A stretch of DNA of 64,000 bases. Origin: Streptomyces violaceusniger. GTDB lineage: Bacteria > Actinomycetota > Actinomycetes > Streptomycetales > Streptomycetaceae. Where the stretch lies: assembly GCA_005405945.1 (NCBI GenBank), contig BJHW01000001.1, positions 8,308,001 to 8,372,000 of the forward strand, read 5' to 3'. The notes under the pieces were generated by a model. It searched no databases. It was not told where the DNA came from and was given only the letters and a program-made list of their open reading frames with translations. Shown here piece by piece: positions 1-64,000 of the stretch (positions within the stretch are counted from its first letter, which is position 1; every line of letters begins with the position of its first letter). A program made the position numbers and the translations under genes.

Positions 1-1667
1 GCCACCACCTCGGTGACCTCGCCGGTCCGTGGCCCGAGCCAGGTCTTGACCGGCCGGTCGCCCGGGTTGAGCAGGACCCGCAGCGGGCCGCGCTGAAAGC
101 TGAAGCAGCCGTCCGAACCGGAGGACAGGCCCGTGTACGACCAGGTGGGGTCGGTCAGGGCCGGTTCGGCGCGGCGCAGTGCGATCAGTCGGCGGTACCA
201 GTCGAGCAGCGCCCGGTGCGGCTCCCGCTCCGGCTCCCGCCAGTCGAGGCAGGACCGCAGCCGGGTGGCCGGGTCCTGGGGGTCGGGCACGTCGCCTTCC
301 GCCCAGCCGTGGGCGGCGAATTCCCGGCGACGGCCGGACCGCACCGCCTCGGCCAGCTCCGGATCCTGGTGGTCGGTGAAGTACTGCCAGGGCGTGCGGG
401 CGCCCCACTCCTCGCCCATGAAGAGCATGGGGGTGAAGGGCGCGCACAGCACCACGGCCGCCGCACAGGCCAGCAGCCCGGGGGAGAGCCGGGCGGAGAG
501 CCGGTCGCCGACCGCGCGATTGCCCACCTGGTCATGGGTCTGGGCGTAGCCGAGCAGCCGGTGCGCGGGGGTGGTGTGGGTGTTCAGCGGACTGCCGTGG
601 CGGCGGCCCCGGAACGCCGAATGGGTGCCGTCGTGGAAGAAGCCGCCCATCAGCGTCTTGACCAGGGCCCCGGGACCCTCGGCGGAGAAGTCGGCGTAGT
701 AGCCCTGCCGCTCACCGGTGAGGAATGTGTGCAGGGCGTGATGGAAGTCGTCGTTCCACTGCGCGTGCAGACCGTGGCCGCCCGCCTCGCGCGGGGCGGT
801 GGTGCGCGGATCGTTGAGGTCCGACTCGCCGATGAGGAACAGCGGACGGCCGGTGCGGGCGGCCAGCGCGTCCACGGCGGCCGACAGCTCGGCCAGGAAG
901 TGCCGGGCCCGGGTGTCGCGCAGCGCGTGCACCGCGTCCAGCCGCAGCCCGTCGAGGCGGAAGTCGCGCAGCCAGGCGAGCGCGCTGCCGATGAAGTACG
1001 CGCGCACTTCGTCGGAGCCGGGCGCGTCGAGGTTGACCGCCGCGCCCCAGGGGGTGTGGTGGGTGTCGGTGAAGTACGGGCCGAAGACCGGGAGGTGGTT
1101 CCCGGAGGGGCCCAGATGGTTGTGGACCACATCGAGGACCACGCCGAGGCCGTGCCCGTGCGCGGCGTCCACGAACCGCGCCAGCCCCTCCGGCCCGCCG
1201 TACGGCTCGTGCACCGCCCAGGGCGCCACGCCGTCGTACCCCCAGCCATGGGTCCCGGGGAACGGGCAGACGGGCATCAGCTGCACATGGGTGATGCCCA
1301 ACTCGGCCAGGTGCGGCAGCCGTTCGGCCGCCGCCTCGAAGGTGCCCTCATGGGTGAAGGTGCCGATGTGCAGCTCGTAGAGGACCGCGCCCGGCAGCGG
1401 CCGCCCGAACCACTCCCGCTCCCAGCGGAAGCGGGAGTGGTCGACCACCGCGCTCAGCCCCTCCGGGCCGTCCGGCTGGCGGCGGGAGCGCGGATCGGGG
1501 AGCGGCGGGCCGTCGTCGAGCGCGAAGCCGTACCGCGTGCCGGGCCCGGCCTCGGCCTCGGCCCGCCACCACCCCGCGCGGCCCGGGTCGGGCTCCATGG
1601 GGCGGTCCCGCCCGTCCACATGGAGCCCGACCCGCTCGGCGTGCGGCGCCCACACCTTGAACAGCAC
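1..1667 (-). CDS. treZ: Malto-oligosyltrehalose trehalohydrolase, 3' end beyond the window
   Basis: GH13 enzyme that hydrolyses maltooligosyl-trehalose to free trehalose in the cytoplasm, the last step of the TreY-TreZ route. About 555 codons are present; the gene runs off the left edge. The GTG at 1667, preceded by GAGGAG seven bases upstream, gives VLFKVWAPHAERVGL, the usual N-terminal CBM48-like start. The barrel domain shows VLDVVHNHLGP (near 1130), RLDGLRLDAVHALRD with the catalytic Asp (near 940) and FLIGESDLND with the acid/base Glu (near 825). No ATG-started frame covers it, so it is easy to miss. It lies downstream of treY and treX in the same orientation, but an LPMO and an acetyltransferase separate them, so it is probably transcribed on its own. 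Identification is firm. Confidence 0.93.
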   Translation of the reverse strand, partial: MLFKVWAPHAERVGLHVDGRDRPMEPDPGRAGWWRAEAEAGPGTRYGFALDDGPPLPDPRSRRQPDGPEGLSAVVDHSRFRWEREWFGRPLPGAVLYELHIGTFTHEGTFEAAAERLPHLAELGITHVQLMPVCPFPGTHGWGYDGVAPWAVHEPYGGPEGLARFVDAAHGHGLGVVLDVVHNHLGPSGNHLPVFGPYFTDTHHTPWGAAVNLDAPGSDEVRAYFIGSALAWLRDFRLDGLRLDAVHALRDTRARHFLAELSAAVDALAARTGRPLFLIGESDLNDPRTTAPREAGGHGLHAQWNDDFHHALHTFLTGERQGYYADFSAEGPGALVKTLMGGFFHDGTHSAFRGRRHGSPLNTHTTPAHRLLGYAQTHDQVGNRAVGDRLSARLSPGLLACAAAVVLCAPFTPMLFMGEEWGARTPWQYFTDHQDPELAEAVRSGRRREFAAHGWAEGDVPDPQDPATRLRSCLDWREPEREPHRALLDWYRRLIALRRAEPALTDPTWSYTGLSSGSDGCFSFQRGPLRVLLNPGDRPVKTWLGPRTGEVTEVV

Positions 1668-1680
1668 TGGCGTCTCCTCA

Positions 1681-1724
1681 CCTCGACCTGGCTACGGTCC
1701 TCGACCTGGCCACGGTCCTCGACC
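1681..1724. repeat. 18-bp tandem duplication in the treZ leader
   Basis: Two nearly identical 18-bp units (1681-1698 and 1699-1716, one mismatch) are followed by a third partial unit to 1724. They sit directly upstream of the treZ ribosome binding site, between treZ and the acetyltransferase. No function is evident. Confidence 0.7.
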
Positions 1725-1806
1725 ATGCTGCGGGACGCGGCGCCGGTGGCGCAGCAGGACGACATCGGTCGGCGGCAGGGATCGGTCAGCGGCAGGGCGA
1801 CATCCG

Positions 1807-2715
1807 TCAGACGAGGTTGATGCGCTCCTGGGTGACGGGATACCCCGCCCTGGCGAAGTGCGCGGCCATGGGCAGGTTGGGCTGGTCCGTCGCCGCCGCG
1901 ATCTTCGTGGCCCCTCGTTCCACCAGATCGTGGGTGCACTCCACGAGCAGGTCGTACGCGTAGCCGTGGCCGCGCTGCTCGGCGACGACCCCTATGAAGC
2001 CCACGCAGGGGCCCGACGGATTGTGCGCGGGCACCTGGATGCCGACCAGCTCGCCCTCGGGCGTCCAGGCCAGCCGCCGCCACTCGCGCGGCGACGGGCA
2101 CCAGGAGAAGAAGTCCATGAGCTCGCGCACCGCGGCGTCGACACCTCCTCGTTCGATGGCGCGCCGGTCGTGGGCGTCGAGCGAGCCGGGCATGATGCGG
2201 CGCAGCGCGTCCTCGATCACCGCGTCATCGGGCTCCGGCCGGAACTCGAGACGCCCCGGTCGGGCGGGCAGTCCGCACTCCGGCGTCCACTCATAGCGGT
2301 AGCGCTCGACCAACGGCTCGAGCCCGCCAGCCACGGCGGCGTCGACCCGGGCCTGGGCGGCGGCCCGCACCTCGGGCCGATCGCGCCAGCCGGACGGGGC
2401 CAGCAGGCTGTACTCGGCGCGCAGCGGTGCGGTGCGCAGCAGTTCGGCGGCGGCGTCGGCCTCGCCCTCGGCGAAGTCGAACCAATCCAGGGCGATGGGC
2501 GCGGCGTCCTCCGGCCCGGCCCACCACGCGGCGCGGGCCACGACCCGCCCCTCGCGCAGCGCCACCCAGGTCCAGTCGGGACGGTACTCGCCGCCCTGGC
2601 CGACGGTGGCGTAGGTGTCGCCGAAGGCGCCTCGGCCGACGAGCGCGGGCACGCGCAGGTCATGGAACAGATGGGCGTCGCCCTCGGTGAGGGGACGGAT
2701 GACCAGATCGGTCAT
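1807..2715 (-). CDS. GNAT family N-acetyltransferase
   Basis: Predicted acyl-CoA-dependent N-acetyltransferase of 302 residues; the substrate is unknown. The start at 2715 (MTDLVIRPLTEGDAHLFHDL) is chosen because GGAAGGA lies seven bases upstream and the family begins at this beta strand; an upstream in-frame ATG at 2859 adds an unrelated arginine-rich stretch. There are two GNAT-like halves: the N-terminal one carries the RPLTEGD strand, and the C-terminal one has the acetyl-CoA loop VVAEQRGHGYAYDLL (near residues 245-260) and a closing ARAGYPVTQERINLV. That two-domain form is common in actinobacterial acetyltransferases of this size. It is followed 140 bp later by treZ with no obvious functional link. 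Confidence 0.8.
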   Translation of the reverse strand: MTDLVIRPLTEGDAHLFHDLRVPALVGRGAFGDTYATVGQGGEYRPDWTWVALREGRVVARAAWWAGPEDAAPIALDWFDFAEGEADAAAELLRTAPLRAEYSLLAPSGWRDRPEVRAAAQARVDAAVAGGLEPLVERYRYEWTPECGLPARPGRLEFRPEPDDAVIEDALRRIMPGSLDAHDRRAIERGGVDAAVRELMDFFSWCPSPREWRRLAWTPEGELVGIQVPAHNPSGPCVGFIGVVAEQRGHGYAYDLLVECTHDLVERGATKIAAATDQPNLPMAAHFARAGYPVTQERINLV

Positions 2716-3079
2716 GGGGTTCCTTCCAGGAGAGTGCTGCGCTCCCGGTCGATGCCTGATCGAACCATGTGTGATCAGACGCGGATACGCCCGGGGGACA
2801 GGGGGCGGGAGCGCGGAAACGTCGTGATGTCCATTGCTCTCGCCTCCTTCCTCGATCACGGGCGTGCCTGCACTCTAGCCACGTCCCCGCCTCCGCGTCC
2901 ACGCCTTATGGAACCGGAGCCGACGGGGTCCGGGACGGCCGGGGATGTCACCGGAAAGCCGGAACTTCAGGGGGTTCCCAAGATTCTTTCGGCGGGGACA
3001 ACCTGCGCTCCCCACGCCCGGTCGCACCTCATGCGTCACAGCGACGCACTACCCCGAATCGATTCAACGGAGGTTGGAC
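2716..3079. other. Divergent intergenic region between acetyltransferase and AMIN-like gene
   Basis: 364 bp holding both promoters. No reading frame with Streptomyces codon bias was found. An imperfect dyad with GGAAC and GTTCC arms lies near 2961-2978, about 100 bp before the AMIN-like start. I see no convincing -35/-10 pair. Confidence 0.4.
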
Positions 3080-3655
3080 ATGCGACGGTGGGGAACCGCG
3101 ATCGCGGCGATCGTGCTGGCGAGCGCCGGTCTGGCGGGGACGGCCGGGGCGGCGCAGGCCGTCGGCACGAGCTCGGCGGTGTGCGCGACCGCCTGGGGCA
3201 GTCTCGAGAAGACGGCGCCGCTCGCCGGCGGGAAGCCGCTGGAGAACGTCAGAACCAGTCAGAACGAGTGTTACGACCGCATGGTCTTCGACATCAAGGG
3301 CGCGACGGCCGCCGACAAGACCGGCTTCCGCGTCGGCTACGTCCAGACCCTGAACCAGGCCGGCACCGGTGACCCGATCGCGGTCGGCGGCGGGGCGATC
3401 CTGGAGATCAAGGTGGGCGCGTCCACCTACGACTACGAGGCGGGCGAGCGGACATACCCGGGCCAGGCCCGACAGCAGCTGCCGGGGGTGGACGTCTCGG
3501 GCTACCAGACCTTCCGGGACACCCGCTTCGCCAGCAGCTTCGAGGGTGAGACCCAGATCGGGCTCGGGGTGCGAGCGCGGCTGCCGTTCCGCGTCCTCCA
3601 GTCGGACGGCCATGTGATCGTGGACGTCGCCCACTCCTGGAACGCGGCGAGCTGA
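3080..3655 (+). CDS. Secreted AMIN-like domain protein
   Basis: Exported protein of 191 residues. The ATG at 3080 follows GGAGG and starts a Sec signal peptide (MRRWGTAIAAIVLASAGLAGTAGAAQA, cleavage near residue 27). The mature part (YDRMVFDIKG, FRVGYVQ, ILEIKVG, LPFRVLQSDGHVIVDVAH) has the beta-rich pattern of the actinobacterial AMIN-like domain. AMIN domains elsewhere localise amidases or secretion proteins at the cell wall, so a surface location is expected; no catalytic motif is visible. The open frame extends upstream to 2945, but that extension lacks a signal peptide and a Shine-Dalgarno sequence. It is a single gene, convergent with the LPMO. Confidence 0.78.
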   Translation: MRRWGTAIAAIVLASAGLAGTAGAAQAVGTSSAVCATAWGSLEKTAPLAGGKPLENVRTSQNECYDRMVFDIKGATAADKTGFRVGYVQTLNQAGTGDPIAVGGGAILEIKVGASTYDYEAGERTYPGQARQQLPGVDVSGYQTFRDTRFASSFEGETQIGLGVRARLPFRVLQSDGHVIVDVAHSWNAAS

Positions 3656-3660
3656 GCGGG

Positions 3661-3702
3661 GCCGGTCTGCCGCCCGCGAGGGGGAAGGAGCGGCAGACCG
3701 GC
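3661..3702 (+). terminator. Stem-loop terminator after the AMIN-like gene
   Basis: A perfect 13-bp inverted repeat (3661-3673 with 3690-3702) begins five bases after the stop codon at 3655. It has no T-tract, as is usual in Streptomyces. It could also serve the convergent LPMO gene. Confidence 0.7.
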
Positions 3703-3775
3703 GCGCGGGATGAGGTGCACCTGACAGATCAGTGAGCGGGTCGGAGCACCTGCGTGGACCGGTGTGAGACGCAGA

Positions 3776-4888
3776 CTAGTGCACCATGCAGATTGGCGCG
3801 GCCGTTGTGTCCGGAGAGCCGCCGCCGGCCGTATAGCCGAAGGTCGTCGAGGCCCCGGTGGCCAGTGAACCGTTCCAGTCGGCGTTGGTGACCGAGGCCG
3901 AGGAATCGGTGGTGGTCAGCTTGCCGTTCCAGACGCTGTCGATCCGCTGCCCGGACGGCACCGTCCAGTCGACCATCCATGAGGAGATGGGCGTGGCACC
4001 GGAGTTGGAGACCGTCACCTCGGCCTGGTAGCCGCCGTTCCAGGTGCTGGTCACCTCCTGGGTGGCGGAGCAGGAGGCCGTCGGCGGATTGCCCGGCGGG
4101 TCCGTGGGGTCGCTGCCACCGCCGCCGGCGGCGCCCGGCACCGTCACTTCGCCGTTGCCGCCGTCGAAAACCACGTCGGAGCAGCTGTAGAAGGTCTCCT
4201 GGCTGTCCGAGCGCGTCCACACGGTGTAGATGATGTGGCGCCCGCTCTTGCCGGAGGGCAGATTGGCCGTCCAGGTGTACTTGCCGTCCACCGTGCCGAC
4301 CTGGCCGGACAGCGGCGGGTTCGTCACCGTGTTGAACGGCTGGTCCTCCAGGTCGTTCCAGGTGAGCGGCTTGGTCGGGTCGATCGGGTTCTTGGTGACA
4401 TAGCTGCGGAACGACCCCGGGTGCGCGGCCCAGGCGTTGTACGAGAACTGCATCGACTTGCCGGACGTCAGATGCGTCACCGGCCAGTCCTTGCTGCCCA
4501 CGTCGAAGCCGGAGAAGTCATAGACGGTGGCCGCGCCGCTGCACAGCTTGCCGTCCGGGATGAACCCCTTGGTGCGGCCCGCGCCGTCCGAGCGGAGCAC
4601 CGCGAACCAGTTGTAGAACGGCGTCGCGCCGCTCTTGTCGTACGCGGCCTTGCACGCCGGGTTGGTCGGCTTGACCTCACCGGTCGAGGACAGGCTGTAC
4701 TTCCAGCAGAGATAGGTGCGGCTGCCCGGCGCCATCGGTGCGCCGTGCGCGGAGGCGCTGCCGCCGGAGAAGAAGACGAGGCCCAGGGCGGGCAGGACCG
4801 AGAGCAGGACCAGCAGTACGGACCTGCGCGCGCGGGAGCCGCCCGGCGGGCGTGCGGAAGAGGCGAGTGCCAGTGATCGTCGAGGCAT
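3776..4888 (-). CDS. Cellulose-active lytic polysaccharide monooxygenase (AA10) with C-terminal CBM2
   Basis: Secreted copper enzyme of 370 residues that oxidatively cleaves crystalline cellulose. An N-terminal export signal ends SGGSASA, leaving His48 as the mature first residue; with His156 (NAWAAHPGSF) it forms the copper histidine brace. Phe233 in SQETFYSCSD matches the axial position. The core (residues 48-250) closely resembles Streptomyces CelS2-type LPMOs: GSRTYLC, NWFAVL, PDGKLCSG, SDVVFDGGNGEV. A Gly/Pro linker (251-270) leads to a CBM2 cellulose-binding module with the expected tryptophans (TWNGGYQAEV, SSWMVDWTV, VWNG, DWNG). The start at 4888 gives a complete signal peptide. A perfect CebR operator lies 47 bp upstream, which predicts induction by cello-oligosaccharides. 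Confidence 0.93.
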   Translation of the reverse strand: MPRRSLALASSARPPGGSRARRSVLLVLLSVLPALGLVFFSGGSASAHGAPMAPGSRTYLCWKYSLSSTGEVKPTNPACKAAYDKSGATPFYNWFAVLRSDGAGRTKGFIPDGKLCSGAATVYDFSGFDVGSKDWPVTHLTSGKSMQFSYNAWAAHPGSFRSYVTKNPIDPTKPLTWNDLEDQPFNTVTNPPLSGQVGTVDGKYTWTANLPSGKSGRHIIYTVWTRSDSQETFYSCSDVVFDGGNGEVTVPGAAGGGGSDPTDPPGNPPTASCSATQEVTSTWNGGYQAEVTVSNSGATPISSWMVDWTVPSGQRIDSVWNGKLTTTDSSASVTNADWNGSLATGASTTFGYTAGGGSPDTTAAPICMVH

Positions 4889-4934
4889 TGCGCGTGCTTT
4901 CCCTTCGACGTGAACGGGTCAGGAACCGTCGGCG

Positions 4935-4948
4935 TGGGAGCGCTCCCA
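4935..4948. promoter_or_regulatory. CebR operator (cellulose-utilisation repressor box)
   Basis: The perfect 14-bp palindrome TGGGAGCGCTCCCA is the consensus operator of the LacI-family repressor CebR, which senses cello-oligosaccharides in Streptomyces. It sits 47 bp upstream of the LPMO start, where binding would block its promoter. Confidence 0.92.
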
Positions 4949-5136
4949 ATTTCTTGGTGAACGTAGCGCGCCCCCGGGCAGCTGTAAATGCTTCAGGACA
5001 TGAAGGCCGCAGGCCTTTCTGGCGGGCCGTCAGGCAGGGCGGTGAGGGGGCCGTTCCGTTTGCTCCGGACGGACCGCTCCGTTGGCCCCGTACGGGCCGT
5101 TCCGTTGGCCCCGGACGGGCTGCTCCGGTGGGCCCG

Positions 5137-7794
5137 TCAGATCCGGATCAGCAGCGCCACCGGAAGCCGGGACAGCAGCGCATCCAGCGCTGTCGGGCCC
5201 TCGGCGGTCCGCCCGGTCAGCAGGTCCCGCCAGCGGCCCGGTGGCAGCGGCAGCCGGCTGGCGCCCCAGCCGCCCGCCTCCGCCAGCCGCCGCGACAGCC
5301 GGGTGACCACGGTGACCGCTCCTCCAGGTGCGCCATCCGCGCTGTCCGTACTGTCCGTCCGTAAGAAGGCCACGCAGTGCTCGGCGGACGGACCGGAGGC
5401 GGGCAGCGGCGTATACGCACTCCCGGGGCCGAACCACCCCGGACGCTTCCGGCGCAGGTTCAGTGCCGCCTGGGTGAGCAGCAGCTTCTCGGCCGACGGG
5501 CCGTCGGCCGGCTCGCCGCCCAGCGCGGGCGGGCGGCGGTTGTCCGGGTCGACGAGGGCCATATAGACGTGTTCGGTGCCCATATAGAGGTCGGGAACGC
5601 CCGGCATGGTGAGCTGGAGCAGGGCGGCGCCGAGCGCGTTGACCCGCGCCGGTCCGTCGAGTTCGGCGCCGATCGCGGCCCACACGGACGCGTCGGCCGC
5701 GCACGGCCCGGCCTCCAGGAAGGCGGTCACCTCCGCCTCGTACGCCGCGTTCTGCTCCGTCCAGGTGCTCTGCAGCCCCGCCTCGCGCACCGCCTTGAGG
5801 ACGGCCGGGACCAGCCGTTCGGCGTCCCCGTGGCCCAGCGCGAGCGCGGTCTGCCAGGCCGTCCAGGCCAGATGGGGGTCGGGGGCGGGGGCCGAGCGGG
5901 TCAGCTCCTCCACCGTCCGCCCCCACCAGCCGGGGCATTCGGTGAGCGCCGCGAGCCGGGCCCGGGCGTCCGCGCTGCGCTTGGTGTCGTGCGTGGAGAG
6001 CACCGTGCCGGTGGCGGGCCAGTCCCTCAAGCGCCGGACCGCGAAGGCGTGGAACTCCTCCGGGGCCACGGCAGGTCGCCCCGGATCGCCGCCCACCTCG
6101 GCGGCCGACAGCAGCGGGGTGTAGCGGTAGAAGGCGGTGTCCTCCACCGACTTGGCGCGCAGCGCGGCCGCCGTCTGGGCGAAGCGGGCGCAGAAGTCGC
6201 GGTGGTCCGGGCCGTCCCCGAGCCCGCCCAGCGCCGCGTCCCGCACCACCCGCACCGCCTGGGCCTCCTGCGCCACCGTGAACGCCTCCCGGGCACCCGC
6301 CGCCGCCGAGCGCAGCATCACCGCGTCGGCGTCCGTGGCGGGCGGGCCGCCCACGGCGGCGTACGGACGGTAGACCGGCAGCCGCACCAGCAGCTCGCGA
6401 ATCGCCGTGCGCAGCGCCCAGGGCGCGTGGTCGCGCAGCCGGGGGTCGGCCGCGCAGATGCGGGAGGCGGTGCGCGTCAGCCGTTCCACCTCGGCCGCGA
6501 GCTCATGCGTGACCACCTCATGGGCGGCGCGGCGGACCGTGGCGGCCCAGTCGCCGCCCAGGTCGGCAGGGGGAGCGGCGAAGGCGCGGTAGAGGGCGGT
6601 CAGCTTCGCCAGCCCGTCCGGGTCGACGAAGAGCCCGTCGATGTGGTGCAGCGCGTCATAGCCGGTGGTCCCGGCGACGGGCCAGCCGGCGGGGAGCCGC
6701 TCGTCCCGGGCGAGGATCTTCTCCACGACGGTCCAGCGGGCGCCGCCGCCTTTCGGCGTTGTCCACCGGCCGATGTCGCTTTCTGGCGCAGTCCAGCGGC
6801 CGCCGCTTTCTGGCGTGGTCCGTCGCCCGCCGCTGCTTTCTGGCGTGGTCTCCCGCCCGCCGCTGCTTTCTGGCGTGGTCTCCCGCCCGCCGCTGCTTTC
6901 TGGCGTGGTCCCCCGGCCGCCGCTGCTTTCTGGCGTGGTCCCCCGGCCGCCCCCGCCTTCTGGCGCGGGCCGCCGCCCGCTCCCGCGCTCCCCGTCACCC
7001 GTCGCCGCCCGCACCGCCCGGTCCAGCCGCCGCAGATAGCCCTCCGGGTCGGCGAGCCCGTCCGGGTGGTCGATCCGCAGCCCGTCCACGACCCCGTCCC
7101 GCACCAGCTCCAGCAGCGTGGCATGGGTCGCGTCGAAGACCTCCGGGTCCTCCACCCGCACCGCGATCAGCTCGGAGATGGTGAAGAACCGCCGGTAGTT
7201 GAGCTCGGTGCGGGCCAGCCGCCACCAGCCGAGCCGGTACCACTGGGCGTCCAGCAGCTCGGCGAGCGGCAGCCCCTCGGTGCCGGGCCGCAGCGGGAAG
7301 GCGTGGTCGTAGTAGCGCAGCGTCCCGCCCTCGACCCGCAGCCGGTCCCATTCCTCGCCGAGCGGGCCGCCGAGCACCGGCAGCAGCACCTTGCCGCCGT
7401 GGGCCCGCCAGTCGATGTCGAACCACCGCGCGTACGGCGACTCCGGCCCCTCCCGCAGCACCTCCCACAGCGGCGCGTTGAGCCACTCGGGGGCGGGGGC
7501 GGCCATGTGGTTGGGGACGATGTCGACGATCAGCCCCAAGCCGTGCTCCCGCACCGTACGGGCGAGTGCGCGCAGCCCCTCCTCGCCGCCCAGTTCGGCC
7601 CGGACGGCGGAGTGGTCCACCACGTCATAGCCGTGGGTGGAGCCGGGCACCGCCTCCAGTACGGGGGACAGATGCAGATGGGAGACGCCGAGCGAGGCCA
7701 GGTACGGCACCGCTCGCTCCGCCGCCGCGAAGGGGAAGGCGGGCTGGAGCTGGAGACGATAGGTGGCGGTGGGTGCGCCGGGGTCAGCCGTCAT
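5137..7794 (-). CDS. treY: Malto-oligosyltrehalose synthase with a repeat insertion
   Basis: GH13 intramolecular transglucosylase that turns the reducing-end alpha-1,4 bond of a malto-oligosaccharide into the alpha,alpha-1,1 bond of trehalose. It has 885 residues from the ATG at 7794 (MTADPGAPTATYRLQLQPAF, the typical family start). Seen: VDIVPNHM, GLRIDHPDGL with the nucleophile Asp (near 7070), VVEKIL with the acid/base Glu (near 6720), AGTTGYD and a C-terminal MPGVPDLYMGTE. Between Asp and Glu, where most homologues have a short loop, lies a low-complexity segment of repeated GGRETTPESS units encoded by a 30-bp minisatellite (6780-6980), making the protein longer than usual. The region before 7794 is open but shows no family similarity. 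The Shine-Dalgarno is weak (AGGTGGG, about 12 bases away). Confidence 0.93.
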   Translation of the reverse strand: MTADPGAPTATYRLQLQPAFPFAAAERAVPYLASLGVSHLHLSPVLEAVPGSTHGYDVVDHSAVRAELGGEEGLRALARTVREHGLGLIVDIVPNHMAAPAPEWLNAPLWEVLREGPESPYARWFDIDWRAHGGKVLLPVLGGPLGEEWDRLRVEGGTLRYYDHAFPLRPGTEGLPLAELLDAQWYRLGWWRLARTELNYRRFFTISELIAVRVEDPEVFDATHATLLELVRDGVVDGLRIDHPDGLADPEGYLRRLDRAVRAATGDGERGSGRRPAPEGGGGRGTTPESSGGRGTTPESSGGRETTPESSGGRETTPESSGGRRTTPESGGRWTAPESDIGRWTTPKGGGARWTVVEKILARDERLPAGWPVAGTTGYDALHHIDGLFVDPDGLAKLTALYRAFAAPPADLGGDWAATVRRAAHEVVTHELAAEVERLTRTASRICAADPRLRDHAPWALRTAIRELLVRLPVYRPYAAVGGPPATDADAVMLRSAAAGAREAFTVAQEAQAVRVVRDAALGGLGDGPDHRDFCARFAQTAAALRAKSVEDTAFYRYTPLLSAAEVGGDPGRPAVAPEEFHAFAVRRLRDWPATGTVLSTHDTKRSADARARLAALTECPGWWGRTVEELTRSAPAPDPHLAWTAWQTALALGHGDAERLVPAVLKAVREAGLQSTWTEQNAAYEAEVTAFLEAGPCAADASVWAAIGAELDGPARVNALGAALLQLTMPGVPDLYMGTEHVYMALVDPDNRRPPALGGEPADGPSAEKLLLTQAALNLRRKRPGWFGPGSAYTPLPASGPSAEHCVAFLRTDSTDSADGAPGGAVTVVTRLSRRLAEAGGWGASRLPLPPGRWRDLLTGRTAEGPTALDALLSRLPVALLIRI
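6780..6980. repeat. 30-bp coding minisatellite inside treY
   Basis: About seven tandem units. The central ones (6840-6869, 6870-6899 and neighbours) differ by only one or a few bases, with exact 30-bp periodicity, so the frame is kept and each unit adds ten residues (GGRETTPESS type). Outer units are degenerate (27 bp at the right-coordinate start, irregular at the end). Confidence 0.9.
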
Positions 7795-7950
7795 ATGAAC
7801 GTACGTACCCACCTGACGCGCCCCATCAGAGCTCAGCACGCCCGAACGGACGCGACGCGCACGCCCTGGCGGCGCCTCGCCCGAGGTGTGTTGTCCGGCG
7901 GATCGTGACGCCTGCGGCGGGCCGCTCCCCTCCCCGCCCCTCCCCGAAAC

Positions 7951-8073
7951 TGGGGCTCCGCCCCAGACCCCGGCCGCGTCGCAGGTGGCGCGGTCGACGC
8001 GCTGGCCGGTGAGCCGAGCGCGGCGACGATCGGCTCGTCGACCCCGGGGTCCAGGGGCGGAGCCCCTCAGACC
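7951..8073. repeat. Inverted pair of GGGGCTCCGCCCC-type elements
   Basis: Near 7952 a TGGGGCTCCGCCCCA stem-loop and near 8053 an AGGGGCGGAGCCCCT stem-loop occur in opposite orientation between treY and treX. This short palindrome is widespread in Streptomyces intergenic regions. It may terminate treX transcription or act as a processing site before treY. Confidence 0.6.
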
Positions 8074-10217
8074 TAAGCCGGCCGCTGCAGCACCATCAGG
8101 CTGCGGTCCACCAGGGTCAGTCGGTCGCCCGCCGCCACCTTCGAGCCGCTGCCCGGCTCCACGCCCTCCGTCGTCGCCGTGTCCACGATGACCTGCCACT
8201 GCTTGCCGTGGTCGATGGGCACGACGAAGTCCAGCGGCTCGTGGTGGGCGTTGAACAGCAGCAGGAACGAGTCATCGGTGATCCGCTCCCCGCGCGCACC
8301 CGGCTCGGAGATCGCGCTGCCGTTGAGGAAGACCGCGAGGGACTTGGCGTGCGCCGCCTGCCAGTCGCGCGGGGTCATCTCCTCTCCCTCATGGGTGAAC
8401 CAGGCGATGTCCGACAGCTCGTCGTGGGTGCCCTCCACCGGCCGTCCGTGGAAGAAGCGGCGGCGCCGGAAGACCGGGTGGTCGCGGCGCAGCCACACCA
8501 GCGAGCGGGCGAAGCGCAGCAGCTCAAGCGCCGAGCGGTCCTCCCACTCGCCGTCCTGCCCCTTGGCGTGATCCGGCCACCGCACCCAGGACACCTCGTT
8601 GTCCTGGCAGTACGCGTTGTTGTTGCCGCCCTGGGTGCGCCCGAACTCATCGCCGTGGCTGAGCATCGGCACGCCCTGGGAGAGCATCAGGGTGGCGATG
8701 AAGTTGCGCATCTGGCGCTGGCGCAGCGTCCGCACCGCCGGATCGTCGGTCTCGCCCTCGACCCCGCAGTTCCAGGACCGGTTGTAGCTCTCGCCGTCCT
8801 GGTTGGACTCGCCGTTGGCCTCGTTGTGCTTCTCGTCGTAGCTCACCAGGTCGCGCAGGGTGAAGCCGTCATGGCAGGTGACGAAGTTGACCGAGGCCAG
8901 TGGGCGCCGCCCGTCGCCCTGGTAGAGGTCGGAGGAGCCGGTCAGCCGGGAGGCGAACTCGGCCAGCGTCCTCGGCTCGCCGCGCCACAGATCCCGCACG
9001 GTGTCCCGGAACTTGCCGTTCCACTCGGTCCACAAGGGCGGGAAGTTGCCGACCTGGTAGCCGCCCTCGCCGACGTCCCAGGGCTCCGCGATCAGCTTCA
9101 CCTGGCTCACCACCGGATCCTGCTGGACCAGGTCGAAGAACGACGACAGCCGGTCCACCTCGTGGAACTGCCGGGCCAGCGTCGCCGCCAGATCGAAGCG
9201 GAAGCCGTCCACATGCATCTCGGTCACCCAGTAGCGCAGCGAGTCCATGATCAACTGGAGCACGTGCGGGGACCGCATCAGCAGGGAGTTCCCGGTGCCG
9301 GTGGTGTCCATGTAGTACCGGCGGTCCTCGGTCAGCCGGTAGTACGAGGCGTTGTCCAGGCCCCGGAAGGAGAGCGTGGGGCCCAGGTGGTTGCCCTCGG
9401 CCGTGTGGTTGTAGACCACGTCCAGGATGACCTCGATGCCCGCCTGGTGCAGCGCCCGGACGGCCGATTTGAACTCCAGCACCTGCTGGCCACGGTCGCC
9501 CCAGGAGGCGTACGCGTTGTGCGGGGCGAAGAAGCCGATGGTGTTGTAGCCCCAGTAGTTGGCCAGGCCCGCGTCGGCCAGCCGGTGGTCGTGGACGAAC
9601 TGGTGCACGGGCATCAGTTCCAGCGTGGTGACGCCCAGCTCCGTCAGGTGTTCGATGATCGCCGGATGGGCGAGCGCCGCGTAGGTACCGCGCAGCTCCT
9701 CCGGCAGCCGGGGATGGCGCATGGTCAGCCCCTTGACGTGCGCCTCGTAGATGACCGTGCGGTGGTAGTCGGTGCGCGGCGGGCGGTCGTCGCCCCAGTC
9801 GAAGTACGGATTGACCACGACCGACGCCATGGTGTGCGGGGCGGAGTCGAGGTCATTGCGCTTGTCGGGCCGCCCGAAGTGGTAGCCGTAGACCTCCTCG
9901 CCCCAGTCGATCCGCCCGCTGATCGCCTTGGCGTACGGATCCAGCAACAGCTTGGCGGAATTGCAGCGGTGGCCGAGCTCCGGTTCGTACGGGCCGTGGA
10001 CCCGGAAGCCGTAGCGCTGCCCCGGCATGATCCCCGGCAGATAGGCGTGGCGCACGAACGCGTCGGACTCCCGCAGCTCGACCGCCGTCTCCGAGCCGTC
10101 GTCGTGCAGGAGGCACAGCTCGATGCGGACAGCGGCCTCGGAGAACACCGCGAAGTTGGTTCCGGCGCCGTCGTAGGTGGCGCCAAGGGGGTAAGCCTGT
10201 CCCGGCCAGACCTGCAT
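8073..10217 (-). CDS. glgX: Glycogen debranching enzyme (isoamylase type)
   Basis: GH13 glycogen debranching enzyme of 714 residues (also called TreX) that hydrolyses alpha-1,6 branches and supplies linear chains to TreY. The ATG at 10217, seven bases after GGAAGAG, gives MQVWPGQAYPLGATYDGAGTNF, the standard start with a CBM48 domain. Motifs include VILDVVYNHTAEG, DGFRFDLA with the nucleophile Asp (near 9200), LIAEPWDVG with the acid/base Glu (near 9085) and NFVTCHDGFTLRDLV. An open stretch upstream to 10790 has no similarity and is disregarded. It lies 278 bp upstream of treY in the same orientation. The intergenic palindromes suggest separate or processed transcripts. Confidence 0.93.
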   Translation of the reverse strand: MQVWPGQAYPLGATYDGAGTNFAVFSEAAVRIELCLLHDDGSETAVELRESDAFVRHAYLPGIMPGQRYGFRVHGPYEPELGHRCNSAKLLLDPYAKAISGRIDWGEEVYGYHFGRPDKRNDLDSAPHTMASVVVNPYFDWGDDRPPRTDYHRTVIYEAHVKGLTMRHPRLPEELRGTYAALAHPAIIEHLTELGVTTLELMPVHQFVHDHRLADAGLANYWGYNTIGFFAPHNAYASWGDRGQQVLEFKSAVRALHQAGIEVILDVVYNHTAEGNHLGPTLSFRGLDNASYYRLTEDRRYYMDTTGTGNSLLMRSPHVLQLIMDSLRYWVTEMHVDGFRFDLAATLARQFHEVDRLSSFFDLVQQDPVVSQVKLIAEPWDVGEGGYQVGNFPPLWTEWNGKFRDTVRDLWRGEPRTLAEFASRLTGSSDLYQGDGRRPLASVNFVTCHDGFTLRDLVSYDEKHNEANGESNQDGESYNRSWNCGVEGETDDPAVRTLRQRQMRNFIATLMLSQGVPMLSHGDEFGRTQGGNNNAYCQDNEVSWVRWPDHAKGQDGEWEDRSALELLRFARSLVWLRRDHPVFRRRRFFHGRPVEGTHDELSDIAWFTHEGEEMTPRDWQAAHAKSLAVFLNGSAISEPGARGERITDDSFLLLFNAHHEPLDFVVPIDHGKQWQVIVDTATTEGVEPGSGSKVAAGDRLTLVDRSLMVLQRPA

Positions 10218-10394
10218 ACGTCGACTCTTCCACTTCTTCTCCGGGGGCCGCGAGCACCCCGGGCACCGGACGGAACCTGACCGACCCTGCATCCTTTCCC
10301 AACTGGCCGGAGCCATCGGCTCTTTCGACAGAACTTCCTCAAAAGTGAGGCAACCTACGGCCATATCGGTTCGTCCTACCGGGTGACCTGACGC

Positions 10395-10404
10395 ATACGC
10401 GTAT
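10395..10404. promoter_or_regulatory. Palindromes in the glgX / amine oxidase divergent promoter region
   Basis: A perfect 10-bp palindrome ATACGCGTAT lies midway between flanking inverted arms CATATCGG (10362-10369) and CCGATATG (10418-10425). The arrangement between two divergent genes suggests an operator or looping site; the binding protein is unknown. Confidence 0.3.
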
Positions 10405-10449
10405 CCCGCTATGCGATCCGATATGACGACAGGGGGGAATGGGGAGGAT

Positions 10450-11256
10450 GTGCGCAAGGTGATGCACCGCCACCTGGGCAAGGTGGTGGCAGGCGCGGCC
10501 GTGGCGATCACAGCCACGGCGGTCATGGTCGGGGTGACGCTCCCGGGGAGCGCGTCCGGCGAGGAGGGTTCGGGTGGGGGACCCCAGAGCTCATCGGCGG
10601 AGCAGGGCCAGGCGGCCCGGCAACTGCCCGGTGTGGTGGAGGACGCGCCCGAGGAGGGCAAGACCGGCAGCGGCCGCGATCCGCTGACCGACGACGAGAT
10701 GAAGCGCGCCCAGAGCCTCGCGGCCGGCCGCGACTTCCGCATGAGCGGTGAGGACGTCAAGGGCGCCAAGGGCCCCGAGCGGCTCTCCACCGACCTCGCG
10801 GAGCTGAGCCCCGACGAGGTGGGGGCCGCCGACCCGCCGCGCCGCGCCGAGGTGACGTACTACGACTACAAGGACGACACCTACGTCACCAAGACGGTCG
10901 ACCTCGGCAGTGGCAAGGTCACCGGCACCGACACCCAGCGCGGGGTGCAGCCGCCGCCCAACCGCGACGAGGTGATGGAGGCCGCGCGGCTGCTGATGGC
11001 CGACAAGCTGGGCGAGGGGCTGAAGAAGGACTTCAAGGACGCCACCGGCAAGGCGCTGACCCGTCCGGACCAGCTGACCGTCACCGGCTTCATCTACCGC
11101 GCGGGCGAGGGCAGCAACCCCGGTCCGGCCTCGGTCCAGGACTGCGGCAAGCACCGCTGCGTACGGCTGTTCACCCGGGTGGTGAACGGCCCCTGGATCG
11201 ACACCCGGCAGATGGTGATCGACCTGAGCGCCCACAAGGTCACCAAGCTCGCCTGA
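10450..11256 (+). CDS. Exported protein resembling the N2-N3 domains of copper amine oxidase
   Basis: About 268 residues from the GTG at 10450 (alternative ATGs at 10411, 10423 and 10462; the GGGGGG...GGGGAGG stretch upstream favours 10450 or 10462). The N-terminal segment KVVAGAAVAITATAVMVGV is a signal peptide or anchor, followed by a Gly/Ser-rich linker. The rest (PPRRAEVTYYDYKDDTYV, TVDLGSGKVTG, GVQPPPNRDEVMEAARLL, then WIDTRQMVIDLSAHKV) follows the strand order of copper amine oxidase N2 and N3 domains, including the VVDL-type end of N3. The catalytic domain is encoded by the next gene, 85 bp downstream, so the pair looks like a split enzyme. The domain assignment is my inference from pattern. 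Confidence 0.6.
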   Translation: MRKVMHRHLGKVVAGAAVAITATAVMVGVTLPGSASGEEGSGGGPQSSSAEQGQAARQLPGVVEDAPEEGKTGSGRDPLTDDEMKRAQSLAAGRDFRMSGEDVKGAKGPERLSTDLAELSPDEVGAADPPRRAEVTYYDYKDDTYVTKTVDLGSGKVTGTDTQRGVQPPPNRDEVMEAARLLMADKLGEGLKKDFKDATGKALTRPDQLTVTGFIYRAGEGSNPGPASVQDCGKHRCVRLFTRVVNGPWIDTRQMVIDLSAHKVTKLA

Positions 11257-11341
11257 CGGCTGACCGCTGACGGCTGACGGCCGAAGCGCCCGGCACCGGC
11301 GCTTCGCACATCCCTCAACGCTTCATTACAGGAGTTTCCCC

Positions 11342-12669
11342 ATGCCTGACAGCAGGCTCCGCCGCGCCCGTGCCCGGGCCGCGGCGGCCATCGGCGCCTC
11401 GGCGCTGCTCGGCACCGTGGCGATCGCCGCCGGGCCGGTCGGCAGCGCCCAGGCGGCCCCGCGGACCGCTGCCGCGGCGGACTGCAGCGCCCCGTACAGA
11501 ATCGAGCAGAAGCTCGACGGCGGCACCACCTGGCGGATGTGCTGGCACTACGAGAGCAAGGCCGGGCTCGTGCTCGACGACGTCTCGTACCAGCCCAAGG
11601 GCGAAAGCGCCCCGATCAAGGTGCTGACCTCGGCGAAGCTGGGCCAGATCCATGTGCCCTACGACGACGGCAGCAATGAGTACGACGACCTCACCGGGCA
11701 GGACTTCGCCCAGGGGCTGCAGCAGCTGGATCCGGCCGAGTGCCCCGGCGGCACCATCAAGACCGTGCGGGTGCCCGACGCCTGGGACCCCGACCACCCG
11801 AATGTGAAGGGCCTGTGCGCCACCACCCGGGCCCGCGGCCACGCCTACCGCATGGGCGAGGGCGGCTTCGGGGCGAGGAGAGCAAGGTCTACCAGCTCCA
11901 GGGCAAGGACCTGCTGCTCTACACCGTGAACCAGGTCGGCTGGTACGAGTACATCACCGAGTGGCGGTTCGCCGGTGACGGCACCATGACCATGCAGGTC
12001 GGCGCCACCGGCACGCTCTCCCCGATGGACTACGACGCGGGCGACGGCCGCGGCTGGCCCATCGGCAAGGGCGCCAAGGACTACGCCACCAGCCATGCCC
12101 ACAACGTCTTCTGGCGGCTGAACTTCGGTCTGGACGGCTCGCCCAAGAGCAAGGTCGAGCAGTACGACTCGAAGACCACCGCGACCTCCGGGCGGATCCC
12201 GAAGACCAAGACCACCCGCACCAAGGTCACCAAGGAGCTGGCGGGCGACGCGGCGGCGGCGCGGTGGTGGCGCGTGGTCAGCTCGGCGGGCAAGAACAAG
12301 GACGGCCATCCGCGCAGCTACGAGATCGTTCCCGGCCACACCACCAAGTACCAGGGACGTAGTTTCACCAAACACGACGTCTACTTCACCGAGTACAACA
12401 AGTGCGAGCAGTTCGCCAGCAACAATCTGCGCAACTGCGGCGCCGGGGCCGGTAAGAGCGTCGACAAGTGGGTCAACGGGCAGACCCTCAAGCACCCCAT
12501 CGTGTGGGTCAACATCGGGTTCCACCACATCGCCCGGGATGAGGACCAGGAGCCGATGCCGGTGCACTGGCAGGGCTTCCAGCTCTCCCCGCGCGATGTC
12601 ACCGCTATGAATCCCCTCACGCCGCCTGCACTCTCCGGGCACAACGGCCATACAGAAGAGGCACGTTGA
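11342..12669 (+). CDS. Copper amine oxidase catalytic domain protein, frame broken near 11870
   Basis: Exported oxidase-like protein, about 442 residues if read through. The ATG at 11342 follows an AGGAG and starts a signal peptide ending GSAQAAP. Reading breaks at the G4 run 11870-11873: one extra G joins MGEGGF to GEESKVYQLQG, so a base is missing there. Seen downstream: VGWYEYITEW at the topaquinone site (Tyr present, but Trp replaces the nearly invariant Asn before it), copper ligands HAHNVFWRLN, and a C-terminal FHHIARDEDQEPMPVHW with a probable third His. Family members oxidise primary amines to aldehydes. The Trp substitution leaves activity uncertain. The N2-N3 part is in the preceding gene. 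Confidence 0.75.
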
Positions 12670-12757
12670 CCTGATAGGCAGGACCTGAGTGTCGCACCGC
12701 CCCCGCCAGCGCAGTAGTCTGCGGTGATCGTTGGACGGGGCGGAAGGCGGTGCACAG

Positions 12758-14004
12758 GTGAGCTCGGGCGGGCTGGAGCTGCCCCCGGTGACGGAGGTCC
12801 CGGGGGTGATGGCTCCACCGACGCACCTCCCGGCGCGGTGTCCCTGGTGCGGCCGATGGAGATCGGAGCGGAACTGGACTGGGGCGCCGAAGCCTGGAGC
12901 GAGGTGCGCACACGCGCACGCCGGGCCGGACGGGCGTACATCTGGCTCAACCTCGTGGAACAGCGGCTGCGCGCGGTCGTCAGCGCCGTGCTGCGGCCCA
13001 TCTACGAACCGGTCCACGGCGGGGACTGGGTCATCGCCGCGGCCGGCCCCGCCGGGCAGGAGTGGGTACAGCGGGCCGTCGCGGTCCGGGAGGTCAGCCG
13101 GCGCAAGGGCTATCTGCTCGACCCGGCCGACGACAATGTCGTCAGTTTCCTGACCCTGCCGCAGCTGCGGGAGCTCCTCGTCCAGCACTGGCCGTGCTTC
13201 GAGCCGTACCTCGACGACCGCCGCGAGGTGGAGCTGGTCCTGGACGAGCTGGAGGTCGCCCGCAATGTGGTCTCCCGCAACCGTGCCCTCTCCGAGACGG
13301 TCCTCGCCCAGGCCGAGCGGGCCTCCGCCCGGCTGCTGGAGATCCTCGGCAGCGGCACCGGCTCCCCCTCCGCCGACCGGCTGCCCATCGACGCCGTCGA
13401 AGACCTCGTCGGCGACCGCTACGCCGACGTCGTGGGCGTCCATTCCGACCGGGTGCGGCTCCAGCGCCAGCTGCCCGCCGAGGACCTCTTCGGCAACGCC
13501 CGCCGGCTCGACGCCGTCGGCATCGGGCTCAACCTCCTGGTCCAGAACTACTCGGGACGCCGGCTGGTCCGGCTGGCCGAATCCGGCTGCCGGGCCCGGC
13601 TGCTCTTCCTCAACCCGGCGAGCAGCGCGGTGCGGCGGCGGGAGCGCGAGCTCGGCCTGAAGAAGGGCGAGATGAGCCGCTCGGTGGAGATGAACATCCT
13701 CCATATGCGGCGGGTGCGCGCCCGGCTGCGGGACCCGGGCGCGTTCGAGATCCACGTCTTCGACGAGACGCCCCGCTTCACCGCCTACCTGGTCAACGGG
13801 GACGGCGCGGACGGCCTCGCGGTCGTCCAGTCGTACCTGCGCAAGGCCCGGGGCATGGAGGCCCCGGTCCTGGTGCTGCGCGGCGGCGGGCGGGGCCGCG
13901 AGGTCGTCCGCGAGGGCGGGGCCGAGGAGGGCGAGGGCGGGCTCTTCGGCACCTACCGCGAGGAGTTCGAGAGCGTCTGGGCGGACTCCCGGCCGGTGTC
14001 CTGA
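12758..14004 (+). CDS. SAV2148 family HEPN-domain protein, frame broken near 12782
   Basis: Conserved Streptomyces protein of about 415 residues. The family start is GTG at 12758 (VSSGGLELPP) behind GGAAGG, but that frame leaves the main frame. Adding one C to the C5 run 12782-12786 joins it smoothly to GDGGPGGDGSTDAPPGAVSLVRP. The body (MEIGAELDWGAEAW, RAYIWLNLVEQRLRAVV, LPQLRELLVQHWPCFEPY, NLLVQNYSGRRLVRLAESG, SVEMNILHMRRVRARLRDPG) matches the family I know as SAV2148 HEPN proteins. HEPN folds often act as RNases or in stress responses; the function here is undetermined. It converges on the ABC ATPase gene, whose corrected stop lies just beyond. Confidence 0.8.
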
Positions 14005-14006
14005 CC

Positions 14007-14846
14007 TCAGGAATCGCTGCCCGGGTACGAGCCCGCGCCCCGGTACGGGGGCGCAGCGCGCGGGCGGCCCAGCGGCCGTCGGTGCGGCTGATGCGCACCG
14101 GGTGGTCGAAGCACTTGGTGATGTGGTCGGTGGTCACCACCTCGTCCACCGCGCCCGACGCCAGGCACTCCCCGGTGCGCAGCAGCATGGCGTGGGTGGT
14201 GCTGGCGGGCAGCTCCTCCAGGTGGTGGGTGACCAGGACGGTGGCCAGTTCGGGGTGGTCCCGGCGCAGGGTGTCCAGGCTCTCCAGCAGCTGCTCACGG
14301 GCGGCCAGATCCAGACCGGTGGCCGGTTCGTCGAGCAGCAGCAGCCGGGGAGGGGCATCAGCGCCCGGGCGATCAGCACCCGGCCGCGCTGGCCCTGCGA
14401 CAGGGTCGGCCAGCGCGCGTCCAGCTTCCCGCCCATGCCGAGGGTGGTCAGCAGCCGGTCGGCCCGGTCGCGCTGGTCGGGGGTGGGGCGGTAGCGGGGA
14501 CCGGCTCCACGGTGTTGGTCAGCCCGGTGAGCACCACGTCCCGCACCCGCAGCGGGGAGCGCAGCGGATGCCGGGGATCCACATGGCCCACGAACGACCG
14601 CAGCTCGCGCAGGTCCACCCGCCCCAGCGTGCGGCCGAGGACCTCCACCGTGCCGCGCGTCGGGTGCACCAGCGCGCCCGCCAGGCTGAGGAGGGTGGAC
14701 TTGCCCGCGCCGTTGGAGCCGAGCAGCGCCCAGTGCTCGCCCTGGTGGACGGTGAGCGAGATCGAGCGCAGCAGCGGGGTGCCGTCGCGCACCACATCCA
14801 CCTCGCGCAGCCTGAGTACGGGGACGGGGACGGCCGGGGCGGTCAC
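14007..14846 (-). CDS. ABC transporter ATP-binding protein with several frame breaks
   Basis: Cytoplasmic ABC ATPase. The GTG at 14846 overlaps the upstream regulator's stop (GTGA), implying translational coupling. The first frame gives LRLREVDVVRDGTPLLRSISLTVHQGEHWALLG then GSNGAGKSTLL (Walker A). A missing base in the G4 run 14496-14499 shifts to PRYRPTPDQRDRADRLL and LSQGQRGRVLIARALM (signature motif). A second missing base at 14347-14355 shifts to RLLLLDEPATGLDLAAREQ (Walker B) and VLVTHHLEELP (H-loop). Uncorrected, the last frame runs to 13793 inside the SAV2148 gene; one more base in the G5 run 14047-14051 would end it at 14007, two bases past the convergent stop. No permease is adjacent, so the substrate is unknown. 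Confidence 0.78.
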
Positions 14847-15587
14847 GGGGCCGCCACCTCCTTTTCGCTGGTGTCGCTTTCGCTTTCGTATGCGCGCGTG
14901 TCGCTGGCGAAGAGTTCCATGACGGCCTCGAGGTGGGAGACCGTGGCCGCGATCGCGGCGTCGGCGTCCCCGCGCGCCAGCCCGTCCAGCAGATCGGCGT
15001 GGGCGCAGGACACATCGGGCAGCGCCGGCTCATGGCTGACCATCTCCACCAGCGCCTCGCGCAGTACCGGCAGGACGGAGGTGAACAGGCCGAGCAGCAC
15101 GGCGTTGCCCGACAGCTCCACCACGGTCCGGTGGAAGGCCAGATCGGCGTCCACGAAGGCGGACGGATCGCCTCCGGCCCGCTCCTCGCGCAGCGCGAGG
15201 TGGTCCCGCAGCCGCCCGATGTCCTCGGGGCGGATGCGCCCGGCGGCCAGCCGGGCGGCCTCGACCTCGAGGGCGCGGCGCACCTCGTACACCTCCCGCA
15301 GCCGGGCCCGGCGCAGCAGCCGCCGCATATCGCCGTCCCCGGCGGGGCCGGGGGCGCGCGGCGTAGGTGCCCGATCCGTGGCGCACCTCGACCAGCCCGT
15401 CATGGGCCAGCAGGCGTACGGCCTCCCGCACCGAGGAGCGGCCGACGCCCAGTTCGGCGGCGAGCGCCACCTCGTTGGGCAGTCGCTCGCCGGGCCGCCA
15501 GCGGCCCTCGGCGAGCATCGCGCGCAGGGCGCTCTCGATCCGCGGCACCACGGGTCCGTGCCGCAAGCGTGCCGTCTCCGCCGCCAC
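14843..15587 (-). CDS. FCD-type GntR family transcriptional regulator, frame broken near 15350
   Basis: DNA-binding regulator of about 247 residues. The GTG at 15587 follows GGGAGAGG and starts VAAETARLRHGPVVPRIESALRAML. The GntR winged helix is clear: PGERLPNEVALAAELGVGRSSVREAVRLLAHDGLVEVRHGSGTY. The C-terminal FCD effector domain (LREVYEVRRALEVEAARLAA, DLAFHRTVVELSGN, HADLLDGLARGDADAA) is in another frame; removing one G from the G5 run 15350-15354 joins them. FCD regulators bind carboxylates or similar metabolites. A perfect 22-bp palindrome 54 bp upstream is the likely autoregulatory operator. It is coupled to the ABC ATPase gene downstream. Confidence 0.85.
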
Positions 15588-15640
15588 CGCGCCGCCTCTC
15601 CCTGAACGATCACCCGAACACGGCGGGGACTCTAACACAA

Positions 15641-15662
15641 AGTCCTCAGACGTCTGAGGACT
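15641..15662. promoter_or_regulatory. Perfect 22-bp palindrome, probable GntR operator
   Basis: A completely symmetric 22-bp sequence centred on CAGACGTCTG lies between the FCD regulator and the divergent exonuclease gene. GntR/FadR proteins bind short dyads of this kind as dimers, so it probably controls the regulator-ABC operon and possibly the exonuclease gene. Confidence 0.75.
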
Positions 15663-15745
15663 CGGTCCGGCGCACCGGCCGTTGTCAGTGGCGCATGGGA
15701 AGGTGGTGCACACATGGGGGAAGCACGACAAAGGGAGGGGCGGCC

Positions 15746-16468
15746 ATGGGCTGGCACCGGGGGCTGCTGATCGGATTCGACCTGGAGACGACGGGCACCG
15801 ATCCGCGGACGGCACGGATCGTGACGGCGGCCGTGGTCGAGGTGAGGGGCGGGGAGCCGGTCGGGCGGCGCGAGTGGCTGGCCGACCCCCAAGTGCCCAT
15901 CCCCGAGGACGCCGTGGCGGTGCACGGGATCACCGGTGAGCGGGCGGCGGCGGAGGGCAGGCCCGCGCGCGAGGTGGTCGAGGAGGTCGCCGAGGTGCTG
16001 GTGGCCCACTGGCGCGCCGGCGCCCCGGTGGTGGCGTACAACGCGGCGTTCGATCTCAGCCTGCTCGCCGCGGAGTTGGGGCGGCACGGGCTGCGCCCGC
16101 TGAGCGAGCGGCTGGAGGGCGCGGACACCGGCCCCGTCGTGGATCCGTACACGATAGACCGCGCCGTCGACCGCTACCGCAAGGGCAAGCGCACATTGGA
16201 GGCCGTCTGCGGGGAGTACGGAGTGGTGCACGACCGCGCGCATGACGCCGGGGCGGACGCGCTGGCCGCGGTGCGGGTCGCCTGCGCGCTCGCCGAGCGG
16301 TACGGCGAGGTCGCCGGGCTCGCGCTGTGGGACCTCCACCGCAAGCAGGTGGGGTGGTACGCGCACTGGGCGGCCGACTTCCAGTCCTGGCTGCGCCGCA
16401 AGGGCACCCCGGACGCGGTGGTGGACGGCGGTTGGCCGCTGCGGGAGGCGGGGGCGGTGGTGGGGTGA
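15746..16468 (+). CDS. DEDDh-type 3'-5' exonuclease
   Basis: Predicted 3'-5' DNA exonuclease of 240 residues, similar to the DNA polymerase III epsilon proofreading domain. The ATG at 15746 follows AAAGGGAGGGG. The three exonuclease motifs are intact: ExoI FDLETTG (residues 11-17), ExoII AYNAAFDLSLL (around residue 100) and ExoIII HDAGADALAAV (around residue 165), providing D, E, D, H and D. It lacks a polymerase, BRCT or UvrC-like domain, so it is a stand-alone nuclease, common in Streptomyces in addition to DnaQ. It is transcribed divergently from the FCD regulator. Confidence 0.88.
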   Translation: MGWHRGLLIGFDLETTGTDPRTARIVTAAVVEVRGGEPVGRREWLADPQVPIPEDAVAVHGITGERAAAEGRPAREVVEEVAEVLVAHWRAGAPVVAYNAAFDLSLLAAELGRHGLRPLSERLEGADTGPVVDPYTIDRAVDRYRKGKRTLEAVCGEYGVVHDRAHDAGADALAAVRVACALAERYGEVAGLALWDLHRKQVGWYAHWAADFQSWLRRKGTPDAVVDGGWPLREAGAVVG

Positions 16469-16566
16469 CCGGGGCAGCGGCCCGCCGGGCGGACAGCGAA
16501 TAGCGGAGCGCGCGGCCGCAGCGCGTACGGCCGCCGGTCCCGCACCGATGAGTTTCGGGCGGCCGC

Positions 16567-16616
16567 CCGGTCCGTACGGGTGAGGGGGACAGCCGGTCCG
16601 TACGGGTGAGGGGGAC
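16567..16616. repeat. Two perfect 24-bp direct repeats
   Basis: Identical 24-bp copies at 16567-16590 and 16593-16616, period 26, upstream of the TIGR03086 gene. Each contains GTCCGTACGGGTGAGG. They could be paired protein-binding sites or a slippage duplication. Confidence 0.75.
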
Positions 16617-16649
16617 GGACCGCGGACTCGAGCGTAGGAGAAGACGACC

Positions 16650-17243
16650 GTGACCGACGAACAGACCACCATGATCGATTTCGGACCCGCAGCGCAGCGG
16701 GTGACGGCGCTGCTCAGCGGCGTCTCGGACGAGCAGCTCACCGCGCCCACACCCTGTGGCGCCTACACCGTGGCCGATCTGCTCGACCACTTCATGGGGC
16801 TCGCCCTCGGCATGCGCCACGCCGCCGAGAAGACCACGACCGGGGCGGGCCCCGCCCCCGGGCAGGGGTCGGCCGACCGGCTGGACCCCGACTGGCGGCA
16901 GGAGCTGCCTCGCCGCCTGGACGCGCTGGCCGTGGCCTGGCGCGAGCCGTCCGCCTGGCTGGGCACCACGGAGGCCGGGGGCGTCACCATGCCCGCCCAG
17001 ATGATGGGCATCGTGGCGCTGGACGAGCTGGTGATCCACGGCTGGGATCTCGCCCGCGCCACCGGCCAGCCCTACGACTGCGATCCCGGCAGCGTCGAGA
17101 CCATCATCGGATGGCTGTCGGCGGTCCCGGACGAGGAGCGCCCGAGGGAGCTGTTCGGCCCCAGGGTCCCCGTCCCGGCCGACGCGCCGCCGCTGGACCG
17201 CGCGATCGCCTTGAGCGGCCGCGACCCGGGGTGGCGCGCCTGA
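16650..17243 (+). CDS. TIGR03086 family protein (mycothiol-dependent maleylpyruvate isomerase/DinB fold)
   Basis: Cytoplasmic protein of 197 residues with a four-helix DinB-like fold. The GTG at 16650 follows TAGGAG. The N-terminal PCGAYTVADLLDHFMGLALGMRHAA carries the metal-binding His region, and ALDELVIHGWDLARATGQPY gives the conserved second His. The DxxxHxWDLA motif is typical of the TIGR03086 subgroup of the mycothiol-dependent isomerase superfamily. Proteins of this group use mycothiol in detoxification or have unknown substrates; nothing nearby indicates one. It converges on the phosphotransferase gene. Confidence 0.83.
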   Translation: MTDEQTTMIDFGPAAQRVTALLSGVSDEQLTAPTPCGAYTVADLLDHFMGLALGMRHAAEKTTTGAGPAPGQGSADRLDPDWRQELPRRLDALAVAWREPSAWLGTTEAGGVTMPAQMMGIVALDELVIHGWDLARATGQPYDCDPGSVETIIGWLSAVPDEERPRELFGPRVPVPADAPPLDRAIALSGRDPGWRA

Positions 17244-17314
17244 GCCAATGCCGCGCGGCGGGTCAGCCGGCGTGCCGTGCGGTGCGCGGCGGCCCCTGAA
17301 CCGGAGCCGTTCGC

Positions 17315-18235
17315 TCAGAACGTGTGCCAGCGCACCGCCGTATCGCCCTCCCGCAGGGAGGCGATGCGGCGGGCGAACTCGGCGCGCGCCGCCGGGTTGC
17401 CCGGGGCGTGCTGGGAGACCCAGGCGCAGCTGGCGGTCTCGCGTGCGCCCCGCAGCACCGCGCAGCCGGGCCACTCGCGGACGTCCCAGCCGTACTCCGC
17501 CACGAACGCGTCGTACTCCGCCGCGCCGAGCCCATAGCGGTCCCGGGACAGGTCCATCACCACCAGATCGTGCTCGCGCAGATCGTGCGAGAAGGTCTCC
17601 AGGTCCACCAGCACCGGGCCGTCCGGGCCGATGTGCACATTGCGCGGCAGCGCGTCGCCGTGGATCGGGCCGGGGGTGAGGCGCGGGGTCAGCTCCTCGA
17701 CGGCGGCCGCGAAGTCGTCCCGGCGGGCGCGCAGATACGCCGCGTCCGCCGGGTCGATCGCGTCCCCGGCCAGCCGCAGCCAGCGCTCGACCCCGCCCAG
17801 CAGATCGCGGCGCGGCAGCGGGAGCGGCGCCGGGTCGCCGGGCGGGTCGGGCAGGGCGTGCACCATCCGCAGCAGCTCCGCGAGGTCGCGCGCCCCGGCG
17901 GGGCGTACCGGGTCGGGAAGCCGCTGCCAGTACGTGACGAGATGGTTGGCGAACGGAAGCGGCTGCTCGGAACCGAAGCGCCGGTCGGGGCGGACCGCGG
18001 GCAGCCCCTCCCGGGCCAGCCAGTCGGCGATCCTCAGCTCCCGGGCGGCCCGGTCCCACACCTCCAGGTCGCGGCTGATCCGGACCACCAGGGAGAGGCT
18101 GTCGACGGCGAAGACGGCGTTCTCACCGAGGGCCAGCAGCCGGGCCTCCGCCGTACCGGCCCGGTAGGGCGGCAGCGCGGCCGAGAGCACCGCCCGCGCC
18201 CGCTCCTCCGTGAACGCGACCTCCGCCACCGCCAT
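17315..18235 (-). CDS. Aminoglycoside phosphotransferase-fold (APH) kinase
   Basis: Predicted small-molecule kinase of 306 residues with the APH/choline kinase fold. The ATG at 18235 lies close behind AGGAGAAGGGG. Seen: NAVFAVDSLSLVVRISRD (N-lobe lysine-equivalent region), HGDALPRNVHIGP (catalytic loop with Asp) and VLVDLETFSHDLREHDLVVMDLS (metal-binding Asp). Streptomyces encode many such proteins; most are not resistance enzymes and the substrate cannot be told from sequence. It is divergent from the sugar ABC operon, sharing a 251-bp control region. Confidence 0.8.
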   Translation of the reverse strand: MAVAEVAFTEERARAVLSAALPPYRAGTAEARLLALGENAVFAVDSLSLVVRISRDLEVWDRAARELRIADWLAREGLPAVRPDRRFGSEQPLPFANHLVTYWQRLPDPVRPAGARDLAELLRMVHALPDPPGDPAPLPLPRRDLLGGVERWLRLAGDAIDPADAAYLRARRDDFAAAVEELTPRLTPGPIHGDALPRNVHIGPDGPVLVDLETFSHDLREHDLVVMDLSRDRYGLGAAEYDAFVAEYGWDVREWPGCAVLRGARETASCAWVSQHAPGNPAARAEFARRIASLREGDTAVRWHTF

Positions 18236-18402
18236 GCCCCTTCTCCTCTTCTCCTCGCCCTCCTCGCCGACTTCTTCCTGCCGACGGCCAAGTCTCGCAT
18301 TGAGCCCTGCGCCATGTGCCGTACCGACCACCGCATCGACGTCCGTAGCGCCGTACCGACGGCACGATCGACCGTCGCGTCGTCTGTCGCAGGCAGAACC
18401 GC

Positions 18403-18431
18403 TTGACTGCACCGCCCGCCCTCCGCACGAT
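18403..18431 (+). promoter_or_regulatory. Possible promoter of the sugar ABC operon
   Basis: TTGACT at 18403-18408 followed after 17 bp by CACGAT (18426-18431), about 55 bp before the first permease start. The -35 is good but the -10 is poor. No LacI-type operator was recognised. Confidence 0.3.
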
Positions 18432-18486
18432 GACGTGGGCTCTCCCACCCGGGCCGCCCTCCCACCGCGTCCGAAGGGGCCCAGCC

Positions 18487-19440
18487 GTGATACCCGCGAC
18501 CGCCGACCCGGCGCGCTCGGACCCGGGCTCCGCCAAGGGCCGGGGCTCCGCCAAGGGCCCGGGCGGCCGCGTGACGTCCAGTCAGACCCAAGCCCACGGG
18601 GCGTGGTTCCTGGTCCTGCCCGCGCTGATCCCGATCCTCCTCCTCAGCGTCGGCCCGCTCCTCTACGGCATCGCGCTCGCCTTCACCGACTCCCAGGCGG
18701 GCCGCACCGACCCCACCCAGTGGATCGGGCTGCTCAACTTCCAGGACCTGCTGCGCGACACCCTCTTCTGGGAGTCGTTCCGGATCGGCCTGGTGTGGGC
18801 GGTGGCCGTCTCCGTACCGCAGTTCCTGCTCGCGCTCGGCCTCGCGCTGCTGCTCCACCAGGACCTGCGGTTCCGCTGGCTGTCGCGGGCGCTCGCGATC
18901 GTCCCCTGGGCGATGCCGGAGGTCGTGGTCGGCATCATGTGGCGGCTGGTCTACCACCCCGACGCCGGGGTGCTCAACGAGACGCTGGGCACCCACCGCG
19001 ACTGGCTCGGCAGTCTGTCCACCGCCCTGCCCGCCGTCGTCGTGGTCGGCATCTGGGCACGGCTTCCGCAGGTCACGGTCACCCTGCTGGCCGGGCTCTC
19101 GAATGTGCCGCGCGAACTGCACGAGGCCGCGGCCATGGACGGCGCCGGTGCCTGGCGCCGCTTCCGCGCCGTCACCTGGCCCGCCATCAGGCCCATCGCC
19201 GTCGCCATCAGCGCGCTCAGCTTCATCTGGAACGTCAACTCCTTCGCGCTGGTCTACGTCCTGACGGGGGGCGGGCCCGGCGGCCGCACCCGGCTGCCGA
19301 TGCTCTTCGCCTACGAAGAGGCGTTCCGCTACGGCCAGTTCGGCTACGCGGCGGCGATGGGCTGTGTGCTGGTGGCGGTGGTCTCCATCCTGCTGGCCGT
19401 CCATCTCGTGGCCCGGCTGAAGGGGGACGACGACGCATGA
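18487..19440 (+). CDS. Carbohydrate ABC transporter permease (MalF-like)
   Basis: Inner-membrane permease of 317 residues, first gene of a three-gene sugar importer. The GTG at 18487 (GAAGGGG upstream) gives a short Gly/Ala-rich cytoplasmic leader, then about six transmembrane segments beginning WFLVLPALIPILLLSVGPLLYG. The EAA loop that contacts the ATPase reads ELHEAAAMDGAGAWRRFRAVTWP. No ATPase is encoded here, as is common in Streptomyces, where the shared ATPase MsiK serves many sugar importers. Its stop overlaps the next start (ATGA). Confidence 0.9.
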   Translation: MIPATADPARSDPGSAKGRGSAKGPGGRVTSSQTQAHGAWFLVLPALIPILLLSVGPLLYGIALAFTDSQAGRTDPTQWIGLLNFQDLLRDTLFWESFRIGLVWAVAVSVPQFLLALGLALLLHQDLRFRWLSRALAIVPWAMPEVVVGIMWRLVYHPDAGVLNETLGTHRDWLGSLSTALPAVVVVGIWARLPQVTVTLLAGLSNVPRELHEAAAMDGAGAWRRFRAVTWPAIRPIAVAISALSFIWNVNSFALVYVLTGGGPGGRTRLPMLFAYEEAFRYGQFGYAAAMGCVLVAVVSILLAVHLVARLKGDDDA

Positions 19441-20369
19441 GCCCCCGCCCCACCGCCAGGCGTCCCCGCCCCGACGCCGCGCGCCGCGACCCCAGCACCA
19501 CGCGTAGCCCCGCCGCCGTGCGCCGCGGCCCCACCGCCAGGCGCCGCGCGGCACGTACCGGCCAGTACCTCGCCCTCCTCGGCTATCTGGTCTTCCTCGC
19601 CTTCCCCCTGCTGTGGCTGGTCTCCACCGCGTTCAAACCGCCGCGCGAGTTGGCGAGCCTCCACCCCGGCTGGATCCCCGACCATCCCACCCTCGACAAC
19701 TTCCGCCAGGCGTTCGAGGAGCAGCCGCTGCTGCGGTCCGCGGGCAACAGCCTGATCGTCTCCCTCGCCGCCGCGGTCATCTCCGTTGTCATCGTCACCC
19801 CGATGGCCTATGTGATGGCCCGCCACCACCGCTCCTCGCTGTCCCGGGCGGCCACCGGCTGGATCGTGGTCAGCCAGGCGTTCCCCTTCGTCCTGGTGAT
19901 CATCCCGCTGTTCCTGGTGCTCAAGGAGGTCCGCCTGATCGACTCCCTCTCCGGGTTGATCATGGTCTACGTGGTGTGGTCCCTCCCGTTCGCCCTGTGG
20001 ATGCTCGCCGGGTACGCACGGGCCGTACCGCGCGAGCTGGAGGAGGCCGCGGCCGTGGACGGCGCGGGCAGACTGCGGGTGCTGATCTCCGTCACCATGC
20101 CGCTGCTGACCCCCGGCATCGTGGCCACCGCCCTCTTCGCGTTCATCACCGCCTGGAACGAGTTCTTCTTCGCGCTCGTCCTGCTCAAATCCCCGCGGAA
20201 ACAGACGATGCCGATCATCCTCACCCACTTCATCGGAACCGAGGGCGTCGCCGATCTCGGCCCGCTCGCCGCCGCCTCCCTGCTGGCGACGCTGCCCTCG
20301 CTCGTGCTGTTCGCGTTCATCCAGCGCCGGATCACCAGCGGCACCCTGGCCGGGGCGGTGAAGCACTGA
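19437..20369 (+). CDS. Carbohydrate ABC transporter permease (MalG-like)
   Basis: Second permease of 310 residues. A start overlapping the previous stop by four bases shows translational coupling. An unusually long arginine/proline-rich N-terminus (about 40 residues) precedes six transmembrane segments from YLALLGYLVFLAFPLLWLV. The EAA motif is ELEEAAAVDGAGRLRVLISVTMP, and FAFITAWNEFFFALVLLKS is typical of MalG-type subunits. Its stop overlaps the binding protein start. Confidence 0.9.
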   Translation: MSPRPTARRPRPDAARRDPSTTRSPAAVRRGPTARRRAARTGQYLALLGYLVFLAFPLLWLVSTAFKPPRELASLHPGWIPDHPTLDNFRQAFEEQPLLRSAGNSLIVSLAAAVISVVIVTPMAYVMARHHRSSLSRAATGWIVVSQAFPFVLVIIPLFLVLKEVRLIDSLSGLIMVYVVWSLPFALWMLAGYARAVPRELEEAAAVDGAGRLRVLISVTMPLLTPGIVATALFAFITAWNEFFFALVLLKSPRKQTMPIILTHFIGTEGVADLGPLAAASLLATLPSLVLFAFIQRRITSGTLAGAVKH

Positions 20370-21655
20370 TGCGCCGCCGAACGCTGCTGGCCGCGTCCGC
20401 CACCGGGGCGCTGCTGTCCGGCTGCGCGCCCGAGCGGCGGCGGGCGACCGGCGGCCGGATCACCCTGCGCTTCCAGTCCCTGGCCTGGCAGCGGGAATCC
20501 GTGGTGGCCAACAAGCAGCTGGTGGGGGAGTGGAACGCGGCCCATCCGGACATCCGGGTCGAGTACGTCCAGGGCAGCTGGGACGGCGTCCACGACCAGC
20601 TGCTCACCTCCTTCGAGGGCGGTGAGGCGCCCGACATCATCCATGACGCCACCGACGACCTCGCCGACTTCGCCTACGGCGGCTATCTCGCCGATCTCAC
20701 CGATCTGCTGCCCCGGCGGCTCAAGGCCGAGATCCCGCCCCGGACCTGGCAGACCGCCACCTTCGACGGTGGCGTCCACGGCGTGCCGTTCCTCCAGGAG
20801 CCGCGCGTGCTCATCGCCAACCGCACGCTGCTGGAACGGGCCCGGGTGCGGATCCCCACCCCCGAACGGCCCTGGAGCTGGGCCGAGTTCGAGGACGCGG
20901 CCGAAGAGCTGACCCGCGACGGGACGTACGGGGTGGCCTGGCCGCTCAAGGAGCCGGTCTCCGCGACCCTCAACCTCTCCCTCTCCACCGGCGGCAAGGT
21001 CTTCCACCGGGGCGCGGACGGCAAGGTCACCGTCCGGTTCGACCCCGCCGACCAGCGGGTGCCCCGCGTCATCCACGATCAGCTGGGCGGTGACCGCACC
21101 GCCGCCCGGACCACCCTCGGCATGGGCGGCTCCGACACCCTCCCCGGCTTCTTCGGCGGGAAGTACGCCATGGTGCCGCTCGGCTTCTCCTACCGCCAGC
21201 AGATCACGCAGCAGGCGCCCAAGGGGTTCGCCTGGACCGTACTGCCGTCCCCGGCCGGGCCCGGCGGCGACCAGCGGCAGGGGGTCAGCCCGCAGACGCT
21301 GTCCATCGCCGCCGACAGCCCGTACCAGCGGGAGGCCGCCCGCTTCATCGACTTCCTCCTGCGCCCGCCGCACATGGTGCGGCTCGCCCGGGGCGACTGG
21401 ATGCTCCCCACCGGCCGGACCGCGCTGCGGGACCCCGCCCTGCGCACCCGCCGCCACGGCTGGGCCACCGGCACCGCCCTGGCCGGACAGCTGCGCCCGG
21501 CGCCCGCCCAGACGGTGCGCGGCTACCCGGAGTGGAAGGACAAGGTGGCCACCCCGTCGCTGCAGGAGTACTACAGCGGGGCGATCGGAATGGGGGAGCT
21601 GCGGGAGCGGCTGGTCGACGACGGGAACCTGGTGCTCGCCCGCTACCAGCGGTAG
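20369..21655 (+). CDS. Extracellular solute-binding lipoprotein (family 1, sugar)
   Basis: Substrate-capture lipoprotein of 428 residues that hands sugar to the two preceding permeases. MRRRTLLAASATGALLSGC has an arginine-rich start and a lipobox ending at Cys19. The mature part (ITLRFQSLAW, WNAAHPDIRVEYVQGSWDGVHDQLLTSFEGGEAPDIIH) is typical of family 1 solute-binding proteins. Unusually, it is the last gene; in most Streptomyces sugar importers the binding protein comes first. The substrate cannot be assigned: no glycosidase or LacI regulator is adjacent. Confidence 0.9.
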   Translation: MRRRTLLAASATGALLSGCAPERRRATGGRITLRFQSLAWQRESVVANKQLVGEWNAAHPDIRVEYVQGSWDGVHDQLLTSFEGGEAPDIIHDATDDLADFAYGGYLADLTDLLPRRLKAEIPPRTWQTATFDGGVHGVPFLQEPRVLIANRTLLERARVRIPTPERPWSWAEFEDAAEELTRDGTYGVAWPLKEPVSATLNLSLSTGGKVFHRGADGKVTVRFDPADQRVPRVIHDQLGGDRTAARTTLGMGGSDTLPGFFGGKYAMVPLGFSYRQQITQQAPKGFAWTVLPSPAGPGGDQRQGVSPQTLSIAADSPYQREAARFIDFLLRPPHMVRLARGDWMLPTGRTALRDPALRTRRHGWATGTALAGQLRPAPAQTVRGYPEWKDKVATPSLQEYYSGAIGMGELRERLVDDGNLVLARYQR

Positions 21656-21857
21656 GACCCGCCGCCCCGCCTCGCGCCGCCCCGCTCCGCCTCGCCCCGC
21701 GCCGACCAGCCGCCGACGCACCTGGTCCTGCCATGGACCCGGTCCTCCAAGCAGACCGTTGACCCCCGGCAAAGGTTGCCCTTGCCCGATCTTGTCTCTT
21801 CTCTTAATGGCTTCTTACCTTCAGGTGAATTCATGCCTAACGCCAGGAAGATTGACC

Positions 21858-22895
21858 ATGCACCGAGACATACCGCCGCTCGCCGAGGTCCGCCGGATCA
21901 CCGAGAAGAAGCGAGACGCGTGGTGGACCGTCATGCTCGTGGACCCGGTGGCCACACCGCTGGTCCGCTGGACCGCCAGGTACACCCGAGCCACCCCCAA
22001 CCAGCTCACCTGGGGTGCGTTCCTGGTGGGCCTCGGCTCCGCCGCGTGCTTCGCTCAGGGCGACTGGAGATGGCTGCTGCTCGGGGCCGTGCTCTACCAC
22101 GTGAGCTTCATCTTCGACTGCATGGACGGCAAGCTGGCCCGGCTGACCGGCACCGGCTCGGTCTTCGGGGCGTGGCTGGACTTCGTCTTCGACCGGATCC
22201 GGGTGCTGGTGTGCGCGGTCGCCCTGATGGGCGGTCAGTACGCGCGCACGGATGACGTCCTGTACCTGTGGCTGGCGCTGGCCGTCGCCTCCCTGGACGC
22301 GCTGCGCTACATCGACTCGCTGGAGATCTTCAAGATCCGGCACGGGATGCGCAAGCAGATCAAGGCGCGGATGCGGGCGGCCCGCAAGGCCGAGAACCAG
22401 GCCGAGCTGGCCTTCATGGAGGACCTGCTGCGGGAGAACCCCGAGGCCGACCTGGAGACGGACCGCGACACGGTGGCTCCTTTGGAGCCGGTTGCTCCTC
22501 GGGAGCCGGTGGCGGCCCAGGAAGCCACGGCGGCCCTGGAGGCCCCGGCCGCGCCGGTTTCGGCCCCGGCCGCGCGCCGCCCCGCCGTCGTCGATCTGCA
22601 CCAGGAGTTCCGGCGCCGCTTCCCGTGGTGGGTCCGGTGCCGGAACTTCCTGCAGCGCCACCGCATCCGCGCTCATCTCATCAGCGGTATCGAGTTCCAG
22701 ATGGGCGTGTTCATCATCGGCCCGGCCGTCGACGCGGTGGTGGCGACGACCGTCGTATCGGGCGTTCTGCTGCTCGTCTTCGAGCTGGCCATCATCTACA
22801 AGTTGCTGTTGTCCACCCGGGACTTCACCCGCACCATCAACTCCTTCGAAACGGCCGAAGCACGCGTTCCGGCCACCACCTCGGTCAGCTCCTGA
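21858..22895 (+). CDS. CDP-alcohol phosphatidyltransferase family membrane protein
   Basis: Integral membrane enzyme of 345 residues that transfers a phospho-alcohol from a CDP-activated donor, as in phospholipid or polyol-phosphate synthesis. The signature D-x2-DG-x2-AR-x8-G-x3-D-x3-D is perfect at residues 87-112 (DCMDGKLAR through WLDFVFD). The ATG at 21858 is chosen from the start of similarity; GGAAG lies upstream. Between the catalytic and C-terminal membrane segments is a charged region (residues about 165-250) with a repeated EPVAP-type Pro/Ala stretch. The acceptor is unknown. The last 100 bp overlap the 3' end of the opposing Erm gene. Confidence 0.87.
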   Translation: MHRDIPPLAEVRRITEKKRDAWWTVMLVDPVATPLVRWTARYTRATPNQLTWGAFLVGLGSAACFAQGDWRWLLLGAVLYHVSFIFDCMDGKLARLTGTGSVFGAWLDFVFDRIRVLVCAVALMGGQYARTDDVLYLWLALAVASLDALRYIDSLEIFKIRHGMRKQIKARMRAARKAENQAELAFMEDLLRENPEADLETDRDTVAPLEPVAPREPVAAQEATAALEAPAAPVSAPAARRPAVVDLHQEFRRRFPWWVRCRNFLQRHRIRAHLISGIEFQMGVFIIGPAVDAVVATTVVSGVLLLVFELAIIYKLLLSTRDFTRTINSFETAEARVPATTSVSS

Positions 22896-23782
22896 GCGAG
22901 GACCAGCCACTGCTCCGGTGTCACATACGCCACCACCACGTCCCGCCCCAGCCCGGCCGCCCGGAACGCCCGGTCGAGCGCACGGGCGGGGCAGACCCGG
23001 CGCAGTGACGCGTGGAGCGAGCCGCCGACCCCGGTGAAGCCCAGCTCGACCAGGTCCGCGTAGGCGGACCGGGCCGCCGGGTCGGTGAGCAGCGGCCGCG
23101 GCCGCCGGGTCAGCCGCAGGATCCCGCCGTCCACGGCGGGCACCGGCCGGAAGGCGGTACGCGCCACCCGCCCGCACAGCCGCCACTCGACCTCCGGCCA
23201 GGACCGTACGGTCAGCAGGGACCAGCGGCCGTAGTCCCCGGTGCGCTTACGGGCGTACTCCGCCTGGGTGAGCAGCGTGGCGGAGGTCAGCCGGGGCACC
23301 GCCCGCAGCGCCCAGGCCACGATCTCGGCGGTACGGGCGTAGGGCACGTTGCCGACCAGGGCGAACGGCTCACGCGGCGGCGCCGCGGTCAGGAAGTCCT
23401 GGTGCACGACCCGGACCCGCGGATGGCGGGCGAGCCGCTCCCGCAGCCCCGGGATCAGATGCCGGTCGATCTCATAGCTGATCAGTTCACGGCAGCGCGG
23501 GGCCAGCGCCTCGGTGAGCGCCCCCTTGCCCGCGCCGACCTCCACCAGGAGATCGCCGGGCCCGGGGCGGGCGGCGCGGGCGACGCGGGCGACGGCGCCC
23601 GGGTCGACGAGGAAGTTCTGCCCGTACGCACGCCTCGCCCGGTCGCGTTCGGTACGGCGCGGCTCGGTGCGGGGCGCTCCGGTGCTGCGGCGGGCTTCGG
23701 CGTTGCGGCGCGGTGCGGTGTCGCGGCGCGGTTCGCCACCGCGCTGGGCATGGGGATGGTGTCGATTGCGGGCCACGGCCAC
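22796..23782 (-). CDS. erm: Erm-type 23S rRNA (adenine-N6) methyltransferase
   Basis: SAM-dependent methyltransferase of 328 residues that would dimethylate an adenine in 23S rRNA and give resistance to macrolides, lincosamides and streptogramin B. Motifs: QNFLVDPGAV (residues 55-64), SAM loop EVGAGKGALTE (81-91), YEID (103-106), HQDFL and the catalytic NVPY (145-148). A basic Arg/Pro-rich N-terminal extension (about 45 residues) is as seen in ErmE-like proteins of producers. GTG starts at 23782 and 23776; AAAGGA spacing favours 23776. It could instead be a KsgA-like paralogue, but the length and QNFLVD start favour Erm. The 3' 100 bp overlap the CDP-alcohol transferase gene antisense. Confidence 0.85.
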   Translation of the reverse strand: MAVARNRHHPHAQRGGEPRRDTAPRRNAEARRSTGAPRTEPRRTERDRARRAYGQNFLVDPGAVARVARAARPGPGDLLVEVGAGKGALTEALAPRCRELISYEIDRHLIPGLRERLARHPRVRVVHQDFLTAAPPREPFALVGNVPYARTAEIVAWALRAVPRLTSATLLTQAEYARKRTGDYGRWSLLTVRSWPEVEWRLCGRVARTAFRPVPAVDGGILRLTRRPRPLLTDPAARSAYADLVELGFTGVGGSLHASLRRVCPARALDRAFRAAGLGRDVVVAYVTPEQWLVLAQELTEVVAGTRASAVSKELMVRVKSRVDNSNL

Positions 23783-24243
23783 GGTCCTTTCGGAGCCGGG
23801 CGGGCGGCAGCAGCGCGGAACGGGCCCTGCCGCCCGTCCCGGAACGAGTGATTCCTGGACTGGCGGGGGCCCTGGCCGAGGGCGCGTGAAGGTGAGAGAT
23901 CAGCTCACGGTGAGAGACCGGGACGGGAAGCCGGGTGAGTCAGTCGCTCAGGTCCAGGAAGGACCTCGAGTGCGAAGGGCTCACAGACTCGGAGAGACAC
24001 CGGGCGCGTCCGGGCCGGCCAGGGCACCGGGGCCGCGCCGCGGGCGGCGGGCAGGCAGCGGAAGGGCGCGCGCACACGCCACCCGGGCACAGCCACGAGT
24101 GATGCGGGTGAACACGCCGATGCCGGGACTTCCGCCCATCGGTGTACTCCTCCCGTGCGCGCGTACGCGAAAGGACGCGTATGCGGATCTCCGCCGTATC
24201 CCCGCACCGTAGGGACCGGCCGGGCCGCCCCGCAACGCCTTTT

Positions 24244-24276
24244 CGCACCGCACCGCACCGCACCGGACCGCACCGC
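24244..24276. repeat. CGCAC pentanucleotide microsatellite
   Basis: Six or seven near-perfect copies of a 5-bp unit. Noncoding, close to the terminator hairpin. Likely replication slippage. Confidence 0.7.
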
Positions 24277-24300
24277 CCCACGCCCCACCCCGAAACACCG

Positions 24301-24336
24301 AACCGGTCACACGGCCCGAAGGCCGTGTGACCGGTT
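24301..24336 (-). terminator. Strong stem-loop terminator of the MMPL gene
   Basis: A perfect 16-bp inverted repeat (24301-24316 with 24321-24336) around a CGAA tetraloop, 31 bp after the MMPL stop. There is no T-tract, consistent with Streptomyces terminators. Confidence 0.8.
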
Positions 24337-24367
24337 GAGGGTTGTCAGGATGTGCGGGACGTAGTCG

Positions 24368-26646
24368 TCAGACCCGCGCGGGCCGGGGCCGTTCGTCCGC
24401 TTCCGGCCTCGGGGAAACACCCACCAGGGTGCTGGGCCGCCGGGCCGGGGCGGGCTCGTCGTGGGCCAGGTCCGGGAGCCACCCCAGCCACTTCGGCAGG
24501 TACCAGTTGCGCTCGCCCAGCAGCGACATCACGGCCGGGAGGAGCACCCCGCGGATGACGGTGGCGTCGATGAGGACCGCGGCCGCGAGGCCCACGCCCA
24601 TCTGCTTCATGGACTGCATCGACAGCGTGCCGAAGATGGAGAAGACCGCGACCATGATGACGGCGGCGCTGGTGACCACGCCCGCCGTCGTCACCACGCC
24701 GTGCACCACCGCGTCCTTGGTGGTCCGGCCGGCCAGGTACGCCTCGCGGATCCGGGAGACCACGAAGACGTGGTAATCCATGCTCAGCCCGAACAGGATC
24801 ACGAAGAGGAACAGCGGCAGCCAGGACACGATCGCGCCCACGCCCTCCGCGCCGACCAGCCCCGCGCCCCAGCCGTGCTGGAAGACCGCGGTGAGGATGC
24901 CGTACGCGGCGCCCACCGACAGCAGGTTGAGCACGATGGAGGTCACGGCGATGGTGAGCGACCGGAAGGACATCAGCATCAGCAGGAAGGCGAAGACCAC
25001 CACGAAGGCGAAGACCGGGGTGACGGCCGAGCCGAGCTTGTCGTTGAAGTCCTTGGAGGAGGCGGTCGAGCCGCCGATGGGGCGTCCACGCCGTCCACCG
25101 CGCCGAGGGTCGCCGGGCGCACCTCGTTCCGCAGCACCTCCAGGCTCTTCTCGGCCTTGCCCTCGTCCGAGCCGCCGATCAGCGGCACCTCCACCACGGC
25201 CAGGTTCTGCTTGTGGTGGACGGTCACCTCGACCGGGCCCTTGGAGGCGCCCTTCACCACGGCCTCGGTACGGAAGCGGGCGATCGCGTCGCGCACCGGC
25301 GCCGCGTCGATGTCGTCCGCCTTCACCACGGCCCTGGCCGGGTCGGACCCGCCCGGGAACGCCTCGTCGATGTGGTTGTACGCGTTCACGACCGGCAGCC
25401 GGTCGCCGAACTCCTGGTCCATGGTGAGGTTCGCGGTGTTCATCCCCACGGCGGGGACGGCCAGCGCGATCAGCGCGCCACCGGCGAGGGCCAGCGACAG
25501 CTTGGGGCGGCGCAGCACCGGGCGGAGGACGGCGCGCCAGATCCGGCTCTCGGTGCCGCCGCGCCGCTTGGCGCGGCCCAGGAACGGCACCCGGCCCTTC
25601 TCCACCCGCTCACCGAGCAGCGAGAGCAGCGCGGGCAGCACCGTCACCGAGCCGACCATCGCCACCGCCACCACCATCAGCGTGGCGAGTCCCATCGCCT
25701 TGAACTCCGCGATGCCGGTGAAGAGCATGCCCGCCATCGCCACGATCACCGTGACGCCGGAGACCAGGATGGCGCGGCCGGAGGTGGCCGCCGCCACCCG
25801 CAGCGCGGTCTGCGCGTCCCGCCCGGCGGCGCGCTCCTCGCGCTCCCGGCGCAGGTAGAACAGGCAGTAGTCGACGCCGACGGCCAGCCCCACCAGCAGC
25901 ATCACAGAGTTGGCGGTGTCGCTCATGTGCACCCAGTGGCTGACCACCGCCACCAGACCGGTGGTGGCCAGGAACGCGGTCATCGCGAGCGCCACCGGCA
26001 GCAGCGCGGCCACCAGCGCACCGAAGACGATCAGCAGGATGCCGAGCGCCACCGGCAGCGCGGAGTACTCGGCCTGGGTGAAGTCGTCGCCGAACGCGTC
26101 GTCGAACGCCTTCTGGCCGCTGGCGTCGCCGAACTCCTCGATCCGCAGGGCCTGGTGGCCGTTCTGCGCCTTCTCCACCGCGTCCAGGACCGGCTGGATG
26201 TGGTCGGCCGCCTTCTCCGCTTCGCCGCGCATCTCGAACTGCACCAGCGCGGAGCGCCGGTCGGCGGAGATGGTCTTGGTCTCGTACGGGGAGCGGAGCG
26301 CGGTCACCTGGCCGGTGTCGCGCACGCCGGCCATCACCGCGTCGACCGCCTTGCGGAAGGCCGGGTCGTTCGCGGTGAGCCCGCCGCCCTTCGCCTGGAT
26401 CAGCACGGTTTCCCCGGCCGCGTCGTCAATGCCCGCCTCGTCGAGAATCTTCGAGACGCGCCCGGACTCGCCGGGAACCTGCTCGCTGTCCGTCACATCG
26501 ACCCGGCCCGTCATCGAGCCGACGGCCAGGGCGAGGATGACCAGCAGCACCCAGCCCCCGACCGCCGCCCACCGGTGACGGGCGCTCCAACTGCCCGCGC
26601 GCGCCGCTATCCCGCGCGGCCTCTCCAAGCGGCCTGTGTCCGCCAC
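24368..26646 (-). CDS. MMPL family (RND-type) membrane transporter, frame broken near 25079
   Basis: Proton-driven exporter of about 758 residues of the MMPL/ActII-3 class, which export lipids or small hydrophobic products. The ATG at 26646 gives MADTGRLERPRGIAARAG, then a first membrane helix WAAVGGWVLLVILALAVG. A periplasmic loop and a helix bundle with LLVGLAVGVDYCLFYLRREREE follow; the second half repeats the plan, with LLFGLSMDYHVFVVSRIREA. Frames join at the G4 run 25079-25082: adding one base turns VDGVDAPSAARP into VDGVDAPIGGSTASSKD. Each half carries the GVDY or SMDY motif expected for proton transfer. No biosynthetic partner is adjacent; the nearest candidate product gene is none. 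Confidence 0.85.
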
Positions 26647-27027
26647 GACATCCCCTTATGCCCTGGTGGCGGACCGTCCCGCCACTCGTGGACGACGCTA
26701 GGCCGTGGCGTCGGGCCGACCCATCCTGCTGACCGGTGAACCGTCGGGTGGTTCCCTCCAACCGTGGAAGGGGGGACAGCCCTACCCTCCCTGATGCCGG
26801 CCCCTTACACGCAAAGGGCGTTGACCTCGAGGTCGGGAAGCGGTCGAAGCGGAGAACGTTGCCTATGTCACACCTTGGTGGGGATCTTGAATTGACCCGT
26901 ACTCATCAGTCAGGGTTTTGTCAGAACCGGAGTGGCCCCAACACACTCCGGATCGGCCGCACTTGAGGGATCGGACGCGATCCGGGGTGCGGATTCCCCC
27001 ACAACCGCACGAGGAGGAACCCTCGTC
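26647..27027. other. Divergent control region between MMPL and protease genes
   Basis: 381 bp without a credible gene. GTGGCGG (26666-26672) and CCGCCAC (26679-26685) form a dyad with a 6-bp spacer just upstream of the MMPL start, resembling a TetR-type operator. A second palindrome GACCTCGAGGTC is at 26823-26834. TTGACC at 26892 may be the protease -35, but the -10 is unclear. Confidence 0.4.
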
Positions 27028-28248
27028 ATGGCAGTTCACAAGCAGCGCAACGCGCGTCGACTCGGTCTGGCCATAGCCGCCGCGACCGCCGTCACCGCCG
27101 GTGTCTTCGTGGCCGTTCCGGCCGGCGCCACCACCGCACAGCCCGCCGAGGGCACCGTCTACGGCACCCAGGCGAAGAACGCCGTGGACGGCAGCTACAT
27201 CGTCATGCTCAAGGGCGGCAAGAGCGTCAAGGCCGCCGCCGAGGGCAAGGACCTCGCCGAGCAGTACGGTGGCAAGCTGCGCCGCAGCTACGACTCCGCC
27301 ATCAACGGCTTCTCGGCCAGCGGGCTGTCCGACACCGAGGCCAAGCGGCTGGCCGCCGACCCGTCGGTCGCCAAGGTGGTCCAGAACCACCGCTACACCA
27401 TCAAGGGCACCCAGGAGAACCCGCCGTCGTGGGGCCTGGACCGGATCGACCAGGAAGACACCCAGGGCGACAAGAAGTACGCCTACCCCGACAGCGCGGG
27501 TGAGGGCGTCACCGCGTACGTCATCGACACCGGTGTCCGCACCAGCCACAAGGACTTCGAGGGCCGCGCCACGTCCGGCTTCGACGCGGTCGACAACGAC
27601 GACAGCGCCGATGACGGCAACGGCCACGGCACCCATGTGGCCGGCACCATCGCCGGTGCCGAGCACGGCGTCGCCAAGAAGGCCAAGATCGTCGCGGTGC
27701 GGGTGCTGGACGACCAGGGCTCCGGCACCACCGAGCAGGTCGTCGCGGGCATCGACTGGGTCACCGAGAACCACGAGGGCCCGTCCGTCGCCAACATGAG
27801 CCTGGGCGGCACCCCCGACGAGGCCCTCGACGCGGCCGTGCAGAAGGCCATCGACTCCGGTGTCACCTTCGGCGTGGCGGCGGGCAACGAGTCGGCCGAC
27901 GCCAACCAGAGCTCTCCCGCCCGGGTGAAGGACGCGATCACGGTCGCCTCCAGCACCGACCAGGACGAGCAGTCCGACTTCTCCAACTACGGCGACGTGG
28001 TGGACATCTACGCCCCCGGCTCGGACATCACCTCCGACTGGAACACCGGCGACGACGCCACCAACACCATCTCCGGCACGTCGATGGCCACCCCGCACGT
28101 CGTGGGCGCCGCCGCCGTCTATCTCAGCGGCCACCAGGACGCCAAGCCGGCCGACGTGGCCAAGGGGCTGACGGACGGCGCCACCGCCGACAAGATCTCC
28201 AACCCGGGCGAGGGCACCCCGAACAAGCTGCTGAAGGTCGTCGAGTAA
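27028..28248 (+). CDS. Secreted subtilisin-like serine protease (S8) with I9 propeptide
   Basis: Extracellular protease of 406 residues. The ATG at 27028 follows GAGGAGG and starts a signal peptide ending VPAGATTA. Residues about 53-125 are an inhibitor-I9 propeptide (GSYIVMLKGG to VVQNHRYTIKG) that is removed on maturation. The proteinase K-like catalytic domain has Asp167 (YVIDTGV), His200 (GHGTHVAGT), oxyanion Asn286 (AAGNES) and Ser352 (GTSMATPH). There is no C-terminal P-domain. A strong terminator follows 28 bp after the stop. Streptomyces use such proteases for protein scavenging and during differentiation. Confidence 0.93.
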   Translation: MAVHKQRNARRLGLAIAAATAVTAGVFVAVPAGATTAQPAEGTVYGTQAKNAVDGSYIVMLKGGKSVKAAAEGKDLAEQYGGKLRRSYDSAINGFSASGLSDTEAKRLAADPSVAKVVQNHRYTIKGTQENPPSWGLDRIDQEDTQGDKKYAYPDSAGEGVTAYVIDTGVRTSHKDFEGRATSGFDAVDNDDSADDGNGHGTHVAGTIAGAEHGVAKKAKIVAVRVLDDQGSGTTEQVVAGIDWVTENHEGPSVANMSLGGTPDEALDAAVQKAIDSGVTFGVAAGNESADANQSSPARVKDAITVASSTDQDEQSDFSNYGDVVDIYAPGSDITSDWNTGDDATNTISGTSMATPHVVGAAAVYLSGHQDAKPADVAKGLTDGATADKISNPGEGTPNKLLKVVE

Positions 28249-28275
28249 GTCCCCTACGGGTGACGTGATATCGGC

Positions 28276-28322
28276 CCCAGGGGCGCAGCCGGGCGGCGAA
28301 ACCAACCGGCTGCGCCCTTGGG
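28276..28322 (+). terminator. Stem-loop terminator after the S8 protease
   Basis: A 12-bp perfect core (28281-28292 with 28306-28317), extendable to about 17 pairs with one G-T, starting 28 bp after the stop codon. Confidence 0.75.
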
Positions 28323-28373
28323 CGTTCACGCCTCGCGTCTTCGTCTTCCAGCCGGAGGGCCGGGCACCGGGCC

Positions 28374-28960
28374 TCAGCCCTCCAGCTCGCGGCGTACGGC
28401 GTCGAGATCCAGTTCGACGGTGAACTCTCCGGCGACGTCGACGGATGCCTTGCCTGTGATGGCGGCCGCCTCGCGGTAGGTGTCTCCGTCCAACTCGTGC
28501 ACCACCACGCACAGGTCTGGTTCCATCTCGACCCGCCAATAGGCGGGTACCTTCGCCTGGGCGTAGAGCGCGGGTTTGAGGATGCGGTCGGCGGCTCGGT
28601 TGAACGGCGACACGATTTCACCCAGAAGCAGGGCCGCATCGAGGGGCGCGGCCAGTGTGCCGCGTGGGACGGCGGCGCGGTCTACGACGGCGATGTCGGG
28701 AATGAACAGTCTGGCTTCCCCCGTCACGTTCACCGCTTCCCCGAGCGGAACGGCGCGCCCGACCGGGCCAGGGCGGCCTTGATCTGACTGTGCAATTCGG
28801 AGGACACCGTCTGGTGGTCCCAGTCGGGAGCAGGGGACATCATGAGGACACCGTCCACGAGTTCGAAGCGGGCGCGTGCCGGATGCTCCGGGAGTGCAAG
28901 GACGTCCTCGACCGTCCAGGGGCCTTCGTGATCGTCGACTCGCGTCTCAGCGACGCTCAT
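28374..28960 (-). CDS. Uma2 family (DUF820) endonuclease-fold protein, frame broken near 28739
   Basis: Restriction-endonuclease-fold protein of about 195 residues, a family greatly expanded in Streptomyces with no settled role. The N-terminal part from ATG 28960 (MSVAETRVDDHEGPWTVEDVLALPEHPARARFELVDG) has the conserved ELVDG, then ALARSGAPFRSG. Adding one base to the C4 run 28739-28742 continues with EAVNVTGEARLFIPDIAVVDRAA, where PDIAVVD holds the catalytic Asp, followed by LLLGEIVSPFNRAADR and AYWRVEME. GTG codons at 28969/28972 nearer an AGGAGG are possible alternative starts. The role is unknown. Confidence 0.8.
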
Positions 28961-29124
28961 GATCGCCACCACCGCCTCCTCGTGTGTTCCTTGGCTCCAG
29001 CATGGCACGCAGCTCTGACGACCGCCGACACTTCCAGTGCGCGCCGTGAGGCGGGGCCAGAAGGGGCGAATGTCACCCACAGGAGTGATCCGAACACTGA
29101 GCGATGACGAGGGAGGGCGTCCCG

Positions 29125-30678
29125 CTACGGCAGTACCTGGACCGTGTCGCCCACCGCGCGTTCGCCCGTCGCGTCGGAGGTGACGTTGGCGAGACGGCCG
29201 TTCACGGCCATGGCGGTGGAGCCGCCGCCGTCCAGGTTGAGGGCCTGGACGGCGCCCAGGGAGCGCATGAAGCGGGCGGCCTCCTCCAGGGTGAAGCCCT
29301 CGCTCACACCCGGCTGCCGACCGTCCACCGTGGCCAGGATCAGCCGCCCCTTCGCGTCGAGCCCGGCCATCGTGCGGGGCTGCCGGACGTTCGACCAGGC
29401 GTAGCCGAAGGAGAGGTTCTTCGGGTCGAGGGTGCCTTCGGTGGCGGCGTCGATGGCGATGCGGCCGTCCTTCACCAGAGTGGGGGCGGCGCTGACGATG
29501 CTGTCGTCGGCGTCGAGCCGGACCCGGCGGCCGGCGGTGTCCCGGACGACCTCTTCCAGCGCGATCCGCTCGCCCTGCCGGGCGTGGGCCGTCAGCCAGT
29601 CGGACGCGGCGCCGATGCCCTGGAGCACGGAGCCCCCGGCCGGGACCGTGCCGCCGCGCGGGCCGGTGGAGACCACACGGCCGTCGGCGTCGAGCACCAC
29701 CTGGGTACCGGGCCCGGCGGGCAGCGCGGCGCGGAACCTCGGTGTGAACTTCACGAGGTCGTCGGCCTCGGAGCAGGTCAGGTCCTGCCGGGGCAGTTCG
29801 GTCGGAGTGGCACCGGGGCGCCCGCAGTTGCGCACCTTGCCGGGCACCCGGTTGATGCCCTGCACCGCGTACGTGGACGATCCAGCCCGCGCGGTGACCG
29901 TGCTGGTCAGATCGGCGATACGGGCGTGCCGGCCGCCGTCCGCGAGGATCAGCGCGGCCCGCGAACCGGCGGCCATCGACTCCAACTCGCCCTCGTACGC
30001 GGCGATTCCGGCCATCGTGCCCTGGACGCCGTCGGCGTCGGAGGTGACGAAGAAACCACCGTTGACGGCGACCAGGGAGTGGCGCTTCGCCGCGACCGAA
30101 GAGGTCTTCTCGCGGTCCGCCACGCTGACGTCGTGCGTGGCCGCCACGGTGCCGGTGAACCGGGCCGGGTCGATCACCGCCACATGTACGCTCTCCCGGT
30201 CCGCGGGCCGCTGCCCGTCGTAGCCGGTCCACTCCGCAACCACCGAGAACCCGGCCGCGGCGACCTTCTCGCGTGCGCCCTGGGCGTCGCCGGAGGTGCC
30301 GTACGAGCCCACCCGCACCCGCCACCCCATGGTGCCGTGCGGGGTATCCGCGTAGGCGGGCCACGCCACCCGCTCGACCCGCGGCTCGAACCCGGCGTCG
30401 CGCAGCCGCCCCGCCGTGGCGTCCGCCCAGGACCGGTCGCCCAGCGGCGCGGAGCCGGGCCCCTGCACAGTGACCGTCCAGCTCGGCTTGGCGTCCGCGT
30501 CCCGAAGAACCCCGGCCCGCACCCGCACCCCCGGGGCCACCGCCTCCGTCGTCCAGGATCCGGTGTCCGGCGCCGCCTGCGCCGGGGGATGGACGGCCAC
30601 CAGTACGACGGCGGCCCCCAGCGCGGCCCCCATCCGGGTGCCCAGGCCCCGGCGGACAGTGCTCTCTTCGTTGCGCAT
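29125..30678 (-). CDS. Secreted phosphodiester glycosidase (NAGPA) family protein with SPOR-like repeats
   Basis: Exported protein of 517 residues. The start at 30678 (MRNEESTVRRGLGTRMGAALGAAVVLVAVH) gives a signal peptide with cleavage after PPAQA; an upstream frame to 30810 is basic and non-homologous. Residues about 60-190 hold two SPOR/peptidoglycan-binding-like segments (SWTVTVQGPG, GWRVRVGSYGTSGDAQGAREKVAAAGF). Residues about 210-517 form the NAGPA domain: SLVAVNGGFFVTSD, VQGINRVPG, GRLILATVDGRQPG and ALNLDGGGSTAMAVNG. Homologues cleave phosphodiester-linked sugars; here a cell-wall or teichoic acid target is likely. It overlaps no neighbour and reads away from the STM4015 gene. Confidence 0.85.
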   Translation of the reverse strand: MRNEESTVRRGLGTRMGAALGAAVVLVAVHPPAQAAPDTGSWTTEAVAPGVRVRAGVLRDADAKPSWTVTVQGPGSAPLGDRSWADATAGRLRDAGFEPRVERVAWPAYADTPHGTMGWRVRVGSYGTSGDAQGAREKVAAAGFSVVAEWTGYDGQRPADRESVHVAVIDPARFTGTVAATHDVSVADREKTSSVAAKRHSLVAVNGGFFVTSDADGVQGTMAGIAAYEGELESMAAGSRAALILADGGRHARIADLTSTVTARAGSSTYAVQGINRVPGKVRNCGRPGATPTELPRQDLTCSEADDLVKFTPRFRAALPAGPGTQVVLDADGRVVSTGPRGGTVPAGGSVLQGIGAASDWLTAHARQGERIALEEVVRDTAGRRVRLDADDSIVSAAPTLVKDGRIAIDAATEGTLDPKNLSFGYAWSNVRQPRTMAGLDAKGRLILATVDGRQPGVSEGFTLEEAARFMRSLGAVQALNLDGGGSTAMAVNGRLANVTSDATGERAVGDTVQVLP

Positions 30679-30854
30679 GACCGGCAGTCCAGTGCCGGCC
30701 GGGGGCCGGTACGGCACGCGCGGAGGGCGCCCTGCGGAACGTACGGTGAACGGGCGGGGCGGGGGTAGGCCGGGGGCCTTGTCGGAGGGTGCTGGTAGAA
30801 CATGGCGCACAGCTGTTGGGACACGGAAGCCTCGGGAGCCTGCTCTTGTCGTAT

Positions 30855-31796
30855 GTGCAACACGCCCAGAACTTCTACGGGTTGCCGGTGCTGACCGTTC
30901 CGCCGTACACCCCCGCCACGCTGCTGCCCGATGCCGCTTCCGTGGCCTGGCGTCTTCAGACCGGGCCGTACGCGACGGACGAGGACGCCGAGGACTGCTG
31001 GGAGCGGTTCACCAGCACGGTGGAGCTGGAGAAGGTGCGGGCGCTGGTCCTGGGCCACGGCATGGACGGCGTGTCCCGGCTCACCGACCTGAGGTCCCGG
31101 CTGACCGGACTCGAAGCGCTCTTCCTCGGCGACATGGAGGACGAGGAGGAGATGATCTCCACCATCGACCAGTCCGATCTGGCGCCGCTTCTGGAGGCGT
31201 TCCCCGGGTTGCGGGAGCTCGTCGTCCGTGGTGGTGACGGGCTGGACTTCCCCGTCACCGGGCACGCGGGGCTGCGGGCGCTGCGCGTCGAGTCCGGTGG
31301 GCTGCCGCCGGAGGCGGCGGCGCACATCGCGGCCGCCGATCTGCCCTCGCTGGAGCGGCTGGAGCTGTGGCTGGGCGACGACGACTACGGGGGCGGCACC
31401 ACCGTCGAGCAGCTCGCCCCGCTCCTCGCGGGTGACCGCAAGCCCGCGCTGCGCCACTTGGGGCTGCAGAACAGCCCCATCCAGGACGAGCTGGCCGCCG
31501 CGCTGGCCTCCGCGCCGGTCGTGCCGCAACTCACCTCGTTGAGCCTGGCCATGGGCACGCTCTCGGACGAGGGCGCGGAGGCGCTGCTGCACGGGCAGCC
31601 GCTCACCCACCTCGAGGAGCTCGACCTTTCGCACCACTTCCTCAGCGAGGCCATGATGCTGCGGATATGGACGGCGCTGGAGCCCGCGGGGGTCCGGGTG
31701 AACCTGCGCGGGAGGCAGGAGGAGGACGACGAGGGCTGGGGGGACGAGGACGACGAGTACGAGGGAAGCGGCCGCTATATCGCGGTGGCCGAATGA
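30855..31796 (+). CDS. STM4015 family leucine-rich-repeat protein
   Basis: Cytoplasmic LRR-like protein of about 313 residues. The GTG at 30855 (VQHAQNFYGLPVLTVP) fits where similarity begins; the open frame goes back to 30789, and neither start has a clear Shine-Dalgarno. Seen: VAWRLQTGPYATDEDAEDCWERF, VRALVLGHGM, then repeats such as LRELVVRGGDGL, LRALRVESGGL, LERLELWLG, LRHLGLQNSPIQDELA, LTSLSLAMGTLSDEGAEALL and LEELDLSHHFLSEAMM. The acidic tail EEDDEGWGDEDDEYEG is unusual. Family members sit in STM4011-4016 operons in other bacteria; those partners are absent here. It is probably cotranscribed with the next gene, 38 bp away. Confidence 0.75.
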   Translation: MQHAQNFYGLPVLTVPPYTPATLLPDAASVAWRLQTGPYATDEDAEDCWERFTSTVELEKVRALVLGHGMDGVSRLTDLRSRLTGLEALFLGDMEDEEEMISTIDQSDLAPLLEAFPGLRELVVRGGDGLDFPVTGHAGLRALRVESGGLPPEAAAHIAAADLPSLERLELWLGDDDYGGGTTVEQLAPLLAGDRKPALRHLGLQNSPIQDELAAALASAPVVPQLTSLSLAMGTLSDEGAEALLHGQPLTHLEELDLSHHFLSEAMMLRIWTALEPAGVRVNLRGRQEEDDEGWGDEDDEYEGSGRYIAVAE

Positions 31797-31834
31797 CCCT
31801 CCGACCCGATCCCGTCGCTTCCGAAAGGTCCATC

Positions 31835-32956
31835 ATGCCGAACAGCACCGAACCGCTCACCCGCATCCGCATCGGACGTGACGTCTCCTGGATCGAGCCC
31901 GCCCGGCGGGTGCCCTACGGACACGTTCTGTACGCCGCCGCCTCGTTGGGGCGCGGCCCCGCCGCCGTCGTGTCGGAACTGACCGCACTCGGCTTCGCCG
32001 ACATCGAGCTTCCCGAAGTTCCGCTGCCCCTCACGGTGGACCCGGACGACGCGCTGCTGCCCAAGGCGGATACGTACAACCTCTCGTGGCTCGAGGTCGG
32101 CACGCCCGTGCCACTGCGGCATCTGCTCGCCGCGGCGGGTCGGCAGGGCCTGAGCCCCGCCGATGCCGCACGGCGGCTGACCGCCTTGGGCTGGACGGTC
32201 CCGGCCTCTCATCCGCTGCCCGAGACCCCGGACCCCCGGGACATCGTGCTGATCCGCACCGACCCCCGGGGCAATGGGGAGTGGCTGGACTGGGGCGGGG
32301 AGGCGTCGAGCGGGCATGTGCGCAAGGTGGCCAGGACGCTGCGGTGCAACCCGCACACCGTCGCCACGCGCCTGATCGCGCTCGGCATCCGGCTGCCGTA
32401 CACCCCCGAACCCGCTGACGAGCGGATCCTGGAGGACCCCGAGGGGGCCCTCGGGCACGTCCTCACCGTCGCCCAGGAGACCGGCCGCCGCCCTGCGGAC
32501 ATCGTCGCCCGCCTGTCGGAGCTGGGCGCTTCCCGCCCGGGGACCGTGCCCGACGTCCGGGAGCCGGACGACCTGGTCATCCTGAGCGAAAACCTCGACG
32601 GCCGAGCCCCCTGGCTGGAGCGGAACAACGTGGTGGGGGTGCGGTTGCACCACATCCTGCGCGCCGCCCTCGCCACGCGCCGGAGCCCCGCGGACATCGC
32701 CGAACGCCTGGACACACTGGGCCACTGGCTCCACGAGAACGCGAACGTCCCCGCCACCGCGGACGAAGAGGACATCCGCCTCTTGGCCACCGTCGACCGC
32801 TCCTTCCTCGACGGCGTCCACCTTGAACACGTCCTCCACAGCGCGAGCCGCACCGGCAGAAGCCCGGCGGACGTCGCCGCACGGCTGACCGCCCTGGGCT
32901 ACCGGCTGCCCGACGAGGTGGACTACCCGGAGGTGCGAGGCGCGGTGCGCGGCTGA
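31835..32956 (+). CDS. Six-repeat wHTH-like protein of unknown function
   Basis: Protein of 373 residues from the ATG at 31835 (GAAAGG upstream). Six copies of a roughly 35-residue helical unit occur at about residues 26-60, 92-125, 157-190, 203-235, 267-300 and 328-360, of the type H-h-L-x-x-A-x-x-x-x-R-x-P-A-D-I-A-x-R-L-x-x-L-G. They are separated by acidic linkers with DPDDALL or DPRDIVLI-like strands. The unit resembles small winged-helix repeats annotated in Streptomyces as wHTH domains accompanying Hsp90-like or NTPase conflict proteins (from memory). No such partner is adjacent. Likely in operon with the STM4015 gene; possibly an adaptor in a signalling or defence complex. Confidence 0.6.
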   Translation: MPNSTEPLTRIRIGRDVSWIEPARRVPYGHVLYAAASLGRGPAAVVSELTALGFADIELPEVPLPLTVDPDDALLPKADTYNLSWLEVGTPVPLRHLLAAAGRQGLSPADAARRLTALGWTVPASHPLPETPDPRDIVLIRTDPRGNGEWLDWGGEASSGHVRKVARTLRCNPHTVATRLIALGIRLPYTPEPADERILEDPEGALGHVLTVAQETGRRPADIVARLSELGASRPGTVPDVREPDDLVILSENLDGRAPWLERNNVVGVRLHHILRAALATRRSPADIAERLDTLGHWLHENANVPATADEEDIRLLATVDRSFLDGVHLEHVLHSASRTGRSPADVAARLTALGYRLPDEVDYPEVRGAVRG

Positions 32957-32979
32957 CGCCGTTGGTGCCGGTCTCGTGG

Positions 32980-33183
32980 CTACCGCCCGAGGCGGTCGAG
33001 CGCCCCTGCCTTGACGGCGCGTATGAAGGTTCTGAGTCCGCCCGGTGTGGTGGTGAGGATGTCGGCGGGGGTGTCGCTTTCTCGAAGCTTGATCTTGCCG
33101 TCGACGGGGAGGAGTTCGACGCAATGGTTGTCCTCCCCGTTGCCGGAGAACGAAGACTTGCGCCACGTGGCCGGGCTCGACAT
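32980..33183 (-). CDS. DUF397 domain protein, partner of the Scr1-type regulator
   Basis: Small protein of 67 residues (MSSPATWRKSSFSGNGEDNHCVELL, then KLRESDTPADILTTTPGGLRTFIRAVKAG), a textbook DUF397 sequence with the WRKSSFS opening and the IRAVKAG-like end. Such proteins are nearly always encoded next to an Scr1-type HTH protein and bind it as in the BldB/WhiJ-like systems. Here only 2 bp separate it from the HTH gene upstream, so they form an operon. Confidence 0.92.
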   Translation of the reverse strand: MSSPATWRKSSFSGNGEDNHCVELLPVDGKIKLRESDTPADILTTTPGGLRTFIRAVKAGALDRLGR

Positions 33184-33185
33184 GG

Positions 33186-34043
33186 TTACCTCTCTCGTAT
33201 TTCCTGTGCGATGCGGTGGATGAAATCCCGAGACGCCCTTACCGCGAGGGAAGAAGCCTCGGCCTTGTCCAGTAGTGCGCGGTATCTCGTGAGTTCTGAC
33301 TCCGCGTCCATCCAGAACGAGCCGTGCATGGCATCGATCTGCGCGGTATCGAGCTTGGGAACGGGCCCGCCGACGTAGAGCATGGAGTTTCCGGCTCCGC
33401 CGAAGCCGTCCACATCAAAAGGGATCACCCTGACGGTGACGTTCGGGCGCTCCGACTGTTCCAGGATGAAGGCGAGTTGCTCGCGTGCGACCTTCCGGTC
33501 GGCTACGCGTGTGCGCAGGACGCTTTCGTGAATCAACGCCGAGAACGCGATCGCCGAGTCCTGGGACAACACCTCCCGCCGCCGTACGCGGAAGGCGACC
33601 AACGCGTCGAGATGTTGTGGCGGTAGCGGAGGAACGGCGTAGGCCATGAGCGCCCGGATGTACGCCTCGGTCTGCAGGAGTCCCGGGACGTAGGAGGCTT
33701 GAAGCATGCGCATGTAGGTTGCGTGGTGTTCCAACTCGGCAAGGTCCAGTGCGCCATGCGCGAGAAGGCCCCGGTACTCCTCCCACCATCCCTTGCCACG
33801 CTCACCCGCCATGGCAACCAGTGCGTCGATCAGCGCGGTGTCGAAGCAAGCGTATTGAGAGGCCATATAGCGCAGCCGTGCTTCGCTGATCCCGGCCTTG
33901 CCCGCTTCGACCTGACTCATCTGGATGGGGTTCGTACCGATCAGCTCGGCCGCCCGGCGGGCGGTCACACCAGCCGCTTCGCGCATCTTGCGCAACTCAG
34001 CGCCGAGTCGGCGCTGTCGTGCTGTGGGCTGACTTCTCGGCAT
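33186..34043 (-). CDS. XRE-family HTH regulator with Scr1 (DUF5753) domain
   Basis: DNA-binding regulator of 285 residues. The ATG at 34043 follows GGAGGAGAAGAG. The N-terminal HTH (RRLGAELRKMREAAGVTARRAAELIGTNPIQMSQVEAGKAGI) leads to the Scr1 ligand-sensor-like domain: MRMLQASYVPGLLQTEAYIRALM, FRVRRREVL, LIHESVLRTRV, ERPNVTVRVIPFDVDGFGGAGNSMLY. This WhiJ-like family regulates development or antibiotic genes with its DUF397 partner. It is divergent from a 108-residue gene that often accompanies this pair. An AT-rich stretch (34119-34143) in the divergent region is a candidate operator. Confidence 0.9.
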   Translation of the reverse strand: MPRSQPTARQRRLGAELRKMREAAGVTARRAAELIGTNPIQMSQVEAGKAGISEARLRYMASQYACFDTALIDALVAMAGERGKGWWEEYRGLLAHGALDLAELEHHATYMRMLQASYVPGLLQTEAYIRALMAYAVPPLPPQHLDALVAFRVRRREVLSQDSAIAFSALIHESVLRTRVADRKVAREQLAFILEQSERPNVTVRVIPFDVDGFGGAGNSMLYVGGPVPKLDTAQIDAMHGSFWMDAESELTRYRALLDKAEASSLAVRASRDFIHRIAQEIRER

Positions 34044-34118
34044 GCTCTCTTCTCCTCCAGGCTGTTCGGCAGTCTGCCGTGCGCGACGACGCAGGTCCAA
34101 CGCCCCGTAGCTGCGAGC

Positions 34119-34143
34119 ATAAGTTGTGTCAGCATAACCTTAT
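34119..34143. promoter_or_regulatory. AT-rich imperfect dyad in the Scr1 divergent promoter
   Basis: A 25-bp segment beginning ATAAG and ending CTTAT, much more AT-rich than its surroundings, lies between the Scr1-type regulator and the 108-residue gene. It probably contains -10 elements and the regulator's own binding site. Confidence 0.4.
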
Positions 34144-34234
34144 GCCCTACTGTGAGTGACGCGCTCATCACGTAGTGGTGGTCGGTCGCCGGAAGCGTAT
34201 CTGCCCCTTCATGCCTGCTCTCTCGGAGGTCCAC

Positions 34235-34561
34235 ATGCAGACACCGGACACCTCGGAACCCTTCGACAAGGAACTCTGCGACCTCGTCCTCGCCATCGCG
34301 CCCAGGCTCTTCGCCGTCGTCCAGGAGTGCGAAGTGCGGCCCGGGCTGAAAGACGGGTGTGTCGCGGCGTGGGGGGTGGTCTTCGGCGAGGGGCCCGTCC
34401 ACGTGATCACGGCCGACGGCACAGGCCAGATGGTCCTCAACTCGCCGGAGCGGGCGCTTCGATGGTTCACGCGACGCAGCGGTGAGGACGGCGTGACAGC
34501 ACGGCTGGTGTGGCTCAGCCGGTCGGGGAGCGCCGCGCTCGATCATGCCGAGGCCGCTTGA
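34235..34561 (+). CDS. Small conserved protein beside the Scr1/DUF397 pair
   Basis: 108 residues from the ATG at 34235, preceded by CGGAGG. Sequence features: MQTPDTSEPFDKELCDLVLAIAPRLFAVVQE, CVAAWGVVFGEG, VHVITADGTGQMVLNSPERALRWF and VTARLVWLSRSG. A predicted alpha-beta fold with no catalytic signature. From memory, similar short proteins often lie divergent from Scr1-type regulators, so it is probably a regulated target or third component of that locus. It ends 54 bp before the PtuA-like gene in the same direction, so shared transcription is possible. Confidence 0.65.
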   Translation: MQTPDTSEPFDKELCDLVLAIAPRLFAVVQECEVRPGLKDGCVAAWGVVFGEGPVHVITADGTGQMVLNSPERALRWFTRRSGEDGVTARLVWLSRSGSAALDHAEAA

Positions 34562-34614
34562 CCATCGATAGTCTGCGCAGAGGCACTCGCTCCAGTCCGT
34601 AGGAGGGCACAGGC

Positions 34615-35973
34615 ATGTACGTAACGGACTTGGAGCTGTCCGGCGTCCGAGGGTTCCACGGTCACCGGGCGGCCCGGTTGCGATTCCCGCGACGAGAGGA
34701 CAGCAGTTACGCGGGCTGGACCGTACTGGCCGGGCGGAACGGCTCGGGTAAGACGACGGTGTTGCAAGCCCTCGCGTTGGTTCTGCAGGGTCCCGCCGTC
34801 AACCATGCGTTGTTCAGGGACGCTGGTGACTGGGTGACGCGAGGGGCGCGTAAGGCAGTGGTCGAGGCGACGGTGGTCGGGCCGGATCATGTGGACGCCC
34901 GGTGGGTCAGCGACGACGATTCCCTCGCGGAGCTGTTCCCGGAGATCGGGAGTGTCCGGCTGGTCTGGGACCGGGTGACGAACCGCGGTGAGAGCAGCGT
35001 CCATCTGCGACGCCCGAGGACGACGAAGGCGTTCCAGCTCCAACGCTCGGCTGAATCCGGGCCCTGGCAGGAAACCCCGGCGGGGTGGCTGTGCGTGGGA
35101 TACGGCCCGTACCGTCGCCTCGACGGTGGAGCTTCCGCTCGGTCCGCCGCCGGTTCCGAGCGTGCGGCGCGACTGGCCTCGCTCTTCGAAGCGGATGTAT
35201 GTCTGGCCGAGGGCGTGAGCTGGTTGGTGGATCAGCACCTCAGAAGCCTGGAAGGGCGTCGCGGCGCGCGTGAACTCGTCGATGCGGTGAAACTGCTGCT
35301 CGCGGACGGACTGCTGCCGGACGACCACGAGGTGAAGCAGGTGGACTCCGACGGTCTGTGGGTGAACACACCTCGCGGTGTGCTGGCGCTGAGCGGAATG
35401 AGTGATGGCTACCGCTCCGTGACCGCACTCGTCGTGGACCTCGTGCAGCATCTGCACAGCGCTTATGGAGAGCTCAGGATCGAGGACCGTGACGGGCACC
35501 CCGTCATCCCCCTGCCTGGTGTCGTGCTCATAGACGAGGTCGACGCACATCTGCATGTCAGCTGGCAGAAGCGAATCGGTCCGTGGCTGAAGCAGCACTT
35601 CCCGGAGATCCAGTTCATCGTCACCACCCACAGCCCCTACATCTGCCAGTCCGCCGACCCCGGTGGGCTGATCCGACTGGCCGGTCCAACCGAGGAACGG
35701 CCGCCCGAGGTGGTTGACGACGAGCTGTACCAGCGGGTGGTCTACGGCAGCGGCGACGACGCGGTCCTTTCGGACCTCTTCGGAGTGGATTCGCCGTACT
35801 CCGAGCGGGCGGACGAACTGCGGCGACGGCTGGCGGCCATGGAGTTCCGGGTGCTGGATGGCCAGGCGAGCGAGGCGGAATTGGCCGAGTACCGGCGGCT
35901 GAGCGCCCGGTTGAACAGCTCGTTGTCGGCGCGGGTGAGCGAAGTGGCCGCCCATCTGGGGCGTGACGAGTGA
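34615..35973 (+). CDS. ptuA: AAA/ABC-type ATPase, PtuA-like (Septu defence)
   Basis: ATPase of 452 residues, SMC/OLD-like, the probable sensor subunit of a Septu antiphage system. The ATG at 34615 follows AGGAGG. Walker A GRNGSGKTT is at residues 40-48, an ABC signature-like LSGMSDGYRS at 259-268, Walker B VVLIDEVDAHLH at 303-314, and the switch His in VTTHSP at 337-341. The next gene overlaps its stop by four bases and encodes an HNH nuclease, the defining PtuA-PtuB pairing; in characterised systems the ATPase restrains the nuclease until infection. A retron-Eco7-type ATPase is an alternative, but no reverse transcriptase or ncRNA is seen here. Confidence 0.8.
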   Translation: MYVTDLELSGVRGFHGHRAARLRFPRREDSSYAGWTVLAGRNGSGKTTVLQALALVLQGPAVNHALFRDAGDWVTRGARKAVVEATVVGPDHVDARWVSDDDSLAELFPEIGSVRLVWDRVTNRGESSVHLRRPRTTKAFQLQRSAESGPWQETPAGWLCVGYGPYRRLDGGASARSAAGSERAARLASLFEADVCLAEGVSWLVDQHLRSLEGRRGARELVDAVKLLLADGLLPDDHEVKQVDSDGLWVNTPRGVLALSGMSDGYRSVTALVVDLVQHLHSAYGELRIEDRDGHPVIPLPGVVLIDEVDAHLHVSWQKRIGPWLKQHFPEIQFIVTTHSPYICQSADPGGLIRLAGPTEERPPEVVDDELYQRVVYGSGDDAVLSDLFGVDSPYSERADELRRRLAAMEFRVLDGQASEAELAEYRRLSARLNSSLSARVSEVAAHLGRDE

Positions 35974-36767
35974 TCCGGCTGGAACGATCAACACTCGACG
36001 GCCGAACGGTGAAACTGCTCGCACAGGCGCAGGCTCGATTACCCGAACTCGGTCTCACCGAGAAGGTGGCCCGGAACGCCTGGAACGCGGCCGACGGCAC
36101 CCGCGCCCGCATCGCCGCCGCCCTCCGTACGATGGCCAGTGGCATCGAGCGCTGTATGTACTGCTCGGAGAGTCTCGGCACCGCGATCGACCACTTCGAA
36201 CCCCTGCGCCTCGCGCCCCATCGGGTGTTCGACTGGTACAACCACCTCCTCGCCTGTTCCTTCTGCAACTCGCACGCCAAGGGCGGCACCTTCCCCAAGG
36301 ACACCGTCACCGGGGAACCACTGCTCATCGACCCCACGGCGGACGAACCGGTACATCATCTCCGGCTCTCCCTCACCAGCGGTGAGTACCACTGTCTGAC
36401 CCCGCGTGGCTGCGCAACCATCGATGTCTTTCAGCTCAACCGGGGTCCATTGCGCAAAGGCCGACTGGACGCTGTCGGTCAGTGCCTCGACACCCTGGCG
36501 GGCTGCGCCGCACTCCTGGCGGCGGATGACACGGCCGGTGCGCAGAAGCGCATGCTGAGACTGCGACGTCAGCCCCTCGCCGACGTTCTGCAAGAGTTAC
36601 GGCGCATCGCGGACCGGCCCTCGGCGGCCCTGGTCGTCGGAGACGAGGCTGCCCTCGCCGCCCTGCGCGCGTTGTACGGGCAGCCCGTGGCCGAGCCGGT
36701 GTTCGTTCCGCGGCAGACCTCGCGGCACGAGCCGGACTGCAGGTCCTGGAAGACCGCCGCGTCCTAG
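35970..36767 (+). CDS. ptuB: HNH nuclease, PtuB-like (Septu defence)
   Basis: Predicted effector nuclease of 265 residues, coupled to the ATPase by an ATGA overlap. The HNH fold is zinc-stabilised: C62-x2-C65 (RCMYCSES), D74-H75 (AIDHFEP) as the catalytic His, N91-H92 (YNHLLACSFCN) and C96-x2-C99, then KGGTFP. This matches TIGR02646-like HNH proteins of Septu and retron systems. The TAG stop lies in a CTAG that is the left boundary of the adjacent IS. The same CTAG flanks the MITE, so the stop predates both insertions if CTAG was the target, but whether the C-terminus is full length cannot be told. Confidence 0.78.
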   Translation: MIRLERSTLDGRTVKLLAQAQARLPELGLTEKVARNAWNAADGTRARIAAALRTMASGIERCMYCSESLGTAIDHFEPLRLAPHRVFDWYNHLLACSFCNSHAKGGTFPKDTVTGEPLLIDPTADEPVHHLRLSLTSGEYHCLTPRGCATIDVFQLNRGPLRKGRLDAVGQCLDTLAGCAALLAADDTAGAQKRMLRLRRQPLADVLQELRRIADRPSAALVVGDEAALAALRALYGQPVAEPVFVPRQTSRHEPDCRSWKTAAS

Positions 36768-38228
36768 CTTGTTCTTTTTCTTCCGGCCTCGAATGGCGTG
36801 TCGAACTGAGTCGCTCAGCTGGGGGTTCGCCGGACGTGGGAGCGGCCTTCGTCTGATCATGTGCTCCGACCAAGGTGCACGTGACCACGACGAAGGCCGT
36901 GAGGGTGAGTCTGCTGCCTGATGTTGTCCGGAGGGAAGCTTTCGCGGAAGCGTCACGCTTCCGGGGTGAGTTCTACGAGTGTCTGACCACGCGGCGCGAC
37001 GAGTTGTTCGAGCTGGTGGACGCGGTGCTGTGTGCGGACGGTGCGGTGAAGTCCCCCGTGGACTTGACGCTGGTGCCCGAGCATCGTCGTGGGCATGGAG
37101 CGATGTACGGCGGCTTGAACCACGGCCGGATCGACGTTGGCCGGCTACGGACGGTGCTGGCCGGCCTGCCGCTGCCGCGTTTCGACGGCGGGCGTCTGGT
37201 CCTGGCGGTTGATGTGTCACCGTGGCTTCGGTCGGACGCGCCGTGTTCGGCGGAGCGCCTGTTCTGCCACGTCTACGGCCGCGCCAAGACGGCATCGCAG
37301 TTCATTCCGGGCTGGCCCTACTCCTTCGTGGCCCTGCTGGAGCCGGGCGCCACGTCCTGGACCGCGATCCTGGACGCGGTCCGGCTGGGCCCGGCGGACG
37401 ACGCGACCGCGATCACCGCCGCCCAGCTCCGAGGAGTCGTTGAACGGCTCATCGCCGCAGGCCAGTGGCAGGCTGGCGATCCGAACATCCTGATCGTGAG
37501 CGATGCGGGCTACGACGTCACCCGCCTGGCCTGGGTCCTGCGCGACCTGCCGGTCGAACTGGTCGGCCGCGTCCGCTCCGACCGCGTCCTGCGCCTACCG
37601 AAACCACCACGGATGCGCGGCGTCAACGGCCGGCCACCCAAGCACGGCCCGGAATTCCGCTTCACCAAGCCGGAGACCTGGCCCGAGCCCGCGATCACCA
37701 CCGTCAACGACACCACCAACTACGGCAAGGCCGAGACCCAGGCGTGGGACCGGGTCCACCCAAGGCTCACCCACCGCTCCTCCTGGCTCGACCACGAAGG
37801 TGAACTGCCCCTGGTCGAGGGGACGTTGGAGCACACCTTCCGGTTCGCGAAGCAGACCCTGGGCTGGACCACTCCGAAACTCCGTACTCCCGAGGCGGCG
37901 GACCGCTGGACCTGGATCCTGATTGTTGCTCACGCCCAGCTCCGGCTCGCCCGCCCGCTCGCCGCGGACCTCCGTCGGCCCTGGGAGAAACCCACCGTCC
38001 CCGACCGGCTCACCCCGGCCCGGGTCCGCCGAGGGTTCAGGAACATCCGCGCTCACCTCGCCTGCCCGGCCCGTGTTCCCAAACCGCGAGGAGCCGGCCC
38101 CGGACGGCCGCCCGGCGCCAAGAACAAACACCGGGCACCCCGCCACGACGTCGGCAAGACCGTCAAACGCCCCGAGACCCTCAAGGCCATCGGCAAGCCC
38201 GGAAGATCTTGGTAGATAAAGAACAAGC
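36767..38228 (+). mobile_element. IS element with GCTTGTTCTTT terminal inverted repeats
   Basis: A 1.46-kb element. The left end GCTTGTTCTTT (36767-36777) is matched by AAAGAACAAGC at the right (38218-38228), and similarity extends inward with mismatches. CTA (CTAG on the left) occurs at both junctions, in keeping with elements that target CTAG. It carries one transposase gene. A further inverted repeat (CGGCCTTCGT near 36843 with ACGAAGGCCG near 36889) spans the transposase start and may limit its expression. Confidence 0.8.
36875..38215 (+). CDS. DDE transposase (NF041680-like), probably internally deleted
   Basis: Transposase of 446 residues; GTG start at 36875, with GTGs a few codons later also possible. 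Sequence such as SRFRGEFYECLTTRRDELFEL, LVPEHRRGHGAMYGGLN, RLVLAVDVSPWL (first Asp), ILIVSDAGYDVTRLAWVL (second Asp) and LEHTFRFAKQTLGW (Glu) is that of a transposase common in Streptomyces. From memory, homologues have roughly 45 more residues between EGELP-x-EGTL and LEHTF; here EGTL joins EHTF directly, so the segment before the catalytic Glu is missing in frame. The copy may be inactive. The C-terminus is basic (GRPPGAKNKHRAPRHDVGKT). Confidence 0.82.
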   Translation: MHVTTTKAVRVSLLPDVVRREAFAEASRFRGEFYECLTTRRDELFELVDAVLCADGAVKSPVDLTLVPEHRRGHGAMYGGLNHGRIDVGRLRTVLAGLPLPRFDGGRLVLAVDVSPWLRSDAPCSAERLFCHVYGRAKTASQFIPGWPYSFVALLEPGATSWTAILDAVRLGPADDATAITAAQLRGVVERLIAAGQWQAGDPNILIVSDAGYDVTRLAWVLRDLPVELVGRVRSDRVLRLPKPPRMRGVNGRPPKHGPEFRFTKPETWPEPAITTVNDTTNYGKAETQAWDRVHPRLTHRSSWLDHEGELPLVEGTLEHTFRFAKQTLGWTTPKLRTPEAADRWTWILIVAHAQLRLARPLAADLRRPWEKPTVPDRLTPARVRRGFRNIRAHLACPARVPKPRGAGPGRPPGAKNKHRAPRHDVGKTVKRPETLKAIGKPGRSW

Positions 38229-38409
38229 CTAGGGCGTGTTTCGAAAGTCCCGCCTGCCCCGCGGCGTCTGGCACGCGCGCTCGCCGCGTTGTCGGGATCG
38301 TCCGAGTAGGCCCACTACGAGGACGACCCTCCGCCTTGCGATCACACGCACCAGACGCCGCGGGGCCCGCCCTCCGGGCGGACGGCGCTACTTTCGAAAC
38401 ACGCCCTAG
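38229..38409. mobile_element. MITE with 20-bp perfect terminal inverted repeats
   Basis: An 181-bp noncoding element. Terminal repeats at 38229-38248 and 38390-38409 are perfect and contain GTGTTTCGAAAGT. A second inner inverted pair (CCCCGCGGCGTCTGG near 38256 and its complement near 38351) lets the whole element fold into one long hairpin. CTAG lies at both ends. Similar TTTCGAAA-ended elements recur in Streptomyces and are likely mobilised by IS5-type transposases. It abuts the IS directly. Confidence 0.85.
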
Positions 38410-38667
38410 CGGCGTCGAGCGTCGTCCATGACCGCTCGCGCGAGCGCGGCCTACATGAGCCGGCTCCCTGAGGCCATCGAGTTCGGGCCGTTCACCGACG
38501 TCCACGTGCGTGAGGCGGGCGACGAGACCATCGTCCAGGCCACCGGCCACCACCGAAGCCCCGACGGCACGCCCAGGGATCTCGGCTACATCTGGTTCAT
38601 CACCCGGCGCGACGGCAAGGTGACGCGCATCCAGGACTACATGAACGCGCTGCCCGGCTCTGAGTGA
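38410..38667 (+). pseudogene. C-terminal fragment of a SnoaL/NTF2-like protein
   Basis: About 85 codons immediately after the MITE encode YMSRLPEAIEFGPFTDVHVREAGDETIVQATGHHRSPDGTPRDLGYIWFITRRDGKVTRIQDY in pieces typical of the last two thirds of an NTF2-like (SnoaL) domain. The N-terminal helices are missing: the frame begins at the MITE edge. An ATG at 38428 exists without a Shine-Dalgarno. Probably cut by the rearrangement that placed the MITE. Confidence 0.65.
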
Positions 38668-38741
38668 CGCGCCGTCTCCTCGGACCCACGCAACCTCGCC
38701 CATGACCACTCCGGCCCGAATGGAGAAGAGATGCCCACCCC

Positions 38742-39177
38742 ATGAGCGATGAGGAGCTGGTGGCCTTCGAACCGGCCCGGACGGCCACGTTGGCCACCGT
38801 GCGCCCGGACGGGAGGCCCCATACGGCCCCGGTCTGGTTCACCCTGGACCGGACAGCGGCCACCCCGAGTCACCGCTCGGCGACATCGTGATCACCACCG
38901 GTGCCGCCTCGGTGAAGGGACGAGCACTGCGCCGCGATCCCGAGTGGCCTTGTGCGTCGACGACGAACGGCCACCGTTCTCCTTCGTGAGCATCGAGGGC
39001 ACGGTCACCCTCAGCGAAGAGCCCGAAGAACTGCTGAGGTGGGCCACGGCAAACGCGGCGCGCTACATGGGCGCCGACCTCGCCGACGAGATCGGAAAGC
39101 GCATCGGAGGCCCAGGCGCACTGTTGGTCCGTGTTCGCCCCACCCACATCGTGGCCATGGCCGACCTGACCGACTAG
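38742..39177 (+). CDS. PPOX class F420-dependent/FMN oxidoreductase, two frame breaks
   Basis: Small split-barrel flavoprotein of about 145 residues. The ATG at 38742 gives MSDEELVAFEPARTATLATVRPDGRPHTAPVWF. A base is missing near GG 38851-38852 (restoring DSGHPESPLGDIVITTGAASVKGRALRRDP) and another at C3 38939-38941 (restoring RVALCVDDERPPFSFVSIEGTVTL). The rest, EELLRWATANAARYMG to LVRVRPTHIVAM, is in frame to TAG at 39177. Members of this family bind F420 or FMN and reduce varied substrates. Two errors in 90 bp are notable; if real, the gene is dead. Confidence 0.78.
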
Positions 39178-39274
39178 CTAGAGCCCTCGACGGTGGCGGT
39201 GCGCTTCTCCTTCCTCACCATTGTTTTTCCTGCGGGGACTCCTGGGGCCCTCGACGCACCAGACTCACGACCAT

Positions 39275-39320
39275 GGCCTTCGGCTGACCCCGTGCCGGAG
39301 CACGGGGTCAGCCGAAGGCC
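39275..39320. terminator. Perfect 21-bp stem-loop, probable bidirectional terminator
   Basis: 39275-39295 is exactly complementary to 39300-39320 around a CGGA tetraloop. It lies between the convergent PPOX and alpha/beta hydrolase genes, so it could end both transcripts. Confidence 0.7.
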
Positions 39321-39329
39321 GCCCGCATG

Positions 39330-39452
39330 CCCGCCGAACTGCGAGCCGTCCGGCCGGTCGACGTCGTCGCCGACGAGAGCGGGCAGGGCGTCGACGTCCT
39401 GCCCATCGCAGGCCAGGCAGGCCCTCGACAGCAGTTCTTCCCAGGCACTCAT
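39330..39452 (-). pseudogene. N-terminal remnant of a SnoaL/NTF2-like gene
   Basis: ATG at 39452, eight bases after AGGAGA, followed by about 40 codons (MSAWEELLSRACLACDGQDV, then DALPALVGDDVDRPDGSQF) that look like the first helix and strand of a SnoaL domain, after which similarity stops near the 21-bp hairpin. It could be the missing front of the fragment at 38410-38667, displaced and inverted. Low certainty. Confidence 0.35.
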
Positions 39453-39504
39453 GACACGGTCTCCTGGTCCTCGGTTCGCCGGCCCAGCTCGTCCGCGGCT
39501 GCCG

Positions 39505-40200
39505 TCACAGGCTCAGCAGCAGGTCGCGGACCGCGGCAGGCTGGGACAGGAACGGGTGGTGGCCGGTCTCGAGTTCGACGACGCTGCCGGCCCGGCGGGC
39601 GAACTCACGCTGCAGCCGCGGCGGAGTGCCGCGGTCCTGGGCGCAGACGAGGTACGTCGAGGGCACCTGCTGCCATGCGGCCGCCCCGACCGGCTGCCCG
39701 GTCACCTGCACGCTCTGCCGGGCGAGGTGGTCCGCCGCCTGCGCCTGGACCTCAGGGTCACAGTCCTGCAGGAACGTGTCCACCAGCAGCTCGGGGCGGA
39801 CCCCGAAGGTGCCGGCGTCGGGGTCGACGTCGAGGAACGGGGCGGGGCTGCCGTCCCCGAACTCCGACAGGCTCTGCCCGACCTCGGGCAGATAGCTGGA
39901 GACCAGCAGCAGGTGGCGTACCGGCCCGATTCCCGCGGCGGCTTCCGCGGTGACGATGCCGCCGTAGCTGTGGGCGACCACGACGGTCGGCTCGTCGTCG
40001 GCCTGCAGCACCTGCCGCACCGCGGCAACGTCCTCGGACAGCCCCGGACCTCCGACGCCGCCGGGCAGGTCCGCCTCTCCGCAGCTCGGCAGCGCCGGGG
40101 CCACGCTCGGCACCCCTCGTTCCCGCAGCAGCTCGGCGGTGCGGTGCCACCACCACGACCCGTCCCGCACACATGCCCCATGCACGAATACGACCCTCAT
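39505..40200 (-). CDS. Alpha/beta-fold hydrolase
   Basis: Predicted esterase-like hydrolase of 231 residues. The ATG at 40200 (MRVVFVHGACVRDGSWWWHRTAELL) follows GGAGG; the upstream open stretch to 40305 runs through the promoter. Seen: oxyanion region VHGACVRDGSWWW, nucleophile elbow VVVAHSYGGIV and the terminal His in ELETGHHPFLSQP. This salicylate-esterase/EstC-like group acts on small esters. It is divergent from a TetR regulator across 76 bp, the usual layout for a gene repressed by that regulator. Confidence 0.87.
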   Translation of the reverse strand: MRVVFVHGACVRDGSWWWHRTAELLRERGVPSVAPALPSCGEADLPGGVGGPGLSEDVAAVRQVLQADDEPTVVVAHSYGGIVTAEAAAGIGPVRHLLLVSSYLPEVGQSLSEFGDGSPAPFLDVDPDAGTFGVRPELLVDTFLQDCDPEVQAQAADHLARQSVQVTGQPVGAAAWQQVPSTYLVCAQDRGTPPRLQREFARRAGSVVELETGHHPFLSQPAAVRDLLLSL

Positions 40201-40244
40201 CGCTGCCTCCACATCCGCGTTGACTGGCTTTCGATCAACGGTAG

Positions 40245-40262
40245 ACGTAGCCATCGTTACGT
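40245..40262. promoter_or_regulatory. Candidate TetR operator between hydrolase and tetR
   Basis: An imperfect 18-bp dyad ACGTAGCCATCGTTACGT, with perfect ACGT outer arms, sits 15 bp before the tetR GTG and 45 bp from the hydrolase start. TTGACT at 40220 may be a -35 element for tetR. The position suits repression of both genes. Confidence 0.45.
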
Positions 40263-40276
40263 GAAAAAGTCGAGAC

Positions 40277-40834
40277 GTGGGCAGGCGACCGCAACCGCAC
40301 ATCAAGGAGAGGCTGCTCGAGGCCTGCGCTGATCACGCCCTCGCGCACGGCCTCCCCGACCGGCTCGAACCGCTGGCCACCGCCACCGGCACCTCGGCCC
40401 GCATGCTGATTTATCACTTCGGCACCCGCGACGCCCTGCTGCGGGCCGTCCTCGGGCGCGCGCGGCAACGCCAACTCGACACATTCGGCGACCTCCTGCG
40501 GGTGCGGCCCGACGAGCCCTACACGACCACCCTGTATCGCGCCTGGACCTCCATCACCGGCCCGGACGGCCAGCCGTACCTGCGCATGTTCGGTCAGTTG
40601 CGGGAGAGTGCGGAGCAGCAGCTATGGCCCAACTTCCGGCGCACCGCGACGACCGACTGGCTCGGGCCGCTTGAGGACGGTCTGCGCAGCATCGGCCGGC
40701 CGGATCTCGCGACGCTCGTTCTCGCTGTCATCCGCGGTCTCCTCATGGACCTCGACGCCACCGGCGACACCACCCGCACCGACCAGGCCTTCCGCGACTT
40801 CCTCGGCGCAGTCGAGCACCTGTCCAGCGGTTAG
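40277..40834 (+). CDS. TetR family transcriptional regulator
   Basis: Regulator of 185 residues from the GTG at 40277. The N-terminal HTH reads HIKERLLEACADHALAHGLPDRLEPLATATGTSARMLIYHFGTRDALLRAVLG, with the usual YHFG-x-RDALL end of the recognition helix region. The C-terminal ligand domain is not assignable. Divergent from the alpha/beta hydrolase, which it probably represses. Confidence 0.9.
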   Translation: MGRRPQPHIKERLLEACADHALAHGLPDRLEPLATATGTSARMLIYHFGTRDALLRAVLGRARQRQLDTFGDLLRVRPDEPYTTTLYRAWTSITGPDGQPYLRMFGQLRESAEQQLWPNFRRTATTDWLGPLEDGLRSIGRPDLATLVLAVIRGLLMDLDATGDTTRTDQAFRDFLGAVEHLSSG

Positions 40835-40939
40835 CGGGCCACCAGGGCCAAGGACAGGCACGCTCCCCTACCCGGTACTCGTCATGGACCCCAACGGCAT
40901 CAGGGCCCCGAGTCGGGCGCGTTACGGCTCGCCGGCCCG

Positions 40940-41691
40940 CTAGGCCGTCAGCAGGGCCGGGGGCGCCGCGCGGGCCTCGTCGTAGCGGGTCAGCAGGACG
41001 CGGGCCAGTTCCGGGGCGGGGCCCAGGACCGGGCCAGGAGGTCGGCGCCCGCGGCTTCGGCGCCGTGGGCGATGCGGTCGGGGAGGCGGCCCGGGGCGAT
41101 GACGTAGGGGGCCACGGCCACCCGGCGGACGCCCTCCGCGCGCAGGGCGCGGACGGCGTCCTCGGTGCGGGGAAGAGAAGCGGAGGCGAACGCGGGTCGC
41201 ACGGCGCACCATCCGGTGTGCCGCCACTCCCGCGCGATTTCAGCGATCACCGCGATCGCCTCCGGGTCGGTGGACCCCGCCGAGGCCAGGACGACCCCGG
41301 TCGAGGAGCGGTCGGCGGGGCGCAGCCCCGCCTCGTGCAGGCGGCGTTCCAGGGCGTCCACGAGCAGCGGGGACGGGCCCAGGACCTCGGCCTGGCGGAC
41401 GGAGAGGCGGGGGTGGCGGGCCGCGACCTCGCGCAGCACCGCCGGGATGTCGCTCTTCGCGTGGAAGGCGCGGGTCAGCAGCAGCGGGAGGGCGATCACC
41501 TCGGTGGCGTCCTCCGCGGCGAGGCGGGCCAGCACCTGCGGTACGCGCGGCGCGTTGAACTCCAGGAACGCCGCCTCCACCCGCAGCCCCGGCCGCAGCG
41601 ACCGCACCCGCGCGCGCAGCGCGCCGACGGTCGCCGCATGGCGGGGGTCGCGGCTGCCGTGGGCGATGATCAGCAGGGTCGGGGCAGACAT
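40940..41691 (-). CDS. Sirohydrochlorin ferrochelatase (CbiX/SirB family), frame broken near 41031
   Basis: Chelatase of about 250 residues that inserts iron into sirohydrochlorin to give siroheme, the cofactor of sulfite reductase. Two CbiX halves: LLIIAHGSRDPRHAATV with the active His, EFNAPRVPQVLARLAAEDATEVIALPLLLTRAFHAKSDIP, then VVLASAGSTDPEA and VRRVAVAPYVIAPG. Near the end one base is missing in G3 41031-41033; restoring it gives LLAPVLGPAPELARVLLTRYDEARAAPPALLTA and the TAG at 40940. As the last gene of the sulfur block it supplies cofactor for Sir. A cobaltochelatase role is less likely in this context. Confidence 0.87.
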
Positions 41692-41740
41692 GGTGACGGC
41701 TTTCCGTGGCCTTCCGTTCGGTGGGTTCGGTTCAGTTCGG

Positions 41741-42721
41741 TCAGCGCGCGCTCGCCAGCAGGCCGCGGCTGCGCAGCACCCGGCGCTCGATCGGGGCGAA
41801 GATCAGCAACTCGATGGCGATGCCGACGACGAGGATCAGCAGGATGCCGAGGAGCACCCCCGCCATATCGGAGTTGTTGCGCTGGTTCTCCAGGTACTGG
41901 CCAAGACCCAGGCCCAGGTCCGGGGACTTCGCGATGATCTCGGCGGCCATCAGCGAGCGCCACGAGAAGGCCCAGCCCTGCTTGAGCCCGGCGACGTAAC
42001 CCGGCAGCGCGGCGGGCAGCAGGATGTGCCGGGCGCTGACCAGACCGCGGGCGCCCAGGGTGCGTCCGGCGCGCAGGAAGAGCGGGGGCACCTGGTCGAT
42101 GCCGGCCACCAGCCCGTTGGCGATGGACGGGACCGCGCCCAGCAGGATGACGGTGTACATCATCTGGTCGTTCAGGCCCAGCCAGATCACCGCGGGCGGC
42201 ACCCAGGCGACCGACGGCAGCGACTGCAGCCCGGACAGGATCGGGCCGAGCCCGGCGCGGATGAACTTCACCCGGGCGACGACCAGACCCAGCGGGGTCG
42301 CGATCGCCAGCGCGATGAGGAAGCCGAACAGGCCGCGCGAGACGCTGGTCCAGATGATGTCGAGCAGCTCGCCCTGGAGCCACAGCTGGCGCAGCGAGTC
42401 CCAGACCAGCCCCGGGTCGGGCAGCTTGTAGTCGTCGGTGACCTTCGCGACGACGAGCACCTTCCACAGGGCCAGCACGACGGCCACGGCCACGATGGGC
42501 GGCAGCACCTTCTGGACCAGCACCTCGGCCGGTGAGACCCGCTTGGTCTGCACCGCGTCCAGGGCGTCCAGACCGGCCTCCAGGCCCGCCAGGTCCTGGG
42601 CGTTCCCCGCGCCCCGCTTCGCCGTGGACTTCTCCACGGACTTCTCCGTCGGCTGCTTCCCGCCGTCTCCGCCGTCGGCTTCCTCGACCGCGGCGCCGCG
42701 GGTGGTCTTACTGCTGGCCAT
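41741..42721 (-). CDS. ssuC: Aliphatic sulfonate ABC transporter permease
   Basis: Inner-membrane permease of 326 residues for sulfonate or related organosulfur import. The ATG at 42721 lies inside the 3' end of ssuB, indicating coupling. A charged 55-residue cytoplasmic N-terminus ([20 protein letters not shown], then KSVEKSTAKRG) is longer than in E. coli SsuC. About six membrane segments begin ILPPIVAVAVV-like at residue 73. The EAA-type loop is RAGRTLGARGLVSARHILLPAALPGYVAGLKQGWAFSW in fragments typical of SsuC/TauC. Specificity is inferred from the sulfur context. Confidence 0.85.
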   Translation of the reverse strand: MASSKTTRGAAVEEADGGDGGKQPTEKSVEKSTAKRGAGNAQDLAGLEAGLDALDAVQTKRVSPAEVLVQKVLPPIVAVAVVLALWKVLVVAKVTDDYKLPDPGLVWDSLRQLWLQGELLDIIWTSVSRGLFGFLIALAIATPLGLVVARVKFIRAGLGPILSGLQSLPSVAWVPPAVIWLGLNDQMMYTVILLGAVPSIANGLVAGIDQVPPLFLRAGRTLGARGLVSARHILLPAALPGYVAGLKQGWAFSWRSLMAAEIIAKSPDLGLGLGQYLENQRNNSDMAGVLLGILLILVVGIAIELLIFAPIERRVLRSRGLLASAR

Positions 42722-43531
42722 GGCGGCGGATCTCCCCACGCAGCTCTTCGGTGATCTCAACGGACAGGTCGGCGACGGCCGAGTCCTCGATGCGGCGCGG
42801 CTGCGGAATGTCCACCGACCACTCGCGGACGACCCGCCCCGGCCGGGAGGACAGCAGCACCACGCGCTCGGCCAGCCGGACGGCCTCGCGGACGTTGTGG
42901 GTCACGAACAGCACCGAGACGCCGGTCTCGCTCCAGATCCGGGTCAGCTCCTCGTGCAGCACATCGCGGGTGATGGCGTCGAGCGCGGCGAACGGCTCGT
43001 CCATCAGCAGCACGCTGGAGTCCTGCGCCAGCGCGCGGGCCAGCGCCACGCGCTGCCGCATCCCGCCGGAGAGCTCGTGCACCCGCTTGCCGTGGGCGCC
43101 GCTGAGCCGCACCAGCTCCAGCAGCCGCTCGGCCCGCGGCCTGCGGTCGGCGCGCGGCACACCGCGCAGCCGCAGCGCCAGCTCGATGTTCTTCCCCGCG
43201 GTCAGCCACGGGAACAGGGCGTGCTCCTGGAACATCAGGGCCGGCCGGCCGCCGTGGACCTCGATGGCCCCGAGGACGGCTTGTCCAGGTCGGCGATCAG
43301 ATTGAGCAGCGTGGACTTGCCGCAGCCGGAAGCCCCCAGGATGCAGACGAACTCCCCGGGCCGCACCTGGAGGTTGATGTCCTCGAGCACGGGCTGGGCC
43401 GCCCCGGGACGGCCGAAGGCCTTGTGGACGTGGGCGATCGATACGGATCCGGTGGCGTCGGCGGGGCCGGGGGAGCCCGCCGCCGCGGCGCTCGCCCGGT
43501 CGTCCTTCTCGGTGGTCAGTGCCGGGGACAT
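42708..43531 (-). CDS. ssuB: Aliphatic sulfonate ABC transporter ATPase, frame broken near 43268
   Basis: ATPase of about 274 residues energising sulfonate import. The ATG at 43531 follows AGGAGG. The first part has [11 protein letters not shown] and Walker [24 protein letters not shown]. Adding one base in the C4 run 43268-43271 continues [30 protein letters not shown] (Q-loop), then [18 protein letters not shown] (signature), [17 protein letters not shown] (Walker B) and [12 protein letters not shown] (H-loop). The MFQE-x-ALFPW motif is characteristic of SsuB/TauB proteins. It lies between ssuA and ssuC. Confidence 0.87.
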
Positions 43532-43553
43532 CCGGTCACCTCCTGGTGGATGC

Positions 43554-43584
43554 GTACATGCGTGTACATACGTACGGTGCGTAC
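43554..43584. repeat. Four GTAC motifs at near-helical spacing between ssuA and ssuB
   Basis: GTAC occurs at 43554, 43564, 43572 and 43581 in the 68-bp gap, giving overlapping dyads. This could be an internal regulatory site or an mRNA processing hairpin. Confidence 0.4.
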
Positions 43585-43599
43585 GGGACGGACGGGCGG

Positions 43600-44757
43600 C
43601 TACTGGCTGCCGAGGCCCGCGGCGGAGACCGTCGGCTTGCCCTCGGCCTTCAGGACCTTGTTCAGCGGGCCCAGGTCGTAGATCCCCTTGAGATCGGGCT
43701 TCTCCAGGAGCCCCGCCTGGACCGCGTGGTCGGCCTCGGTGTTCAGCGTCGAGGCCAGAGGGTCGTCGGTGACCTGGATGGACTTCCACGCCGGGTCGAT
43801 CACCTCGGCGGGCAGCGGCTTGCCGGTCTCCTCCTTGAGCGCCGCGTTGGCCGCGTTCTTCGCCTGCTCGGGGTTGGCCTTGATGAAGGCGTTGGTCTTC
43901 ACCGAGCCGCGCAGCACGGCCTCGACGACCTTCGGGTGCTCCTTCAGGAACGACTGCTTCACGATCAGGTTGGTGATCACGAACTTCTTGTCCGGCCACA
44001 GCGAGGACTCGTCCAGGAGCACCTTGCCGCCGTCGGCGACCAGCTTGGACGCGGTCGGCTCGGGCACCCACGCGCCGTCGATGGCACCGGACTTGTACGC
44101 GTCGGGCGTCACCTTGTTGTCGCTGCGGACCACCGACACATCGCCCTTGCCGCTCTGGGCGTCGACCTTCCAGCCCTTGCTCTTGACCCAGTTGAGGAAC
44201 GCCACGTCCTGGGTGTTGCCCAGCTGCGGGGTGGCGATCTTCCTGCCCTTGACGTCGTCCAGCGTCTTGATCTTCTTCGGGTTGACCACGAGCTTGACAC
44301 CGCCCGAGACCGAACCAGAGATGATCTTGAGGTTGGAGCCGTGGGACTTCACATAGCCGTTGATGGACGGCGACGGGCCGATCCAGCCCATGTCGATGGA
44401 GCCCGCGTTGAGCGCCTCGATCTCCGAGGGCCCGGCGTTGAAGACGTACGGTGCGACCTTCGTGCCCTTGAGCTCCTGCTGGATCGGGCCGCCCTTGCGC
44501 AGCCCCACCAGCGCGGTGGCGTGGGTGAGGTTGGCGAAGTAGCCGACCTTCACCTTGTCCAGACCGTCGATCTTCTCACTCCCGGCCGCGGGGACCGCCG
44601 AGGATCCGGTGTCGTCGGACTTCTTCTGCGAGCCGTAGCCGCAGGCGCCCAGCGCGCCCACCAGCAGGGGGAGGGCGGCCGCCGCCGCCAGGATCCGGGT
44701 GCGGCGGCGGGGGTGCGTGGCTGGTCGCGGGGCGATGGGGCGGACGGCAGACGACAC
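43600..44757 (-). CDS. ssuA: Aliphatic sulfonate-binding lipoprotein
   Basis: Substrate-binding lipoprotein of 385 residues. The GTG at 44757 follows GAGAGGA. An arginine-rich signal leads to the lipobox LGAC at Cys39. The mature protein has [85 protein letters not shown] and [14 protein letters not shown] in pieces typical of SsuA/TauA/NrtA-type proteins. Organosulfur specificity rests on the operon context. It opens the transport part of the sulfur block, 200 bp after cysN, so an extra promoter there is possible. Confidence 0.87.
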
Positions 44758-44957
44758 GGGGTGTTCCTCTCGACGGGCCGGGGCGGCGTCAGAGGACGCC
44801 CGGCAGTTCAGAAGGGATTCGGCGGCGGTGATGGACGGGGGCGGACTGCGGCGTCAGCGCACACATCGCCCGACCCCGCCCTGCCCGCTGCCGAGCGCCC
44901 CGCTGCCCACGCGGCCGCCCTCCTTGGCGAATGTCGAGAACACCTCACCGGCCATGG

Positions 44958-46325
44958 TCAGAAGTCCCATCCCTCGTCGTCCCGCGCGGCCTCGGCGCCT
45001 TCCGCCGGCGCCGCGAAGGCGTCGCCCGCCATTCCGGCGGTGAGCGTGGTGCCGTCGGCGGGGTCGATCAGCAGGAAGGAGCCGGTGCGGCGCGAGGCGT
45101 CGTACGCGTCCAGCGCCAGCGGCTCGGAGGTGCGCAGCACGACCCGGCCGATGTCATTGGCGGCCAGCTCACCCGGCGCCGGGTGGTGCGACAGATCGGC
45201 CAGCGTCAGCCGGGACGGGATGTCCTTGATGATCGCCTTCACCGTGCGGGTGGTGTGCTTGAGCAGCACCCGGTCGCCCACGCGCAGCGGACGGTCGTGC
45301 AGATGGCAGACGGTGGCCTCGACGTCCCTGGTGGTCTTCGGCGCGTGGTCGCTCGGCGCGAGCAGGTCCCCGCGCGAGATGTCCAAGTCGTCGGCGAGGG
45401 TGAGGGTCACCGACTGCGGGGCCCACGCCACGTCCACCATCGCGCCCAGCGCGTCGATCCCGGTGATGGCGGACGTCCGGCCGGACGGCAGCACGGTGAC
45501 TGCGTCGCCGACCCGCAGCACACCGGAGGCGATCTGGCCCGCGTAGCCGCGGTAGTCGGGGTGCTCGGCGGTCTGCGGACGGATCACGTACTGCACCGGG
45601 AAACGCGCCGGGTCCTGGGACGGGTCGGTGCCCACCGGCACGGTCTCCAGGTGCTCCAGCACGGTCGGGCCGCCGTACCAGTCCATGTTCGCCGACGCGG
45701 TCACCACGTTGTCCCCGGCCAGCGCCGAGATCGGGATGGCGGTGATCTCGGGGACGCCCAGCGAGGCCGCGTAGGTGGTGAACTCCTCGGCGATGGCCGC
45801 GAAGACCGGCTCCGCGTAGTCCACCAGGTCCATCTTGTTGACGGCGAGGACCACATGCGGGACCCGCAGCAGGGCGGCGACCGCGGCGTGCCGCCGGGTC
45901 TGCTCCACCACGCCGTTGCGCGCGTCCACCAGGACGACCGCGAGCTCGGCGGTGGAGGCGCCGGTGACCATGTTGCGGGTGTACTGCACATGGCCGGGGG
46001 TGTCGGCGAGGATGAACCGCCGCTTGGGCGTGGCGAAGTAGCGGTAGGCGACATCGATGGTGATGCCCTGCTCCCGCTCCGCCCGCAGCCCGTCCGTCAG
46101 CAGCGCCAGGTCCGGCGCCTCCTGGCCACGGCTGCGCGAGGCGTGCTCCACGGCCTCCAGCTGATCGGCCAGCACCGACTTGGAGTCGTGCAGCAGCCGC
46201 CCGACCAGCGTGGACTTGCCGTCGTCCACCGAGCCCGCGGTGGCGAACCGCAGCTGCGAGGTGGCCGCGGACCGCTCCACGGCGGCCGCCGCGGCCTGCT
46301 CCTCGGAGGTCAGATTGCTCGTCAT
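44958..46325 (-). CDS. cysN: Sulfate adenylyltransferase subunit 1 (GTPase)
   Basis: GTPase subunit of ATP sulfurylase, 455 residues. With CysD it makes adenylylsulfate (APS) from ATP and sulfate. EF-Tu-like motifs: G1 GSVDDGKST, G2 region EREQGITIDVAYRYFATPKR, G3 DTPGH and G4 NKMD, followed by beta-barrel domains 2 and 3. There is no fused CysC kinase domain; that is separate here. The start is 2 bp after the cysD stop, so translation is coupled. Confidence 0.95.
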   Translation of the reverse strand: MTSNLTSEEQAAAAAVERSAATSQLRFATAGSVDDGKSTLVGRLLHDSKSVLADQLEAVEHASRSRGQEAPDLALLTDGLRAEREQGITIDVAYRYFATPKRRFILADTPGHVQYTRNMVTGASTAELAVVLVDARNGVVEQTRRHAAVAALLRVPHVVLAVNKMDLVDYAEPVFAAIAEEFTTYAASLGVPEITAIPISALAGDNVVTASANMDWYGGPTVLEHLETVPVGTDPSQDPARFPVQYVIRPQTAEHPDYRGYAGQIASGVLRVGDAVTVLPSGRTSAITGIDALGAMVDVAWAPQSVTLTLADDLDISRGDLLAPSDHAPKTTRDVEATVCHLHDRPLRVGDRVLLKHTTRTVKAIIKDIPSRLTLADLSHHPAPGELAANDIGRVVLRTSEPLALDAYDASRRTGSFLLIDPADGTTLTAGMAGDAFAAPAEGAEAARDDEGWDF

Positions 46326-46327
46326 CG

Positions 46328-47266
46328 TTAGAAGTACCCCTCGCGCTTGCGGTCCTCCATCGCGGCCTCCGACAGCTTGTCGTCGGCGCGGGTCGCACCC
46401 CGCTCGGTCAGCCGGGAGGCGGCTATCTCATCGATGACCTGCTCGATGCTCACCGCGTCCGACTCCACGGCACCGGTGCAGGACATGTCGCCCACGGTGC
46501 GGTAGCGCACCATGCGCCGCTCCACGGTCTCGCCGTCCTTCGGGCCGCCCCACTCACCGGGCGCCAGCCACATGCCGGCGCGCCGGAAGACCTCGCGCTC
46601 ATGCGCGTAGTAGATCCGCGGCAGGTCGATCTTCTCCCGGGCGATGTACTGCCACACGTCCAGCTCGGTCCAGTTGGACAGCGGGAAGACCCGGACGTGC
46701 TCACCGGGGGAGTGGCGGCCGTTGTAGAGCTGCCACAGCTCGGGGCGCTGCCGCCGCGGGTCCCAGCCGCCGAACTCGTCCCGGAGGGAGAACACCCGCT
46801 CCTTGGCGCGGGCCTTCTCCTCGTCCCGGCGGCCACCGCCGAAGACCGCGTCGAAGCGGTTCTTCTCGATGGCGTCCAGCAGCGGCACGGTCTGGAGCGG
46901 GTTGCGGGTGCCGTCCGGGCGCTCGCGCAGCCGGCCGTCGTCGATGAACTCCTGGACCGAGGCCACGTGCAGCCGCAGTCCGTGCCGGGCGACGGTGGCG
47001 TCCCGATAGGCGATGACCTCGGGGAAGTTGTGTCCGGTGTCCACGTGCAGCAGCGAGAACGGGACCGCCGCCGGGGCGAACGCCTTGAGCGCGAGGTGGA
47101 GCATGACGATGGAGTCCTTGCCGCCGGAGAACAGGATCACCGGCCGCTCGAACTCGCCCGCCACCTCGCGGAAGATGTGCACCGCCTCGGACTCCAACGC
47201 GTCCAGGTGCGCGAGCGCGTACAGGCCCGCGCCCTCGTCCGCGTTGATCGCCGTCACGGCCGTCAT
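46328..47266 (-). CDS. cysD: Sulfate adenylyltransferase subunit 2
   Basis: ATP pyrophosphatase subunit of ATP sulfurylase, 312 residues. PP-loop SGGKDSIVMLHLA, HVDTGHNFPEVI, FGGGRRDEEKARAKERVFS and the long C-terminal DAMEDRKREGYF-type end (EAAMEDRKREGYF) are characteristic. The ATG at 47266 (MTAVTAINADEG) is preferred over the upstream frame to 47407, which runs through the 121-bp gap after cysC. Confidence 0.95.
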   Translation of the reverse strand: MTAVTAINADEGAGLYALAHLDALESEAVHIFREVAGEFERPVILFSGGKDSIVMLHLALKAFAPAAVPFSLLHVDTGHNFPEVIAYRDATVARHGLRLHVASVQEFIDDGRLRERPDGTRNPLQTVPLLDAIEKNRFDAVFGGGRRDEEKARAKERVFSLRDEFGGWDPRRQRPELWQLYNGRHSPGEHVRVFPLSNWTELDVWQYIAREKIDLPRIYYAHEREVFRRAGMWLAPGEWGGPKDGETVERRMVRYRTVGDMSCTGAVESDAVSIEQVIDEIAASRLTERGATRADDKLSEAAMEDRKREGYF

Positions 47267-47387
47267 GCCGCGCCCCTTTCGTTCGCTCGGCTGCGGTAGT
47301 AGCTTCCCGTCGTATCGGCGGGGCTCGCCATGGGTACGGCGCCCGGGTGCGGGGAGCGCCGTGACGCGGTGGCCGCGCGTGCGTGGC

Positions 47388-47936
47388 TCACAGCAGGCCC
47401 CTTTCACTCAACAGCAACCGCACCTCGGCCGCCGACTCCTGCACGCTGTTCCTGTGGGTTTCGATGCGCAGATCCGGGTCGGCAGGGGCCTCGTAGGGGT
47501 CGTCCACACCGGTCAGACCCGAAATCTCGCCCGACGCCTGCTTCGCGTACAGCCCCTTGACGTCCCGCTCGGAGCACACCTCCACGGGCGTGGCCACGTG
47601 CACCTCCAGATACGGGGTGCCCTCGCGCTGGTGGCGCTTGCGCACCGCCTCGCGGCTGTCCGCGTACGGCGCGATGACCGGCACCAGCACCGTGACCCCG
47701 TGGGAGGCCAGCAGCTCGGCCACGAACCCGATCCGCTGGACATTGGTGTGCCGGTCCTCGCGGGAGAAACCCAGACCCGAGGAGAGGAACTCGCGGATCT
47801 CGTCCCCGTCGAGCACCTCCACCCGGCGGCCCTCGCCGCGCAGCCGCTCGGCCAGCGCATAGGCGATCGTGGTCTTTCCCGCGCTCGGCAGACCGGTCAG
47901 CCACACCGTGGCACCGGTGGTCGTGGGGGCGCTCAT
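47388..47936 (-). CDS. cysC: Adenylylsulfate kinase
   Basis: APS kinase of 182 residues that phosphorylates APS to PAPS. Walker A GLPSAGKTT, DGDEIREFLSSGLGFSREDR and VAELLASHGVTVLVPVIAPYADSREAVR are standard. The start at 47936 (MSAPTTTGATVWLTGLP) has AGGAG six bases upstream; an earlier ATG at 47960 overlaps the cysH stop (TGATG) and would add MAVDQENE. Since CysH has the iron-sulfur motif of APS reductases, PAPS made here may serve sulfation rather than reduction. Confidence 0.93.
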   Translation of the reverse strand: MSAPTTTGATVWLTGLPSAGKTTIAYALAERLRGEGRRVEVLDGDEIREFLSSGLGFSREDRHTNVQRIGFVAELLASHGVTVLVPVIAPYADSREAVRKRHQREGTPYLEVHVATPVEVCSERDVKGLYAKQASGEISGLTGVDDPYEAPADPDLRIETHRNSVQESAAEVRLLLSERGLL

Positions 47937-47959
47937 CTCGTTCTCCTGGTCGACAGCCA

Positions 47960-48661
47960 TCAGCCGTGCAGCCCGCATTCGGTCTTGGTGCTCCCCGCCC
48001 AGCGGCCGGACCGGATGTCCTCGCCCTCCAGAACCCGACGGGTGCAGGGCGCGCAGCCTATCGACGGATAGCCGTCCATCAGCAGGGGGTTGGTCAGCAC
48101 GCCGTGCTCGGCGACATAGGCGTCGACATCCGCTTGCGTCCAGCGGGCGATCGGGGAGATCTTCACCTTACGGCGCCGGGCGTCCCAGCCAACGACCGGG
48201 GTATCGGCGCGAGTTGGCGATTCGTCCCGGCGCAGTCCCGTGGCCCAGGCGTCATACTCCCGCAACCCCTCCTCGAGCGGCTGGACCTTGCGCAGCGCGC
48301 AGCACAGGTCGGGGTTACGGTCGTGCAGCCGGGGGCCGTGCTCGGCGTCCTGCTCGGCCACCGTCCGGCGCGGGGTCAGGGTGATGACGTTGACGTCCAT
48401 CACGGCCGCCACCGCGTCACGGGTGCCGATGGTCTCGGGGAAGTGGTAGCCGGTGTCGAGGAAGACGACGTCGACACCGGGGAAGGCGCGGGAGGCGAGG
48501 TGCGCCACCACCGCGTCCTCCATCGAGGAGGTGACGCAGAAACGCGAGCCGAAGGCGTCCGCCGCCCAGCGCAGGATGTCCAGCGCCGGGGCGTCCTCGA
48601 GCTCGCGGCCCGCCTTCTCGGCGAGCCCTTCGAGATCGGTGTCCTCAAGCCGTGTCGTCAT
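47960..48661 (-). CDS. cysH: Assimilatory (phospho)adenylylsulfate reductase, Fe-S type
   Basis: Thioredoxin-dependent reductase of 233 residues giving sulfite. P-loop-like FCVTSSMEDAVV, VVFLDTGYHFPETI, the CC pair in PDLCCALRKVQPL and CxxC in IGCAPCTRRV. These four cysteines mark the [4Fe-4S] type that prefers APS over PAPS; the C-terminal ECGLHG holds the catalytic Cys. The ATG at 48661 overlaps the end of the zinc-ribbon gene by 17 bp; upstream frame to 48832 is the shadow of that gene. Confidence 0.94.
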   Translation of the reverse strand: MTTRLEDTDLEGLAEKAGRELEDAPALDILRWAADAFGSRFCVTSSMEDAVVAHLASRAFPGVDVVFLDTGYHFPETIGTRDAVAAVMDVNVITLTPRRTVAEQDAEHGPRLHDRNPDLCCALRKVQPLEEGLREYDAWATGLRRDESPTRADTPVVGWDARRRKVKISPIARWTQADVDAYVAEHGVLTNPLLMDGYPSIGCAPCTRRVLEGEDIRSGRWAGSTKTECGLHG

Positions 48662-48842
48662 ATCGCCGTGCCCCTTCATCGATCGGGTCGCGCCGCAGGC
48701 CCTTGGCCAGCAGCCCGAGGAACGACAGGCGGAACGCGCGGTTGCAGGACGCGCATTCCCACGCGCCATGGCCCTCCTCCGAGGGACGCAGATCCTCGTC
48801 CCCGCAGTAAGGGCAGTAGAACGGCGCGGCACGCTCAGTCAC
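48645..48842 (-). CDS. Small zinc-ribbon protein in the sulfate reduction operon
   Basis: 65-residue protein with two CxxC knuckles: CPYC and CASC about 19 residues apart, forming a probable zinc ribbon (MTERAAPFYCPYCGDEDLRP, then WECASCNRAFRLSF). It is conserved in this position between sir and cysH in Streptomyces operons. Its role is unknown; delivery of sulfur or electrons, or regulation, are possibilities. It overlaps cysH by 17 bp and begins 31 bp after the sir stop. Confidence 0.8.
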   Translation of the reverse strand: MTERAAPFYCPYCGDEDLRPSEEGHGAWECASCNRAFRLSFLGLLAKGLRRDPIDEGARRYDDTA

Positions 48843-48873
48843 TTTGCCCTCCGCTCGATCCCGAAGCGCTCAC

Positions 48874-50568
48874 TCATGTGAGGGCCTCCTCCTCGGCCCT
48901 GGCCGCCCAGGTGGCGAAGCGCTCGCCGTCCTCGCGCTCCTCCTGGAAGCGGCGCAGCAGCCGCTCCACATAGTCGGGGAGCTCGGCGGCGGTGACCTTC
49001 AGTCCGCGCACCTTGCGGCCGAAGCCCGGCTCCAGGCCCAGGGCGCCGCCCAGGTGCACCTGGTAGCCCTCGACCTGCTCGCCGTTGTCGTCCATGACCA
49101 GCTGCCCCTTGAGACCGATGTCCGCCACCTGGATACGGGCGCAGGCGTTCGGGCAGCCGTTGAGGTTGATGGTGATCGGCTCGTTGAACTCGGGCAGCCG
49201 GCGCTCCAGTTCGTCGATGAGCCAGGAGCCGCGCGCCTTGGTCTCGACGATCGCCAGCTTGCAGAACTCGATACCGGTGCAGGCCATCGTGCCGCGCCGG
49301 AACGTCGACGGCTTGACCTGGAGGTCCAGCGCCTCCAGCCCGGCGACCAGCGAATCCACCTGGTCCTCGGTCACATCGAGCACGATCATCTTCTGCTCGA
49401 CGGTGGTGGTCAGCCGCCCGGAGCCATGGGCCTCGGCCAGGTCGGCGATCTTGGTGAGGGTGGCGCCGTCGACCCGGCCAACGCGCGGTGCGAAGCCCAC
49501 GTAGTAGCGGCCGTCCTGCTGGCGGTGGACGCCGATGTGGTCACGCCACTGCTGGACGGGCTGCTCGGGCGCCGGGCCGTCGGACAGCGGGCGCTTCAGG
49601 TACTCGTCCTCCAGCACCTGGCGGAACTTCTCCGGGCCCCAGTCGGCGACCAGGAACTTCAGCCGGGCGCGGGTGCGCAGCCGCCGGTAGCCGTAGTCGC
49701 GGAAGATGGCGACGACCCCGGCCCAGACCTCCGGGACCTCCTCCAGCGGGACCCAGGCGCCGAGCCGGACGCCGATCTTGGGGTTGGTGGAAAGACCGCC
49801 ACCGACCCACAGGTCGAAACCGGGGCCGTGCTCGGGGTGGCGTACGCCCACGAACGCGACGTCGTTGATCTCGTGGACCACGTCGAGCACCGGCGAGCCG
49901 GAGACCGCGGTCTTGAACTTGCGTGGCAGGTTGGAGAACTCCTTGCTGCCGATGTAGCGCCGGTGGATCTCCTCGATGGCGGAGGTGCCGTCGATGATCT
50001 CGTCCTCGGCGATCCCCGCCACCGGCGAGCCGATGATCACACGCGGGGTGTCACCGCACGCCTCGGTGGTGGACAGCCCGACGGCCTCCAGCCGCTTCCA
50101 GATCTCGGGCACGTCCTCGATCCGGATCCAGTGGTACTGGATGTTCTGCCGGTCGGTGATGTCGGCGGTGCCGCGCGCGAACTCCTCCGAGATCTCGCCG
50201 ACGACCCGCAGCTGCTCGGTGGTCAGCCGGCCGCCGTCCACCCGCACCCGCATCATGAAGTACTCGTCGTCCAGCTCCTCCGGCTCCAGGATCGCGGTCT
50301 TGCCGCCGTCGATCCCGGGCTTGCGCTGGGTGTACAGACCCCACCAGCGCATCCGGCCGCGCAGATCGGCGCCGTCGATGGAGTCGAAGCCGCGGTGGGC
50401 GTAGATCGTCTCAATGCGTGTCCGCACATTGAGACCGTCATCGTCCTTCTTGGTCTGCTCGTTGCCGTTGAGGGGGGTGAAGTGCCCCGCGGCCCACTGG
50501 CCTTCGCCGCGGTGGCGTCCGGCCTTGCGGCGGGGCGTAGCGCTTGCGCGTTCCGGGGTGGCAGCCAT
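48874..50568 (-). CDS. sir: Ferredoxin-dependent sulfite reductase (siroheme, 4Fe-4S)
   Basis: Reduces sulfite to sulfide, 564 residues. The ATG at 50568 (MAATPERASATPRRKAGRHR) starts the family N-terminus; an upstream frame to 50910 runs through the leader region. Two homologous halves carry RQNIQYHWIRIEDVPEIW (siroheme-contacting) and the cluster ligands C-x5-C in TMACTGIEFCKLAI plus C-x3-C in NLNGCPNACARIQ. NirA/SirA nitrite-versus-sulfite ambiguity is settled by the cys genes downstream. Expression is probably controlled by a leader-peptide attenuator 222 bp upstream. Confidence 0.94.
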   Translation of the reverse strand: MAATPERASATPRRKAGRHRGEGQWAAGHFTPLNGNEQTKKDDDGLNVRTRIETIYAHRGFDSIDGADLRGRMRWWGLYTQRKPGIDGGKTAILEPEELDDEYFMMRVRVDGGRLTTEQLRVVGEISEEFARGTADITDRQNIQYHWIRIEDVPEIWKRLEAVGLSTTEACGDTPRVIIGSPVAGIAEDEIIDGTSAIEEIHRRYIGSKEFSNLPRKFKTAVSGSPVLDVVHEINDVAFVGVRHPEHGPGFDLWVGGGLSTNPKIGVRLGAWVPLEEVPEVWAGVVAIFRDYGYRRLRTRARLKFLVADWGPEKFRQVLEDEYLKRPLSDGPAPEQPVQQWRDHIGVHRQQDGRYYVGFAPRVGRVDGATLTKIADLAEAHGSGRLTTTVEQKMIVLDVTEDQVDSLVAGLEALDLQVKPSTFRRGTMACTGIEFCKLAIVETKARGSWLIDELERRLPEFNEPITINLNGCPNACARIQVADIGLKGQLVMDDNGEQVEGYQVHLGGALGLEPGFGRKVRGLKVTAAELPDYVERLLRRFQEEREDGERFATWAARAEEEALT

Positions 50569-50789
50569 GGCGGTGTGTGTCCTTCTGAGCGGCTCAGGTG
50601 CGGCGGGTAGTGCGTGCGCGCGCACCGTCTGACCTGCGCATGCGCAGGCGGGCAGGGGGTACGGCGGTGACCGGTGCGGCATGCGGCGGGGAGTGTCGAG
50701 GCGTGCGCGCCCGCCCACGTCGTCGGGGGCGTGCGGAAGATGCGGTGGTGCTGCCCGGGGCCTTGATGACGGCCCTGTCGAGGTGCGGG
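50569..50789 (-). promoter_or_regulatory. Attenuator region between leader peptide and sir
   Basis: 221 bp of transcribed leader after the peptide stop. It contains the perfect palindrome CCTGCGCATGCGCAGG (50633-50648) and other GC-rich pairings able to form alternative hairpins. Proposed to couple translation of the leader's Cys codon to sir expression. Confidence 0.5.
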
Positions 50790-50873
50790 TCAGCCCGCCG
50801 GACAGATCGCGCTGGACATGCGGCCGAGGTCGACGTGGCGTCGACTCACCAAGGCAATTCCAGCTCGAGACAT
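50790..50873 (-). CDS. Leader peptide of the sulfite reductase operon (cysteine attenuator)
   Basis: A 27-codon frame, ATG 50873 to TGA 50790, ending SRRHVDLGRMSSAICPAG. The RRHVDL...SSAxCP pattern is the hallmark of the short leader peptides found before sulfur and cysteine genes in Streptomyces, in which stalling at the single Cys codon senses cysteine. It lies 222 bp upstream of sir in the same direction. An internal GTG (VSRRHVDL) is an alternative start; no strong Shine-Dalgarno precedes the ATG. Confidence 0.82.
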   Translation of the reverse strand: MSRAGIALVSRRHVDLGRMSSAICPAG

Positions 50874-50965
50874 GAGGGAAGCGTCGCATGGTGGTCTCTG
50901 ACGAGTCCACCTTTATCCATTATTCGGACGTATCTGTCTCGCAATGCAAGACGATGTGGTGTTGG

Positions 50966-51499
50966 TCACTCCTCTTCCGACGTCTTGACGTCGAACACCC
51001 TGAAGCCCCGGCGGCGGTAGTTGTCCAGCGCGTACGGCCCGTCCTTGCTGCAGGTGTGCAGCCACACCCGCTTGGTCGGCACCCGGTCCGGCCACCGGTC
51101 GGCCATGTCCCAGGCGCGGGAGGTCCCCCAGGTCAGCAGGTGCCCGCCGATGCGGCGGCCCCGGAAAGCGGGCAGCAGACCGAAGTACACGATCTCCACC
51201 ACACCCTCGTCCTGGCCCTCCAGCTCGATGTACCCGGCCGGGGTCCCGCGCTCGTACGCCACCCAGGTCTCCACTCCGGGCCGGTGCAGATGCTCCTCCC
51301 ATGCCTCCCGCGACCACACCAGCCGGTCGGTCCACGACACGTCCGAGCCCACCGCCGTGAAGAGGAAGTGGCTGAACTCGGGGCTCGGCACCTCGGCCCG
51401 GGAGATCCGCACCCCGGCCTTGGCGGGCGGCTCCTGCGCCGGGCTGAGATCGGAAGGAGCGGTCTGCTCCAGGTGCCAGGTGGTCACGGTGGTGGTCAT
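50966..51499 (-). CDS. GNAT family N-acetyltransferase
   Basis: 177 residues. FSHFLFTAVGSDVSWTDRLVW, YIELEGQDEGVVEIVYFGLLPAFRGRRIGGHLLTW and YALDNYRRRGFRVFDV give the standard GNAT order with the acetyl-CoA loop RGRRIGG. The substrate is unknown. It reads in the same direction as, and just upstream of, the sir leader; the sir promoter must lie in or near the 92-bp gap. Confidence 0.87.
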   Translation of the reverse strand: MTTTVTTWHLEQTAPSDLSPAQEPPAKAGVRISRAEVPSPEFSHFLFTAVGSDVSWTDRLVWSREAWEEHLHRPGVETWVAYERGTPAGYIELEGQDEGVVEIVYFGLLPAFRGRRIGGHLLTWGTSRAWDMADRWPDRVPTKRVWLHTCSKDGPYALDNYRRRGFRVFDVKTSEEE

Positions 51500-51570
51500 G
51501 TGGACAGATAACCATGGACGCCGTTGACTCGCCTTGACGGGTATCGCTCAAGCGGGAGGGCGGGGTCGGG

Positions 51571-52803
51571 GTGACCGGGAACGGGGATGTGGAGGAGTTC
51601 GCGGAGCTGCTGCGCGAGCTCAAGGGGAGGGCGAACCGCAGCTACGCGGCGCTGGCGGCGCGCAGCGGAGTGAGCGCGTCGGCGCTCCACCGCTATTGCT
51701 CGGGGGCGGGCGTGCCCGGCGACTACGAGGTGCTCGCTCGGTTCGGCAAGGTGTGCGGGGCCGACGCCGAGGAGCTGCTGGAGCTGCATCGGAGGTGGGT
51801 ACTGGCGGATGCGGAGCGCAAGCGGGCCGTTTCGCGGGCGCCGGCCGCGGTGTCGGCGGGGCGCGCTGGGGCCGCCGGGGCGGTCGTCTCACGCGTCGAG
51901 ACGGCGGGTGGGTCGGATGCCGAGACGGGGGCGGAGTCGGGGCCAGAGCTTGGACCCGAGCCGGAGCTGGAGCCCGGGTCCGAGCCGGAGCCGGATTCTG
52001 GGCCGGAGTCCCTGCGTGCTGCTCCGGCCCCGGTCCCTGCCCCGGAGCCGCTGCGTGCTGCTCCAGTCCCGGGCCCGGAGCCCGGGTCTGCCGCGTCGCC
52101 GCCGCGTCGTCGGCCACTGCTCGCCGTACTCGCCCTGGCCGTGTTCGCCGTCGCCGGGGTGGCGGCCGCGCTGTGGGGGAAGGCGCTGACGTCGTCGGGC
52201 GGGCCGGACGGGTCGGGCGGGTCCTCGGACGGCCGGCTGCTGCTGTCCTCCCGCTGCCCGGTCGTGGTGAGCATGGGGCAGGCGGACACGTGTGTGCACG
52301 AGGTCCAGTCGCTGCTCGCCCGCGCGGGCGGCAGGCTCGACGTCGACGGGGCGTTCGGACCGGTCACCCAGATGCGTGTCGTGGTGTTCCAGCTCCGCAG
52401 CGGGCTGACGCCCAACGGATCGGTGGACGAGGGGACCAAGCGGGCGCTGTACGAGAGCGAGGGCAAGCCGCTCGACACCTGGACACCGGACCGGGTCGCC
52501 CGGCGCATCCGCGAGGTCTTCACCGAGGACCCCGAGCGCGCGGTCGGCATCGCGGACTGCGCCTCGTACCTCGATCCCCTCTATACCCTGCCCAACTCCA
52601 ACGCCACCCGGAACTGGGGCGTCTTCCAGCTGTACGACGGCACGCTGCGCAAGCTGGGCGGCACCCGGGAGCAGGCGCTGGACCCGGACTGGAACATCCG
52701 GGCGGCCCATCGGCTGTGGGCGCTCACCAAAGACTTCAGCGCCTGGAAAGCCTGCGACCGCGCCTACCGCGCCGGGGAAACCAGGGCTGCCAAGGGGAGC
52801 TGA
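51571..52803 (+). CDS. Membrane-anchored HTH protein with peptidoglycan-binding and lysozyme-like domains
   Basis: 410 residues from the GTG at 51571. Residues about 20-60 are a XRE-like HTH (SYAALAARSGVSASALHRYCSG); 120-172 are Pro/Glu-rich spacer; 181-203 a single membrane helix (RPLLAVLALAVFAVAGVAAALWG). Outside, 237-295 form a PG_binding_1 repeat (CVHEVQSLLARAGGRLDVDGAFGP, LTPNGSVDEGTKRAL) and 305-405 a lysozyme/transglycosylase-like region (DCASYLDPLYTL, NWGVFQLYDGTLRKLGG, NIRAAHRLWALT). The architecture suggests a cell-wall sensor or hydrolase with a cytoplasmic DNA- or protein-binding end. It may be cotranscribed with the next gene. Confidence 0.78.
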   Translation: MTGNGDVEEFAELLRELKGRANRSYAALAARSGVSASALHRYCSGAGVPGDYEVLARFGKVCGADAEELLELHRRWVLADAERKRAVSRAPAAVSAGRAGAAGAVVSRVETAGGSDAETGAESGPELGPEPELEPGSEPEPDSGPESLRAAPAPVPAPEPLRAAPVPGPEPGSAASPPRRRPLLAVLALAVFAVAGVAAALWGKALTSSGGPDGSGGSSDGRLLLSSRCPVVVSMGQADTCVHEVQSLLARAGGRLDVDGAFGPVTQMRVVVFQLRSGLTPNGSVDEGTKRALYESEGKPLDTWTPDRVARRIREVFTEDPERAVGIADCASYLDPLYTLPNSNATRNWGVFQLYDGTLRKLGGTREQALDPDWNIRAAHRLWALTKDFSAWKACDRAYRAGETRAAKGS

Positions 52804-52984
52804 TCGCCGCCCGGCATCCCACCGGCCGTCCCAGCCCCCGCCGTCCCCGCAGCTCACAGGGGGTTTCCGATCCCGCTGTCCCGATTTCCCCGGTGAGCCG
52901 CGCGTCCGACCCGAAGGGCTGGGATCGTGCTGCCGCCGTCCTTGACGGTCCACGGATCCGCAGACGAAGGAGACGAAGACGACC

Positions 52985-53536
52985 ATGGCTGTGACCAGCA
53001 CCCGGATCAGACTCGGCGCCCTGCTCGGCGGCGCGGTTCTCGCCACCACCGTTCTCACCGCCCAGAGCGCGGTGGCCGCCCCCAGCGCCCCGGTGGGCGC
53101 CCAGGCGCCCTCCGCCGCCGCGGTGACCAAGCTCAGCCACTCCGACGCGGCGAACCGGCTGCGCGGCGCCGGGATCTCCTGGACCTCCAGCGGGGGCTGC
53201 TCGGACCGCAACAACCCCACCTGTACCTCGTTCGAGCAGATCAACCTGACCACCGTGCAGGGTGCCATCACCCTGAAGGGGGCCACCGGCTGTGCCCTCA
53301 CCATCACCGGCGGCACGGAGACCGGGCACGCCTCCGGTACGTACAGCCACTGGAACGGCTACAAGCTGGACTTCAGCCCCACCAGCTGCCTCAGCAACTA
53401 CATCACCGGCACCTTCACCAACATCGGCCCGCGCCCCGGTGACGGCGCCCAGCAGTACAAGTCCGGCTCGGGCAACATCTACGCCCGTGAGAGCAACCAC
53501 TGGGACGTGACCTACTACAACTGCGGAGGCTGCTGA
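52985..53536 (+). CDS. Secreted LAS/M15-like protein
   Basis: 183 residues from the ATG at 52985 with GAAGGAG-like upstream purines. A signal peptide ends SAVAAPSA. The conserved part, SHSDAANRLRGAGISWTSSGGC then CTITGG-like LTITGGTETGHASGTYSHWNGYKLDF and SNHWDVTYYNC, recalls LAS (M15) metallopeptidases, in which S-H-x6-D and H-W-D/E supply zinc ligands: here His122, Asp129, His172. Four or more cysteines suggest disulfides. Homologues occur widely in Streptomyces as uncharacterised secreted proteins. A cell-wall peptidase role is my inference and fits its neighbour's peptidoglycan-binding domain. Confidence 0.62.
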   Translation: MAVTSTRIRLGALLGGAVLATTVLTAQSAVAAPSAPVGAQAPSAAAVTKLSHSDAANRLRGAGISWTSSGGCSDRNNPTCTSFEQINLTTVQGAITLKGATGCALTITGGTETGHASGTYSHWNGYKLDFSPTSCLSNYITGTFTNIGPRPGDGAQQYKSGSGNIYARESNHWDVTYYNCGGC

Positions 53537-53718
53537 CCCGCGGCCTCGACCCTCCCACCGACCGTCCGGACGGCTGCAACGCGGCGCAACCTTTGCGCAT
53601 GGCTGTATCCGGCACGGACAGTGGGCCCGGCGGGCGGAGGGTGTGCCGAGTCGGCGCGGCATCCCCTCCGCCAATGCCTGCGCGGCGACCTTTTGCCTCG
53701 ATTCGGCCTGGTCACCGG

Positions 53719-55146
53719 ATGAGCGGCGGTGAAGACCCCCGATACGGTGAGAAGGTGCAGCCAGCAGAAGAAACATCGAAGCCGTCCGGCCGGCTCCGCA
53801 AGGCCCGCGCCCTGTACCGCAATGTGTCCAAGCGCAGGATGGTCTGGCTGCTGCTGAAGGACACGATCAATTCCTGTATGGAGTACCGGGTCACCGGGCT
53901 GGCCGCCGAAGCGGCCTTCTTCACCCTGCTGTCGCTGCCCCCGCTGCTGCTCGCCCTGATCGGGCTGCTCGGCTACTTCGACGCCTGGACCAGCACCGAC
54001 ACGGTGGCCACCATCCGGCAGAACATCCTCGACGCCTCCGCGACCGTGCTGTCCGACCGGGGCGTCAAGGAGATCGCCCGGCCGCTGCTGGACGATGTGA
54101 TCAAGGGCGGGCGCCCCGATGTGATCTCGCTGGGCTTCGCCATCGCCCTGTGGTCCGGCTCCCGCGCGGTGAACGTGTTCGTGGACACCATCACCATCAT
54201 GTACGGGCTGGAGGGGAAGCGCGGCATCGTCAGGACCCGCCTGCTGTCCTTCCTGCTCTATCTGGTGGCGCTCCTGGTCGGGGCGGTGGCGCTGCCGCTG
54301 ATGGTGATCGGTCCTGAGGCGGTGGTGGACCTGCTGCCGTCCAGCGGGGATCTCGTACCGGTCCTCTACTGGCCGGTGGTGATCCTGCTGTCCATCGCCT
54401 TCCTCACCACGCTCTACCACGTGTCCGTGCCGGTGCGCTCGCCGTGGCCGGAGGACATCCCGGGGGCGCTGGTGGCCCTCGCGATGTGGGTGCTGGGCAG
54501 CTTCCTGCTGCGGATCTACCTGGTGCACACGGTCGAGGGCCCGACGATCTACGGCTCGCTCGCCGCACCCGTGGCGGTGCTGCTGTGGATCGGGGTGTCC
54601 GCCTTCGCGGTGCTGGTCGGGGCGGCGGTCAACGCCGCGATCGACCGGGTCTGGCCCTCGGTGGCCACGGCCGCCGGGCGCGCGGAGCGCGCCGCCCGGG
54701 CCCGGGAGGAGACGGCCCGGTTGCGGGCGAAGGAGCAGCGCACGGCGGACGACGGCGCGGCGGAGATCAGCCCGCCGTCGGAGTTCCCCGAGCGCTGGGC
54801 CCAGTTCCTGCCGCACGGCGACATACGCTCCCGGCTGCACACGAAGCGCGAGGCGGGCGAGAAGCCGGGGGAGAAGGCCGCCGGGAGGGCCGGGAAGGTC
54901 GGGAGGCCCGCCGGTCAGCCCGCCGAAGAGCCCGCCGAACAGCGCACGGGGAAGGCGCGGCCCACGGGGACACAGCCGTCGGGGAAGGCGACCGGCGAGC
55001 CCCGGACACCCCGGCAGGCGCCGAGGCGTCCGGAGGTACGGTCCGCGGCGGACGGCGCGGGCGGCGCCACGGACAGCACCGCCGCCCAGGACGACGCCAC
55101 GGTCAGGGGCGACACCGCGGCGGACGACGATCACCCGGTGCGCTGA
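53719..55146 (+). CDS. YihY/virulence factor BrkB family membrane protein
   Basis: 475 residues from the ATG at 53719, or 463 from the GTG at 53755 (VQPAEETSKPSGRLRKARALY), which suits homologues better. Six or so membrane segments follow: GLAAEAAFFTLLSLPPLLLALIGLLG, LLSFLLYLVALLVGAVALPLMVIG, VLYWPVVILLSIAFLTTLYH, ALVALAMWVLGSFLLRIYL and VLLWIGVSAFAVLVGAAVNA in shortened form. The VxPxRxPWPED-like loop (VPVRSPWPEDIPGA) is diagnostic. The last 150 residues are a Lys/Arg/Pro/Ala-rich cytoplasmic tail with KPGEK/AGQPAEE repeats. The molecular function of the family is unknown. It converges on the PKS gene. Confidence 0.88.
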   Translation: MSGGEDPRYGEKVQPAEETSKPSGRLRKARALYRNVSKRRMVWLLLKDTINSCMEYRVTGLAAEAAFFTLLSLPPLLLALIGLLGYFDAWTSTDTVATIRQNILDASATVLSDRGVKEIARPLLDDVIKGGRPDVISLGFAIALWSGSRAVNVFVDTITIMYGLEGKRGIVRTRLLSFLLYLVALLVGAVALPLMVIGPEAVVDLLPSSGDLVPVLYWPVVILLSIAFLTTLYHVSVPVRSPWPEDIPGALVALAMWVLGSFLLRIYLVHTVEGPTIYGSLAAPVAVLLWIGVSAFAVLVGAAVNAAIDRVWPSVATAAGRAERAARAREETARLRAKEQRTADDGAAEISPPSEFPERWAQFLPHGDIRSRLHTKREAGEKPGEKAAGRAGKVGRPAGQPAEEPAEQRTGKARPTGTQPSGKATGEPRTPRQAPRRPEVRSAADGAGGATDSTAAQDDATVRGDTAADDDHPVR

Positions 55147-55175
55147 CCGCGCCGCGCCCTACCCCACAGGGGTGA

Positions 55176-55196
55176 ACCGCACCGGCGGCGTGCGGT
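55176..55196. terminator. Stem-loop between the BrkB-family gene and the PKS gene
   Basis: Inverted arms ACCGCAC (55176-55182) and GTGCGGT (55190-55196) with a 7-base loop; a smaller ACCCC/GGGGT hairpin is next to it (55161-55173). Located between convergent stops at 55146 and 55221. Confidence 0.55.
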
Positions 55197-55220
55197 GCGG
55201 GCTGGGACGGATGCGGTCGG

Positions 55221-64000
<8,780 letters not shown>

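Follow-up and report, generated by a model that had tools for sequence, protein, structure and literature searches.

We have found that the short ORF lying in front of the sulfite reductase gene (sir) of Streptomyces violaceusniger is, as far as its sequence and conservation tell, a genuine leader peptide, conserved and of a type already known. A role as cysteine sensor is likely, and it is quite probable that a ribosome stalls on the single Cys codon of this ORF and controls sir in cis. The conserved ORF stands before sir, at a promoter-like spacing from its upstream elements; its Cys codon is fixed as UGU, and the spacer that follows is C-rich and has no intrinsic terminator. The element is already covered by a curated model, NF042934, which states no signal or mechanism. 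New here are the UGU rule and, across the family, a C-rich layout that is predicted to be leaderless.

The leader ORF and the genes behind it

The window analysed, meaning the whole stretch of 64,000 nt, carries the leader ORF and the genes behind it on the minus strand (Table 1). The ORF starts with ATG, and three codons separate its single Cys codon (TGT) from the TGA stop, so the 27-residue frame with one Cys codon near its end is present just as the sequence-only reading had claimed. That reading placed the ORF 222 bp ahead of sir; the arrangement stands, with a corrected distance of 221 nt between the leader stop and the sir start (50568). When the 64-kb window was scanned for the motif together with a correctly spaced -10 element, a single match was obtained, which is the leader ORF, and the reversed window gave none.

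Ten genes follow in the same direction, from sir to a CbiX-family gene, a count that had been given correctly before, with the ssuB frame being broken. The block agrees with SCO6093-SCO6102 of S. coelicolor, according to PMC11356490. The break in ssuB concerns one base in a run of G, and it could be a sequencing error or a truly broken gene.

Table 1. Features of the sir leader region and of the ten-gene block, in window coordinates
Feature	Position	Strand	Basis
Possible operator, dyad GTCTTGCATTGCGAGAC (-79 to -63)	50936..50952	minus	GTCYCG-N5-CGRGAC, window 11 of 12
Place of the conserved NdgR-type box (-56 to -42)	50915..50929	minus	only 10/15 positions match in window
Inferred -35 element TGGACT (-36 to -31)	50904..50909	minus	TGGACT in 128/149; 18 nt from -10
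Inferred -10 element GACGCT (-12 to -7)	50880..50885	minus	CACGCT in 129/149, T at -7 in 149/149
Leader ORF, 27 aa, MSRAGIALVSRRHVDLGRMSSAICPAG	50790..50873	minus	ORF read, NF042934 match, kept before sir in 149/149
Cys codon UGU, inferred sensing codon, three codons before stop	50802..50804	minus	TGT in 149/149 sir leaders, 79/79 named loci
Spacer of 221 nt, C-rich, G-poor, candidate Rho-loading region	50569..50789	minus	C/G > 1 in 149/149
Shine-Dalgarno core AAGGA of sir	50580..50584	minus	sequence
sir, sulfite/nitrite reductase type, 564 aa	48874..50568	minus	reductase-model matches all below cut-off; 80 Streptomyces relatives
65-aa ORF, position of SCO6101	48645..48842	minus	only a weak zinc-binding match, below cut-off
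cysH (longest frame; true start probably further in)	47960..48832	minus	NF002537 262.5 bits, cut-off 154
cysC	47388..47978	minus	TIGR00455 199 bits, cut-off 138.7
cysD (longest frame)	46328..47407	minus	TIGR02039 458.3 bits, cut-off 396.6
cysN	44958..46325	minus	TIGR02034 548.1 bits, cut-off 336.1
ssuA-type sulfonate-binding protein	43600..44757	minus	TIGR01728 172.1 bits, cut-off 163.5
ssuB-type ABC ATPase, frame broken near 43268-43271	42708..43531	minus	ATPase profile split over two frames
ssuC-type permease (longest frame)	41741..42760	minus	PF00528 72.3 bits, cut-off 26.4
CbiX-family gene, tenth of block	40990..41691	minus	PF01903 148.7 bits, cut-off 22

Against NF042934 ("putative leader peptide", cis_reg_atten, NCBIfam) the leader ORF scores 33 bits, above the cut-off of 27, its residues 7-24 aligning with positions 2-19 of the 19-position profile; a genome-wide search of its own genome returned it with 31.4 bits. 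In keeping with this family, the ORF is short and stands immediately ahead of a metabolic operon. Members above cut-off are found in 13 of 13 genus genomes. Since NCBI has a model for the leader, the earlier remark that it is too short for routine gene calling does not hold in that simple form. The related model NF042936 (Ms4527A) gives 28.2 bits, below its cut-off of 45.

Within the genus, the leader peptide is matched at E <= 0.01 in every one of the 150 genomes searched (own included); in 149 the match reaches E <= 4.8e-8. The weakest genome (G120, best E 0.00242) was left out, and the genomes with a strong match, own included, form the set of 149 loci used below. Their leaders all start with ATG and are 27 aa long in 145 cases, with two of 26 aa and two of 28 aa. 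Seven residues of the 20-residue core (Arg7, Arg8, Val10, Asp11, Arg14, Ser17, and Cys20) are kept in every copy. Leu12 changes among them, and a fixed motif pattern recognises 142 of the 149 leaders, a scored search all 149. The gene sir lies directly downstream in 149/149, behind a spacer of 60-263 nt (median 135). The best 80 named sir relatives are all titled Streptomyces and 79 of them carry the leader; in the 80th, the sequence ends 116 bases upstream of the match. Because the start codon is ATG in 149/149, the length 27 aa in 145/149, and the NF042934 cut-off is exceeded, the ORF does not seem to be incidental.

The leader family and its UGU codon

Searching the own genome with NF042934 at E <= 10 gives 23 matches, of which eight exceed the cut-off. 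Sixteen leaders, the one of sir included, have the full motif, all with TGT at the motif Cys. Behind the 15 others we have found genes for a PALP protein (cysteine-synthase type), cysteine dioxygenase, rhodanese, flavin reductase, five luciferase-like monooxygenases, DUF4395, and an FAD-linked oxidase, besides transporters (an ABC permease, two binding-protein families, and a sodium:dicarboxylate-type symporter). These genes belong to families that one would expect in sulfur metabolism or transport, several of them being broad families linked to sulfur by their context. A PF14340 gene lies behind one own-genome leader; a work by Lyubetsky et al. (2014) on PF00480/PF14340 proteins may deal with leaders akin to these. 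In one stretch (L423-L425; C2:1740-1780 kb), several luciferase-like monooxygenase genes lie together with at least four family leaders having a fitting promoter in a strict scan, each with TGT at the motif Cys, and six NF042934-search matches fall there.

The choice of the Cys codon follows a rule. All 149 sir leaders use TGT and none TGC, while the downstream sir genes, in the portion that was sequenced, have 7 TGT and 217 TGC (7/224). A wider family set of 130 loci was taken from the own genome, twelve more genus genomes, and a phylum sample. The motif D[LFYH]x[RT]x5C is present in 120 of them, with TGT as the Cys codon in 116 and TGC in 4 (L215, L240, L241, and L279). In L240 and L279 the motif Cys is UGC and another Cys, at D+2 or D+4, is UGU, as if the sensing codon had shifted position. 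Counting distinct DNA sequences, the motif Cys is TGT in 97 and TGC in 4 (97/101), whereas the other Cys codons of the same family peptides are TGT in 39 and TGC in 93 cases (Fisher p 8e-28, a nominal value since leader copies are related by descent). Against a mere effect of kinship, the leaders within one genome precede different genes and differ in sequence. Codons ending in A or T make up 96% at the motif Cys of non-sir leaders, compared with 0 to 34% at the remaining codons of the motif. Bacteria have one tRNA-Cys (GCA) that reads both Cys codons, and for this reason UGU would be the weaker, wobble-read codon; we suggest that it could serve as the better sensor of starvation.

In seven leaders of the TSRRHIDLLRVCSA type (L047, L244, L250, L254, L265, L283, and L285), the UGU Cys is replaced by Ser or Gly, encoded by AGT, AGC or GGC. 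Three of them that were checked stand before genes with a glutathione-transferase C-terminal domain.

Outside the genus the peptide is more divergent. In a class-wide search it was matched in 152 of 394 genomes at E <= 0.01, the 40 strong matches being all of the same genus and the best other genome having an E of 1.3e-5. Searching the class with NF042936, 73 of 148 genomes match at E <= 0.001, 5 of them above its cut-off. Twenty loci from this search, belonging to other or mixed families of the class, were inspected: the N-terminus of sir follows in 15/20 and TGT occupies the motif Cys position in 18/20. The exceptions are L332, with GGG at the motif Cys and TGT two codons earlier, and L335, with TGC. 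The Ms4527A family of NF042936 shares with our leader the motif [HR][VI]D[LF]xR and the place before a sulfite reductase gene. The Streptomyces leader is predicted to be leaderless, and the mycobacterial one is reported to be so. They differ in that the Streptomyces leader has one Cys, and Ms4527A a Cys cluster in a Cys-rich C-terminus. As for NF042934, it is a protein model and cannot see UGU, which is a feature of the DNA.

A small ORF before nirA/Msmeg_4527 is known in mycobacteria from PMC4633059, and PMC9031893, PMC13236596, and PMC9094748 credit Canestrari et al. (2020) with showing cysteine-responsive attenuation by such leaderless ORFs of M. smegmatis. Comparison gives good support to the claim that a cysteine-sensing leader stands before sir: the NF042934 match, the genus-wide synteny, the recurrence of the motif ahead of sir in further families of the class, about 15 more leaders before sulfur-type genes in the own genome, and the mycobacterial counterpart before nirA, the group of which is reported to be cysteine-responsive.

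Predicted promoter, spacer and possible readout of a stall

Upstream of the ORF, the inferred -10 and -35 elements are kept at a constant distance from the ATG, and A stands at -11 in 144 of the 149 sir leaders. From this conserved spacing, transcription is expected to start at or beside the ATG, and the mRNA of the sir leader is predicted to be leaderless, a prediction based on conservation and spacing. A scan with a generic E. coli-type sigma-70 consensus called no promoter at the leader of the window. Among the paralogues, 111 of 113 have a candidate start; a full TANNNT is found at the -10 place (one base of slack allowed) in 50 of these 111, against a background of 0.8%, and two of the three key -10 bases in another 43, against 29%, the background being random ATG/GTG of the same loci.

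The spacer between leader and sir has a composition of its own. In the 78 nt from the leader stop (running into sir where the spacer is shorter) the median C/G is 1.89. Upstream it is 1.07 and in the promoter region 1.19; the leader has 0.96 and sir 1.06. Paralogue leaders behave alike, with C/G > 1.2 in the 60 nt past the stop in 108/113 and in 26/113 for an upstream control. The C-rich, G-poor spacer is thus a candidate Rho-loading region by its looks, the excess of C over G being a sequence signature only. We found no terminator-like site in the window, and TTTT occurs in just 29 of 149 spacers. Attenuation of the ten-gene block, which the sequence-only reading took to be implied, may occur, but its classical form is unlikely, since it needs an intrinsic terminator. 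No Rfam family, riboswitches included, is matched at E <= 1 in 50400-51100. The stretch from leader to sir does not fold better than its shuffles, 79 in 100 of which do as well or better (z 0.75), there are no covarying alternative hairpins in the leader, and the spacer alignment gives no consensus hairpin beyond 3 pairs. The commonest 8-mer of the 149 spacers is GAAGGACG. A CAGGTCA-like element is also present in the spacer of 92 of 149 relatives, in most cases 43-46 nt upstream of where sir starts.

We infer from this layout a translated leader on which a stalled ribosome answers to cysteine, with termination by Rho as the readout. Transcription would start at the leader's own ATG, so that the leader would come first on the mRNA. 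With plentiful cysteine, the ribosome would read the single UGU, reach the stop three codons on, and depart; the naked C-rich, G-poor spacer would then load Rho, and most transcripts would stop before sir. When cysteine, and with it charged tRNA-Cys, is scarce, the ribosome would wait on UGU with a footprint that extends over the stop codon into the beginning of the spacer, and Rho could not load or catch up. With Rho kept off, sir-cysH-cysC-cysD-cysN would be made, and probably also ssuABC and the CbiX gene. Among the points that raise doubts about this model, a single Cys codon is few for a classical attenuator, and the mycobacterial group is described as a case of translation attenuation, not of Rho (PMC13236596).

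Translation attenuation is a possible reading for Streptomyces as well, which we hold with some reserve: the ribosome-binding site of sir would be kept free of mRNA folding by the stalled ribosome, leaving transcription uncut. The motif and the downstream gene are those of Ms4527A, whose group is so described (PMC13236596). In 96 of 142 loci the sir Shine-Dalgarno sequence falls within a hairpin stem of 4 bp or more, while shuffles give a mean of 34 and a maximum of 46, an excess which fits translational control instead of, or besides, Rho. However, this hairpin is local and lies 60-263 nt from the leader stop, and placing a ribosome at the Cys codon lowers the computed cost of opening the Shine-Dalgarno sequence by just 0.95 kcal/mol (75 of the 149 loci), in a computation without shown power. 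In these 75 loci a stalled and a terminating ribosome do not differ (-0.07), and the gain exceeds 1 kcal/mol in 33. The computation has no positive control, since 8 class loci were tried and the 6 that gave a result, five being of the Ms4527A type or close to it, showed no consistent effect. As readout of the stall, we place Rho slightly ahead of translation attenuation, and it is possible that both act together.

The stall itself may have another cause. In a TnaC-like arrest, the nascent peptide R-x-[HV]-[VI]-D-L-x-R-x4-A-x-C would hold the ribosome as its C-terminal Cys is or is not decoded, the codon being less important than the peptide. TnaC differs from a cysteine leader in having tryptophan as its signal and in stalling at the stop codon. 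We regard such an arrest as rather unlikely here. In 96 distinct non-sir leaders, Arg14 is encoded by CGC (59), CGG (15), CGT (14), AGG (5), and CGA (3), the Asp by GAC (77) and GAT (19), and Leu12 by CTG (52) and CTC (36), and the Cys keeps a fixed distance from the Asp. Motif residues kept while their synonymous codons vary indicate that the peptide itself is under selection, as the arrest would require. A pure peptide effect, however, leaves the preference for UGU over UGC at one position unexplained, and the seven motif-bearing leaders with Ser or Gly at the Cys position would lack the very residue in question.

The same free synonymous change, with the motif recurring in unrelated leaders, speaks against the idea that there is no leader peptide at all and that DNA operators and a promoter account for the conservation of an incidental ORF. 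With the constant ATG, the nearly constant length, and the match to the NCBI model, we consider this very improbable, although the sir leaders are indeed frozen at the nucleotide level and their upstream elements are conserved. Leu is TTG in 141/149, Ser is AGT in 144/149, and Gly is GGA in 136/149, codons that each make up less than 5% in sir genes. An RNA structure within the sir leader, considered as a possible cause of these three codons, gains no support: RNAalifold gives a consensus fold of 15 pairs, 0 of which show compensatory change, a count no different from that of shuffled letters.

As for the upstream elements, the best match to the NdgR-type box lies at -56 in 131 of 149 relatives, and 133/149 score at least 12 of 15, against 14/149 for shuffled sequences. 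The consensus was taken from PMC4340878, which has NdgR bound upstream of SCO6102 and cysI raised by NdgR in S. coelicolor; SenR binding is also reported, in PMC4991794. Cysteine control could therefore act via NdgR, the activator of this operon in S. coelicolor according to PMC4340878. The dyad GTCYCG-N5-CGRGAC has its best match at -79 in 140/149 and reaches at least 11 of 12 in 128/149, against 0/149 when shuffled. A similar dyad, GTCTCR-N5-CGACAC, stands upstream of rhodanese leaders (e.g. L044, L260, L262-L264, L266, and L269).

Hungry-codon frameshifting at UGU, giving a leader-Sir fusion, can practically be dismissed as a general mechanism: the sir frame is open through the leader in this window, but it is open from the Cys codon in just 50 of 149 loci and closed in 99, and its phase relative to the leader is random (54, 47, and 48).

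Comparison with other leaders and meaning for sulfur assimilation

We found no report, in the open-licence papers searched, of a cysteine leader before Streptomyces sir, nor of a UGU rule in cysteine leaders of this type. The eight leader peptides that an S. lividans transcriptome study lists in its available text include none that depends on cysteine or precedes sir. The 2005 survey by Seliverstov et al. (PMC1262725), as far as its accessible text goes, has cysteine leaders only in Mycobacterium, P. acnes, and B. longum. Like the sir leader, these are small ORFs that precede cys genes, carry Cys codons close to their stop and lack a terminator, and Rho was proposed for them; they differ in having runs of Cys codons, and no Streptomyces cys leader is described in that text. 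PMC1262725 also supplies the analogy with the Escherichia coli tna operon, in which the position of a ribosome on a short leader decides the access of Rho. The classical trp-type attenuators of Streptomyces and Corynebacterium are likewise leader peptides read out by the ribosome, with the difference that they have terminator and antiterminator hairpins (PMC1262725) and the sir leader has none. More distant is uORFC-8-2, before cysS in Rhodobacterales (PMC8632094). It is also a uORF with Cys codons for which attenuation was proposed, and it differs by two tandem Cys codons, a dominance of UGC, an intrinsic terminator, and its belonging to another phylum.

Going beyond the sir locus, we put forward, tentatively and as a proposal that may well fail, that the actinobacterial VDLxR family senses cysteine via one strictly placed, wobble-decoded UGU, nine residues past the Asp of a conserved nascent peptide. 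The sensitivity would then depend on which Cys codon is used and in what peptide context, and not on how many Cys codons there are, and one sensor would serve many transcripts, behind 16 leaders in this genome, with Rho as the readout in Streptomyces and not hairpin switching.

If the UGU rule is right, it would show cleanly, in a genus rich in GC, that a single synonymous codon is under selection, and would offer a simple test of why one synonymous codon senses starvation better than the other. The C-rich spacers would be a candidate set of Rho-controlled leaders in Streptomyces. If the leader acts as we suggest, the sulfate assimilation of Streptomyces has, besides NdgR, a cysteine sensor that works through the ribosome where the operon begins, and this sensor would be common to many sulfur transcripts.
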